Shown here piece by piece: positions 1-51,324 of a stretch of 51,324 nt of DNA. Origin of the DNA: Balneolaceae bacterium (lineage in GTDB: Bacteria; Bacteroidota; Rhodothermia; Balneolales; Balneolaceae). The notes beneath the pieces are model-generated. The model had not been told where the DNA came from and made no database searches. It worked only from the letters and a program-made list of their open reading frames with translations. Position 1 is the first letter of the stretch; each line of letters starts with the position of its first letter. A program made the position numbers and the translations under genes. The stretch spans positions 1 to 51,324 of the forward strand of contig REDT01000197.1 of NCBI GenBank assembly GCA_007693295.1, given 5' to 3'.

Positions 1-52
1 GCCGACCTCCGGGTTATGAATCCGACGCTCTAACCACCTGAGCTACCACGCC
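1..52 (-). tRNA. tRNA-Met (anticodon CAT), truncated by the window edge
   Basis: Reverse complement reads GGCGTGGTAGCTCAGGTGGTTAGAGCGTCGGATTCATAACCCGGAGGTCGGC: acceptor 5' strand, D-arm TAGCTCAGGTGGTTAGAGC, anticodon loop TTCATAA. The T-arm lies outside the window. Confidence 0.9.
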
Positions 53-277
53 AAAGGATGAATGGACAATTGAAACCTACACATTACCAAACACAAAAGT
101 TTTAAGACTCCAAAGATATTACTTTTTTGTGTTAATGGTGAAAAGTTTTTATCCATATTTTTTATAAAATTATTAAGATCGAATCACTATGGTTATGATA
201 AAGAACATCAGGACATAGCCTTTTGATTGTGTGAAAAGTCAATTCATATAAGAGAAATGCTGGCTTAGGAGATTAAT

Positions 278-1678
278 ATGAAAAAAATTGTTGCGGTATT
301 TGTACTGATTACTTTTGCAAGCGGGATGTCTGCAGTCCCTGATAGTCAAGAAAAATCAGCCTCTGAAGAAGCTTATGTAGTTATCATCAGCATTGATGGA
401 TTTCCCGCAAATGCTCTGTGGGATCATCAGGTACCACTCCCTTTTATTCGCGGTCTGGCTGAAAGGGGAAGCTGGGCTGAGGGCATGGTACCTTCTGTAC
501 CATCCAACACCTGGTCGAATCACACATCGCTGGTTACCGGGGTGCCGTCGTCAATGCATTCTCTTGTTTATAACGGCTGGCTCGAACGCGAAAACGGTAC
601 ACTGCCTGTGCGTGTAAACCCCCGCCGCGACAAGAAAGATATGGTACGCGTACCAACCTTGTTTGACATCGCATTCGAAAACGGCCTGAAAACAGCAGAG
701 GTAAACTGGCCGGCTACACGAAATGCACCCACATTGCATGATTCGTTTCCTGATACACCGGATAACGTGAGGTTTATGAGTGATGATTTGCGATGGGAAA
801 TTGTAGAGCTTGGTATCCTGAATGATTTTACAACGCACGCGCTGTGGAGCCACAGCAGGGTAGGGCGGGATGTGGTGTGGAAAAAAACTGCCAAACATAT
901 TCTTGAAACAAGAACACCTAATCTGCTTCTCATTCATCTGTTGAACGTAGATGGCACGCATCACCGGTATGGGATATCAACAGACCCCGGTTATACGGCG
1001 ATGGCTCTTGCCGATCATCATGTGCGAAGTATTTTTGAGTCGATCAAAGATGCTGGCATTCTCGAACAAACCACCATATTTCTTGTCTCTGATCACGGTT
1101 TTATCAATACCCCGAAAACCATTTTGCCTAACGTGCTTCTCAGAAAAAAAGGGTTGCTAACGGTGCAGAACGGGCAAGTTGAAAGTGCGAGGGCTCAGGC
1201 GGTTTCCCTGGGAGGTTCAGCGATGATCTACCTGGATGATCCGGAAGACGGGGAGCTAAAAAAAAGGGTGAAATCGATGTTCAGGGGGTTAGAGGGAATC
1301 GGAAGAATTATCACGCCCGACCAATACCTTGAAATGGGTTTGCCTCATCCATCCGAATCGGATCAGACAGGTGAACTTATGCTTGCGGCGGATTTCGGTT
1401 ATGGCTTTGCCAATAATGCAGATCTGGCTAATTCTGTCGTTGAAAGCCGTGATCATGGCTTTTACATGGGTAATCATGGATTTCTTACAGATTTTTCGGA
1501 AATGAACGCTCTATTCATTGCCTATGGCAGAGGTATTAAATCGGGCCATAACCTCGGGATCATCAGCAACCTTTCAGTTGCACCCACGGCTGCAGCCCTG
1601 TTTGGCCTTAAAATAAACGGGGCTGAAGGTGAGGTGCTCGATTCAATTCTAGACATGCCATCAGGAGTCAATAAATAG
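278..1678 (+). CDS. Secreted ectonucleotide pyrophosphatase/phosphodiesterase-like (alkaline phosphatase superfamily) protein
   Basis: N-terminal signal peptide; VVIISIDGFPANAL, PSNTWSNHTSLVTGVPSSMHSLVYNGW, FLVSDHGF and NHGF motifs typical of type I phosphodiesterase/nucleotide pyrophosphatase. Confidence 0.88.
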   Translation: MKKIVAVFVLITFASGMSAVPDSQEKSASEEAYVVIISIDGFPANALWDHQVPLPFIRGLAERGSWAEGMVPSVPSNTWSNHTSLVTGVPSSMHSLVYNGWLERENGTLPVRVNPRRDKKDMVRVPTLFDIAFENGLKTAEVNWPATRNAPTLHDSFPDTPDNVRFMSDDLRWEIVELGILNDFTTHALWSHSRVGRDVVWKKTAKHILETRTPNLLLIHLLNVDGTHHRYGISTDPGYTAMALADHHVRSIFESIKDAGILEQTTIFLVSDHGFINTPKTILPNVLLRKKGLLTVQNGQVESARAQAVSLGGSAMIYLDDPEDGELKKRVKSMFRGLEGIGRIITPDQYLEMGLPHPSESDQTGELMLAADFGYGFANNADLANSVVESRDHGFYMGNHGFLTDFSEMNALFIAYGRGIKSGHNLGIISNLSVAPTAAALFGLKINGAEGEVLDSILDMPSGVNK

Positions 1679-1977
1679 AGTATAGGTTAAAAAATAAGAA
1701 TTCTGCTTCTGATAATAATACAGACTATTCTCCCTTTCGGTATGCCATTAGATGAGCTAATGGAATCACTGAATATCAAGCACTGTAGTGATTAGAGGGT
1801 TTAATAAACCTTTTTACAAGGTTCAGTTCGCTTGTCCCGGTTTCATTATGATCCGGAAGATAAAATGAATTGAACCGGGCGGGAACATTAGTGGTAGAGG
1901 CTGGTAGCAATGAGAACAGCGATTAAATTCAAGAGTCGTTGCCTTAGGTTAATAAAAATAAATAAACAGGAGAATAC

Positions 1978-2331
1978 ATGTACCAAAAAGTAATCATGAT
2001 GATAACTGCACTTGCTATTAGTTCAATCGTATTGATGGCAGCTACAATTTCACCAACCGGTGGAGACATAAACATTGAAACTTCTACAATTTCAGGAACT
2101 GTACTTGATGCAGAACTGGAAGAAGGTATTTCAGGAGCTGAAGTGACGCTGGAAGAGACAGATGTAACCACAACTACTGATGAGTACGGTACATTTACTT
2201 TCACAGAAGTTGAAGAAGGAAGCTATACTGTTGTAGTAGAAGCTTATGGTTTTGAGTCTGCCAAAGTAGAAGTTGAAGTAAACGAAGAAGGTGCAGCCAT
2301 TGAAGTTGTTTTGGAGCCTGAAATCAAATAA
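1978..2331 (+). CDS. Small secreted carboxypeptidase-regulatory-like (Ig-like) domain protein, copy 1
   Basis: Signal peptide followed by SGTVLDAELEEGISGAEVTLEETDVTTTTDEYGTFTFTEVEEGSYTVVVEAYGFESAKVEVEV (CarboxypepD_reg-like repeat signature); AGGAG-type RBS upstream. Confidence 0.85.
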   Translation: MYQKVIMMITALAISSIVLMAATISPTGGDINIETSTISGTVLDAELEEGISGAEVTLEETDVTTTTDEYGTFTFTEVEEGSYTVVVEAYGFESAKVEVEVNEEGAAIEVVLEPEIK

Positions 2332-2397
2332 TTGAATGAAGTTCAACTTTTTAAACAAGTTGACTACATTAACAATTAGAAAAGATAAGTAAATCAA

Positions 2398-2430
2398 AGA
2401 GTGTGCCTTAACGGGTGCACTCTTTTTTTA
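2398..2430 (+). terminator. Rho-independent terminator after copy 1
   Basis: AGAGTGTGCCTTAACGGGTGCACTCTTTTTTT. Confidence 0.8.
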
Positions 2431-2790
2431 TGTGATCGTTTTGCGCAGATTTCATCCAATGCAGTTGAACACGGTTCCGGCCCTCGTTTTTTGCACGCAC
2501 TGCGTCAGGGTTGCCTTGTCCAGCACACCATTATGCAAGCCGTGTCGGTGCTTTAAAAACTTGTGGTGGCCATTCCAATACGCCTTATTGCCAAATAGAT
2601 ACTTCTTATCATAGCTGAAAAGTTTTTTGGTTTGGTTACAGTTCGCTCGCTGCAGATTCAATGTAACCGGGGAGATTAAATGAATTATTCAGAGAGGGAA
2701 CATTAGAAATTTAACCTTGTAGAAAAGATAACAGCGATTTCAAGATTCGCTGCTTTAGGTTAATTAGTAATTAAAAAACAAGGAGAAGTC

Positions 2791-3144
2791 ATGTGTCAAA
2801 AAATAATCATGATAATAACCGCACTTGCCATTAGTTCAATCGTATTGATGGCAGCTACAATTCCACCAGCAGGTGGAGAGATAGAAATAGAGACTTCAAC
2901 ACTTTCAGGAATCGTACTTGATGCAAGTCTGGAAGAAGGTATTCCGGGAGCTGAAGTAACGCTGGAAGAGACAGGTGAAGCCACAACTACTGATGAGTAC
3001 GGTACATTTACTTTCACAGAAGTTGAAGAAGGAAGCTATACAGTTGCTGTAGAAGCTGATGGTTTTGAGCCTGCCAAAGTAGAAGTTGAAGTAAATGAAG
3101 AAGGTGCAGCCATTGAAGTTGTTTTGGAGCCTGAGATCAAATAA
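2791..3144 (+). CDS. Small secreted carboxypeptidase-regulatory-like (Ig-like) domain protein, copy 2
   Basis: Same length as copy 1, with 17 differences over 117 aa by eye alignment; same RBS context and same terminator. Confidence 0.85.
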   Translation: MCQKIIMIITALAISSIVLMAATIPPAGGEIEIETSTLSGIVLDASLEEGIPGAEVTLEETGEATTTDEYGTFTFTEVEEGSYTVAVEADGFEPAKVEVEVNEEGAAIEVVLEPEIK

Positions 3145-3210
3145 TTGAATGAAGTCAACTTTTTGAAGAAGTTGGCTTCATTCACAATTAAAAAGAGATA
3201 AGTAAAAGAA

Positions 3211-3243
3211 AGAGTGTGCCTTAATGGGTGCACTCTTTTTTTT
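3211..3243 (+). terminator. Rho-independent terminator after copy 2
   Basis: AGAGTGTGCCTTAATGGGTGCACTCTTTTTTT, nearly identical to 2398-2430. Confidence 0.8.
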
Positions 3244-3658
3244 AGGTGCTCGTTTTGCGCAGGGTCCGGTTAATGTTCATGCCAACATGAGATACATTTT
3301 CAAGCACAGCGTCCGGAATATGGCGAATCTCATGCTCTAATCATTTGAAAGAGACCTAAGAGCATCTCTGAGATGTGAGATAATTGGTTATTGAACTTCC
3401 GGGCGCTCCGGGTTCTGAAGATCTGATTTTCGGTTGTATGGCTTAATTCGGGAGCCAAAAGTGGAATTTGTGTAAAGGATTTCATGGAAACTATAATGCT
3501 ATTCAGCTCATTATTTCTAAAGTTACGCTCTGTATTGGAATGAGGAGAGTATTGAAGTTGCCAAATGAAAGTCTTGATTTGCGAGTATGTATGCTGTTTA
3601 GGCTTTTTCAATACTGAACTCTCACTTAACTGCTGTTGAAACATCCGGAGAGTGTTCT

Positions 3659-4030
3659 ATGAAGAAGAGGAGAGACATTTTAATTGTTGAAGACGATTAT
3701 CTTCAATCGTATGTACTGGAACTGCACTTGAAAAGTTTAAACTACAACGTGATTGGAGTTGCAGTGTCAGGAGAAGAGGCCATTGCTATAACCGAAAGGC
3801 AAAAACCTACTCTGGTGATAATGGATATTTCACTTAAAGGCGAAATGGATGGGATAGATACCGCGAAGATAATTTTAAAATCTTATGATATCTCAATTCT
3901 ATATATAAGCGGCCATTTAGAAGTGTATAGCCGCAGCAGGGCTGAACAGACGAACTATATCGACATCATCAACAAGCCGTTGTGCAAATCTAAATTAGTT
4001 GATGCAATTGATAAATGCATTAAGCTCTGA
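3659..4030 (+). CDS. Stand-alone response regulator receiver domain protein
   Basis: ILIVEDD, LVIMDISL (phosphoacceptor D), YISG, NKP(L): complete receiver residues, no output domain. Confidence 0.88.
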   Translation: MKKRRDILIVEDDYLQSYVLELHLKSLNYNVIGVAVSGEEAIAITERQKPTLVIMDISLKGEMDGIDTAKIILKSYDISILYISGHLEVYSRSRAEQTNYIDIINKPLCKSKLVDAIDKCIKL

Positions 4031-4189
4031 TATATCCCTTTGGAATCATTTTTGGGTTTCAGATATGCAACAACTGTGTATTTGCTGTATCGGACTATAC
4101 AACCTTGCGCTTACAAAGTCATCAGTAGCTGAAAATCAATTAAAATACTTGTTCCGGAGTGACTTTTTAACTGCCCAATGAAGACATTT

Positions 4190-4750
4190 TCACAGCTCTT
4201 CAAGATATTTTCTTTTTGTTCTTTCATTCTGCTTAAACAGGGTGGGGGGAATTCCGGTAACATTTTTGAATTGTGAAGAGAGGTGGGCCACACTGCTGTA
4301 GTGCAATTTATAGGCAATTTCGGTAATTGTGAGATTACCAAATAGCAGAAGCTCTTTTGCTTTCTCGATCTTAATCCGGATAATATATTTTTTTATCGTT
4401 GTACCCTTTACCTCAGAAAAAATGTTAGAGAGGTAATTATATTCATAGCCTAATTTTTCACTTATATAACAGGAGTCGTTTACCCTGAGTGTTTCATCAG
4501 GTTGATGGATCATTTCAACAATAACGCTTTTTATTTTCTCAACCAGAATCTGCTTTTTATTATCCAGCAGTTCTAATTTTGCTTTTTTTAGTCTTTCTCT
4601 GATCTCATTCTGCTGTTCCCGGGTAATGTCATCGTAAATGTCAACCACACCGAGATCCACATAAAACTGTTTGAGGCCAAGTTTTTTCAACTCCTGGGCT
4701 ACGTATAATTTACATCTGTAACTGACCATATTTTTTATGTATAGTCTCAT
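4190..4750 (-). CDS. AraC-family HTH transcriptional regulator with N-terminal HMA-like domain
   Basis: C-terminal AraC HTH (NLTITEIAYKLHYSSVAHLSSQFKNVTGIPPTLFKQ); N-terminus MRLYIKNMVSYRCKLYVAQELKKLGL resembles HMA-AraC regulators. ORF track start is 4762; 4750 preferred. Confidence 0.82.
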   Translation of the reverse strand: MRLYIKNMVSYRCKLYVAQELKKLGLKQFYVDLGVVDIYDDITREQQNEIRERLKKAKLELLDNKKQILVEKIKSVIVEMIHQPDETLRVNDSCYISEKLGYEYNYLSNIFSEVKGTTIKKYIIRIKIEKAKELLLFGNLTITEIAYKLHYSSVAHLSSQFKNVTGIPPTLFKQNERTKRKYLEEL

Positions 4751-5212
4751 CTTTACAAACATTAAATTTAAAAGTGATTACTCAATTTTTCCGCATACTC
4801 CCTAATCTTTAGGAAAGTAAATTGAGAGGGACTTATTTAATCACATTTTATAAACTTCATTCAATGATTGTAACCGTAATATATGAAGGATGTTCCATGG
4901 CTTGATTCATTTGTAAGTGCAATGATCTTTAAAAATGCCTTTAAAGAATCATAAAAGCAGAAAGTGAGGTCTATTTTAACCCTTAAATTTGAAAGTAAAA
5001 AGTCGGAAACCGGAGATGGTTTAAAACAATAAGATTGGGAAATGAGTCACTATACTCGATCTGCGTGACTCTTAGAAAGACCATAAAAATATAAATAATG
5101 CAAGATAAAAAATTGATTTAATGCTAAACTAAAGTCCGGCACTCTCAGTGTTGATATCTCTTCCACTTCTTATTTGATAAAAATTAAAATAGAGATATTA
5201 AGAGGTCAGGTT

Positions 5213-5296
5213 ATGTCTAAATCCCTTTCTGTTGGTTACCTTGTATTTGAAACGATTAAGGCCGGGTACGGCTCAATGAAAAAGCTGCTGCAATAA
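5213..5296 (+). CDS. Possible 27-aa small ORF (MSKSLSVGYLVFETIKAGYGSMKKLLQ)
   Basis: ATG preceded by AGAGGTCAGGTT, stop TAA; no homology evidence. Confidence 0.25.
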   Translation: MSKSLSVGYLVFETIKAGYGSMKKLLQ

Positions 5297-5344
5297 GCGA
5301 TGAATTAGATTAATGGATATTGATGTGAATCACAGAATCGCGAA

Positions 5345-5794
5345 ATGACTGAAATACAGTACAAAAAACCACTTACCTACATCACTGCTATCCTGTTTTC
5401 GATGCCGGTTACGGCAATCTTCTGGGTTTTAATTATCTACCCGGTTTACGGGGTGACCGGCGTGGATATACACCCTTTTATTCATGGTTTAACCTGTACG
5501 CTATTCTATCTGATCGTATTAGGCTGGGCACTTCTCGGCAGCGAAAACTCCTCGGAAGTCGTTTACCGGACCTGCAGGTTTGGAGCCATACTTGCGCTTC
5601 TTTTACCGGTAAGCACGGGTTTCGTATCGCTTATTTGGGTATTCGAGGTTGCAAAACGCCCGGAGGCTTTTTTGGCCGGCTACTCCGCTCTTGAAATACC
5701 GGTCTATGCTGCAGCTGCCGGTATGGGTATGATTATCTTGTTTTTAACAGGCAGCTACATCGCGGCGAGGGATATGGATGGTGTGCCGTTTTAA
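5345..5794 (+). CDS. Membrane protein of unknown function (about 4 TM)
   Basis: Hydrophobic segments throughout the 149-aa ORF; no recognised family. Confidence 0.7.
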   Translation: MTEIQYKKPLTYITAILFSMPVTAIFWVLIIYPVYGVTGVDIHPFIHGLTCTLFYLIVLGWALLGSENSSEVVYRTCRFGAILALLLPVSTGFVSLIWVFEVAKRPEAFLAGYSALEIPVYAAAAGMGMIILFLTGSYIAARDMDGVPF

Positions 5795-5991
5795 AAGTAA
5801 TCGTAACGGTATCCAATTTTATTTCCGGAACTGAACGATAACGCAATTCGAAAGCTTGGATAATGAAATGAGAGCGAATTCAGGATTGTTACTTAATTTT
5901 ATCGTATTAATCCTTAGAGCAGACAACTTCGTAAATGCATTTGTAGAAACCATTCACTATTCTCTGACACATTCTAATTAACCCCAATCAT

Positions 5992-6366
5992 TTGGCAAGT
6001 CTCTTCCACACTACTCTCACTCTTAACGCCATCTTTTTTCTGTTCTACGGTATTCAGTGTTTTCGGTCGCCGGCATTGGCAGCAGATTTCAGGCGCTTTA
6101 ATTTGCCGGATTCACAGCGAATTCTTACCGGAGTGTTGCAGTTGCTTGGCTCGTCTGGTCTGATAGTAGGCCTGGCTGTTCCGGTTATAGGGGGGCTGGC
6201 CTCCGGCGGGCTGGCTCTCATGATGCTGATAGCTTTTATCATCCGCCTGAAAGTGGGAGACGGAGTAATTGAGTCTGCCCCATCGCTGATCTTTTTGGTA
6301 ATCAACACCTGGATATCCTACTCTTTTTATACCCTATTACAGGGAGGCTTTACAGGAGTGCAATAG
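5992..6366 (+). CDS. DoxX-like small membrane protein
   Basis: TTG start; four hydrophobic segments and a DoxX-like pattern (FNLPDSQRILTGVLQLLGSSGLIVG...IRLKVGD). Confidence 0.7.
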   Translation: MASLFHTTLTLNAIFFLFYGIQCFRSPALAADFRRFNLPDSQRILTGVLQLLGSSGLIVGLAVPVIGGLASGGLALMMLIAFIIRLKVGDGVIESAPSLIFLVINTWISYSFYTLLQGGFTGVQ

Positions 6367-6712
6367 CCAAAGATAACACCAAAAATGAAAATGCCGGAAG
6401 TGATTTTTTGAGTGGGTCGCCGATCTTAATATGCATCGATACAGCACCCAGCATCAGTATGGCAATACCGTATGCAGCTATCAGTTCAACACCCGGATAG
6501 AAGATGGATGCCAGAAGAAGTACGGCAAGAGCTACCTTAAATGTGCCGATGGTGTACATAAACCAAACAGGAAGTCCATAGGCTTTAAACTCCTCCCTGA
6601 TGTTGCCGGCATCACCACCTCTCCATTCGGTTGATTTTTTACCGCGAACAAGCCAAACGTTCAGAATGCTTAGTCCAACAATGCATTTCAATGCTATAAC
6701 TACATATTCCAT
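6350..6712 (-). CDS. DoxX-like small membrane protein
   Basis: FKAYGLPVWFMYTIGTFKVALAVLLL...HIKIGDPLKKSLPAF: same organisation as 5992-6366; 3' ends overlap by 17 bp. Confidence 0.72.
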   Translation of the reverse strand: MEYVVIALKCIVGLSILNVWLVRGKKSTEWRGGDAGNIREEFKAYGLPVWFMYTIGTFKVALAVLLLASIFYPGVELIAAYGIAILMLGAVSMHIKIGDPLKKSLPAFSFLVLSLAIALL

Positions 6713-7131
6713 ATTTAATTACCCTAATTTATACGTGATTAATCGAAACGTGCCCACATGGTTTAATGCTTCACAATTTGATCAAAAAAGTGATGTAAAC
6801 CAAGAGATATTGAGATTTAGATAACCACATTTAAATAATCTTCAGCAAATGTTTTAACGAAGCAGAGCTATTTTTGATTAAATAAACAGACGTATTGCAG
6901 AGATTCAGTAATTCATGAACCGCTAATGGATTGATGAGTTTTCAAATTTGATAAAAGTCCAAATAAAATCGGGTTATGTGATTTAATCCATATCCTTATG
7001 AAGCGCATAAGTTTGTAAAAAAGAGGCCGATCCCAAGAAATTTCGTTTGCTAAGAGAGAAGAATAAAGTTCCACGATCTAATTGATACATGAAGTGGAAG
7101 GGTAGATGGGAGAGGAAAGTAAGACGTCTTT

Positions 7132-7171
7132 AAAAAAAATTAGCAGCTCTCCGTTCAAAGAGAGCTGCTAA
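7132..7171 (-). terminator. Rho-independent terminator on the minus strand
   Basis: Perfect 12-bp stem TTAGCAGCTCTC-CGTTCAAA-GAGAGCTGCTAA with an A8 tract on its left side (U-run on the minus strand), downstream of the LuxR-type regulator. Confidence 0.85.
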
Positions 7172-7289
7172 ATATCATCTACAGACGGCTATTACCCCAT
7201 TTGCACTTTAAACATAGGTTTATCAATGTTATACTGCAATAAGTATAAGATCGTATTTTGATTACGTAAAACTACGTAGTGAGAAATTG

Positions 7290-7937
7290 TCAGTTGATAT
7301 CGGCTTCTTCAAGTGCAAATCTAACCAGGGCAGCTGTATTCTTTAGCTCCAGTTTGTTCATCAGATTTGACCGGTGTGTTTCTACCGTACGCGAACTAAT
7401 ATAGAGGATCTTGGCAATTTCCGAACTGGTGTAACCTTCAACGATCAATTTCAGGATTTCACGCTCTCGTTTTGTGATCTGTTTTTCGGGTTTCGAATCC
7501 TCATTTTTTGCCTGGTCAGCATATTTGCCGATCATAAGCTGGGATATGGATTTGCCAAATGCCTGCTTGCCTTCCGAGACTTTTTCAATAGCTTTTAGCA
7601 GTTCTTGCGTTGAGCAGTTTTTTGTGAGATAACCTTTTACTCCCGCTTTCAGAGATTGATTCAGGTGAGAGATATCGGTAGAGTAGGTGAGTACAATCAC
7701 TGCGGCCAGTTTATTGATCTGCTGGAGACGCTGAAGGAGATCGTGGATATTCGCATCTGCAATATTCGATGAGATCACGCAAACCGACTCAGGTTTTTTT
7801 TTGAACTCAGCGATCAGTTCCTTGCCGTTTTTTGTTACTCCATCGACCGATATCCTGGCGGACTCGTCCAGAACGCTTTTCAGCCCCTGGCGATAAATGT
7901 CGTAACTGTCCGCAATAAGTACCCTTATTTTACTCAT
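7290..7937 (-). CDS. NarL/LuxR-type response regulator with atypical receiver
   Basis: C-terminal LuxR HTH (KQITKREREILKLIVEGYTSSEIAKILYISSRTVETHRSNLMNKLELKNTAALVRFALE). Start placed at MSKIRVLIADSYD. Confidence 0.87.
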   Translation of the reverse strand: MSKIRVLIADSYDIYRQGLKSVLDESARISVDGVTKNGKELIAEFKKKPESVCVISSNIADANIHDLLQRLQQINKLAAVIVLTYSTDISHLNQSLKAGVKGYLTKNCSTQELLKAIEKVSEGKQAFGKSISQLMIGKYADQAKNEDSKPEKQITKREREILKLIVEGYTSSEIAKILYISSRTVETHRSNLMNKLELKNTAALVRFALEEADIN

Positions 7938-8515
7938 TCTTTTGAGTAGATTTTGTTGAGTCGGACAATGAATATAAACCTTTATTTGAAAATGCAAAGA
8001 AGTTTATGTGAATAACTTGTTAATAAGTCTTTAAAGGGCGATTAAAATTGCCTAATACACCGATAGCGTACTCCGAAAGCGGCATGTTATAAAAGTCTTT
8101 ATAAGCGTGTGGAACCGTTAGAAACTTCTGACGCAATGTATAAACTATGTGAGGAGTTGGGTAGCCGGTTCGAAACATTGAATAATTGATAGAAAGAGTT
8201 TGATTGTCCCATAAGATACTATTAATAAAATATTTAATAAGATCCTGAATGCAGGTATTGACTAATTGATCGGTTTTAAAATGATGACAGCTATGTATGC
8301 TGCCGGCTCATTACACACTGAAGAGTTCACTTGGTGATGACGTCAATTTTTCAGATGAAAATGGAAGCGCTTTTCATAAACAGAGAAGTGTAGTTTATTT
8401 TCATCTGTTTTTTTGGAAGATGTTCATAAGTAAGCCATTTGATCGGTGTAAGAGGCTTTGAAGAGGACGTTTTTAGTAACTCAAAGAAAGGTTGGTTGAT
8501 ATAATACACTCCGCT

Positions 8516-8941
8516 TTAAAGCATCTCATTAAGAAGCCATATTCCCAGCAGGGTTTTGATCGACCAAAGAGTGGTTCGGCCCCAATTACTCTTTACCAGC
8601 CGATTCACCATCACGTTGCTATAACCGGCCGAAAGATTTTCATGAAGAGGAACCATCACCAGGAATGTATGCAGCCAAATCAGAACCACAAGAAGCAGCC
8701 CCGCCTGATGTGCCAGTGGATAAAACTCCGCAAAGATGGAGAGCCATATCGATGAGCCCAGTTCCAGCAGCATGACAGGTACAACAATCAATGAAATCCG
8801 CACCTTATGGGTGCTCATATGTGAACTAAACTGCTCTCGGCTAACACGATGAAAAAATGGGTAGTGTACAATCTGAATCGTCCAGATCACACCACAGAGA
8901 AAGAAGCTGCTGAATATGTTAATTAAAAAAACAGAGTTCAT
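8516..8941 (-). CDS. Conserved-looking membrane protein of unknown function
   Basis: 141 aa, about 4 TM helices, conserved-type residues (IQIVHYPFF, HMSTHKVRIS). Confidence 0.7.
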   Translation of the reverse strand: MNSVFLINIFSSFFLCGVIWTIQIVHYPFFHRVSREQFSSHMSTHKVRISLIVVPVMLLELGSSIWLSIFAEFYPLAHQAGLLLVVLIWLHTFLVMVPLHENLSAGYSNVMVNRLVKSNWGRTTLWSIKTLLGIWLLNEML

Positions 8942-9041
8942 AAAATCTTCTTCAACACAGTGAAGCGAATGGTTTAGGGATTCTTTATTTTATCCAACTT
9001 GAACAGGAAACGATTTTAAATAGTATAATCAAAAAATATTT

Positions 9042-10823
9042 ATGAGCTGGTTACGAACCCATACGTGTGGTGAACTTACAAAAGAACAGAAAGGCCGGGA
9101 AGTAGTGCTGAACGGATGGGTGTCTACACGCCGCGATTTAGGCGGTTTGATCTTTATAGATCTGCGCGACAGATACGGAATTACACAGATTGTTTTTGAT
9201 GAGACCAACAAAGAGATTCACAGCATGGCCGAGCAGCTTCGCTCGGAATATGTAATTGGGGTGAAGGGTAAGGTGATCAACAGAAGTGAGGAGACGATCA
9301 ATCCGATGATGAATACCGGTGAGATTGAAGTGGAGGTTTCCGGGATGACGGTCTATTCGAAAGCAGACACACCTCCGTTTGAAATTAAAGACCAGATTGC
9401 AACCAACGAGGAGACGCGCCTGCGCCACCGCTATCTTGATCTGCGCCGACCCGAGCTGCAGAAAAACATGCTTCTTCGATCAGATGTAGCTCATACCATT
9501 CGAAACTTCTACCACGAGCGGAAATTCGCCGAAGTGGAAACTCCGGTATTAATGCGTTCAACACCGGAAGGTGCACGCGACTACCTGGTTCCCAGCAGGG
9601 TGAATCCGGGTAAATTTTTTGCGCTCCCGCAGAGCCCTCAAACCTATAAGCAGATTCTTATGGTGGCCGGTATGGACCGCTATTTCCAGATTGTAAAGTG
9701 TTTTCGGGATGAAGACCTGAGGGCCGACCGCCAGCCCGAGTTTACCCAGGTTGACGTGGAGATGTCGTTCGTGAATGAGGAGGTGGTCTATTCCACGCAT
9801 GAGGAGTTAATGGCCACTATTTGGAGAGAGCATCTTGGTGTGGAGATTCAGGCGCCATTCCCCCGATTAACCTACAGCGAAGCGTTACAGAAATTCGGCT
9901 CCGACAAACCTGACCTTCGGTTTGGGGTTGAAATCAACGATATCTCTGACGAGGTTTCAGATTCGGGGTTTAAGATTTTTAATTCTACGGTACAAAAAGG
10001 CGGAAGAGTGCTTTCCATAACCGTACCGGGACAAGGAAGTCTTGGCAGAGGGGCTCTTGACAGGCTCACCGAAAAAGCCAAAACTCAGGCCGGAGCAGCG
10101 GGAATGATCTTTATGCGCCTGGATGGCGGTGAGATTACCTGCAGTGTGAGTAAGTTCCTTGATGAATCCACCATGGAGAAGATGGCCGGTGCATCCGGTG
10201 CCAAAGATGGCGATCTGGTTTTGATTCTGGCAGGGCCCGCACCGGCAGTATACAAACAGATGGGTTCACTAAGGCTGATTGTTGGTGAAGAATTTGACCT
10301 GATAGACAAGAGCGCAACAAAGTTTTTATGGGTTACCGAATTTCCGCTGGTGGAGTGGTCGAAAGAGGATCTGCGCTATTATGCGCTTCACCATCCGTTC
10401 ACCGCACCCAAACCGGAAGATCTGGATAAACTGGAGAGCAAACCTGAAGAAGTGAATGCCAGGGCATACGATTTGGTTCTGAATGGAAATGAAATTGGCG
10501 GCGGCTCCATCCGGATACACGATCCAAAAACACAGCAGAGGCTTTTTGATCTTTTGGGGATTCATGAAAAAGAGGCCAGCGAAAAGTTTGGCTTTCTTCT
10601 AAATGCATTTAAATATGGTGCTCCTCCCCATGGAGGAATTGCCCTGGGCCTCGACCGAATTATCATGCTCATGTCGGGATCTCAGAGTTTGAGAGACGTA
10701 ATCGCGTTCCCGAAAAACCAAAAGGCACAGAGCTTAATGGACAACTGTCCCGATGTTGTGGATGAGAAGCAGTTAAAAGAGCTGCATATTTCACTCAGAA
10801 AATCGGCTGAACTCAAAAATTGA
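9042..10823 (+). CDS. aspS: Aspartate--tRNA ligase
   Basis: N-terminal OB fold, class II motifs, FRDEDLRADRQPEFTQVDVEMSF, GAPPHGGIALGLDRIIMLM. Confidence 0.97.
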   Translation: MSWLRTHTCGELTKEQKGREVVLNGWVSTRRDLGGLIFIDLRDRYGITQIVFDETNKEIHSMAEQLRSEYVIGVKGKVINRSEETINPMMNTGEIEVEVSGMTVYSKADTPPFEIKDQIATNEETRLRHRYLDLRRPELQKNMLLRSDVAHTIRNFYHERKFAEVETPVLMRSTPEGARDYLVPSRVNPGKFFALPQSPQTYKQILMVAGMDRYFQIVKCFRDEDLRADRQPEFTQVDVEMSFVNEEVVYSTHEELMATIWREHLGVEIQAPFPRLTYSEALQKFGSDKPDLRFGVEINDISDEVSDSGFKIFNSTVQKGGRVLSITVPGQGSLGRGALDRLTEKAKTQAGAAGMIFMRLDGGEITCSVSKFLDESTMEKMAGASGAKDGDLVLILAGPAPAVYKQMGSLRLIVGEEFDLIDKSATKFLWVTEFPLVEWSKEDLRYYALHHPFTAPKPEDLDKLESKPEEVNARAYDLVLNGNEIGGGSIRIHDPKTQQRLFDLLGIHEKEASEKFGFLLNAFKYGAPPHGGIALGLDRIIMLMSGSQSLRDVIAFPKNQKAQSLMDNCPDVVDEKQLKELHISLRKSAELKN

Positions 10824-11533
10824 CTACATTGAAAACTGCAGGAATTGATGGCTGCAAAGCCGGCTGGATACTTACCACCTTTGATGAAGAGCCATCCTAT
10901 CATATACTGAGAAGTGATAAGGAGCTAAGAGATGCACTGAACAGCTATGACCTGGTATTCATAGACATGCCAATAGGACTTGAAGATGAGGTTTACACCC
11001 GCGAGTGTGACCGGTTGCTGCGAGAGAAACTTGGGCCGGAATATGCGAGCAGCGTGTTTAGTCCGCCCATACGCCCGGCGCTTCACGCCCCCTCATATGT
11101 GGAAGCCAACATGCAAAGCTACGAGTACACGGAGAAGAAATTGACGGTACAGTCGTGGAATATAACGCCGAAAATTAAAACACTCGACGCTCTGCTTATT
11201 GAAATGCCCGAACTCAGAAATAAGGTGCTTGAAAGCCATCCCGAACTGTTGTTTATGAAACTGAATGGCGGAATGATCTACCAGAAGAAGAACACCAAGA
11301 AAGGCATTCGCCATCGACTTGATCTTGTAAACCATCATGAACCGATCGCGGCCGATTTTTTTCGGGAGATTAAAGAGGAGTATCGAAGAAACGAGGTAGA
11401 GGAGGATGATATCGTCGATTCAATGGCGCTGGCACTTGGTGCAAAACATGCCGAAGAGAAGGGGATCAAAACTCTTCCTGAAAATCCGCCGTTGGATTCC
11501 GAAGGGTTGAAAATGGCGATTCACTACGTATAA
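10820..11533 (+). CDS. DUF429 domain-containing protein (predicted RNase H-like)
   Basis: AGIDGCKAGWI, LVFIDMPIGL, SPPIRPAL, DDIVDSMALALGA; TTG start overlaps the aspS stop. Confidence 0.87.
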   Translation: MTTLKTAGIDGCKAGWILTTFDEEPSYHILRSDKELRDALNSYDLVFIDMPIGLEDEVYTRECDRLLREKLGPEYASSVFSPPIRPALHAPSYVEANMQSYEYTEKKLTVQSWNITPKIKTLDALLIEMPELRNKVLESHPELLFMKLNGGMIYQKKNTKKGIRHRLDLVNHHEPIAADFFREIKEEYRRNEVEEDDIVDSMALALGAKHAEEKGIKTLPENPPLDSEGLKMAIHYV

Positions 11534-11651
11534 GCCTGAAATCAATCCTGAAATTTTGAAAAAACCCCAAAACATCAGAGCCGGAAAAATATAGGCTTCA
11601 TCCGCTTAAAGGTTTATCAAAACAGTGTTGAATACACGCTGAACCGAGCTG

Positions 11652-13097
11652 CTATCTCTCCAATATCTTCTTGTATTTTACGCCTGCTTTATAAACACGG
11701 TTTACGCCGTTAAAAGCAGCAATACGATACGCCTCAGAGTAGGTTGGGTAGTTCAGTACATGGTCGAGAAAGTATTTGATTGTGCCTCCCGTTGCCATTA
11801 CGCATTGCCCAAGATGGATCAAATCGGTAGCCTGGCCGCCGATAATGTGTACACCAAGCAACTTAAGGTTATCGGTTCTGAACACCAGCTTCAGAATTCC
11901 ATCGGTGTCGTGCTGGATATCGGCTTGAGTCAGGTTTTCGAAGTGTGCCCGGCCAATGGTGACGTCTATACCCAGTTCCCTGGCTTTGATTTCAGTAAGC
12001 CCGATTCCTGAAATTTCGGGAATGGAGTAGATGCCAAATGGGATATCGGCACCCAGTGAATCATTTTTCATTTCGAACATATTACACGCTGCCAAACGCC
12101 CTTCAACAAATGAGACGGCTGCAGATGATTGCTGACCGATTACATCGCCAACAGCGTATATATTGGGCACTCCGGTTTGGAAGTTTTCGTTTACGACGAT
12201 CATGCCATCATCCGATACATCTATGTTCAGATTCTCAAGACCAATATTAGAGGAATTGGGATGTTTACCGCCAATATAGAGTACGTGATCTGTTTCGGAA
12301 ACGTGTAGCCTGTTTGTACTTTTATGATGAAAAGCGACCTCCATACATGTGCGCAGTTCATTGGCTTCCACGCGCTTTACGGTTGTTTCTCTGAAAATCT
12401 GAATATTCTTCTTGCTAAGAATCTTCAGTAACTCATCCTTAATCTCCTTATCCAAAAAGGGTAGCATGTCATCCGTACCGCTGAGGATGGTTATACGTGT
12501 GCCCAGGGCTGCAAAAATTGTAGCGAATTCAAATGCAATCACGCCGCTGCCCACGATGACCATTCTTCTGGGGATATGAGTCATATCTAAAATAGAATCA
12601 TAATCCATGATGGTGGTATTATTTACCTCAAAATTCTCAGGGCTTTTTGGGCTGCTGCCGGTGGCAATTAATATATGTTCTGCCGTATGGGTGGTGGTCT
12701 GTTTTAATTGATTTGTGACCTGAACAGTATGCTCATCAATAATTTTCCCAAATCCCCTGGCGGTTTCAACTTCATTTTTAATCAGGTCTGTCTTTACCTT
12801 TTTATTCTTACTGTCAAGGATCGACATTTTGTAGTGTAACAGGTCTTCCATCCTGAATTTTTGATAGGGTTTTCTGCCCTTTTCATCGTTGAATTGAGTG
12901 TGGAAGTTAAGAATCAGATTGGCAGCTTCGCGCAGTGCTTTACTGGGTACGGTACCTTTGTTAAGCCAGGTGCCGCCAATATTCTCATTGTCAACTTCAA
13001 CCATGAGTACTTTTTTATCGAACTTGGTGCTTTGCATTGCACATGAAAAACCGGCAGGGCCACTGCCCAGAATGATTACATCGTAATCGAAAGCCAT
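11652..13097 (-). CDS. sthA: Si-specific NAD(P)(+) transhydrogenase (soluble pyridine nucleotide transhydrogenase)-like
   Basis: GSGPAGFSCAM, GGTWLNKGTVPSKALREA (no redox-active disulfide), second Rossmann motif VGSGVIAFEFATIFA, YAVGDVIG, dimerisation domain. Confidence 0.87.
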   Translation of the reverse strand: MAFDYDVIILGSGPAGFSCAMQSTKFDKKVLMVEVDNENIGGTWLNKGTVPSKALREAANLILNFHTQFNDEKGRKPYQKFRMEDLLHYKMSILDSKNKKVKTDLIKNEVETARGFGKIIDEHTVQVTNQLKQTTTHTAEHILIATGSSPKSPENFEVNNTTIMDYDSILDMTHIPRRMVIVGSGVIAFEFATIFAALGTRITILSGTDDMLPFLDKEIKDELLKILSKKNIQIFRETTVKRVEANELRTCMEVAFHHKSTNRLHVSETDHVLYIGGKHPNSSNIGLENLNIDVSDDGMIVVNENFQTGVPNIYAVGDVIGQQSSAAVSFVEGRLAACNMFEMKNDSLGADIPFGIYSIPEISGIGLTEIKARELGIDVTIGRAHFENLTQADIQHDTDGILKLVFRTDNLKLLGVHIIGGQATDLIHLGQCVMATGGTIKYFLDHVLNYPTYSEAYRIAAFNGVNRVYKAGVKYKKILER

Positions 13098-13313
13098 AAT
13101 ATCAGATTAAATTATGAATGGACTATATCAAAAGAATTTAGGTATCTCTTACCTTCAACATCAAACTAAATCTGAAATGCTTTTAAAAAAGTTTGATGGA
13201 ACGTTTTAGCTATTTAGATTCTTATATCTTTAAGGATGGACTAACAGGTAACGCCATGAAGATAAGTGCGTTACAAAACTGAAAATAATAATCTAAAAAA
13301 GTTAACAACAACC

Positions 13314-13922
13314 ATGTCATTTAAATTACCAGATTTACCATACAAGCACGATGCCTTAGAGCCGAGTATTGATGCGCGAACAATGGAGATTCATCATGGC
13401 AAACACCATCAAGGTTATACCGATAAACTAAATGCTGCCCTTGAAGGCCATGAATTTGCAAACCTTGAAATTGAAGAGGTGCTAAAACGTATAAATGAAG
13501 TACCAAAAGAGAAGAAGCAGGCAGTAATCAACAATGGTGGTGGTTATGCCAATCATAAACTTTTCTGGACAATTATCTCACCCGAAGGCGGCGGCAACCC
13601 TACAGGAGATCTTGCCAAAGCGATTGATGCTGAGTTTGGAAGTTTTGATGCTTTCAAAGAGAAGTTCTCTTCTACTGCTGCATCTCAGTTCGGTTCAGGT
13701 TGGGGATGGCTGTGCGTGGATAGTGATGGCCGTTTAAAAGTACTTTCAACTCCAAACCAAGACAGCCCTCTGATGAACGGTCTTACTCCGATATTCGGAG
13801 TTGATGTGTGGGAACACGCATACTACCTGCACTATCAGAACAGAAGGCCCGATTACCTGAAAGCGTTTTGGGATGTTGTGAATTGGGATCAGGTTGAAAA
13901 AAACTATCAGGCTGCCAAATAG
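13314..13922 (+). CDS. Superoxide dismutase (Fe/Mn family)
   Basis: [64 protein letters not shown] track start 13266; ATG at 13314 matches the family N-terminus. Confidence 0.95.
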
Positions 13923-13958
13923 ATAACTAATTCGGCAGTTCTGAAAAAAGATAGTAAG

Positions 13959-13998
13959 GGGTGCTCTCTATGATTTATTTGGAGAGCACCCTTTTTTT
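13959..13998 (+). terminator. Rho-independent terminator after sod
   Basis: GGGTGCTCTC-loop-GAGAGCACCC followed by TTTTTTT. Confidence 0.85.
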
Positions 13999-14800
13999 AT
14001 TCGCTCAAATCCAGTTTATACCACCTCTCCATTGCGCCAAAAGCCCTTGTCATATTCTGCCGGGGTGCCCGCTGCTGACGAGTACCATGCATATCGCGGT
14101 TATTATTTGAGGTGGAGTAAGAACTCTCATTTTGTCGCCTGAAATTGGGGGGTTCGATGGCAAATCCCAGCCACAATCGCTGCTCGCTAAATTCAAAAAT
14201 AGATGAGCCATTGCGTGGTATTTTCATTTCAATGGAGAGGTTTCGGCTGTCGGTATTGGCGGCAATTTCAATTCCGTCTACTTCGAGTTGAGATTTCTCC
14301 ACAAATCCGTATTCGGGATTAGAGCTTCCGTCGTGCCGTTCAACAATCATCACGCGCGAGAAGAGGTCTTCACTGAGCCGTTCAAGTGTTTCACGGTTTT
14401 CAGGTTTCGAGAACCATTCGTTATCTCTAATCATAGAGGAGAAAGCACCCGGGTTTTCACGAAGCAGGTTAAACGAGCCGGCGGGAAATGCGACGCCAAT
14501 TCTTTTTCGTTGATCCTCATTATCACTTAAATAGATAATAAAACCTGATTGACGGATCGCCCTGTCTTTAAAAGGACTTTTGATATCAACAAACAAATAG
14601 ATAAAGTCGTCGTCGAAACTGGCATAGTAACTTGCCTCGCTTCGTGATTCAAAAAGAGACCGGTTTGTATCCCAATCCGATAAGCTGCCATCTATGGAGA
14701 GAGGGGAACTCTGCTGATGCGGTGTGAATGTATTTGTGCTTCCACAGCCTGAAAAAAGAAAAAATAGAAAAACTAAAGCGGAGATAGAACGATGCGTCAT
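13997..14800 (-). CDS. Lipoprotein with CBM9-like (DOMON-type) sugar-binding fold
   Basis: Lipobox FLFSGCGS; SIDGSLSDWDTNRSL...YYASFDDDFIYLFVDIK pattern of CBM9-like domains. Confidence 0.7.
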   Translation of the reverse strand: MTHRSISALVFLFFLFSGCGSTNTFTPHQQSSPLSIDGSLSDWDTNRSLFESRSEASYYASFDDDFIYLFVDIKSPFKDRAIRQSGFIIYLSDNEDQRKRIGVAFPAGSFNLLRENPGAFSSMIRDNEWFSKPENRETLERLSEDLFSRVMIVERHDGSSNPEYGFVEKSQLEVDGIEIAANTDSRNLSIEMKIPRNGSSIFEFSEQRLWLGFAIEPPNFRRQNESSYSTSNNNRDMHGTRQQRAPRQNMTRAFGAMERWYKLDLSE

Positions 14801-14941
14801 TTAAATAAATTATGTTTGGTGTAAAGATCGCAGAATAAACCGCGGGAAGTCACGAATCTACTACTTCTAACGGTACGAAAATGTCGTTAATTATCTGTAT
14901 ATTTGATGAAATGAAATTTAGCAATTAAATCGAAACCTATT

Positions 14942-15391
14942 ATGCAATTTGGATTTGGAGTAGGCCCTGACACCTCTTGGATGAGAAAAGAGCTTACAGA
15001 TCTCGGTATTGAAGAGCTCAAAACTCCCGAAGATGTTGATCGGGCCATGAAAGAATATAGTAAAGGCACTCTGTTAATGGTGATTAATTCTGTGTGCGGT
15101 TGCGCCGCAGGTAATGCACGGCCGGGTGTTAACATAGCACTTGAAAAGACAGGAGCAAAACCGGATCATCTGGTTACGGTATTTGCCGGGCAGGATAAAG
15201 AGGCAACAGCCAGAGCCCGTGAATATTTTAGCGAGTACCCGCCATCATCTCCGGCATTTGCTTTCTTTGTGGATGGTGAGATAAAAGCAATGGTACCCCG
15301 ACACAGAATTGAAGGAAGAACACGTGAAGAAGTTGCTCAGGATCTGCTAATGGTATTTGATGCATTTGCCGGTAAAGAGTCAGCTAACTAA
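14942..15391 (+). CDS. BrxA/BrxB family bacilliredoxin (YphP/YqiW family)
   Basis: MVINSVCGCAAGNARPGV (CGC motif), FAGQDKEAT, PPSSPAFAFFVDGE, PRHRIEGR. Confidence 0.93.
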   Translation: MQFGFGVGPDTSWMRKELTDLGIEELKTPEDVDRAMKEYSKGTLLMVINSVCGCAAGNARPGVNIALEKTGAKPDHLVTVFAGQDKEATARAREYFSEYPPSSPAFAFFVDGEIKAMVPRHRIEGRTREEVAQDLLMVFDAFAGKESAN

Positions 15392-15423
15392 AGGTATTAC
15401 CAATATCGGTATCGATCTTTTTA

Positions 15424-15460
15424 AAGTCTTTTCACTCATGTAGTGGGAAGGCTTTTTTTT
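15424..15460 (+). terminator. Rho-independent terminator after bacilliredoxin gene
   Basis: Imperfect stem AAGTCTTTTCACT/AGTGGGAAGGCTT followed by a T-run. Confidence 0.7.
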
Positions 15461-15481
15461 TGAATGATTATTTGGTTTAAA

Positions 15482-15519
15482 TAAAAAAGTCCCCACCTTC
15501 AAAATGAAAGAGGGGACTT
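15482..15519 (-). terminator. Rho-independent terminator on the minus strand
   Basis: AAAGTCCCC...GGGGACTTT with an A-rich left flank (T-run on the minus strand), downstream of 15564-18926. Confidence 0.75.
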
Positions 15520-15563
15520 TACTGATGCTCTATTCAGGCATGTTTAATTTCAATCCACGACTT

Positions 15564-18500
15564 TTAGAAATCTATGCCAATTGAGAAATAGTGGATTGCC
15601 CTGCCGCTAAATCCGCTTCTGCCGTAGGGCCATCCCACATCATATCTGAAGGGGAGTCCCAATAAAATGGTTCTTAATCCAAAACCGGCACCAATCAGAA
15701 TGTCTCCGTCAACAAAGTTCACGGGTATGTCGCCTTCCTGTGGTTGCCCATCGCGCAGTAAACCGGTTTGCGGATTCAGGAACTCATTACGTTTTTCGCC
15801 CACTTTGAAGTCGAGACTTGCCGGATTTTCGAAGTAGACAATTGGGTTACCCTGTGCGTCATTAAATCTTGAATAGGGTACATCAAACCCCCAGGCCGCT
15901 CCGGCATCCACAAAAGCAACAGCGGTTATATTATAAAGCGGAATAATGGGTATTGGGCCGGGCAATACAGCTGCAAAGAGAGGGAATCTGAATTCAGCAT
16001 TAATCAGAGAGAATTTATCACCAAATATGGTATTGAATTCATGGCCTCTCAGCGGAGTTGCAGGCAGCGTAAAGAAGGTATCTGCAAGGCGCTCGAATGG
16101 TATTTCAGCATCCGACCATCTCTGGTTGATCCATCCAAGCATACCACCCATAAAGAACGTTTGCGAGTCACGTCCGTATGAGACGGCACCGGCACCGCGC
16201 AATGCAATCGAATATCGGGATCCAAGATCTATATAGCGGCGATAATCACCCAGAAGTGTGGCAAACTGCGGTGTTTCAGGCCCAATTGGCGGGCTTGCGG
16301 CAAGCCTTACCGAGTACCTTCTACCACCCTGAGGTGTGATAAAGCCCGGTATGGTGTAATCGCCGGTAAAAGTTACCTGAGGATAGAGAAAATGGGTGCT
16401 CTCATTACTCACATTTTGGGAAAAACTTACCGAACTAAAGTCTCTGGCAATTCCGATTCCGGAGATTCCATAATCAATTCTTTGATACCTGTTCAATGGG
16501 TATTGAAAGTCTACGCTCAAACCATATGTTCGAAATCTCAGTAACTCTCCGGTAAAGGTTTGGAAGTTTCTGGATTGATGGAAAAATGAAGTAAAGAAGT
16601 TCGTTCGATTCTTCAAATAGCCATACTGGAAGGTGTAATCACTGTTCCTGAGATCGAATACAAGATTAGATCCAAATGAAAGCTCGTGATCGCCGAAAAG
16701 ATCAGAAAGGGTTACAAAAGCAAACGCTGAGGTACCATAGTAGGTACTGAGCTGTCCCGCAGCATAACTGAAATCCGGACTGAACTGAAGCCTGTATTTC
16801 CTTGGCTGATAGAGGCCATCTTCCGTTAAGTTGTCTTCCGGTTCAAATTTTCGGGGATCGTCGCGAAGTTCAATGGTGGTATCGCGAACTACACTTTCGC
16901 CAAATTGATAATTTCTGAAATCGATCCTCTCTCTTGTGGGGAGGGTATCATTTTCGGTCGTATCGGGTTCAGCTCTGATCATTCTATCAAATCCTGTGAT
17001 AGGAGCATCTCTTAAAAACCTGGTACTGGCAACATTGCCTTGAGTTCGGTTTTGAATCATTTCCTGCGCGTAAGCGATGGCCGGTACTCTTTCACCGGGT
17101 GTTTTAGAAGCCCGCTCATTAGCCCATCTGTTTGGAGTAAGCTGGCGGTCCATTCTGCGGTCAAAAGGTGAGCGCAGCATGAATACATCCGGCAACCCCC
17201 GGTTAAGCGCGTTGAAAGCCAACCTGGTACCATCAGCAGAGATGGAGATCTGCATTACACCGGACTGAAGATCAGTAATTGGATAAACCGTCCGGCTGCT
17301 CAGGTCATATTGGTAAATATTGGGAATTCCGTTCTGGTCGGATACGAATAATAATCGGCCGTCATTGGTAAGTGTAGGCTGAGTTTCCGACCAGTTAGGG
17401 GTGTTGGTAAGCCGCTCAATGCGATTGCTTCCGGCCCGCATTCTGTAGAGGTCGGTTTCATAAAAGCTGTCATCCTGCATAATCGAGAATCCCGAGAGCG
17501 CAGTGTGAGGCTGCAGGTTTCCGCCCCTGTTTGAAATGAAATAGACAAATTCAGAGTCGGGTCCCCAGGCAGGCTCCTTATCGGTGAATACGTCTCCGGT
17601 CAACTCCTGAAAATCACCGGATTCAATTTCGTAAACATAAATACTTTGATATGGCCCTCTGTTTCCATCAAAAGCAATTTTTCTTCCGTCGGGCGACCAG
17701 GCTACAGATGCGATCGCATCCAGGTCAGGAAAGCGGATGGTATTTGATTTTCCGGTTTCATAGTCTACAATTGCCAGGTTATACGACCCTTCCGATTTAC
17801 TTGAAAGCGCAACTTTTGAACCATCAGGAGACCATGAGAGGTTTGGGTTTAGGATGTTGAGCTCTTCAAACATCGGGCTGTCTCCACCCCTGATCAGTGT
17901 TTTAAGCCGTTCGCCGGTGTTTGCATCTACGACAATTACATCAAAAACGCCACGGCGATTCGAGATCATAGCGATTTTGTCGCCTCTGGGGGAGATTGCC
18001 GGGCTTGTATTGTAAGATCGCGACCGGCTTTGTGGACTGCCGGTGATCTGTGTGGCCACACTGCTCAGCGACTGACGTTCTGCAACTTCAGGGAAGTAAC
18101 GCTGACGCCAGTATTCCAGCCATCGCTCCGAGAGCTCATCTAATTCAAGACCTAGTGATTGTACAAGTGCCTGACGAATATTCCTGGTAGTTTTAATTCG
18201 CTGCAGGATCTCTGTAATTTTTGGCCTGCCATATTGATCGGCAATGTAGTACCAAAATGCCTGGCCTCCGCGATAGGCGAAAAACCCACTCAGTTGCTGA
18301 ATGGGGGGGAGGTATTGGTTCAGTACGGCATCACGCATAAACATATCGGTTTGCGTATCCCAGTATAGAGCTAAATACTCGGCCAGCCCCTCTTCAAACC
18401 ATAAAGGGAAAACAAGCTGGATATTATTTTGTATGATCGACTGAACCGACCCTCCGTAATAGATATCGTTCACATAAGCATGAAGAAGTTCGTGCTGAAG

Positions 18501-18926
18501 GGTTCGCCTGAAATCTGCATAATCTCCCATAAAGGGCTGCGTCATACGGTTTTTAAACTTATCGGTAACCCCACCAATACCCTGTGCGTCAACAGGCAGC
18601 CTTACCACGTTTGTTTGAGAGAAGTCGCTGTGGGAGTCATAGATAATCACAGGGATTCTGTCTGTTAACTGGTCACCAAAATCTTCGTTCAGCTGTTTGA
18701 GGGAACTTTCCACCGTTTCTGCAGTGAACTGGGCAAGATGATAGTTTCTGGAGTCGTAGTAGTAGATGTCGAAGTGTTCGGTTTCAATATATCTCCAATC
18801 AAAGGTTTCATATTGAACCCTGTTTTTCCCAAAAAAGAAATACTGGGCAAACAGGACCTCAGTTAGAGCAGTACCCAGAAGCAGAGTCAGTAAACCGGTG
18901 AGCAGAACTTTATATTGCAAACGCAT
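15564..18926 (-). CDS. Zinc metalloprotease (peptidase MA-like) + TolB/WD40-like beta-propeller + BamA-type outer-membrane barrel fusion
   Basis: HELLH...LWFEEGLAEY gluzincin motif; repeated WSPDGxKIA propeller motifs; C-terminal BamA-like region (GAGFGLRTILLGLPFRYDVGWPYG...YFSIGIDF). Confidence 0.82.
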   Translation of the reverse strand: MRLQYKVLLTGLLTLLLGTALTEVLFAQYFFFGKNRVQYETFDWRYIETEHFDIYYYDSRNYHLAQFTAETVESSLKQLNEDFGDQLTDRIPVIIYDSHSDFSQTNVVRLPVDAQGIGGVTDKFKNRMTQPFMGDYADFRRTLQHELLHAYVNDIYYGGSVQSIIQNNIQLVFPLWFEEGLAEYLALYWDTQTDMFMRDAVLNQYLPPIQQLSGFFAYRGGQAFWYYIADQYGRPKITEILQRIKTTRNIRQALVQSLGLELDELSERWLEYWRQRYFPEVAERQSLSSVATQITGSPQSRSRSYNTSPAISPRGDKIAMISNRRGVFDVIVVDANTGERLKTLIRGGDSPMFEELNILNPNLSWSPDGSKVALSSKSEGSYNLAIVDYETGKSNTIRFPDLDAIASVAWSPDGRKIAFDGNRGPYQSIYVYEIESGDFQELTGDVFTDKEPAWGPDSEFVYFISNRGGNLQPHTALSGFSIMQDDSFYETDLYRMRAGSNRIERLTNTPNWSETQPTLTNDGRLLFVSDQNGIPNIYQYDLSSRTVYPITDLQSGVMQISISADGTRLAFNALNRGLPDVFMLRSPFDRRMDRQLTPNRWANERASKTPGERVPAIAYAQEMIQNRTQGNVASTRFLRDAPITGFDRMIRAEPDTTENDTLPTRERIDFRNYQFGESVVRDTTIELRDDPRKFEPEDNLTEDGLYQPRKYRLQFSPDFSYAAGQLSTYYGTSAFAFVTLSDLFGDHELSFGSNLVFDLRNSDYTFQYGYLKNRTNFFTSFFHQSRNFQTFTGELLRFRTYGLSVDFQYPLNRYQRIDYGISGIGIARDFSSVSFSQNVSNESTHFLYPQVTFTGDYTIPGFITPQGGRRYSVRLAASPPIGPETPQFATLLGDYRRYIDLGSRYSIALRGAGAVSYGRDSQTFFMGGMLGWINQRWSDAEIPFERLADTFFTLPATPLRGHEFNTIFGDKFSLINAEFRFPLFAAVLPGPIPIIPLYNITAVAFVDAGAAWGFDVPYSRFNDAQGNPIVYFENPASLDFKVGEKRNEFLNPQTGLLRDGQPQEGDIPVNFVDGDILIGAGFGLRTILLGLPFRYDVGWPYGRSGFSGRAIHYFSIGIDF

Positions 18927-18940
18927 TTGATAGTATTATG

Positions 18941-21097
18941 TTAATAGCCTGATAGTTCAAGGTCGATCTGGCGTTTTTCCAGATCTGTTCGCACTACTTT
19001 AATCTGAATAGCATCTCCAAGGCGGTAATTTTTGCCCTTCGATTTGCCGGTTAAACAGTGCATTTTTGGATGATACACATAGTAGTCATCCTTAAGATCG
19101 CTAACGCGAATCATTCCTTCACAGTATATGTCATTAATCTGAACATAGATTCCATTCTCAGTTACACCGCTAATCGTACCCTTAAATGTCTGCCCCAGAC
19201 GCTCTGAGAGGTACTCCACTTGTTTCAGTTTAACTGAATCACGTTCAGCCTCCACAGCGTAACGCTCTCTTTCGCTGCAGTGTTCACCTATTTGCAATAG
19301 TTGATCAAATGTGTACTCGGCTGTTCCGGAGCTGTATCGTTTAAGCAGCCTGTGAACAATTACATCAGGGTAACGGCGTATTGGACTGGTAAAGTGTGCG
19401 TAGTGTGAAAATCCAAGTCCAAAATGCCCAATATTCTTGGGCGAGTACTCTGCTTTTGCCATCGATCGGAGCATCAGCCCGTTAATAATATTCTCGAGGG
19501 ATGTATTTTCAACCTGTTTTAGCAGGGAATTTATTTTTTTTGCTGTAACCTGACCGTTTAACTCGAAATTAATTCCAAGCGGCTTGGCCGTTTCACGGAT
19601 GTTGTTGAGTTTCTCCAGGTCTGGCTGCCCGTGAACCCGATAGAAAAAAGGGTGATCATTTTTTGAGGTCTTCTTGCCCCTGATGTTCTTACGAAGGGTA
19701 TCTACATGATAGGCAACCGTTTTGTTGGCCATAAGCATGCACTCCTCGATCAGCTTATGAGCAAAAAGCCGCTCTTTCACAATTACGTCAACCGGTTTGC
19801 CTTTCTCATCAAGTACAAATTTGGGTTCCGGCGTTTCGAAATTAATGGACCCCTCATTAAATCTCTTTTCAAGCAGTACTTTTGCTAGTTTCTCCAGAAT
19901 TTTGAGTTCGTTGATATACTTGTGTTTCACCTTTCCATCGAGGATTTCCTGAACTTCGTCGTACACAAATCGCTGTTTGGAGTGGATCACCGTCTCTTCG
20001 ATGCTGTAGTTGACAAGCTTTCCATTAGGAGCTATCTCCATAAAACAGCTGTAGGTCAGTTTGTCTTCATTTGGGCGAAGGCTGCACACCCCGTTACTGA
20101 GACGTTCCGGAAGCATTGGGATGACGCGATCTACCAGGTAAACACTGGTTCCGCGTCCGTAGGCTTCCTCATCCAGCTCTGAACCTCTGGGCATGTAGTG
20201 AGTTACATCAGCAATGTGCACCCCCAGGTAGTAGTTGCCATTATTCAGCATTTGAATACTGAGCCCGTCATCAAAATCTTTGGCGTCGGCCGGGTCAATA
20301 GTTAAAACAACTTCATCTCTGATATCTCGGCGCCGGGCAATAACTTCATCTGAGATCCGCTCGGGTATTCGTTCGGCGAATGCATCTACATTAGGCGGGA
20401 AGTCGGAGGCAAATTGTTTTTCGGCAAGGATGGAGAGTATATTTGCTTCGTTGGTTCCTGCATCACCGAGCGACTGAATGACTGCAGCCTGAGGATATCC
20501 TCGAACATCGTCCCACTGAATAAGTTTAAAGGTGACTTTCTCTCCGGGTTTTGCCCCGTTCAAATCTTCCGGATCAACAAAAAAGTCAACTCGTGATGAT
20601 TGTTGGTCCGATTTGATCAGGTAGGTATTTTTGGCTGCTTCCTCCAGGGTGCCCACGAATATACTTCTTGCCCGTTCTATAACATCTTCAATTCTGCCGA
20701 TAGGTTTATTACTCTTTTTGTGATACCCCATCAGTTTCACCTTCACCTTATCGCCGTTGAGTGCGGTTCCCATAAATCGGCGCGATACTTTAATATCCTG
20801 GTCTCGCCCTTCAACAATGATATAACCATCGCCATGGCTGGTAACATCCAATTTACCCACCACAAAGCTTTTGTCACTTTCAGCCACTTCATTTAATCGT
20901 ACCAGATTGCCTTTTGTAACAAGGATATGGCCATGTTGTTTTAGGCGGTTAATGGATGCTTTGAGTTTTTTCTCTCCTTTCTTTTTTGAAAGTGAGAGTG
21001 CATCCATAAGAAGTGGTACCGGTATTGAGGCATCCGGATAGGATTTTAAAAGTTCAATTATTTTTTTCTCTAGTGTACTTAAATTGTCTTTACTCAT
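18941..21097 (-). CDS. rnr: Ribonuclease R
   Basis: RNB motifs (TIDPADAKDFDDGLSI, LGVHIADVTHYM, HFTSPIRRYPDVIVHRLL), C-terminal S1 domain. Confidence 0.96.
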   Translation of the reverse strand: MSKDNLSTLEKKIIELLKSYPDASIPVPLLMDALSLSKKKGEKKLKASINRLKQHGHILVTKGNLVRLNEVAESDKSFVVGKLDVTSHGDGYIIVEGRDQDIKVSRRFMGTALNGDKVKVKLMGYHKKSNKPIGRIEDVIERARSIFVGTLEEAAKNTYLIKSDQQSSRVDFFVDPEDLNGAKPGEKVTFKLIQWDDVRGYPQAAVIQSLGDAGTNEANILSILAEKQFASDFPPNVDAFAERIPERISDEVIARRRDIRDEVVLTIDPADAKDFDDGLSIQMLNNGNYYLGVHIADVTHYMPRGSELDEEAYGRGTSVYLVDRVIPMLPERLSNGVCSLRPNEDKLTYSCFMEIAPNGKLVNYSIEETVIHSKQRFVYDEVQEILDGKVKHKYINELKILEKLAKVLLEKRFNEGSINFETPEPKFVLDEKGKPVDVIVKERLFAHKLIEECMLMANKTVAYHVDTLRKNIRGKKTSKNDHPFFYRVHGQPDLEKLNNIRETAKPLGINFELNGQVTAKKINSLLKQVENTSLENIINGLMLRSMAKAEYSPKNIGHFGLGFSHYAHFTSPIRRYPDVIVHRLLKRYSSGTAEYTFDQLLQIGEHCSERERYAVEAERDSVKLKQVEYLSERLGQTFKGTISGVTENGIYVQINDIYCEGMIRVSDLKDDYYVYHPKMHCLTGKSKGKNYRLGDAIQIKVVRTDLEKRQIDLELSGY

Positions 21098-21120
21098 ATG
21101 TAGTATTTGATAGTAATATT

Positions 21121-24100
21121 TTAATGTTCTGCGATAGTCTCCAGCACTTCATCGCCATGATCATCTTCTCTTTTATTTAAACCAAAAATGCCTCTGAAAG
21201 CACTTGATATCCGATTTCTAAACTCTTGCCAGGTATTAAACTGAACACGGGCTTCCAGGCCAACACCGTTCATCTCCTGGGTTTGCCGTTCAGAACTTCC
21301 TCCTGCGCCGCTTGAATAGGACAAGGTCGGGTCTTGCCGGTGAAAAGCGGTTAGTGAGAAGGTACGATTTATTCTATATGTTGCCCCAAGATCTCCAATA
21401 TCACTCTGTTCACCTGTAATTTGCCCTTCGCGGCGTAATATAACACGATCGTCGAACAATCGAAGGGCTACACCGAGATCTACCTCGTTTAAAGCCGTCA
21501 GGTTCAAATCGATGTCGAACGTGATATCGCTTCGCAGCAGAGAGTTGATCTGGTTCGACAGCAGCGGATTGATGATCTGGCTGGTTATAAGTGGATTTAC
21601 AACGGCTGCGGTTCCTGTAAAACCTTCGCCCAGCCCAAGGCCCTGCGCCTGTGATGAGGGCAGAAAGTTGCCGCTGATCAGAATGCTTGTGGCCTGTATC
21701 AGTTTTTCCTCTTCGTTCTGATTCAGATTATTTATTTGAGTGGCAATGGTTGGATCGAGAGTCCCCTCAATGCCGGTGGGCACCCTGAAAAAGAAATCAT
21801 TTTCTACTTCCGTAATCGTTCCTCCAATTTGCAGTACCAGTTCAACGGGAATTCGCTGCCCCGGCTCAATAAGAACGGTTGAAGATGGAAGCAGGGATGC
21901 AACAGACGGCCTGGCTCTGTAAATGGCAGTAACGTTCAGATTGGCGTCAATCAGGTCGCCCTGCCAGCTGATAGACCCGCCTTCCTGAAGAGTAAACCGT
22001 CGTGTGAAAATGTCACCGCTTACAAACTGGTAATCACCTCCCTGAATATTAAATTGGCCAAACATGCTAACATCCTGATCTTCCAGTAATATGCGAACCT
22101 GACCGGTTCCATTGGCATTCAAAATTTCGTTGGTAACCGGGTCAAATATGAGCTGAACATTGATTGGATTATTGGCTGCAAATTGCAGGTCCATCGTAAA
22201 TCGTTCAATAAAGGTTAACTCCTCTTCAGGTGTATCACCGTTTCCATTAGCTTCTGTAACATCACGCAATCTCTGTTCGAGCTGTGCAAGATCAAATGTA
22301 TCCACGAACTGGATAAACCGGCGATCTTGTTCAAGCTCGGTCTCTTCCTGCAGCGGAATTGAAATTCTGGAGTTGGATGAAAGTACCACCGGGGTAGTGG
22401 TTCGCAGCAGAGGGTTGAAATTGGTGCCCGTTATTCTGGCCTGTCCGGTTCCATAGAGGGATGAGTAGAATGGAACATCCGGATCATACGGATTATTCAT
22501 GAAGTGAAGGTTGTTCAGGTCGAGAGTCAGGTTGATAATCGTGGTTGGGTCAAAATCCTGAAGATCAACCTGCCCATTGAGCATGCCCGTGCCTCCATTG
22601 CCATCCCGCAGGTTAACATCCCTGAAGAGAAGTCCATCCGAACGGTTAAAATCCAGCTCTCCGCTTATCGTATATCCAACGTTTGTAAACAGAGGAACTC
22701 CGTAGACATCCGATACTTGAAATGTAGCATCAAAATCGTAATCGGTAAGAGATCCCCTGATGAAACCGGTACCGCTTGAATTGCCCTCCATCTCCTCGAT
22801 AATCATCGGTGCGATGAAGGTTACAATCCACATATCAATCTCTCTCAGATCGGCATCAAAATAGAAGAGGTCCGCGTCGGGATCATCCTCCTCATCCGGA
22901 ATCTTAAAATATCCGTTGAAGCGCAGATCCTGGCCTATATTGTTATTTCTCTGGAAGTAGCTGCTGTATTTTTCCGGATCTGTAAAAATTCTGATGTCTG
23001 TATCAAACCTGTTCTCGGTACTATTAAACGTACTGTTAAGTGTAAGATCCCCGATTACCCGGTTATTTATGCGCCCCCCGTCTACGTTGATATTTCCTTG
23101 AATGGAGGGGATTTCGGTGAGTGACCGGGTTACAAAATCCCCATCCATTATACCTGAAAACTCTATTCTTCCGCCTATCAAATCGGATATTCTGGAGATA
23201 TCAAAATTGTTGACGTTGTATTCGACCGAATCTTCCAGGCTGGCACTGAACGTGCCATTAATTTCAAGCAGGTCGTTATCGCTGGTTAATACAAGGTCTT
23301 GCATGGTTAATGCCCGGCGCTCTGAGTAGGTGATAACAGGATTGCCCACAGTAGCCCAGTTATATGAGGGAGTCCCTATATTAAATTCATTAACAAAGAC
23401 CTGAAATTGCCCCGGGCTTAACACTCCCAGAAATTTTGACTCAAATGATAATTGATCATCCCTCAGTAGATTTTGATTTACTTCAAGTGAATCATTGCGC
23501 ATCGACAAGTTTAAGAAACTATCTTCAAAAATCATTTGATTATATCCGGCACCGGAAAAATTTGCCTGAAAATTCAGTGAGCTGTTCTCTTTTAATGAGC
23601 TGCGGTGATTAAAACTGGCAGTCATGGAAGAGTTTATATTTTCAAAATGTGTGCCCTCTACCTGAAAATATTCATCAAAAAGATTTCCGGAGAGCGACAT
23701 TTTATCCCGATTTGCATTAACCGAAGCTGTAATTCTGGCCTTGCTGTTCAATTCGGGCAGATCGGGAAGATACAGCCGCAGTAATTCAAGGTCTTTTATA
23801 AACAAGTTTAAAGAGACATCTGCTACCGGATCTTGATCATCTGAGAGTTCCTCACCGAATGCTAAAAGTTCTATTTCGCTCTCAAAGAGTATCTCCTCGC
23901 GTATTCGTTCGCGCAGGTAGTCGGTCCAATGCCTTCCAAGGTCCTGCATAAGGCCGGGGGACAAAGTGCCCGTCATCTCTCCGTCAAAAAATGAGCTGGT
24001 AAATCGAAGCCTGCGGTTTGCGTTCTCGGGTGAATTGATGTCTGCATAGACCTGGTGCGACCGCAAGGTGTCTGCTCCTATCATCGACTGTGACATTTCT

Positions 24101-25812
24101 ACGCTCATCCTGCCGTAGATGTCTTCTATAGTGTTGCCCTGGACATTAGCGGAGAATGTGCCGTTAAATTGGGTGCTTTCTGCCTCAAAAAAATCGGTAT
24201 AACGGGTTACGTCAACATTCGTCATGCTTCCGTCTGCACTAAGTGTACTCGACTCATCATTTTGAATATAATAGCCGCTGCTTCTGAATTCGGCAATATC
24301 GTCTTCAAGATGCACGGAGTAATCGAGCCGTCTGGAATCGAGCTCTAATTCGGCTATTACTTTTTCAAGCCGGTATCCATATAGAGTGCTTGTGCCGAGA
24401 TCAATGGAAGTGTTTAGTTTTGCAGTTTGATCGAAGCCTGATCCATTCCCTGCAATACGGCCCTCGAGCACCGTGGAAGAGAGGGTGTCACCCATAAATG
24501 GAGTAATATCTAAAGAGTCTAATTCGGTTAGGAACTCATAACCGATAACTTCATTGAATTCAGCAAAGGCGTCGAAGTTCAGAGATCCTGCATCAGTTCT
24601 GAGCCTCAAGTCAGTGTTCAGGGTTGAAAGGTCTCCATAAATATCTCCTCTTATGGTGCTGATTCCGTATCTGTCCAATTCGATGCCGCTCAGATAAACT
24701 CCGGAGAGAAATTGAGCTTCATCCGGGTTGAGCACAAGATTTTCCAATTGAGCCCTGTAACTAAACCCGGAATTAAGCATATCGTTTATAACACCCGAAA
24801 CTATTATAAAAGATTGACCTAACGATGCCTGAATTCGGTCTACATAGAATTCATTGACATTTCCTTCGGCATTCATCTCAAATGCGATTTGGTTTTCAAA
24901 GTCCGGATATTCGGGCAGAAACTGCTTAATAAACGTTGTGGAAAGTATTCCATTCTGAACATCGGCTGTGTATTGAGCCTCACGAAACTGCTTTGCCACG
25001 TCGCTTGCAAACAGGTTTACAGGAGTTGCTTCAATACTGAAATCCAGCGCCAGAATGTTTGTGACAATATTAAACCTGTTCAACTCAAAATAGTGCTGGT
25101 CACTGTAAAATTGCCCCGAGCTTTGGAAATATTCGTGCTGAGTGCCGGGGATATCTATACTGATATTCAGGATGTCTGCGAAAAGCTGGGTGTCTGTAAT
25201 TTCCAGAAACATTGTGGAATTCACATTTTCAAGAATCACAGGCGTTTCAATGCCCAATCTCTCCGGTAAACGAATGGATTCATCCACCTCAACCTCGCCG
25301 TCGATAATGCTGAGATATGGTGCGAAAATATTTAGCCGGTTTAAAAATTGAGGCGTTTCATTATCAAACGGTGTAGTATCTTCACGATCGGGCCTTTGCT
25401 TAAAAGCTTTTCTGATATTCAGTTCTTCATCAATTTCAGAAATAAAAATTTTCGGATTTTGAACCTCGAAGGAAGTTATGGACAGGTTTTGCTGAAGCAG
25501 TTCCCACCAGTTAATGGTTATGGAAGCCTCATCAAACCGGAACACCGGTTTTAGAGTGTCGCCGGGCGCATATAGCCTGCCGCCCGCCACTTCGGCATTT
25601 AGTGGAAGAAAACCGCGAACCTCATCTATGGTAAGCTCTCCCTCAAACTGGTTATTAAATGTGGATACAATTTCTGCCCGTATATACTCTTTGGTTTGAG
25701 GCAGCTGCATAGCGGCCACAGCAAGTATAATAATGGCAATAGCAATACCCAGTAAGGTGCCTACTGTAATCCAAAAGTATTTCCAAAGTTTATATAACCA
25801 GCGATAAATCAA
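21121..25812 (-). CDS. TamB-like translocation/assembly protein (DUF490 C-terminus)
   Basis: 1563 aa; N-terminal TM anchor; beta-rich repetitive body; TamB-type C-terminus (GGDYQFVSGDIFTRRFTLQEGGSISWQGDLIDANLNVTAIYRAR...). Confidence 0.9.
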   Translation of the reverse strand: MIYRWLYKLWKYFWITVGTLLGIAIAIIILAVAAMQLPQTKEYIRAEIVSTFNNQFEGELTIDEVRGFLPLNAEVAGGRLYAPGDTLKPVFRFDEASITINWWELLQQNLSITSFEVQNPKIFISEIDEELNIRKAFKQRPDREDTTPFDNETPQFLNRLNIFAPYLSIIDGEVEVDESIRLPERLGIETPVILENVNSTMFLEITDTQLFADILNISIDIPGTQHEYFQSSGQFYSDQHYFELNRFNIVTNILALDFSIEATPVNLFASDVAKQFREAQYTADVQNGILSTTFIKQFLPEYPDFENQIAFEMNAEGNVNEFYVDRIQASLGQSFIIVSGVINDMLNSGFSYRAQLENLVLNPDEAQFLSGVYLSGIELDRYGISTIRGDIYGDLSTLNTDLRLRTDAGSLNFDAFAEFNEVIGYEFLTELDSLDITPFMGDTLSSTVLEGRIAGNGSGFDQTAKLNTSIDLGTSTLYGYRLEKVIAELELDSRRLDYSVHLEDDIAEFRSSGYYIQNDESSTLSADGSMTNVDVTRYTDFFEAESTQFNGTFSANVQGNTIEDIYGRMSVEMSQSMIGADTLRSHQVYADINSPENANRRLRFTSSFFDGEMTGTLSPGLMQDLGRHWTDYLRERIREEILFESEIELLAFGEELSDDQDPVADVSLNLFIKDLELLRLYLPDLPELNSKARITASVNANRDKMSLSGNLFDEYFQVEGTHFENINSSMTASFNHRSSLKENSSLNFQANFSGAGYNQMIFEDSFLNLSMRNDSLEVNQNLLRDDQLSFESKFLGVLSPGQFQVFVNEFNIGTPSYNWATVGNPVITYSERRALTMQDLVLTSDNDLLEINGTFSASLEDSVEYNVNNFDISRISDLIGGRIEFSGIMDGDFVTRSLTEIPSIQGNINVDGGRINNRVIGDLTLNSTFNSTENRFDTDIRIFTDPEKYSSYFQRNNNIGQDLRFNGYFKIPDEEDDPDADLFYFDADLREIDMWIVTFIAPMIIEEMEGNSSGTGFIRGSLTDYDFDATFQVSDVYGVPLFTNVGYTISGELDFNRSDGLLFRDVNLRDGNGGTGMLNGQVDLQDFDPTTIINLTLDLNNLHFMNNPYDPDVPFYSSLYGTGQARITGTNFNPLLRTTTPVVLSSNSRISIPLQEETELEQDRRFIQFVDTFDLAQLEQRLRDVTEANGNGDTPEEELTFIERFTMDLQFAANNPINVQLIFDPVTNEILNANGTGQVRILLEDQDVSMFGQFNIQGGDYQFVSGDIFTRRFTLQEGGSISWQGDLIDANLNVTAIYRARPSVASLLPSSTVLIEPGQRIPVELVLQIGGTITEVENDFFFRVPTGIEGTLDPTIATQINNLNQNEEEKLIQATSILISGNFLPSSQAQGLGLGEGFTGTAAVVNPLITSQIINPLLSNQINSLLRSDITFDIDLNLTALNEVDLGVALRLFDDRVILRREGQITGEQSDIGDLGATYRINRTFSLTAFHRQDPTLSYSSGAGGSSERQTQEMNGVGLEARVQFNTWQEFRNRISSAFRGIFGLNKREDDHGDEVLETIAEH

Positions 25813-25844
25813 TGATGCAGGTGAGGTTTAGGTATTGAGAACAT

Positions 25845-26939
25845 TTATAATTCATTGAGCACAACGGTAAGAGCTTCACGAACCAGTGCTTTATCTTTAA
25901 CTGTTTTAAGCACGGGATGTTGCCACTCATTCAATAAAACGAATCGAATAAACCTGTCCGTCTTTTTTTTATCTGACGCCATATTGTGAATCAGCTCTTC
26001 GTAAGATAACTCTTCTTTTGATACTCTATAGTGATACAGGGAACTGAATTTTTGCAAATGGTTTTCGCTTAAACCGCTTCCGGTCAAATTTGATAGCTTC
26101 ACTGCGGCCAGCATACCAAGGAATACGGCTTCGCCATGGCTTAATTTCTCATAATCGCATGCGCGCTCCAGCGCGTGGGCAAACGTGTGCCCAAAGTTTA
26201 AGAATGCACGTACTCCCCCTTCAAATTCATCCTGCTGAACGATATCAGCTTTAATTGAAACACATTTTGAGATTAAATCGGTCAGTTTCAAATTATCTAT
26301 CGCCGCCGGAACTTCATCAAAAAAGATCTCGGCATCGCTAAAGATGGTTTTATCCCGGATAGCCGCGTATTTTAAAATTTCACTCAGCCCGTTTATCCAT
26401 TCGGCAGAGGGCAGTGTTTTCAAAAACTCAACGTCTGTAATTACGCGCTCCGGCTGGTAGAATGCCCCGATCAGATTCTTGCCCATTTCGTGATTAATCC
26501 CGGTTTTACCGCCAATGGAACTATCGACCATGGCTAAAAGAGTGGTGGGGATGTGATATAAGGGCACCCCTCGTAAAGCAGTAGCTGCCGCAAAACCGCC
26601 CAGATCGCCGGTTACACCACCACCTGCCACAAAAACCGGTGTGTTTCTGCGAACTCCATTATTGAGCAAAAATCCAACTGTCTTTTCCCAAAAAGAGATC
26701 GATTTACTGCTTTCTCCCTGAGGCACCCGTATCAAGTGAAGTTCAGGGGTGTGCTTTTTAAGAGCAGTAATAATTCTATCACCGTGGAGCGTATGAACAT
26801 TTTCATCGATCACTAAAAACAGAGAATCGAACTTGCTTTTTTGAGCCATCCGCCCGATCTCCTCGTCAAATATTCCGGAGCCGATGATAACTTCGTAAGT
26901 GCCGGAGTTGGATTCTACGTTAATGATTTTTCTGCTCAT
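25845..26939 (-). CDS. aroB: 3-dehydroquinate synthase
   Basis: GGGVTGDLGGFAAATALRGVPLYHIPTTLLAMVDSSIGGKTGIN; NFGHTFAHALE. Confidence 0.96.
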   Translation of the reverse strand: MSRKIINVESNSGTYEVIIGSGIFDEEIGRMAQKSKFDSLFLVIDENVHTLHGDRIITALKKHTPELHLIRVPQGESSKSISFWEKTVGFLLNNGVRRNTPVFVAGGGVTGDLGGFAAATALRGVPLYHIPTTLLAMVDSSIGGKTGINHEMGKNLIGAFYQPERVITDVEFLKTLPSAEWINGLSEILKYAAIRDKTIFSDAEIFFDEVPAAIDNLKLTDLISKCVSIKADIVQQDEFEGGVRAFLNFGHTFAHALERACDYEKLSHGEAVFLGMLAAVKLSNLTGSGLSENHLQKFSSLYHYRVSKEELSYEELIHNMASDKKKTDRFIRFVLLNEWQHPVLKTVKDKALVREALTVVLNEL

Positions 26940-27471
26940 AAAGGGTCAGTTTTTGGATAATAAGATCTGTAATCTTCTTTTTGGAGAGGCCGTCGGTTTT
27001 AATGGTAATGTGAGCCTGTGTGTAGAACGGCCGTCGCTCTGCAAGTAATTTTTTAATTTTTTGTTCTGTAGATTCTGTTTGATTCTCTGCCGAAATCATA
27101 GGCCGGTTACGGCTGTTTTTCAGACGCTTTGAAAGTACGGATTGGGAAGTATCTAAAAAAATAAGCCAGCCATTCAATTTTAAATGGTCCACAAGAGATT
27201 GGTTTTGCAATGAGCCGCCGCCAAGTGCCATAATACCTTTTATTGTTTGTGAATAGTAGATTAACAACTTCTCCTCAACAGCTCTGAATGTGTCTTCTCC
27301 GTCTGTTTTAAAAATTTCAGGGATGGTCTTTCCCCGGTCATCTTCAATTAACTTGTCAAGGTCGTAAAAAGGAACACCCAGTTCCCGCGCCAGCTCTTGA
27401 CCAAGAGTTGATTTACCCGAGCCCATCATACCGCATAGGAATACCGGTTTTGAAAGAAGATCTGATTTCAT
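26920..27471 (-). CDS. aroK: Shikimate kinase
   Basis: Walker A GMMGSGKSTLGQELA, YDLDKLIE, ALGGGS, RNRPMI, ERRPFY; overlaps aroB. Confidence 0.95.
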   Translation of the reverse strand: MKSDLLSKPVFLCGMMGSGKSTLGQELARELGVPFYDLDKLIEDDRGKTIPEIFKTDGEDTFRAVEEKLLIYYSQTIKGIMALGGGSLQNQSLVDHLKLNGWLIFLDTSQSVLSKRLKNSRNRPMISAENQTESTEQKIKKLLAERRPFYTQAHITIKTDGLSKKKITDLIIQKLTLYEQKNH

Positions 27472-29057
27472 GAGATAGATTTTTTTGGTTCAACCATTTC
27501 CACATCCTCGCGCTGAACCCGAACAGCCCCCGGTGCTGCACCTTTAGGTTTTGTAATATATTTTCGCTTGGTAACGATTACAGGAACGAGATTGCTTCCC
27601 CTGGCTTTCGAATTCCAGGCTGCAATTGCGGCGGCTTTGCGTATAACCGATTTGGGAGGCATCTCCTTATTGTTGTTCATTCGGATTACCACATGAGAGC
27701 CACTTACCCCGCGAGCATGCAGCCATACATCCTCCTTGTGCGCGTCGGAGGTTACCCGGTCATTACTTTTAGCGCTTTTGCCAATCCAAATTTCATAATT
27801 ATCTACTTTAACCTGCCTGTAGGGCAACGATTCAGCCTGTTTGGTTTTAGCCAGTATGCCGAGTTTTTTTAAATCGGGCTGGTTCTCCTTGTACCATTCA
27901 TCAAACTCATAGATCTTCTCAATGCTGTTTAATGATTCAAAGAGTGCTTTCAATTCCCGGTTCTCTTTTTGGATCTCCTTAAGCCTCCGTTTCGATTCCA
28001 CCACGTTCCGTTTTGCTTTAGCAGATTTATCGTAATACCGTTCTGCATTATCGGCAATTGAGATGGTAGGTTTAATTGGAATGGAAACCGCTTCACTGCC
28101 ATCATAAAAATTGGGCAGTGTGATCTGTTCCTGATCCGGGTTCACGGATTGATGGGCATGAGCCATTAATATATGGCCGTACTGCTCATACTGTTCAGCC
28201 CTTTCAAGTCCTTTATCGGCTTTGGATAACTGGCTGATTGTAGATTCATTTTTTTGAATGGCTTTCTCAATACTCGGTTTTAAAGATTGAATTTTAGACG
28301 ACAAACGCCGTTCCCGAGATGTTTCATAGTAGGTAAATCGAATGGCGTCATTTACGTTATCGAACGTTTTACGGTTTTCAACCGGCAGCAGCGAAGAGGG
28401 GATAAGGCAGAGGTTTCCATCTTCAAGAATCCTGAATTCCGGCTTCTCCTTCATTGCATCTGTCAAAGATTTCACGATAGGTTGAATCTCTTCAACCGAT
28501 TTTTCATGAAGTTTATAGTGGTCTGTTACGGGCTCAATAAGATGCCTTGGAAATTTCGGATCTAAGCTTGTAATGATTTTTTTTGGCGAAACAGAACTAT
28601 CCGGTTTATCAAATCCGGCTTTGGCGACTCTCGGTTGGGGTGCTTTGCTGCCTTCCAGCTCACTATTTGATTTAAACGCTTCTTTAATAATTCCATCAGC
28701 TATATGGTATACATTAGGCCTGTTTCCAAAAACCTGAAATAGAAGCTGTTCACCGGATTCAAACTCAATGGTAATGAAGCGATCGTTTTCAGCCAATTTG
28801 AAATTTGATATCACATTGTTATTAATAGAGTTAAAAAAAGTTGTAACATTAGATTTTTTTGAAGGTCGGTCTTTATCGAGAAAAAGAGCAGTTTCACTTG
28901 AATTTGTACTGAAAATAATCCTATATATTGATGAGTGAGAATCTATATAGCATTCCCAAATATCTTTGTGGGGAGAGTAGCTAAACTGAAAGCTCCCTCC
29001 AACACATTTGTTTTTTAAGTATTTGGTAAGATGTATTAGTACAAAAAAATTATTCAT
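27468..29057 (-). CDS. NFACT family protein (RqcH/Rqc2 homolog-like)
   Basis: C-terminal NFACT-R domain (WIGKSAKSNDRVTSDAHKEDVWLHARGVSGSHVVIR), central coiled coil, divergent N-terminal domain; 4-bp overlap with aroK. Confidence 0.87.
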   Translation of the reverse strand: MNNFFVLIHLTKYLKNKCVGGSFQFSYSPHKDIWECYIDSHSSIYRIIFSTNSSETALFLDKDRPSKKSNVTTFFNSINNNVISNFKLAENDRFITIEFESGEQLLFQVFGNRPNVYHIADGIIKEAFKSNSELEGSKAPQPRVAKAGFDKPDSSVSPKKIITSLDPKFPRHLIEPVTDHYKLHEKSVEEIQPIVKSLTDAMKEKPEFRILEDGNLCLIPSSLLPVENRKTFDNVNDAIRFTYYETSRERRLSSKIQSLKPSIEKAIQKNESTISQLSKADKGLERAEQYEQYGHILMAHAHQSVNPDQEQITLPNFYDGSEAVSIPIKPTISIADNAERYYDKSAKAKRNVVESKRRLKEIQKENRELKALFESLNSIEKIYEFDEWYKENQPDLKKLGILAKTKQAESLPYRQVKVDNYEIWIGKSAKSNDRVTSDAHKEDVWLHARGVSGSHVVIRMNNNKEMPPKSVIRKAAAIAAWNSKARGSNLVPVIVTKRKYITKPKGAAPGAVRVQREDVEMVEPKKSIS

Positions 29058-29100
29058 CAGAGTCTTTGAAAATCTATTTTTTAAAAAAGGAAAGGTGCTT

Positions 29101-29751
29101 ATGCAATATCCAATTTTTCAGTCTGTAGTCAACAAAATAAACAGCTCATTAATTAAGAGAAACATCAACGTTGTCAAGTTCAAAACTTGGGAAGAGTCCA
29201 AGATAAATGCTACCGGACTGGAGATAGTAATTGATTTGAACGACTCCACAAACTACCTGAAGCAATTAAATATCAATTTTGACTGGGATCGATTCAGAGA
29301 AGCGATTTTAGCTAATCAGCTTAACGGGACGAATGATCATCCCATGCTGAAGCAGAAACACTTAACAAATTCAAATATCAAACCAACCATTGACGTTGAG
29401 TTGGTTTGGCATTTTGACGTGAAAAGGTCTCAGCCGCTGCCATCGAATGGCGACTCAAATTATCGAATACAGCGGGCAGGCGAGTGGATGAGCAGTGTCA
29501 GCAAAGAGGTGAATGAATTTCTGGCCAGCGACGAAATTATAACACGCTGGCATTTAGAAATTGATGGCGATGAGGATGGTAAATACTTAAGTGCTATCAA
29601 CCTAATCTCCTACTTTCAATTTGTGATGGAAGACCACAAAAGCCTGCTTGAAGTGCATAACTACGTGGAACGAAAATTGACCCATCTGCTCTACAAGGCT
29701 AATCGAATTATAAAAATTGCCGACAAGAGTGTTGCATCTGTAGCTGCCTGA
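29101..29751 (+). CDS. Hypothetical protein of unknown function
   Basis: Coding-like ORF; ATG at 29101 after AAGGAAAGGTGCTT, used instead of the longer track start 29008. No recognised motif. Confidence 0.65.
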   Translation: MQYPIFQSVVNKINSSLIKRNINVVKFKTWEESKINATGLEIVIDLNDSTNYLKQLNINFDWDRFREAILANQLNGTNDHPMLKQKHLTNSNIKPTIDVELVWHFDVKRSQPLPSNGDSNYRIQRAGEWMSSVSKEVNEFLASDEIITRWHLEIDGDEDGKYLSAINLISYFQFVMEDHKSLLEVHNYVERKLTHLLYKANRIIKIADKSVASVAA

Positions 29752-29754
29752 AAA

Positions 29755-29785
29755 TAAAAAAGGGCACAAAAAAATTGTGCCCTTG
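29755..29785 (-). terminator. Rho-independent terminator (minus strand)
   Basis: AGGGCACAA-AAAAA-TTGTGCCCT with an A-run on its left, i.e. a T-run on the minus strand after the COX24-like gene. Confidence 0.78.
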
Positions 29786-29806
29786 AAAATTGTTTAGCAA
29801 GTATGC

Positions 29807-29899
29807 TTACTTCTTCTTCTTATGTCTGTTTTTGCGCAGTCGCTTCTTTCTTTTGTGCTTAGCGATTTTTGCTCTTTTTCTTTTCTTTCCGCTTGGCAT
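29807..29899 (-). CDS. AURKAIP1/COX24 (mS38/bS22-like) domain small ribosomal protein, 30 aa
   Basis: Minus-strand translation MPSGKKRKRAKIAKHKRKKRLRKNRHKKKK*; below the ORF-track length cut-off; followed by its own terminator. Confidence 0.85.
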   Translation of the reverse strand: MPSGKKRKRAKIAKHKRKKRLRKNRHKKKK

Positions 29900-30136
29900 G
29901 AATAATCACCCGGTCTATTAAAATTAAACTTCCAGTTTTTGAGCGATTTAAATCATCGCCTTTACCTTAGTTACCCAAAATACAAAATCTTTAAAACAAA
30001 TCTACATTTCGATTTAAAGTAATTAATTGTTTCGGTGGATAACCTGAAAGTTTTACGCAATAGCTTTTCGAATCCGGCTATTTTAAAATTTAGCATTAGT
30101 ATAGAGTATGCGTTCTGATTCAGAACACATTTTTCT

Positions 30137-30144
30137 TATCTTTG
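30137..30144 (+). promoter_or_regulatory. Candidate Bacteroidota-type -7 box (TATCTTTG) for lysC operon
   Basis: Matches TAnnTTTG about 25 bp before ATG 30169; a matching -33 element was not clearly identified. Confidence 0.5.
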
Positions 30145-30168
30145 AGCGATTCAAAACTAATTGACAGA

Positions 30169-31527
30169 ATGCCTAATTTATTAAAAGTGGCCAAGTTTGG
30201 TGGTACAAGCATGGCAAACATGGAGGCCATGAAAAGATGTGCCGCCATTATTGTATCCGATCCGGACAAAAAAATAATTGTAGTAAGTGCTACATCAGGA
30301 ACCACAGACCAATTAACCAAGCTTTTCAACAGTACATTATCAGATGAAAAGAGAGAAATTCTTGCGGGAATAAGGACCCGTCATCTCGATATTTGTAATT
30401 CGCTGCGTGAACCAGGGGCTGTATTAGATACCGTTACATCCCGAATTGATGAACTGGAAGAAATTTCACTCTCCAATCGTACGGTAACTCCACAGCTGAA
30501 AGACCTGATTCTCTCTTATGGAGAGATACTCTCATCTATGATATTTGCACAGGTTTTGTATGAAGAGGACGGGGGTGATACGAAAATAGAGTTGCTGGAT
30601 GCCCGTGAGGTAATTATCACCGATCATTCTCATACCAACGCCGAGCCTGATTTAGCCGCAATTGAAAAGAGAGCTGATGAGATTCTCATTCCAAGATTTG
30701 AAAATCGAAGATTTGTAACACAGGGATTTATCGGTAAAACTGCCGGGGGCACCACTACCACAATTGGAAGGGGAGGAAGCGACTACTCTGCAGCTCTCTT
30801 TGCTGAAGCGATCAATGCAGATGTTCTGGAGATATGGACTGATGTGACGGCCGTTTACACGACCGACCCCAGAATTGTGCCCGAAGCGCGCCCGCTAACA
30901 GAGATCAGTTTTGACGAAGCAGCCGAGCTTTCTACTTTCGGAGCGAAGGTGCTACACCCGGCTACACTTGTCCCGGCTGTTCGAAAAAATATCCGGGTAT
31001 ATGTAGGTTCAAGCTTTCATCCCGAAAAACCGGGCACCTGGATATTGAAAGATACGCGGAGCAAGCCGGTTATACGGGCTATAAGCCTGCGGAGAAATCA
31101 AACGCTATTTACCGTTCATAGCCTGGACATGCTCCACCGGCATGGGTTTTTGGCTAAACTGTTTGAGGTACTGGCCAAGTACAAAATCAGTGTCGATTTG
31201 GTTACCACCAGCGAAGTTAGCGTATCGCTAACGCTTGATACGGGTGTGAATGCACCCGGCAAGGATATGCTTACTGAGAATGTTATTAATGAGCTGAAAT
31301 CATTCAGCCAGGTAGAGATTCAAAAAGATTTAGCACTGGTAGCCATGGTGGGAAATAATCTGCATGCAACATCAGGGCTGAGTGGCCCGGTATTTGGGGC
31401 ACTTCAAGATTTCAACATACGTTTGATCTGCCATGGAGCCAGTTCTCACAACATGTGTTTTTTGGTGAACGAGGGCAGTGCCGAAAAAATAGTGCAAATA
31501 CTTCATGAAAAATTTATTGGTCACTAA
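30169..31527 (+). CDS. lysC: Aspartate kinase
   Basis: VAKFGGTSMANMEAM, GRGGSDYSAALFAEAINADVLEIWTDVTAVYTTDPR, tandem ACT domains. Track start 30142 (TTG) lies inside a promoter-like box; ATG 30169 preferred. Confidence 0.93.
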   Translation: MPNLLKVAKFGGTSMANMEAMKRCAAIIVSDPDKKIIVVSATSGTTDQLTKLFNSTLSDEKREILAGIRTRHLDICNSLREPGAVLDTVTSRIDELEEISLSNRTVTPQLKDLILSYGEILSSMIFAQVLYEEDGGDTKIELLDAREVIITDHSHTNAEPDLAAIEKRADEILIPRFENRRFVTQGFIGKTAGGTTTTIGRGGSDYSAALFAEAINADVLEIWTDVTAVYTTDPRIVPEARPLTEISFDEAAELSTFGAKVLHPATLVPAVRKNIRVYVGSSFHPEKPGTWILKDTRSKPVIRAISLRRNQTLFTVHSLDMLHRHGFLAKLFEVLAKYKISVDLVTTSEVSVSLTLDTGVNAPGKDMLTENVINELKSFSQVEIQKDLALVAMVGNNLHATSGLSGPVFGALQDFNIRLICHGASSHNMCFLVNEGSAEKIVQILHEKFIGH

Positions 31528-31530
31528 AAG

Positions 31531-32211
31531 ATGAAAGTTGCAGTTATAGGTACGGGTAAAACGGGAAGTGCTGTGGTGAATATGTTGGGTGATGAAGCGA
31601 TTCCCTATAATCTCAACAACAAACCCACTGTGGATTCACTCTCCGGCTCCAAAGCAGACATAGCCATTGTATTTGTATCGCCGGCAGCGGCCGGGGAGAT
31701 TGTTGAACTATTGCTTGAGGCAAAAATACCTGCAGTATGGGGCACTACCGGATATCAATGGCCCGCCGACCTTCCCGATAGGGTTAAGGCAGCGGGAACC
31801 CGCTGGGTAATCGGCTCAAACTTTAGCCTTGGAATGAATTTGATCAGAAAAACTATTGGCATACTCGGGAAGGGAGCAGATTTATTGAAAAATCCGGAAT
31901 TTCATATTCATGAAGTCCACCATAAAGACAAGAAAGATGCGCCAAGCGGCACAGCACTTTCCTGGAAAGAGTGGCTGGCACAGGATCCGTCTATCTCATC
32001 AGATCGCCAGGGCGATGTTAAAGGTATTCACACTCTTCATATTAAAACTATCAACGAATCAATTTGGCTGAAGCATGAAGCACACAGCCGCGAACTTTTT
32101 GCCGAAGGAGCGATCTGGACCGCAAAATACCTGCTTAAACATCCGCACATCGATTCGGGCGTCTATCCCTTCTCTTCAATTTTTGACCGCGCGTTTAAGG
32201 AGATTTTATGA
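31531..32211 (+). CDS. dapB: 4-hydroxy-tetrahydrodipicolinate reductase
   Basis: VAVIGTGKTGSAV, VWGTTGY, GSNFSLGMNL, HEVHHKDKKDAPSGTAL. Confidence 0.94.
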   Translation: MKVAVIGTGKTGSAVVNMLGDEAIPYNLNNKPTVDSLSGSKADIAIVFVSPAAAGEIVELLLEAKIPAVWGTTGYQWPADLPDRVKAAGTRWVIGSNFSLGMNLIRKTIGILGKGADLLKNPEFHIHEVHHKDKKDAPSGTALSWKEWLAQDPSISSDRQGDVKGIHTLHIKTINESIWLKHEAHSRELFAEGAIWTAKYLLKHPHIDSGVYPFSSIFDRAFKEIL

Positions 32212-33089
32212 AAAGTGTAAAATTATGGACCGCGCTCATCACACCCATGAATAGTGATGGGAGCATAAATTACGCAGATTTAGAAAAAATGGTCATAAGA
32301 CAGGCCGACGCAGGTAACGGTGTTTTGCTGATCGGCAGCACCGGAGAAGGCCTTGCATTAACTGTCGAAGAGAAGAAAGAGGCGGTTCAATTCGTAGCTC
32401 AATTAAAGCCGGATGTTCCGGTTATGGTTGGTGTTGGCGGTTTTAACCTTGAATCGCAAAAAGAGTGGATTCGGTTTTGTAATACGCTGGCAATTGATGC
32501 TTTTCTGCTGGTTGCCCCGCTCTACTCAAAACCGGGCAAAGAGGGGCAAAAAGCCTGGTTTAATGACCTGATGGATGTTGCCGGAAAGCCGTGTATGGTC
32601 TACAACATCCCTTCTCGAACAGGGGTGAAAATAACCGTTGAAGTGTTGAATGAGATTAAAAATCATAAAAATTTCTGGGCTGTAAAAGAGGCGGGTGCAA
32701 GCCTTGCGGATTACCAGGAGTTTCGGGAAAAATGTCCTGATATATTGTTCTACAGCGGCGATGATGGCTTGTTGCCGTTCATGGCGGTTTTAGGATGCAA
32801 GGGCTTGGTTTCGGTTGCGTCAAATATCTGGCCGACAGAGACAAAGCGTTATGTGGAGAAATCTCTGAATGGCGATACAGAATACCTGTTTCCGGTTTGG
32901 AAACAGGCGGTTGAAACCATTTTTTCGGCACCCAACCCTGTGGCTGTTAAACTGTTGTTAAAAAAGAAGGGATTGATACAGAACGCAACGCTTAGGGCCC
33001 CACTTACAGAGAAAGAGATATCTTCACCGGATCCGCTCCTGGAGGCTGACAAAAAAATTATAAACTGGTATAAAACTCAAACTGACTGA
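32208..33089 (+). CDS. dapA: 4-hydroxy-tetrahydrodipicolinate synthase
   Basis: ALITPM, GSTGEGLALT, VYNIPSRTGVKI, AVKEAG; ATGA overlap with dapB. Confidence 0.95.
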   Translation: MKSVKLWTALITPMNSDGSINYADLEKMVIRQADAGNGVLLIGSTGEGLALTVEEKKEAVQFVAQLKPDVPVMVGVGGFNLESQKEWIRFCNTLAIDAFLLVAPLYSKPGKEGQKAWFNDLMDVAGKPCMVYNIPSRTGVKITVEVLNEIKNHKNFWAVKEAGASLADYQEFREKCPDILFYSGDDGLLPFMAVLGCKGLVSVASNIWPTETKRYVEKSLNGDTEYLFPVWKQAVETIFSAPNPVAVKLLLKKKGLIQNATLRAPLTEKEISSPDPLLEADKKIINWYKTQTD

Positions 33090-33092
33090 ATA

Positions 33093-33839
33093 ATGAGCTG
33101 GGAAACAATTTTAGATCAACTTGAAAAAGGGACCATCAGGTCAGCCAATCCGGATGGAGATACCTGGAAGGCAAATGTAGAGGTGAAAAAGGCGATACTT
33201 GAAGCCTTTAAGGAGGGCAAGAATGTAGACTATAGTGGAATCTATGAGGGTTTTGTAGATAAACATAACATACCTCCCCGCATGTTCAACTCCGAAGATG
33301 GTGTAAGACTGGTTCCCGGAGGGTCTTCTGTTCGAAGAGGGGCATTTGTTGCAAAAAGTGTTATTATAATGCCGCCTGCATACATAAACATCGGCGCATA
33401 CGTTGATGAAGGTGTAATGGTAGACAGCCATGCACTTGTCGGGTCTTGTGCACAGATTGGAAAAAATGTACACCTCTCTGCCGGAGTGCAGATTGGCGGA
33501 GTACTTGAACCGGTAGGTTTGAGCCCGGTTGTAATCGAAGACGACTGTTTTATAGGTGCCGGCGCAGTGATTGTAGAGGGCATCCTGGTAAAAAAAGGTG
33601 CCGTGATTGCTCCCGGCGTCACGCTTTCAAAATCGGTGCCGGTTTACGATTGCGTGAATGAAAAAATGCTTGGAAAGGGGGCGCCTATCCCTGAAAGAGC
33701 TGTTGTTATTCCGGGTTCGCGCCCGATTAATAATGGCTGGGCAAAAGAGCAGGGTTTAATGGCACAATGCCCGATAATCATTAAATATAGGGATGCAAAC
33801 AGTGATGCTTCCCTGGAACTTGAAAGTGCCCTTCGATAA
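33093..33839 (+). CDS. dapD: 2,3,4,5-tetrahydropyridine-2,6-dicarboxylate N-succinyltransferase
   Basis: Left-handed beta-helix hexapeptide repeats; VRRGAFVAKSVIIMPPAYINIGAYVDEGVMVDSHALVGSCAQIGKNVHLSAGVQIGGVLEP. Confidence 0.95.
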   Translation: MSWETILDQLEKGTIRSANPDGDTWKANVEVKKAILEAFKEGKNVDYSGIYEGFVDKHNIPPRMFNSEDGVRLVPGGSSVRRGAFVAKSVIIMPPAYINIGAYVDEGVMVDSHALVGSCAQIGKNVHLSAGVQIGGVLEPVGLSPVVIEDDCFIGAGAVIVEGILVKKGAVIAPGVTLSKSVPVYDCVNEKMLGKGAPIPERAVVIPGSRPINNGWAKEQGLMAQCPIIIKYRDANSDASLELESALR

Positions 33840-33930
33840 AAAAATTATCAATCTGAAAAAAAATTCTGTAAGGGATTTGAATATTTCAGTTCTTACTAAT
33901 AGAACACTAATCAAAAATTGAGGATTCGAC

Positions 33931-34371
33931 ATGAGTTCATTAAACAAAGCAATGGTAATAGGAAGACTCGGGGCAGATCCCGATGTGCGTTATACACAAT
34001 CGAATACTGCAGTTGCTACCATAAGTGTAGCTACAACTGAGCGGTATAAAGACAAAAACGGAGAGCTTCAGGAAAATACCGAGTGGCATCGAATTGTTGC
34101 CTGGGGCAGGCTTGCAGAAATCTGCCAGCAGTACCTTAAAAAAGGATCACTTGCATATTTTGAAGGCCCGATTCAAACCCGCGAATGGGAAGATAAAGAC
34201 GGTCAGAAGCGGTATACAACCGAGATTAAAGCATTAAACATGCAGATGCTCGACAGTCGCGGAGATTCCGGTGGCAGCAGCGCACCGGCAAAAAACAACA
34301 AGAAGGCAGCCGCAAATACGGTTGAAATTGACGACTCTTTTGATGATATGGACGATGACCTTCCCTTCTAA
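33931..34371 (+). CDS. ssb: Single-stranded DNA-binding protein
   Basis: [19 protein letters not shown]...[16 protein letters not shown]; acidic tail DDMDDDLPF. Confidence 0.96.
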
Positions 34372-34415
34372 AAGGAAACTTCACATATCATTACGTAAAC
34401 TTTCGTAAATTTTAC

Positions 34416-34449
34416 AGGTGCCGTTCAAAATTTGACCGGCACCTTTTTT
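34416..34449 (+). terminator. Rho-independent terminator after ssb
   Basis: AGGTGCCG-loop-CGGCACCT followed by a T-run. Confidence 0.85.
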
Positions 34450-34494
34450 ATTCATATAACTGAATAATCTAAATTTTTAATTAAGTCTCATTTC

Positions 34495-35886
34495 TTGGAA
34501 ACAATTGACGACCCTCCAAGTAACCCGGTATTATTTATTTTGAACCAATTTATATTGTTAGCAGCTGATTCACTGGATACAATCAGCTATGCAGAGATCT
34601 CAATTGAGGTGGCTGTAATGGTTCTGGGATTACTTATCAGCGCACTTTATTCCGGTTCAGAGGTTGCATTCTTTTCTCTCGTTAATCAGCTCGACAAACT
34701 TAAACCGGGTTCAGACGGTGGGAATAAAGATTCCAGGATACTGAAAATGTTGCAAAAACCCCGTCGGCTGCTCGCAACTATCCTTATTGGAAACACGTTT
34801 GCCAATGTTTTAAGCTCGGTTATGGCCGCAGTTTTGGCCGGAAAGGCAGCCGTCTATTATGGGTTTCCTCCAGTAGCGGTTTATACGTTTGAAATTATCG
34901 TGCTCACTTTTATGATATTAATTCTAAGTGAGATAACACCTAAAATGATAGCGATAAACAATCCGTTGAAGGTGTCGAGAAAGATGTCCGGCTTTATCTA
35001 TCTGAATTTTGTTTTACTTACACCGATTTCCAAGCTGATTGCGGAGAGTACCATGAGCCTTGAGAAAACGTTACCCAAACCAAATAGCAGAATGACCGCC
35101 CAGGACCTCAAAACGATGGCCGAAATGAGTGAGCAGGAGGGGTCCATTAAAGGTGATGAACGTGAAATCATCGAGAACGTAATCGAATTCGGTAACATTA
35201 CCGTTCGTGAAATTATGACTTCACGCGTTAATATTATAGCCGTTCCCGTCAATTCAACACTCCCCGATGTGATTGAACTTATAAGGGAAAAAGGGCTCTC
35301 AAGAATGCCTCTGATTGAAAATGACCTGGATACCATTTTAGGAATTATATATAGCAAAGATCTGCTCCCCTATATCAATACGGATTTGGTTGATGGCCCG
35401 ATTAACTGGAAAACGATTGCCCGAAAAGCACTATTTATTCCCTCAACAAAGAAGCTTGATGATCTGCTGAGAGACTTCCAGCACGAAAAGACGCACATCG
35501 CTATTGTAGTGGATGAATATGGAGGTACCGAAGGTATTGTTACCCTCGACGATATCCTGGAAGAGATTGTTGGGGATATTGGTGATGAGTATGATGAACA
35601 GGAAGAGAAGCTCTATAAGAAGTTTAAAAATGGGGTTTATATTTTTGATGCCAAAATTGATCTTGATGATTTGGACGATATACTTGGTACAGAAATAAGT
35701 TCGGATGATGACGAATTTGAAACGCTTGGCGGACTTGTCTATCACTTAACAGAAAGAATTCCAAATGTGGGAGAACGCCTTCACTATAAAAATCTTGAGC
35801 TCACTGTTCATTCCGTTCTAAAAAACAGGGTTAAAAAGCTTAGAGTGAAACTGGATGCTCAGGCAAGAGTTAAAACGGATGCTTAA
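34495..35886 (+). CDS. CNNM/CBS/transporter-associated domain hemolysin-family protein (CorC/GldE-like)
   Basis: N-terminal CNNM TM region (ISALYSGSEVAFFSL), CBS pair (VREIMTSRVNIIAVP), C-terminal transporter-associated domain; TTG start. Confidence 0.88.
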   Translation: METIDDPPSNPVLFILNQFILLAADSLDTISYAEISIEVAVMVLGLLISALYSGSEVAFFSLVNQLDKLKPGSDGGNKDSRILKMLQKPRRLLATILIGNTFANVLSSVMAAVLAGKAAVYYGFPPVAVYTFEIIVLTFMILILSEITPKMIAINNPLKVSRKMSGFIYLNFVLLTPISKLIAESTMSLEKTLPKPNSRMTAQDLKTMAEMSEQEGSIKGDEREIIENVIEFGNITVREIMTSRVNIIAVPVNSTLPDVIELIREKGLSRMPLIENDLDTILGIIYSKDLLPYINTDLVDGPINWKTIARKALFIPSTKKLDDLLRDFQHEKTHIAIVVDEYGGTEGIVTLDDILEEIVGDIGDEYDEQEEKLYKKFKNGVYIFDAKIDLDDLDDILGTEISSDDDEFETLGGLVYHLTERIPNVGERLHYKNLELTVHSVLKNRVKKLRVKLDAQARVKTDA

Positions 35887-35895
35887 TTAAATTAC

Positions 35896-36951
35896 ATGTC
35901 ATCAGCCTCTAAAGAGAACTTCACAAAACCTGAAATTAGAAAGGATGTAAATCTCCGGGCGATGAATACTCTTGGTGTGGGGTCAACAGCGAACACTTTC
36001 GTTGAGATATCGAATAAAAATCAGTTACTTAAATTGGCTGATGAGAAATTCTTCACAGAGTTTAATCCGTTCATAATTGGGGGTGGCAGTAATATTCTAT
36101 TGAAATCGAATCCCTCCAGGCCAATTCTAAAGGTGTCAATACCCGGAATCGATATCCGGCAGGAATCGACAAGCCATGTTTTGGTGAAAATTGGAGCCGG
36201 AGTCGAGTGGCACTCCCTGGTTGAATGGGCTGTTAGCCGGAATTTTGGCGGTATAGAGAATCTGGCTCTGATACCCGGCACTGTGGGTGCTGCTCCCATT
36301 CAAAATATTGGAGCATATGGAGTTGAACTGGAACAGGTTTTTGAACAGCTGGAGGCTTTTTTAATCGATTCAAAAAGCTTCAGAACTTTTTCTCATCATG
36401 AATGTCAGTTCGGATATCGCGACAGTATCTTTAAAAGAGAGCTTAAGGGGAAGGCAATTGTAACATCTGTAACCCTGAAGCTTAACAAGGAGCCTCATTT
36501 GATTCACGCAGAGTACTATGCTCTTAAAAATTGGCTTCTTGAACATCAAATCAACAAGCCCCTGATTAAGGATGTATTTGATGCGGTTGTATCCATCCGG
36601 CAGTCAAAACTACCGTCTCCCTCTTTACTGGGCAATGCAGGCAGCTTTTTTAAAAATCCTGTGGTAGAGAAGAGCATTTATGAAAGCGTGAAAAAGAGAT
36701 ATTCTGATATGCCCTCTTTTCCGGCGCCCGGCGGAAGAATTAAAATCCCGGCAGGATGGTTAATTGAACAGGCCGGCTGGAAAGGTAAAAAAGAGGGGAA
36801 TGTTGGTACCTATGTGAATCAGGCCCTGGTTATCGTAAATCATGGTGGTGCAACCGGCGAAGAGATCTATGAATTTGCAATGCGAATACGGAAATCTGTA
36901 ATGGAGAAATTTGGGATACAACTAACTCCTGAAGTTAATATTCTTGAATGA
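35896..36951 (+). CDS. murB: UDP-N-acetylmuramate dehydrogenase
   Basis: NTLGVGSTA, IIGGGSNILL, GIENLALIPGTVGAAPIQNIGAYGVE, GNAGSFFKNP, AGWLIEQAGWKG. Confidence 0.95.
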   Translation: MSSASKENFTKPEIRKDVNLRAMNTLGVGSTANTFVEISNKNQLLKLADEKFFTEFNPFIIGGGSNILLKSNPSRPILKVSIPGIDIRQESTSHVLVKIGAGVEWHSLVEWAVSRNFGGIENLALIPGTVGAAPIQNIGAYGVELEQVFEQLEAFLIDSKSFRTFSHHECQFGYRDSIFKRELKGKAIVTSVTLKLNKEPHLIHAEYYALKNWLLEHQINKPLIKDVFDAVVSIRQSKLPSPSLLGNAGSFFKNPVVEKSIYESVKKRYSDMPSFPAPGGRIKIPAGWLIEQAGWKGKKEGNVGTYVNQALVIVNHGGATGEEIYEFAMRIRKSVMEKFGIQLTPEVNILE

Positions 36952-36968
36952 GGAGAGTTGAATAGATA

Positions 36969-38831
36969 ATGGAGATAACCGACAATCTTTTTCAGCAATT
37001 TGTCACCTGTCCGCTGAAGCTATATCACCATCAAGACGAAAATAGAGAGCGTAGAACATATCTTCCATTCAAGCATAGAAACAAACTGCAGTTGAGAGAT
37101 GCGGTAGCGGTTCAGTTTCAGAACAGAAAATTCACATCGGATGATACCCAAACCGCTTTGAAGGAGACAGAAGCGTGGCTCCGGGAAGATGAGGTTACAA
37201 TCTGTGGAGCAGTAATAAAATCAGGACCATTTCTGTCAAGAATTCCAATTCTGAAAAAAAAAGGTGAGCAGTTTACAATTATTCAGATACATGGAAAACT
37301 GAGAAAACGCTCTCAATCTGATAAGATCAGGGGTGAAGAAAAAAGCAGGACAACAACCTCTTACATTTTAAAAGCGGCATATCGCACTGAAGTGTTGCGA
37401 CGACTATATCCGGGAGCGGAGTTTCTTGCACAGTTCTATTTTCCCCAGCGCGATTTCAAGGCTACAACCGACTCAGTTCTCCAAAAAGCTAAAACTGCAA
37501 GGGATGCAAACCCTGATCCCGAATTTATTGAGAACTGCAGCAGGCTTTTTGCAATGGTCGATGCCACGGAAGGAGTTCAGAAGTTGATCAGCTCTGTGCC
37601 TGAAAATATTGCTCACAAAACGATTGCCGGAGAATCGATCGCCGACACACTCAAACTAATGGAGAGCAGGAACTGGAGTGAAGGGAATATCCTGAATATT
37701 AAGATACACAGCGGCTGCCGGTCGTGTGATTACAGAAGACGCAGTCCCTCCGGAACAGAAGGGTGTTGGGGCCGGTTTTTTGTTGAGAGTGAATTGAATA
37801 ACCCGGAAAGGCATGTGTTTGAGTTGATTGGCCATGGAAATGAAATTGATACGAATAACGGGCACTATTACCAGGAAAACGTGCCCTATGCGGATCAGTT
37901 TGCCTCTTTCGAAATGGTTCAAAAATATGGCGGGCCAAAAATTACGATTCAGCAGAGAAGGGTTTTGCAGCTATTAAAAGCCAAAGGTGAATCTGTTCCT
38001 TCATTGTGGGCTAAACCCATTTTAAAACAATTGGATGATTTAGAGTTCCCCCTCCATTTTATTGACTTTGAAGCCGCTACGTATGCTCTGCCCATGAACA
38101 GGGGTGATGGGCCCTATAAGCCGGTTTATTTTCAATATTCGTGCCATACGCTCTATAAAAACGGAGAGATTAAAGAGGCCAATTGGCTTGATGAGGATAG
38201 CAGCTCCGGTCATCCCCACCATAGATTCATACAGTCTCTTACCGGGGTTAAAGACATTTACCGGGGAACAATTGTGCAATATTCACCATTCGAAGTGCAA
38301 GGAGTTCGGCAGTTGCTGGCGGAGATGAAACGTAATTCTATGAAAAATGAGAATGAAATTGACAGGCTGAAGAAGTTGCTTGAAAGCAACAGTTCAAAAG
38401 GAAACCGGTTTTATGATATAAGCAGCCTTATCCGTGATGGATATTTCAACTCCAAACTGGAGGGAAGCCTGGGGCTAAAGCAGGTCTTGAAAAGTATTTT
38501 AAAGTGGCAGAAAGAAAATTCTCACTACACAGATAAAACGGTTAGGATTTACGATAAGGAAATACATCTTTTTCCGGAAGATGATACAAAAAGTAATAAC
38601 CCATACAGGCAGATCCAGGATGATGTGACCGCGATTGATGATGGCGAAAACGCAATGCATGCCTACATATCCATAAAGAGTAATCTTCTGACGAAAGAAG
38701 AATCTGCAGAATTACCTGAACAGCTTAAACGCTATTGTGCACTCGATTCGTACTCGATGATATTGATTTACAAGCATTTGAAAATGTTAACTGAGCAAAT
38801 GAGTGGAGATGAAGATCTGATAATTATGTAA
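36969..38831 (+). CDS. DUF2779 domain-containing protein (Fe-S Cas4-like nuclease fold + DEDD exonuclease-like domain)
   Basis: FVTCPLKLYHHQ near the N-terminus, SGCRSCDYRRRSPSGTEGCW cysteine cluster, LHFIDFEAATYALP, IVQYSPFEVQGVRQL, YDISSLIRDGYF, LKRYCALDSYSMILIYKHL. Confidence 0.82.
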   Translation: MEITDNLFQQFVTCPLKLYHHQDENRERRTYLPFKHRNKLQLRDAVAVQFQNRKFTSDDTQTALKETEAWLREDEVTICGAVIKSGPFLSRIPILKKKGEQFTIIQIHGKLRKRSQSDKIRGEEKSRTTTSYILKAAYRTEVLRRLYPGAEFLAQFYFPQRDFKATTDSVLQKAKTARDANPDPEFIENCSRLFAMVDATEGVQKLISSVPENIAHKTIAGESIADTLKLMESRNWSEGNILNIKIHSGCRSCDYRRRSPSGTEGCWGRFFVESELNNPERHVFELIGHGNEIDTNNGHYYQENVPYADQFASFEMVQKYGGPKITIQQRRVLQLLKAKGESVPSLWAKPILKQLDDLEFPLHFIDFEAATYALPMNRGDGPYKPVYFQYSCHTLYKNGEIKEANWLDEDSSSGHPHHRFIQSLTGVKDIYRGTIVQYSPFEVQGVRQLLAEMKRNSMKNENEIDRLKKLLESNSSKGNRFYDISSLIRDGYFNSKLEGSLGLKQVLKSILKWQKENSHYTDKTVRIYDKEIHLFPEDDTKSNNPYRQIQDDVTAIDDGENAMHAYISIKSNLLTKEESAELPEQLKRYCALDSYSMILIYKHLKMLTEQMSGDEDLIIM

Positions 38832-38919
38832 GACCTGCCAAGGTATATGTAATATATAAAATCGACTAATACCGGTAAAAAATCGTACCTTTTCCTATGT
38901 TAAACCAAGTTTAGTAATT

Positions 38920-40410
38920 ATGAAGAGAATAACATCACATATCGTATTATTTGTAGCATTCATGGTGGTCTCATCATCATGCGTAATCCAGCAAAATCCG
39001 GTTTCCGGACAGAAAAGAGCTTTTGCCTATTCGTGGCAACAGGAAATTCAGATAGGCAAGGATGTTGACAGGGAGATTGTCTCGCAATATGGAATTTATG
39101 ATGATTCTGAAATAGAGAAATACGTAATTGATTTAAGTGAGAAAGTGCTCGCAGTAAGCCATATGAGGCGTGAAGATACAGCGAAACAGTTTCGCGAGGC
39201 CGAATTCACATTTCGTGTTTTAGACAGCCCTGTTGTTAATGCTTTTGCGCTGCCCGGAGGGTATATTTATGTGACAAGGGGTTTATTGGCGCATCTCAAC
39301 AATGAGGCTCAGCTTGCCGTTGTGCAGGGGCATGAGATTGGCCACGTTGCCGCCCGCCATGCGTCGCAGAGAGGTATACAGCAAACCATAGGGCAGGTAG
39401 CCATAATTGGTGGTGCAATTCTTGGGCAAGAATTACTTGGCCTGCCCGGAGAAGCCATTTTAAACCTGAGCAGCCAGGCAGCGCAGTTTCTCTTCTTGAG
39501 TTACAGCCGGGATGCTGAGAGGGAGTCTGACCGGCTTGGAGTAGAATATGCTGCGATGAATGGGTATGTAGCCGCAGAAGGAGCTGCTTTTTTTACAAGC
39601 CTTAAAAGAATGTCAGAAAAATCGGGCCAGTCTATTCCAAACATGCTATCAAGTCACCCCAATCCCGGAGAAAGGGAAACTACGATACCCAGGCTGGCTG
39701 ATGAGTGGAAAGAGAAAGGTTATGAACAAACCATCCGAAATACCGAAGCGTATATGCAGATGCTCGATGGTATTACCTTTGGAGAGAATCCGAGGAACGG
39801 TTTTGTAGATGAAAACCGGTTTGTCCATCCTGAGCTTAAGTTTCAGTATCCGGTTCCACAGGGATGGCAGGTGATCAATCAACCCTCCCAGGTGGTATAT
39901 GTGAATCCGGACGGAGATGCAATCATGATTTTAAGAATCGACTCTGAATCAACAACAGCCCGGCAGTCAGTTGAGCAGTTAATTGCAGAGGATGGTTTTG
40001 TACTTCAGCGCCAGGCTGAAACCCAAAGCAGCGGACAGTGGCCGGCATATGAAGCCGATTTCACAGTGCAGCAAGAGGGGGGTACACTTGGGGTGAATGT
40101 CTATGCAGTTGAATATGACAATAACGTGTACCGCTTTATAAACTATACAGAACAGGCAAAGTTTGAACGCTACAGCACCACATTTTCATCCGTAACAAAT
40201 GCATTCGACCGGTTAACCGACCAGCGCATTCTGGATATAGAACCGGTTCGCCTACGAGTTACCCGGGTTGAAACAGATACACGGTTCAGTGACTTACTGC
40301 CATCCCAGCTGCCTATGGATATCGAAGCAGAAGACGTGGCAATTATGAATCAGGTTTACATGGATGATGTTATCAGAGCCGGAACCTATATCAAAATACC
40401 AGTACAGTAG
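38920..40410 (+). CDS. M48 family metalloprotease (lipoprotein)
   Basis: Lipobox [20 protein letters not shown] (HExxH); [18 protein letters not shown]-terminal LysM/LonB-like segment. Confidence 0.92.
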
Positions 40411-40418
40411 AAATTATT

Positions 40419-41711
40419 ATGATTGAGCGTTATTCGAGAAAAGAGATGACCGACATCTGGTCTGAACAGAACCATTTTCAAGCCTGGCTCGACGTTGAAC
40501 TTGCAGCCTGCAAGGCGTGGAGCAAAATCGGGAAAATTCCCGCAGAGGATGTTGAGAAACTCTATAAAAATGCGACTTTTGATATTGATCGCATTAAAGA
40601 GATTGAAATGGAAACCCGTCACGATGTAGTTGCCTTTACAAGGTCGGTCTCCGAATCGCTGGGCGAGGAGAAGAAATGGGTTCACTATGGACTTACTTCC
40701 ACAGATGTTGTGGATACGGCCAATGGTTGCCGGTTGAAACAGGCAAATGTACTTCTGAGAACCGGTCTTAATCGCTTTAATAAAGCCCTTGCTGAAAAAG
40801 CGCACGAGCACAAACTAACCGTGATGATGGGGCGCACGCATGGCGTGCACGCCGAACCTACAACTTTCGGCCTCAAATGTGCTCTTTGGTATGCTGAAAT
40901 GCAGCGTAACATGGACCGTTTTGAAAGAGCTGCAGCAGATGTCGAGTTTGGTAAACTATCAGGGGCGGTAGGAACTTTCGCTCATATTCCGCCCGAGGTT
41001 GAAAAAATAACCTGTGAGCTGCTCGGGCTAAGTCCGGCACCTGTTTCCACTCAAACCCTTCAGCGCGACAGGCACGCCTACTACATGGCTACCCTGGCGG
41101 TGATTGGCGGAACCCTGGAGAAGATCGCCGTGGAGATTCGCCATCTGCAGCGAACAGAGCTGCGTGAAGCCGAAGAGTTTTTCCGCAAAGGGCAGAAGGG
41201 TTCATCAGCCATGCCTCACAAGCGTAATCCAATCAGTTCCGAAAATATTACAGGGTGCGCCCGTGTATTGCGCGGATACATGGTTTCAGCCTATGAAAAT
41301 ATGCCTCTCTGGCACGAAAGAGATATCTCTCACTCATCCGTTGAACGAATTATACTTCCGGATGCCACCATACTTCTCGACTACATGCTCCATCGCTTTT
41401 CGAGTGTGATCGAAAAATTGATGGTATATCCTGAGAATATGAAAGAGAATATGGAGAAGACACACGGGCTGGTATTCTCACAGCGACTTCTTTTGATGCT
41501 CATTGAAAAAGGTTTATCAAGAGAAGCTGCCTACGACAGGGTTCAGCCGCTGGCGATGCAGGCGTGGGAAGAGAAAAGATCGTTTCGTGAGTTGGTTGAG
41601 GCAGATACTACCATCCGCGATAACCTTACGCCCGAAGAGATAGAGAGCGCATTCGATTTGAATTACCACACCCGCAGAGTGGATGAAATTTTTAGGCGAG
41701 CCGGCCTCTAA
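40419..41711 (+). CDS. purB: Adenylosuccinate lyase
   Basis: [58 protein letters not shown]. Confidence 0.96.
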
Positions 41712-41732
41712 TGTTAACAATCTTAAAGTGAT

Positions 41733-41917
41733 GGTTGAAACCTGACAGCATTCCCGCGCTTTTTGCGGGTTTCTGTCAGCGTTGGCGAAAAGTCCACCGA
41801 CCCTGAATCGCGGATTTCGCCTATGCGCGATCCCAAAGCAACGCTGTTCCCCAAGGGATCCCTTCGGGGCAGTGGGTGTACCGCTAAAGCTGCACCTTCG
41901 GCTGACAGGTTTTGACC
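41733..41917. repeat. Highly structured intergenic palindromic element (MITE/REP-like or ncRNA candidate)
   Basis: Imperfect terminal inverted repeats GGTTGAAACCTGACAG/CTGACAGGTTTTGACC (13/16); internal pairs CCCGC/GCGGG, GCGTTG/CAACGC, GGCGAAA/TTTCGCC, ATCGCG/CGCGAT and CCCCAAGGGATCCCTTCGGGG. Confidence 0.5.
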
Positions 41918-42078
41918 GACATTTCATATTTGACTTAACACTAGGGTATTATACTCTCCATTTAAAGCAGTTCACAGAAGGATTATTCAGCCTGTAATTA
42001 TTTTCAAACAGGGGTGACACTTAGTTGTCACACCCGCCTTGTAAATTGTGATCAAACATTAAAACAAACCTGATTACA

Positions 42079-42405
42079 ATGAATAATTCAGCTTTTAAGT
42101 CCGCCACTTCATTCAAGGCCGAGCCGCTTCTTTTCTCCATCTTTCATAAGGCGGAAGCCGAATATCTTCAAATAGAGCAGATGTTTGCCATGCTTGGCTG
42201 GGAAGAGTTGCCCAACGAAATCAAACTTAACATCGAAGAGGATGTTAAAGGGTATATTGATGAACTTCACGGAAACTATTCAACAAATTGCCCGCATATT
42301 CAGCGCAGGCGTGAAAGCGTTGATTTTTGGGTAAACAGTTATATCGACGGTGTGTGTACACTGGATACAGCGGCACAGGCTTTAAAGGTAAACGGCTTGA
42401 TTTGA
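42079..42405 (+). CDS. Hypothetical protein (108 aa)
   Basis: Coding-like composition (MFAMLGWEELPNEIKLNIEEDVKGYIDELHG...); no recognised family. Confidence 0.6.
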   Translation: MNNSAFKSATSFKAEPLLFSIFHKAEAEYLQIEQMFAMLGWEELPNEIKLNIEEDVKGYIDELHGNYSTNCPHIQRRRESVDFWVNSYIDGVCTLDTAAQALKVNGLI

Positions 42406-42483
42406 ATTAATCCCTAATCGGGGTAAAGAAGTTCTGAATGATTTGTTATCTTTACCAAAACGTAAACGAAGCGAATTTTTTCC

Positions 42484-43959
42484 ATGAATAACTCCCCCTT
42501 CTCCAAAATCACCCGACAGGGGTTAACCTACGATGATGTTCTTTTAGTACCCGCACACTCTCAGGTTTTACCACGCGATGTTGATACCAAAGTACAGTTA
42601 ACCCCCACATTAACACTTAACGTGCCCATCATTAGTGCTGCGATGGATACAGTTTCGGAATATCGTATGGCGATAGCGCTGGCGCGTGAAGGAGGGATAG
42701 CCATGCTGCACAAGAACATGTCGATCGAAGATCAGGCTGAGCATGTAAGGCTGGTTAAGAGGAGCGAGAGCGGAATGATTGTAGACCCAGTTACGCTGCC
42801 TTCAACGGCAACGGTAAAAGATGCCCGGGCCCTGATGAAGAAGCATAAGATTGGGGGAATTCCAATAGTTGAACCCGACAACAGGCTTGTTGGAATTGTT
42901 ACCAACCGGGATCTCAGGTTTGAGCACTATGTAGACAAGGAGTTGGGAACCATTATGACCCGCAACAACCTGATCACTGCAAAAGCGAATACCAACCTGG
43001 AAGAGGCCGAAGAGATTTTGCAGCAGTATAAAGTAGAAAAGCTTCCTATTGTAGATTCAAACAATATTTTAGTTGGGTTGATTACATTTAAAGACATTGA
43101 GAAAAAAATGAACTTCCCCAACGCCTGCAAGGATGAAATGGGCAGGTTAAGGGTAGGGGCCGCAGTAGGTATAAGCCCGGATACCATGGACCGCGTGGAT
43201 GCGCTGGTAGATTCGGGTGTGGACGTTATCACTGTAGATACTGCCCATGGGCACTCCGCCGGTGTGATTGCGATGGTTAAAGAGATAAAGTCGAAGTATA
43301 AAGAGCTGAATGTAATTGGGGGCAATATTGCAACCCGTGCCGCAGCCGAAGCTCTTGTTGAGGCCGGTGCCGATGTTGTAAAAGTTGGAGTCGGGCCCGG
43401 TTCTATTTGTACCACACGCGTTGTAACCGGTGTTGGTGTACCTCAGCTCTCTGCGGTCATGGAGATTGCGGAGTTTACAAGCAAGAATAACATTGGCCTG
43501 ATTGCCGACGGAGGCATCAAACAGACCGGTGATATTCCAAAGGCAATTGCCGGCGGTGCCGACGCTGTTATGATGGGATCAATGTTTGCAGGTGTGGATG
43601 AAAGCCCCGGTGAAACCATTATCTATGAGTCGCGGAAGTATAAATCGTATCGGGGTATGGGCAGCATCAGCGCAATGGATAAAGGATCGAAAGACCGTTA
43701 TTTTCAGGATGTTGAAGACGATCTTAGAAAATTGGTGCCTGAAGGAATAGAAGGCCGTGTGCCATATAAAGGTTATTTGGGTGAAGTTGTTCACCAGATG
43801 GTGGGTGGGCTTAGAGCGGCCATGGGTTATGTTGGCGCCCCTTCTATAAAAGAACTTAAGGAAGCTGAGTTTGTTCAGATCTCTGCTGCAAGTTACAGGG
43901 AGAGTCATCCACATTCGGTGCAGATTACCAAAGAGGCACCAAACTACTCTGTTTCTTAA
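42484..43959 (+). CDS. guaB: Inosine-5'-monophosphate dehydrogenase
   Basis: [13 protein letters not shown], two CBS domains, [52 protein letters not shown]. Confidence 0.97.
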
Positions 43960-44025
43960 TTGTTACAGTAACAAACCCCACATGTAACTCTCTTTATATA
44001 TGAATCGATTCAATCTGAGTTAATT

Positions 44026-44880
44026 ATGTGGGATTTCATTAAAAAAATATTCTCTGAGCGTGACGGCGACGTTACGGTTGTAGTACTTGATGAACATAAC
44101 CCGGATGGTTCAAGCTCCTTCAAACTGCGCTCTATCGACATTATTAAAATAGGGCTTCTGGTTGTACTTATATCTGTTATAATCACAATTGTGATGTTCT
44201 TTGCTACACCCTTAGGTTCACTATATCAGCATCAGCAGGATCTGTCACTGCGTAACAACGTTCTGGAAATTAGCGAGCGCGTTGCATCGCTGCAAGATTC
44301 GCTTGCCTCCAGGGATATGCAGCTGCAGGATATGAGAGAAGTGTTACGAACATCGCGTGATACAGTGTTTAATGTGCAGCATCGAGCCGATTTTACCGAT
44401 AACGGCAGTCAGGGTGGTATGGGCCGTGCAGGCAGTTCACCGTCCATAAATGCTTATGAAATGCTTTCTCAAAATGAGATTATCCTTTCAGGCAGAATGG
44501 GCAATGTGCCGGATTTCCCTGCAAATTATCCGATTTCAGGAACACTGACCCAAGAATATTCGTCCGAAAAAGGTCACTATGGGATAGACATCGCTGCCCG
44601 TCCCGGAACAGAGTTCAGGGCGCTGGCTGATGGAACGGTAGTGAATTCGGGTTGGAGAATTAACTATGGTTATGTTATTTACCTGCAACATTCCGATGGA
44701 ATTATGAGTGTTTACAAACACGGTGCAAAAATAACGAAACAAAAGGGCGACTTTGTTTTAAAAGGAGATATTTTGGGAAAGATAGGTGACAGGGGCGTTC
44801 TTAGTTCAGGTTCACATCTGCATCTTGAAATATGGAGAAACGGTGTGCCTCAGAACCCGAAAATGTATTTAATTAACTAA
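44026..44880 (+). CDS. M23 family metallopeptidase (membrane-anchored)
   Basis: N-terminal TM helix and coiled coil; HYGIDIAARPGTEFRALADGTV...GSHLHLEIWRNG. Confidence 0.92.
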   Translation: MWDFIKKIFSERDGDVTVVVLDEHNPDGSSSFKLRSIDIIKIGLLVVLISVIITIVMFFATPLGSLYQHQQDLSLRNNVLEISERVASLQDSLASRDMQLQDMREVLRTSRDTVFNVQHRADFTDNGSQGGMGRAGSSPSINAYEMLSQNEIILSGRMGNVPDFPANYPISGTLTQEYSSEKGHYGIDIAARPGTEFRALADGTVVNSGWRINYGYVIYLQHSDGIMSVYKHGAKITKQKGDFVLKGDILGKIGDRGVLSSGSHLHLEIWRNGVPQNPKMYLIN

Positions 44881-44891
44881 TTTCAGTCATT

Positions 44892-45329
44892 ATGTTTAAC
44901 AACAAAACCGCAAAAAAAGTGAATGGATCAAGTTCAGCACAATCACCCTCGCTAAATATGATTAGTGAAGGAACCAATTTAAAAGGAACTCTTAACTCTG
45001 AAAACGATATTCGTATTGCCGGAAAAATAGATGGTGAAGCAATTTCAAAAGGGAAATTAATCATTACATCAACCGGTGTTGTGAAGGGTGATGCACGGGT
45101 AACAGACGCCGATATTGCCGGAAAAATAGAGGGCAATTTACGTGTTTCAGGCAAGCTGAATCTTCGGCAAACTGCTGTCATTAATGGTGACATTTACACC
45201 AAAACTCTTGTTGTTGAAGAGGGAGCACAGATCAATGGCTCTTGCCACATGGGTGCTGAAGTAAAAGCCCAGGTAAATGAAGTGGACAATAAGAGATCTG
45301 TCAAAATTAAAACAGAAGATGAGAAGTAA
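44892..45329 (+). CDS. Bactofilin (polymer-forming cytoskeletal protein)
   Basis: LNSENDIRIAGKIDGEAISKGKLIITSTGVVKGDARVTDADIAGKIEGNLRVSGKLNLRQTAVINGDIYTKTLVVEEGAQINGSCHMG. Confidence 0.93.
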   Translation: MFNNKTAKKVNGSSSAQSPSLNMISEGTNLKGTLNSENDIRIAGKIDGEAISKGKLIITSTGVVKGDARVTDADIAGKIEGNLRVSGKLNLRQTAVINGDIYTKTLVVEEGAQINGSCHMGAEVKAQVNEVDNKRSVKIKTEDEK

Positions 45330-45331
45330 AT

Positions 45332-45547
45332 TTGTTTAAAGATAAAGGGCTCAAAAATTACCTTGAGTATCTCACTTTAGGTACCGAAATAGCATTCACC
45401 ATAGGTGCGCCAATTCTAATTGGTTTCTGGATCGACTCCAGATATGATACCAGCCCATGGTTTATTTTGGGAGGTGTATTATTAGCCATGACCATGCTGG
45501 TAGTGATGCTGATAAGGTTAAACCGCAAGTTAAACAAATCAGAGTGA
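45332..45547 (+). CDS. AtpZ/AtpI family protein
   Basis: Two-TM 71-aa protein immediately upstream of atp genes; TTG start. Confidence 0.78.
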   Translation: MFKDKGLKNYLEYLTLGTEIAFTIGAPILIGFWIDSRYDTSPWFILGGVLLAMTMLVVMLIRLNRKLNKSE

Positions 45548-45551
45548 GAAG

Positions 45552-45932
45552 ATGTCTAACCCTTTCCAGTCAAAAATAGCTGTAGCTCTAATCAGTTTTG
45601 CGGCACTGTTTTTTGTGATCTTTTTGCTGTTACCCACTCACGCATCATCCGGTTGGGCAGCCGGATATCTTTTGGGGTTTCTCGCAGTGGTACTTCACTA
45701 TGTAATGGCTCTGTTAACTAAGAAGATTAGCGAGCAGTACATCATGCGGTACTACTTTGTGGGTCTTTTTGTTCGTTTCTTGATTGTATTGGGCTTATTT
45801 TTGTTATTAATCACTTCAGGAAAATTTGATCATTTAAGCTTTACTGTTAGCTTCTTAATTTCTTATATTTTCCATTCTAAAATCGATATGATAATACTGA
45901 ACGAAAAACTAACCAACCAGTCGGTTAAATAA
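45552..45932 (+). CDS. AtpI-like (ATP synthase I chain-like) membrane protein
   Basis: 126-aa, about 4-TM protein between atpZ and atpB; identity inferred mainly from position and topology. Confidence 0.55.
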   Translation: MSNPFQSKIAVALISFAALFFVIFLLLPTHASSGWAAGYLLGFLAVVLHYVMALLTKKISEQYIMRYYFVGLFVRFLIVLGLFLLLITSGKFDHLSFTVSFLISYIFHSKIDMIILNEKLTNQSVK

Positions 45933-45941
45933 GCTGTTGTA

Positions 45942-46991
45942 ATGACCCAAATAGTGCGTCGCGTTGTTGTTGCTCTTCTATTCTTATTGGTGCTAAATCC
46001 CAACTTGCTGGCAGCAGATTCATCTGAAAATAATGAACCTGTAATTGACGTGATGGGAAAAGTGGTTGATCACGACTATTTTGAAATTTTCAACCAGAAA
46101 ATTTATCTCCCGCGTATCTTTCTAGTTGAAGGTGGACTGCATTTCTACAGAAATACCCAGTCGGCAATTGAGTCAGGTGAATTTCAGATGGTAGATGGTA
46201 CAATGATTCGTGCAGATGGGGCACCGGTTTCAATTGACTTCTCGATCACATCGCACCTTCTCTTTGTCTGGTTTGGTATGATATTGACGCTTTTAATCAC
46301 ATTTTGGGCTTCTTTTAAGTACAAAAAGGGAACCGGGGGTGATACTGAACCCAAGGGTTCCGGTCAGAATCTGTTTGAAGTATTCTTTGTTTTTATCAGA
46401 GACGATATAGCAAAAGAGTATATAGCCGACAACAAACACACTAAGTTTGTCTCGTACCTTTTTTCTGTCTTCATGGCCATTTCGTTTATGAACCTGTTTG
46501 GGCTTTTACCCTGGGGCGCTTCAGCAACCGCAGATTTGACAGTAACGGCAACGCTTGCGGCAATAACATTTTTTATTACACAGTTTAACGGCTCAAAAGA
46601 TCATTGGGAACATGTATTTATGTTTCCGGGTGTGCACCCATTAATGAGAATTATTTTAACTCCGGTTGAAATACTGGGACTTTTCACAAAGCCTTTTGCG
46701 TTAGCTGTTCGTCTTTTTGCCAATATGCTGTCAGGAAAGATTATGATTGTCTGTATACTTGGATTGATCTTTATTTTTACCGAGATTTTCGGCCCAATGG
46801 TTGGTGTAGGCTCCAGTATTCTATGGGTAGCACTAACGGCAGCACTCTACATTCTGAAAGCGTTTATCGGTTTACTACAGGCTTACATTTTTACACTGCT
46901 CTCTGCTGTATTTATCGGCATGGCAGTTGAAGAGCATCATCATCAAGATCATGAATCATCTGTTGCAATGACCAAAGATGTTCAGATCTAA
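45942..46991 (+). CDS. atpB: F0F1 ATP synthase subunit A
   Basis: KPFALAVRLFANMLSGKIMI; LQAYIFTLLSAVFIGMAVEEHHH; N-terminal extension. Confidence 0.96.
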   Translation: MTQIVRRVVVALLFLLVLNPNLLAADSSENNEPVIDVMGKVVDHDYFEIFNQKIYLPRIFLVEGGLHFYRNTQSAIESGEFQMVDGTMIRADGAPVSIDFSITSHLLFVWFGMILTLLITFWASFKYKKGTGGDTEPKGSGQNLFEVFFVFIRDDIAKEYIADNKHTKFVSYLFSVFMAISFMNLFGLLPWGASATADLTVTATLAAITFFITQFNGSKDHWEHVFMFPGVHPLMRIILTPVEILGLFTKPFALAVRLFANMLSGKIMIVCILGLIFIFTEIFGPMVGVGSSILWVALTAALYILKAFIGLLQAYIFTLLSAVFIGMAVEEHHHQDHESSVAMTKDVQI

Positions 46992-46994
46992 TAA

Positions 46995-47249
<255 letters not shown>

Positions 47250-47262
47250 TTAACAATCAGAA

Positions 47263-47778
47263 ATGATCTTTATAGCAAGCGGGGGAGGTATTCTCTCTTT
47301 CAATACCGGCTTTGCCTTTTGGGTAATAGTCTCAATGGTTCTGTTTCTTTATGTGATGGGCAAGTACGCTTTACCGCCTATCGTTAAAGCGCTTGATCAA
47401 AGAGAAAGCCGTATTAAAGAGTCTTTAGAGTCTGCCGAAATTGCATTGGCGAAAGCTGAGCAAATTTCAAAAGACAATAAAAAGGCTCTGAAAGAGGCGG
47501 AGATCCAAGCCCAGAAGATTCGCAAGGAGGCACTTGAAGATGCCGAAATGTTGAGAACAGAAAAGATCGAAAAAGCCAAACAGGATGCTGAAAAAATTCT
47601 GGTTAACGCTCGTAATACCATTGAACAAGAAAAGAAGAAAGCTCTTGTTGAATTGCGTAACGAAGTAGCTGACCTGGCCATAAAATCAGCTACTTTGATT
47701 CTGAATTCGGAATTAGATCAGATAAAGAACAAAAAACTGGTTGATAATTTCATTAAAGATCTCTCAACGCATATTTAG
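47263..47778 (+). CDS. atpF: F0F1 ATP synthase subunit B
   Basis: Single TM plus long charged coiled coil; gene order. Confidence 0.93.
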   Translation: MIFIASGGGILSFNTGFAFWVIVSMVLFLYVMGKYALPPIVKALDQRESRIKESLESAEIALAKAEQISKDNKKALKEAEIQAQKIRKEALEDAEMLRTEKIEKAKQDAEKILVNARNTIEQEKKKALVELRNEVADLAIKSATLILNSELDQIKNKKLVDNFIKDLSTHI

Positions 47779-47784
47779 TAATCT

Positions 47785-48327
47785 ATGGTAATTAAAGCTG
47801 CTCGTCGATACGCAAATGCAATGCTCATTACAGCTATAGAGCAGAAAATCCTCGAAAAGATTAAAGATGATATGCTTTTGATTAAGCAAGCTATTTCAGA
47901 TTCTTCTGAACTAAGCCTGTTTCTGAAAAGCCCCATCATAAAAAAAGAGGTAAAAAAATCGGCATTGGAGGCAATTTTTGAAGGAAAAATTGAAGAATTG
48001 ACTTCAAATATGATCACCATACTTTCTAATAAAGGCAGGGAAAATCTTCTCTATGGTATTACGCTAAGTTTCATTGAGCTCTACTACGAGCATAAAAACA
48101 TAATAGAAGTTGATGTGAATTCAGCTTTTGAGTTAAAAAAAGATGAACAGGCCAGCCTGAAGAATGAATTGGAGCACGCTACAGGTAAATCCGTATTACT
48201 GAATGTAATTATTAATAAAGACCTGATAGGCGGACTAACCGTTCGAATAGCTGATACCGTTATAGACGGTTCAGTAAAGCATAAACTAAATCAGCTTAAG
48301 ATTAAATTCACTACTGCTGTAGAATAA
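47785..48327 (+). CDS. atpH: F0F1 ATP synthase subunit delta
   Basis: AARRYANAMLITA; C-terminal NKDLIGGLTVRIADTVIDGSVKHKLNQLK. Confidence 0.93.
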   Translation: MVIKAARRYANAMLITAIEQKILEKIKDDMLLIKQAISDSSELSLFLKSPIIKKEVKKSALEAIFEGKIEELTSNMITILSNKGRENLLYGITLSFIELYYEHKNIIEVDVNSAFELKKDEQASLKNELEHATGKSVLLNVIINKDLIGGLTVRIADTVIDGSVKHKLNQLKIKFTTAVE

Positions 48328-48343
48328 AAATTTAGGATAAATA

Positions 48344-49960
48344 ATGAGTCAAGTCAGACCAGACGAAATATCGGCCATTTTACGAAAACAGCTTACAGGC
48401 TTTGATTCAGAAGCTGATGTCTATGACATGGGTACTGTTTTAGAAGTAGGTGATGGTATAGCCAGGATATATGGATTGGCAAAAGTCCAGGCCGGAGAAT
48501 TGGTTGAATTGCCTGATTCACTGGATAGTGAAGGCAAACCGGTTCGGGGAATGGTATTAAACCTCGAAGAGGATAATGTGGGTATCGTGCTATTCGGATC
48601 ATCCAATGTTGTTGAAGAGGGCCATACCGTAAAAAGAACTAAAAGTATTGCCTCCCTTCAAGTGGGCGATGGAGTTTTGGGCAGGGTAATTGACCCGCTC
48701 GGACGCCCCCTGGATGGTAAAGGCGAAATAGCCGGTGAAACTATCGAATTACCCCTCGAGCGAAAGGCTCCCGGAGTAATATACCGGCAGCCCGTAGGCG
48801 AGCCGCTACAAACCGGACTTAAAGCGATCGATGCATTAATTCCGATTGGTAGGGGGCAGCGTGAACTTATAATTGGTGACCGGCAAACCGGAAAAACAGC
48901 CGTAGCCATTGATACCATTATTAATCAGAAATATACTCAGGATTCAGAAAAGCCGGTTTTTTGTATATATGTTGCAGTTGGCCAGAAGGGATCAACCGTT
49001 GCAAACATCGTAAGTACTCTTAAAGAGTATGGTGCTATGGATTATACCGTTGTTGTATCTGCACCTGCCAGTAGCTCTGCACCGATGCGCTATATTGCGC
49101 CTTTTGCCGGTGCCGCCATTGGTGAGTATTTCCGCGATACAGGACGTCATGCCCTGGTTATATACGATGATTTATCCAAACAGGCTGTAGCTTACCGTGA
49201 ACTTTCACTTTTACTGAGGCGGCCGCCGGGACGTGAAGCCTATCCGGGTGATGTATTTTATCTGCACAGCCGTCTTCTCGAGAGATCTGCGAAGATCATT
49301 GAGAATGATGAAGTTGCAAAAATGATGAATAATATTCCTGACGAGCTGGTTCCGAAGATGAAAGGTGGCGGATCATTAACTGCACTTCCCGTAATTGAAA
49401 CGCAGGCAGGTGATGTATCGGCTTATATTCCGACGAACGTAATTTCAATCACTGATGGCCAGATCTTTTTGGATACCGATCTGTTCAACAGCGGTATTCG
49501 GCCTGCTATTGATGTTGGTATTTCGGTTTCACGTGTGGGTGGTTCTGCACAGGTGAAGTCGATGAAGAAGCTTTCAGGTACACTTAAATTAGATCTTGCA
49601 CAATACCGGGAACTGGAAGCATTCTCGAAATTTGGCTCTGATCTTGATGCTGCAACCCAGCGTCAGCTAAAGCGTGGTGAACGAACTGTTGAACTGATGA
49701 AACAGAGTGAATATAAGCCGCTGCCCGTTGAGCAACAGATAGCACTGCTTAAGGTGAACAATTCAGGCCTGTTTGATAATCTTCCTGTTACTAAAATTCA
49801 GGCTTTTGAGTCTATGTTTTTAGAGACGGTTGGTGTGCGATATTCTAAAAAGATGGAATTTCTTGCTCAATCAGGACAGCTTGACGATACCTTTGGTGAA
49901 GAGCTTCTTTCTGTTGCAGAGAGTATTATTGATCAACTTATTGCGGGAGAAGAGGCGTAA
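48344..49960 (+). CDS. atpA: F0F1 ATP synthase subunit alpha
   Basis: [61 protein letters not shown]. Confidence 0.98.
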
Positions 49961-49963
49961 AGA

Positions 49964-50857
49964 ATGGCTAACCTGCGCGATATACGAAACCGGATTTCAT
50001 CTATTGAGAATACTCAGCAGATTACAAAGGCCATGAAAATGGTTGCGGCTGCGAAATTGAGGAAAGCTCAGCAGAAAATGGTTGCTACCCGGCCCTATGC
50101 CAAAAAAATGCAAAGTGTTGTTGGCAGGCTGGTTTCCGGTGCAGGTACCGATAATATTGTTATGCGTCAGCCCGAAGAAACCAAAGCGGTACTGATGATT
50201 GTTGTTGGTTCAGACAAAGGGCTCTGCGGCGGATTCAACAACAATCTGTTCAAAGAGGTTGAAAAGTTCATAGCTGAAGAGCTCGACCGGTTCAATAAAG
50301 AAGGAACATTACACCTGATTACAATTGGAAGGAAAGCTGAAGCTTATTTTAAGAAACGAAACTATCACGTAGTTGACACAAATACCGGTTTTTTTGATAA
50401 TCTGAACTATGAGGATACTTCCGAGATTATGAGCGCGGCAATAGAGAAGTTTGCTGAAAGCACATATGATAAAGTTCTCATCGCATTTAATGAGTTTAAA
50501 ACGGTTATTACACAAAACAGGTTGATAGAAGAAGTTCTGCCGATTAATTCGCAAAAATTGGCAGAACTTGATGATAATAAAGATAATAATCAGGTTATTG
50601 ATTATATTTATGAGCCTGATGCACAAACAATTCTGGATGAGATTTTACCGGTTCATTTAAAAATGCAGTTGTGGCGGGCAGTGCTCGAATCGAATGCATC
50701 TGAGCAGGGAGCCAGAATGGCCGCAATGGATAATGCTACTGAAAATGCCAAAGAGCTCAGAGATGAGCTTAAATTGAAGTACAACCAGGCCCGGCAGAGT
50801 GCCATTACCACAGAAATTTCTGAGATTGTTTCCGGTGCAGCGGCATTGGAAGATTAA
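49964..50857 (+). CDS. atpG: F0F1 ATP synthase subunit gamma
   Basis: NLRDIRNRISSIENTQQITKAMKMVAAAKLRKAQ; SDKGLCGGFNNNLFK; ARQSAITTEISEIVSGAAAL. Confidence 0.97.
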   Translation: MANLRDIRNRISSIENTQQITKAMKMVAAAKLRKAQQKMVATRPYAKKMQSVVGRLVSGAGTDNIVMRQPEETKAVLMIVVGSDKGLCGGFNNNLFKEVEKFIAEELDRFNKEGTLHLITIGRKAEAYFKKRNYHVVDTNTGFFDNLNYEDTSEIMSAAIEKFAESTYDKVLIAFNEFKTVITQNRLIEEVLPINSQKLAELDDNKDNNQVIDYIYEPDAQTILDEILPVHLKMQLWRAVLESNASEQGARMAAMDNATENAKELRDELKLKYNQARQSAITTEISEIVSGAAALED

Positions 50858-50868
50858 TTGAGATGATA

Positions 50869-50923
50869 GTTATAACTTTTTGAAAGAAAAGGGTATCATC
50901 TGACAGACTGTTTTACGGAAACA
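50869..50923 (+). repeat. Direct repeat, left copy: remnant of a GIY-YIG gene 3' end plus downstream sequence
   Basis: Identical 55 nt to 51270-51324 (GTTATAACTTTTTGAAAGAAAAGGGTATCATCTGACAGACTGTTTTACGGAAACA). Confidence 0.95.
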
Positions 50924-50942
50924 TTTTCTATATACATATATA

Positions 50943-51029
50943 GGAGGGATGGCAGAGTGGTCGAATGCGGCGGTCTTGCCCCGTAGGGATCCCTTCGGGA
51001 AAAACCGCTGAGGCGCAAGTCTGCGGGGA
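50943..51029 (+). pseudogene. tRNA-Ser(TGA)-like sequence, interrupted in the anticodon loop and lacking the T-arm and 3' acceptor
   Basis: GGAGGGATGGCAGAGTGGTCGAATGCGGCGGTCTTG-[22 nt]-AAAACCGCTGAGGCGCAAGTCTGCGGGG, then AT-rich sequence with no TTCGAATCCC or TCCCTCC. Confidence 0.75.
50979..51000 (+). repeat. 22-nt near-palindromic insertion in the tRNA-Ser anticodon loop
   Basis: CCCCGTAGGGATCCCTTCGGGA sits between TTG and AAAACCGC of an otherwise normal anticodon arm; it contains CCCGTAGGGATCCCTTCGGG (palindromic apart from one T/T mismatch). Confidence 0.8.
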
Positions 51030-51061
51030 TTTAGTTCTTTTAATTTTTTGAAATTGACAGT

Positions 51062-51304
51062 TTGTATTATACGTATATACTGAAAAGTGAGATGAGTTAT
51101 TCTCACTACTATGGACATACAAGTGATCTGATTACCAGATTAAAGCGTCATAATGCAGGGAAAGTACGCAGTACAAAAGCATACAAACCCTGGAAGTTGA
51201 TCTACTCTGAAAAGTTTGCCACTAAATCGGAAGCTTATCAAAGAGAAAAATTTTTTAAAAGCATAGATGGTTATAACTTTTTGAAAGAAAAGGGTATCAT
51301 CTGA
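51062..51304 (+). CDS. GIY-YIG nuclease family protein
   Basis: YTYILKSEMSYSHYYGHTSDLITRLKRHNAGKVRSTKAYKPWKLIYSEKFATKSEAYQREKFFKS: GIY-YIG (YTY/YYG), conserved R and E; TTG start. Confidence 0.9.
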   Translation: MYYTYILKSEMSYSHYYGHTSDLITRLKRHNAGKVRSTKAYKPWKLIYSEKFATKSEAYQREKFFKSIDGYNFLKEKGII

Positions 51305-51324
51305 CAGACTGTTTTACGGAAACA
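51270..51324 (+). repeat. Direct repeat, right copy (GIY-YIG 3' end and downstream; runs to window edge)
   Basis: Identical 55 nt to 50869-50923, offset 401 bp. Confidence 0.95.

Follow-up and report, generated by a model that had tools for sequence, protein, structure and literature searches.

The closest described analogue, in behaviour, of the cassette presented here is SegB of the T4/T6 phages, a free-standing GIY-YIG homing endonuclease that is reported to cut inside tRNA genes and to drive the tandem amplification of the tRNA together with segB (PMC13096335). The motif given there for SegB, RAWTSGAAC (PMC13096335), would correspond, as read, to the T-loop GTTCSAWTY of the tRNA in reverse complement, and hairpins of the Ser type are found in that loop too. 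Both systems place a GIY-YIG nuclease next to tRNA genes and form tandem segments of tRNA plus nuclease, which in the cassette are seen as arrays. However, SegB is phage-borne, is reported to have no isotype preference, and is described in the sections consulted with no mention of hairpin-interrupted tRNA copies (PMC13096335), whereas the cassette family is chromosomal, consists of proteins of about 80-90 aa that track the tRNA isotype, lies nearer to UPF0213/Slx1, and does have such interrupted copies. Short single or double hairpins with conserved stems and variable loops are also found as mitochondrial double-hairpin elements and GC clusters, which are dispersed and considered mobile, and for GC clusters the help of an endonuclease has been proposed (PMC2800124, PMC4478555). 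The hairpins of the cassette differ in being bacterial and chromosomal, and in lying in the loops of tRNA copies beside a nuclease gene. With elements that integrate into tRNA genes the cassette shares an intact tRNA at one edge and a partial tRNA copy at the other, but its unit of about 300-450 bp carries the GIY-YIG gene alone and no integrase, and assignment to that group was therefore rejected. At the protein level, the likeness in both profile and fold is to single-domain GIY-YIG proteins of the UPF0213/YhbQ type (1ZG2, 1YWL) and to Slx1. Finally, Ssn of Neisseria is reportedly a small, sequence-specific GIY-YIG enzyme that cuts ssDNA at repeated sites and is tied to dispersed repeats; we know of no tRNA tethering or tRNA-derived arrays in that system.

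The window, that is the whole stretch of DNA analysed (51,324 nt), is the entire contig C229 of a draft genome, and the cassette lies at its right end, where the contig stops at 51324. All the features are on the plus strand. The ORF of atpG (F1 ATPase gamma, 49964-50857), which flanks the tRNA-Ser(TGA) locus on the left and is fixed in this position in the genus, is followed by the relic of a GIY-YIG gene (50865-50903), comprising the last codons up to the TGA and derived from a lost upstream unit, as the repeat and the congeners G001 and G021 indicate. A leader (50904-50942) within the repeated unit joins the end of the relic or gene to a copy of tRNA-Ser(TGA), of which nt 1-36 (50943-50978) match the intact gene of contig C81 at 100% identity. 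A 22-nt double hairpin, CCCCGTAGGGA-TCCCTTCGGGA, interrupts the anticodon loop (50979-51000), after which the copy resumes with nt 37-64 (51001-51028, 93%), its 3' end being absent. The nuclease gene follows (51062-51304, 80 aa, TTG start), recognised as an ORF with a Pfam match and the conserved residues. The initial annotation, made from the letters alone, had described the tRNA piece as a 5' portion; that portion is present, but so is the continuation beyond the insert.

The unit is bounded by a 59-nt direct repeat (50865-50923 and 51266-51324, 98% identity, spacing 401), which is far above chance expectation and whose 55-nt perfect core is the repeat noticed at the outset. The right copy overlaps the 3' end of the 80-aa ORF, and the left one consists of an ORF tail plus leader after the atpG stop; its interpretation as the remnant of the 3' end of a second nuclease gene holds, with equivalent relics in G001 and G021. 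In G001, a close relative (atpG 98%), the relic bears its own substitutions. The perfect 55-nt identity at the contig end looks like a repeat that halted the short-read assembly. A scan of the window found no intact tRNA within it. The initial annotation had placed an intact tRNA-Ser(TGA) just past 51324, and contig C81 (minus strand) opens with precisely this gene, followed by the genes that lie downstream of tRNA-Ser(TGA) in congeners. In congener G021, the succession of relic, tRNA copy, gene and intact tRNA-Ser is contained within one 104-kb contig. Rfam gave no match at 50700-51324; a group I intron homing gene in a tRNA was rejected as an identity for the element, as there was no Rfam match here or at 16 loci lacking a tRNA and the adjacent tRNA is intact. 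Folded as RNA or as single-stranded DNA, the tRNA copy of the window gave no clear signal beyond shuffles (z -0.93 for RNA).

That the unit amplifies, as had been suggested, is supported by tandem arrays in single-contig genomes, which contain 2-6 units of about 306-450 bp, each with the GIY-YIG gene as its sole gene. The arrays are of two types: in one, a tRNA is followed by repeats of the gene and the 3' part of the tRNA; in the other, to which the window belongs, repeats of the 5' part of the tRNA and the gene precede the tRNA. The cassette thus consists, as observed, of a tandemly repeated gene with partial copies of the adjacent tRNA, hairpins in the loops of these copies, and one intact tRNA at its edge. 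Among the 28 genomes of the genus atpG is present in 25, and wherever the downstream DNA is adequate it reaches tRNA-Ser(TGA) or a tRNA-Ser-like copy. At this locus the cassette is absent in 15 congeners and present in seven, upstream in five (G001 being counted here from its relic and the start of its tRNA-like part only) and downstream in two, while one further congener has a relic. The finding of one and the same tRNA locus empty or occupied among congeners suggests that the cassette may be mobile. No resistant allele was found in the resident intact tRNA-Ser, the sequence of which is identical to that of some congeners with an empty locus.

The 80-aa ORF matches the Pfam GIY-YIG family (1.2e-15), as initially assigned, and in the family alignment Y5, Y16, R26, H30 and E62 are invariant and G18 almost so (motif Y16-x-G18). 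The structure predicted for the protein (pLDDT 97.6) is a single-domain UPF0213-like fold; the profile match is 5.6e-15 to 1ZG2 (UPF0213) and E 0.063 to I-TevI, and Foldseek, with 1ZG2 and Slx1 as top matches, ranks them against homing enzymes in the same way. On sequence and predicted fold, then, UPF0213 and Slx1 are the closest relatives of known structure, rather than the I-TevI-like cluster of classical homing enzymes, and a closest kinship with the latter, which the initial assignment to a family that includes homing enzymes had left open, was set aside. Across species dN/dS is 0.04-0.12 where measurable, several comparisons having a saturated dS, which indicates purifying selection, while values of 0.18-0.77 among tandem copies indicate relaxation. 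Searches of NCBIfam and PHROGs with the window protein or unit returned zero matches, and PADLOC gave a marginal match only and no notable defence family. Collections of viral contigs, phages and plasmids contain few and distant matches, so this is not mainly a phage gene.

Genes of this family are neighbours of tRNA genes and have the same orientation, and each of their clades keeps to its isotype. Among 105 GIY-YIG domain hits examined in 59 related genomes, 72 have a tRNA gene within 800 bp, and in these relatives an intact tRNA mostly precedes the family gene by 50-85 bp. Most family members without a nearby intact tRNA have isotype-matched tRNA relics, and an Rfam search of the 16 loci lacking a tRNA returned nothing. 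One clade (L024, L055, L070 and L082) is without an adjacent tRNA, an Rfam match or a clear tRNA relic. As a control, 13 outgroup GIY-YIG genes of the relatives, which look UPF0213-like, had no tRNA nearby and no relic except one 13-nt match of chance length; in this they are unlike the cassette family. The profile of the family matches 193 of the 297 genomes of the phylum, with at most 18 matches each, a count that may include outgroup relatives. The window's genome itself has a second member (L117, G000:C23, positions 1-600) beside an intact tRNA-Asp, and this gene is flanked on both sides by degenerate tRNA-Asp copies with a palindrome.

The association extends to named genomes, where a profile of the Ser clade found 195 loci and the best 80 were retained. 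In these best 80 of 195, a tRNA lies within 600 bp at 69, and nine of the 11 loci without one sit at contig edges; the tRNA is a tRNA-Ser at 57 of the 69, the query being the Ser clade. These best 80 loci come from Balneolaceae, Cytophagales, Flavobacteriales, Ignavibacteria, Chlorobiota, Calditrichota, Neomarinimicrobiota, several candidate phyla, Verrucomicrobia, Lentisphaerae and Armatimonadetes, about ten phyla overall, although many are metagenome bins and isolated odd taxon assignments need caution. In a combined scan, every one of the 139 neighbouring tRNA genes within 600 bp runs in the direction of the nuclease gene, and many abut it. On a Calditrichota contig (L254, JAADJD010000037.1), interrupted Pro, His and Glu copies occur together in a single tRNA cluster close to a gene of the family. 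The expectation that homologous GIY-YIG genes would be found near tRNA pieces elsewhere is therefore supported in relatives and named genomes alike. Taken as a whole, the initial annotation was right on the unit, the relic, the intact tRNA and the tRNA association, and missed the hairpin in the anticodon loop, the tracking of isotype and the kinship with UPF0213/Slx1.

The isotype of the neighbouring tRNA follows the phylogeny of the protein. A maximum-likelihood tree of 89 proteins requires 20 changes of isotype label against 57.3 when the labels are shuffled, and one of 171 proteins and 12 isotypes requires 25 against 86, the protein being so short that deep forks are weak and many are unresolved in both trees. 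Inside a genus, vertical inheritance of loci can account for part of this tracking. The Ser clade, however, is found at tRNA genes with the anticodons TGA, CGA, GGA and GCT, and atpG is nearby at 7 of the best 80 named loci, so that one inherited locus is insufficient as an explanation. Clustering of the named loci by flanking genes gave one large component and was uninformative.

A further feature of the family is the interruption of the tRNA copies. Of 158 loci, 107 have interrupted copies, with 180 unique interruptions in total; by a simple position rule these fall in the anticodon arm (95), the T arm (53) and the D arm (32). In 115 of the 180 the stem reaches 5 bp or more, and the mean stem is 5.6 against 3.5 in shuffles. 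The Ser-type insert is made of two 11-nt mini-hairpins and also occurs in the tRNA T-loop. The stems of 34 distinct inserts of 22 nt, most of which come from tRNA-Ser copies, are 91% paired, compared with 73% after partner shuffling (maximum 78%); the stems of the double hairpin are kept by compensatory change. The same double hairpin is found at 33 sites in the window's genome, against 0 for a reversed-pattern control, and 12 of 42 dispersed double hairpins lie within a loop formed by a different palindrome, where swapped flanks give a mean of 2.8 and a maximum of 7. Double hairpins thus exist away from tRNAs, and their link with the nuclease is correlative. One of them, with a CCCCAAGGGATCCCTTCGGG core, lies in the window at 41848-41869, between a gene (40419-41711) and an ORF (42079-42405), in a dispersed repeat that has no tRNA link and whose flanking repeat is found on other contigs (L289, L303). 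Elsewhere, four hairpin-interrupted tRNA-Gly copies are spaced about 101 bp apart in a gene-free stretch upstream of an intact tRNA-Gly (L052, G003:C10, about 2413-2850), and a similar series of palindromes with 101-bp spacing is present at G003:C8:246270-246689.

The reading that we favour, and to which comparison of sequences gives a somewhat better than even chance, is that this tRNA-gene-tethered GIY-YIG cassette targets tRNA genes and drives its own local duplication or homing. The nuclease would recognise the gene of its own tRNA isotype, most likely in the loop regions that bear the hairpins, and the cut would be repaired from the tRNA copy that accompanies the nuclease gene. Such repair would insert the cassette next to an empty tRNA gene and expand it there. 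In surplus tRNA copies the hairpins would serve as marks and destroy the recognition site, and the intact tRNA copy would keep the host alive. As the resident tRNA-Ser is the same as in some empty congeners, a target consisting of dsDNA tRNA alone would mean that the carrier cuts itself, and cutting would have to be flank-dependent, limited to ssDNA or inefficient.

Owing to the UPF0213/Slx1-like fold, the main rival is that the enzyme guards tRNA attachment sites and is specific for single strands or for structure, which we regard as rather unlikely. The nuclease would here cut single-stranded or branched DNA carrying the tRNA sequence of its isotype, such as the attP of phages and integrative elements or the incoming ssDNA of transformation or conjugation; it would be kept for protecting tRNA loci, and the tRNA copies and hairpins would tune or block self-cleavage. 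In favour of a guard, Slx1, which together with UPF0213 is closest by fold and sequence, is a structure-specific nuclease, the gene is under purifying selection, the unmodified resident tRNA fits an enzyme that spares dsDNA, and the GIY-YIG family of Ssn is said to comprise ssDNA cutters. Arrays with decaying copies and the patchy occupancy of one congener locus look selfish instead, and no notable defence family was matched. A second rival makes the gene a passive cargo at tRNA edges, these being insertion hotspots at which it hitchhikes while arrays arise through slippage between tRNA copies, and makes the hairpins independent mobile repeats that favour hairpin loops. The abundance of double hairpins in the window's genome over the control and their frequency in the loops of other palindromes agree with this, but neither the tracking of isotype by clades, nor the invariant strand, nor the relic-free outgroup genes are predicted by it, and we consider it decidedly unlikely.

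Still less probable, and in our estimate highly improbable, is a system acting at the RNA level, in which the nuclease or its product would act on the tRNA and the interrupted copies would be decoy or regulatory RNAs. The shared strand would permit co-transcription with the tRNA, and isotype tracking would fit as well; on the other hand, the tRNA copies are frequently mere halves, the window copy folds as RNA no better than shuffles, and GIY-YIG enzymes are known to act as DNA nucleases. Lastly, a perfect 55-nt repeat right at a contig end could be taken for an artefact, present solely through the contig stopping in a repeat. The same tandem structure is found inside the long contig of G021 and in single-contig genomes, and the relic is common to G001, where it has its own substitutions, which brings the chance of an artefact close to negligible.

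Returning to a cassette that targets tRNA genes, its driver is most likely selfish persistence. All in all, the family looks like a widespread and hitherto undescribed kind of element, selfish or acting as a guard, for which tRNA genes serve as the address. More tentatively, and with a chance that we put rather below even, it may represent a new class of minimal mobile element, in which an isotype-specific nuclease of about 80-90 aa homes to tRNA genes in many phyla, builds arrays of target copies, and has its surplus copies disarmed by loop hairpins. In the literature searched, which covered few subscription papers, we found no account of a tie between these genes and tRNAs in bacterial chromosomes, and an earlier description is possible. 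If the reading as a tRNA-targeting cassette is true, many genes annotated only as 'GIY-YIG nuclease family protein' would have a readable target, namely the isotype of the adjacent tRNA, and together they would form a large set of small natural nucleases whose specificities could be predicted. Many of the tRNA relics and tandem repeats of Bacteroidota and other phyla would also be accounted for, and the tRNA-associated GIY-YIG enzymes would be joined with the putatively mobile double hairpins in a single system open to testing.

Follow-up and report, generated by a model that had tools for sequence, protein, structure and literature searches.

The stretch of DNA analysed here (the window; 51,324 nucleotides ending at position 51324, contig C229 of a draft genome in 334 contigs) carries a partial copy of a tRNA-Ser(UGA) gene whose anticodon loop is interrupted by a 22-nt unit, followed by the gene of a small GIY-YIG endonuclease. 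The insert is placed exactly in the loop, its two mini-hairpins covary, related units are dispersed in the genome with a preference for hairpin apexes, the arrangement recurs across many genera, and relatives display the empty site. The combination of an intact tRNA, a GIY-YIG gene and a loop-filled spare tRNA copy points to a tRNA-linked mobile system, as judged from comparative sequence data. On balance, it seems somewhat more likely than not that a GIY-YIG cassette has invaded the gene of tRNA-Ser(UGA) that follows atpG, and that hairpin units fill the loops of the spare copy, where they may keep it uncleavable and/or prevent deletion of the cassette. The features of the locus are the following.

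49964 to 50857, plus strand: atpG, the syntenic marker of the locus
50865 to 50923, plus strand: remnant of the 3' end of a second GIY-YIG gene with its flank, a direct repeat of 51266-51324 (98% over 59 nt)
50943 to 50978, plus strand: spare tRNA-Ser(UGA) copy, positions 1-36, with 100% identity to the intact gene on contig C81
50979 to 51000, plus strand: 22-nt twin mini-hairpin insert between tRNA positions 36 and 37, in the anticodon loop, defined by its exact boundaries against the intact tRNA-Ser, by covariation and by dispersed copies
50979 to 50989, plus strand: mini-hairpin 1 of the twin model, C CCC-GTA-GGG A, with the outer C and A unpaired in the window copy
50990 to 51000, plus strand: mini-hairpin 2 of the twin model, T CCC-TTC-GGG A
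51001 to 51031, plus strand: spare tRNA-Ser copy, positions 37-67, with the remaining T arm and the acceptor 3' strand missing
51062 to 51304, plus strand: GIY-YIG endonuclease gene, 80 aa, TTG start (PF01541, E=1.2e-15)
51266 to 51324, plus strand: second copy of the GIY-YIG 3' end and flank, at the contig end, with the intact tRNA-Ser (C81) next by synteny

In comparison with the intact tRNA-Ser, the insert (CCCCGTAGGGATCCCTTCGGGA) is flanked in the anticodon loop by CTTG on the 5' side and AAAA on the 3' side; neither boundary can be shifted, and the target site is not duplicated. The sequence-only reading, which had recognised a tRNA-Ser and placed a 22-nt insert within its anticodon loop, was correct to the base on the position and is confirmed on the identity of the locus. 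Its proposal of a micro-element that inactivated this copy stands in part: a micro-element does lie in a dead copy, but it is not the sole inactivator, as the copy is doubly damaged, by the insert and by a truncated T arm. No tRNA or Rfam family was called at the spare copy, Rfam remaining empty also at a relaxed threshold, and ARAGORN reported no tRNA after removal of the insert because its T arm, too, differs from that of the intact gene. Excision, which had been held to restore a canonical anticodon arm, does not yield a callable tRNA, none being called either with the insert or without it; the spare copy is partial and non-functional even apart from the insert. A tiny intron, spliced from the transcript to yield a working tRNA, would suit the anticodon-loop position, but this reading was rejected and is regarded as extremely improbable: the excised copy is still no tRNA and no remnant examined is complete, like inserts also occupy D and T loops, an intact tRNA-Ser gene lies next door by synteny, and there is no Rfam match, so that no ribozyme or other known RNA family is called.

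The only intact tRNA-Ser(UGA) found is on C81, a contig which terminates exactly at the 5' end of that tRNA. Since the gene beyond this tRNA follows the atpG locus in relatives (L080, G003, G016, G020 and G021), C81 is placed directly after the window, and the intact tRNA-Ser most probably lies directly downstream of it. The window protein contains the GIY-YIG catalytic domain, and its PDB relatives are the UPF0213 proteins 1ywl and 1zg2. The direct repeat on either side of the spare copy suggests that the locus may once have held a tandem array of tRNA and GIY-YIG genes; tandem GIY-YIG arrays exist, e.g. three genes in G301. No integrase gene was found among the window ORFs near the locus (C81 is annotated in part), and none was seen in the short cassettes inspected in other genomes.

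Most relatives within the genus show the empty state, in which one intact tRNA-Ser comes after atpG, and the GIY-YIG insertion is missing from the window site in most genus members, as is characteristic of homing endonuclease genes. At the same locus, G000, G003, G011 and G021 carry a 5' remnant with units in the anticodon or D loop, and G016 and G020 carry a 3' remnant with units in the T loop, a pattern suggestive of two or more independent events at a single tRNA gene.

Loci were gathered on a broader scale by similarity to the 80-residue GIY-YIG protein, independently of the insert, and the counted set comprised the 35 loci (34 distinct, L079 and L171 being apparently one genome) at which an intact tRNA is accompanied by partial copies of itself. 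Inserts lie exactly in the D, anticodon or T loops at 32 of the 35 loci, across Bacteroidota and neighbouring phyla. Counted by locus, the anticodon loop is interrupted in about 15 cases and intact in 1, the T loop is interrupted in 18 and intact in 3, and the D loop is interrupted in 10 and intact in 6. The tRNAs concerned are mostly tRNA-Ser isoacceptors, together with Glu and Pro, and a loop insert in a tRNA-Leu is exemplified by L086. The earlier suggestion of a connection between the insert and the neighbouring GIY-YIG gene is borne out by this recurrence of the combination in dozens of loci. The particular form given to it, in which the insert would be where the GIY-YIG protein recognises or cuts DNA, is considered improbable: unit and gene are closely associated, and some single-domain GIY-YIG nucleases are structure-specific, but the inserts are so diverse in sequence and in length (18 to 64 nt) that only structure could be recognised.

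The end points of the tRNA remnants vary from locus to locus (positions ~13 to 67), and no fixed insertion site is therefore visible. In G166, remnants of positions 1-43 and 43-88 lie upstream and downstream, respectively, of an intact tRNA with its GIY-YIG gene, which is the picture that entry of the cassette into a tRNA gene would leave. At most loci the remnants contain no uninterrupted tRNA stretch longer than ~20-36 nt, though some (L083, L084) retain ~52 nt, and this would agree with hairpins that only break homology, selected to stop recombination between tRNA copies from deleting the GIY-YIG gene and having no tie to the specificity of the nuclease. Such an explanation appears quite unlikely, as it leaves the exact loop placement, the conserved twin structure and the dispersal at other apexes unaccounted for.

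The structure of the unit was assessed by scoring two fold models on 28 distinct 22-nt inserts, aligned and all picked by position from tRNA loops. Under the twin model (a pair of neighbouring hairpins, each of 4 bp with a 3-nt loop), 92.4% of cells are paired and 20 cells are changed on both sides in a compensatory manner, against a shuffle mean of 3.6, and none of 500 shuffles performed as well. The single-palindrome model reaches 76.6% paired cells, equal to the shuffle mean (280 of 500 shuffles), and one long palindrome was rejected as the unit, its covariation being at shuffle level. The insert unit is two adjacent mini-hairpins, and the near-palindrome of the earlier reading gives way to this tandem arrangement. 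Inserts of other lengths (18, 26, 27, 35-36 and 60-64 nt) mostly consist of two adjacent hairpins too, some with further hairpins nested within. A scan of 275 kb for units of the form hairpin-AT-hairpin, in which most contigs had been chosen for holding units, returned 58 against 11.8 in Markov sequence. Folded alone, the window copy prefers one long hairpin of unremarkable stability (z -0.95), single-sequence folds being uninformative here. A unit in the anticodon loop of the spare copy would enable the arm to form a three-way junction.

Beyond the tRNA copies, the unit is widely dispersed. A 21-nt pattern allowing up to 3 mismatches matches the whole genome 44 times forward and 44 times in reverse; the reversed-pattern control gave 0 matches over the whole genome at the same threshold, and shuffled windows gave no match. 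Exact core matches of the 22-nt unit occur elsewhere in the genome on C161, C158, C51 and C65, and a paralogous repeat provides an empty and an occupied state with identical boundaries, ATTG^AGGGG in C306 and ATTG, the 22 nt and AGGGG in C161. Among 29 independent site clusters, 8 show at least 7 bp of flank complementarity; when flanks are mismatched the share is 0.9% of pairs, and none of 2000 permutations equals the observed result. Insertions at apexes include CCCCCTTC^GAAGGGGG and TTCACCGCA^TGCGGTGAA. The anticodon, D and T loops of the tRNA copies are the same kind of site as these hairpin apexes. In the genus of the window (Balneolaceae), the 22-nt unit is abundant in some members and absent from others, and it is nearly lacking from the order's other genera. 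GIY-YIG carriers farther away, namely a Sphingobacteriales chromosome and a Melioribacter MAG, have dispersed versions of their own.

Two further occurrences of palindromic units were observed in this genome. A second twin-hairpin unit (CCCCGAAGGGATCCCTTGGGGA, minus strand) lies at 41848-41869 of the window, embedded in a larger interspersed repeat that follows the ORF at 40419-41711. Moreover, a repeat of ~180 bp at L049-L063 (C161, C158, C51, C270, C211 and others) contains several palindromes, including TCCGTCAGCTGACGGA, nested in hairpin loops, and its copies are natural empty/occupied pairs.

Within the genus, dispersal is correlated with the GIY-YIG gene. At least 4 dispersed units are present in 7 of 7 genus genomes with a strong Ser-type GIY-YIG gene and in 3 of 21 without it (Fisher p=1e-4, ancestry ignored). 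Exact matches of a different insert family are found in G113 only at two GIY-YIG/tRNA loci (tRNA-Ser cga and gct) and in G221 at one such locus only, so that the insert is tied to the cassette even when not dispersed; weaker matches elsewhere are at loci lacking both tRNA and GIY-YIG gene, where checked.

The same dispersal could reflect a REP/REPIN-like repeat moved by a RAYT (Y1) transposase, which landed in a dispensable pseudo-tRNA and left the GIY-YIG gene as a bystander. The dozens of dispersed copies would fit such an origin, as would the record of REP dimers inside palindromes (PMC3733652); RAYT genes occur in 25 of 28 genus genomes, their number tracks that of the units (rho 0.50, p=0.006), and a few tRNA 3' remnants carry the unit with no GIY-YIG gene detected nearby. 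Conversely, nearly every GIY-YIG-linked tRNA remnant has inserts, which in G113 and G221 are found only there; the unit does not flank the 20 RAYT loci taken from four unit-rich genomes (1 match in 42.6 kb); and G011 has units with no RAYT match, whereas G023 has 17 RAYTs and no units. RAYT was set aside as the obvious mobiliser for lack of flanking units, the correlation with unit number notwithstanding, and this explanation is judged rather unlikely.

REP/REPIN elements associated with RAYT transposases are short dispersed hairpin units which form doublets and insert inside other palindromes (PMC3116915, PMC3733652, PMC6006769). The window unit resembles them in being a palindromic unit of 20-40 nt with many dispersed copies (the intergenic location was partly checked), in its doublets of hairpins and in its sites inside other palindromes. 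It differs in having no GTAG or GTGG just 5' of the hairpin foot (the flank is mostly TTG or TTC, and GTA lies in the loop), in consisting of two 11-nt hairpins with no spacer, in the lack of units around RAYT genes and in its strong link to GIY-YIG/tRNA loci. The small dispersed repeats (SDR) of Nostoc, attributed to Elhai and colleagues in 2008, are reportedly 21-27 nt long, with compensatory changes that keep the fold, and nested in other repeats. The present unit is likewise very small, with a fold kept through compensatory changes, and is nested in other repeats, but it belongs to another phylum and appears to differ in sequence; we know of no link between Nostoc SDR and GIY-YIG genes or tRNAs.

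Free-standing GIY-YIG homing endonucleases, e.g. the Seg genes of phage T4, share with the window a single small GIY-YIG gene at a locus empty in relatives. The window gene, a putative homing gene, is instead chromosomal and has an intact copy of a tRNA on one side and a broken copy of it on the other, the latter holding hairpin units. Integrative elements targeting tRNA genes leave a partial tRNA copy as a direct repeat while the target tRNA stays intact, and both features are seen here; the cassette differs in measuring a few hundred bases, in carrying the GIY-YIG gene only and in having remnants with loop inserts. REP dimers inside palindromes, REPINs and free-standing GIY-YIG homing genes are thus already known separately. 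The literature searched, with most subscription journals outside its reach, yielded no description of a system that combines an intact tRNA with a GIY-YIG gene and a loop-filled spare tRNA.

Under the favoured reading of a cassette invasion, the GIY-YIG cassette would have entered the tRNA gene, leaving one intact tRNA (C81) and one spare partial copy, and the 22-nt twin unit would have been placed into the anticodon loop of the latter without target duplication. The UPF0213-like protein may be a homing-type endonuclease whose substrate is the tRNA gene or else hairpin loops. Captured units could then persist by making the spare copy uncleavable, a form of self-protection, and/or by interrupting the homology between the direct repeats, through which the cassette would otherwise be lost. 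Pure self-immunity would be incomplete, since the cassette's intact tRNA retains the presumed target. In Balneolaceae, the units would later have spread to other hairpin apexes, possibly driven by the nuclease. A bolder proposition, offered tentatively as a possibility, is that the small GIY-YIG nucleases found beside tRNAs and the twin mini-hairpins are parts of a single mobile system, in which the nuclease opens hairpin loops, tRNA arms first, units are joined in, the spare copy is immunised and units spread to apexes.

If this is true, a widespread gene labelled only as a GIY-YIG nuclease would turn out to parasitise tRNA genes and to have a defined target, and a candidate partner enzyme would be at hand for one of the smallest known mobile DNA units. 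The movement of very small palindromic repeats is an old question, which an 80-residue protein and short oligonucleotides would open to testing. It would also account for broken tRNA-like genes missed or misread by annotation pipelines.

Several additional loci were noted. A weaker and more distant GIY-YIG clade (L177-L198) adjoins tRNA-Val, Gly, Pro, Met and Asp, with remnants bearing extra hairpins; in these pseudo-tRNAs, single hairpins (TCCCG...CGGGA) either break up the arms or take their place. At L244, L252, L246 and L175, two or three GIY-YIG genes lie in tandem, each accompanied by one tRNA remnant. At L017 and L045, tRNA 3' remnants whose T loop holds a twin-hairpin unit show no nearby GIY-YIG gene, and a second palindrome family, GCGAAAGC-AT-GCTTTCGC, lies beside them. 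Finally, GIY-YIG relatives occur in candidate phyla (L087-L127, Patescibacteria and others), some adjoining tRNA genes with near-complete second copies (tRNA-Cys, L101).
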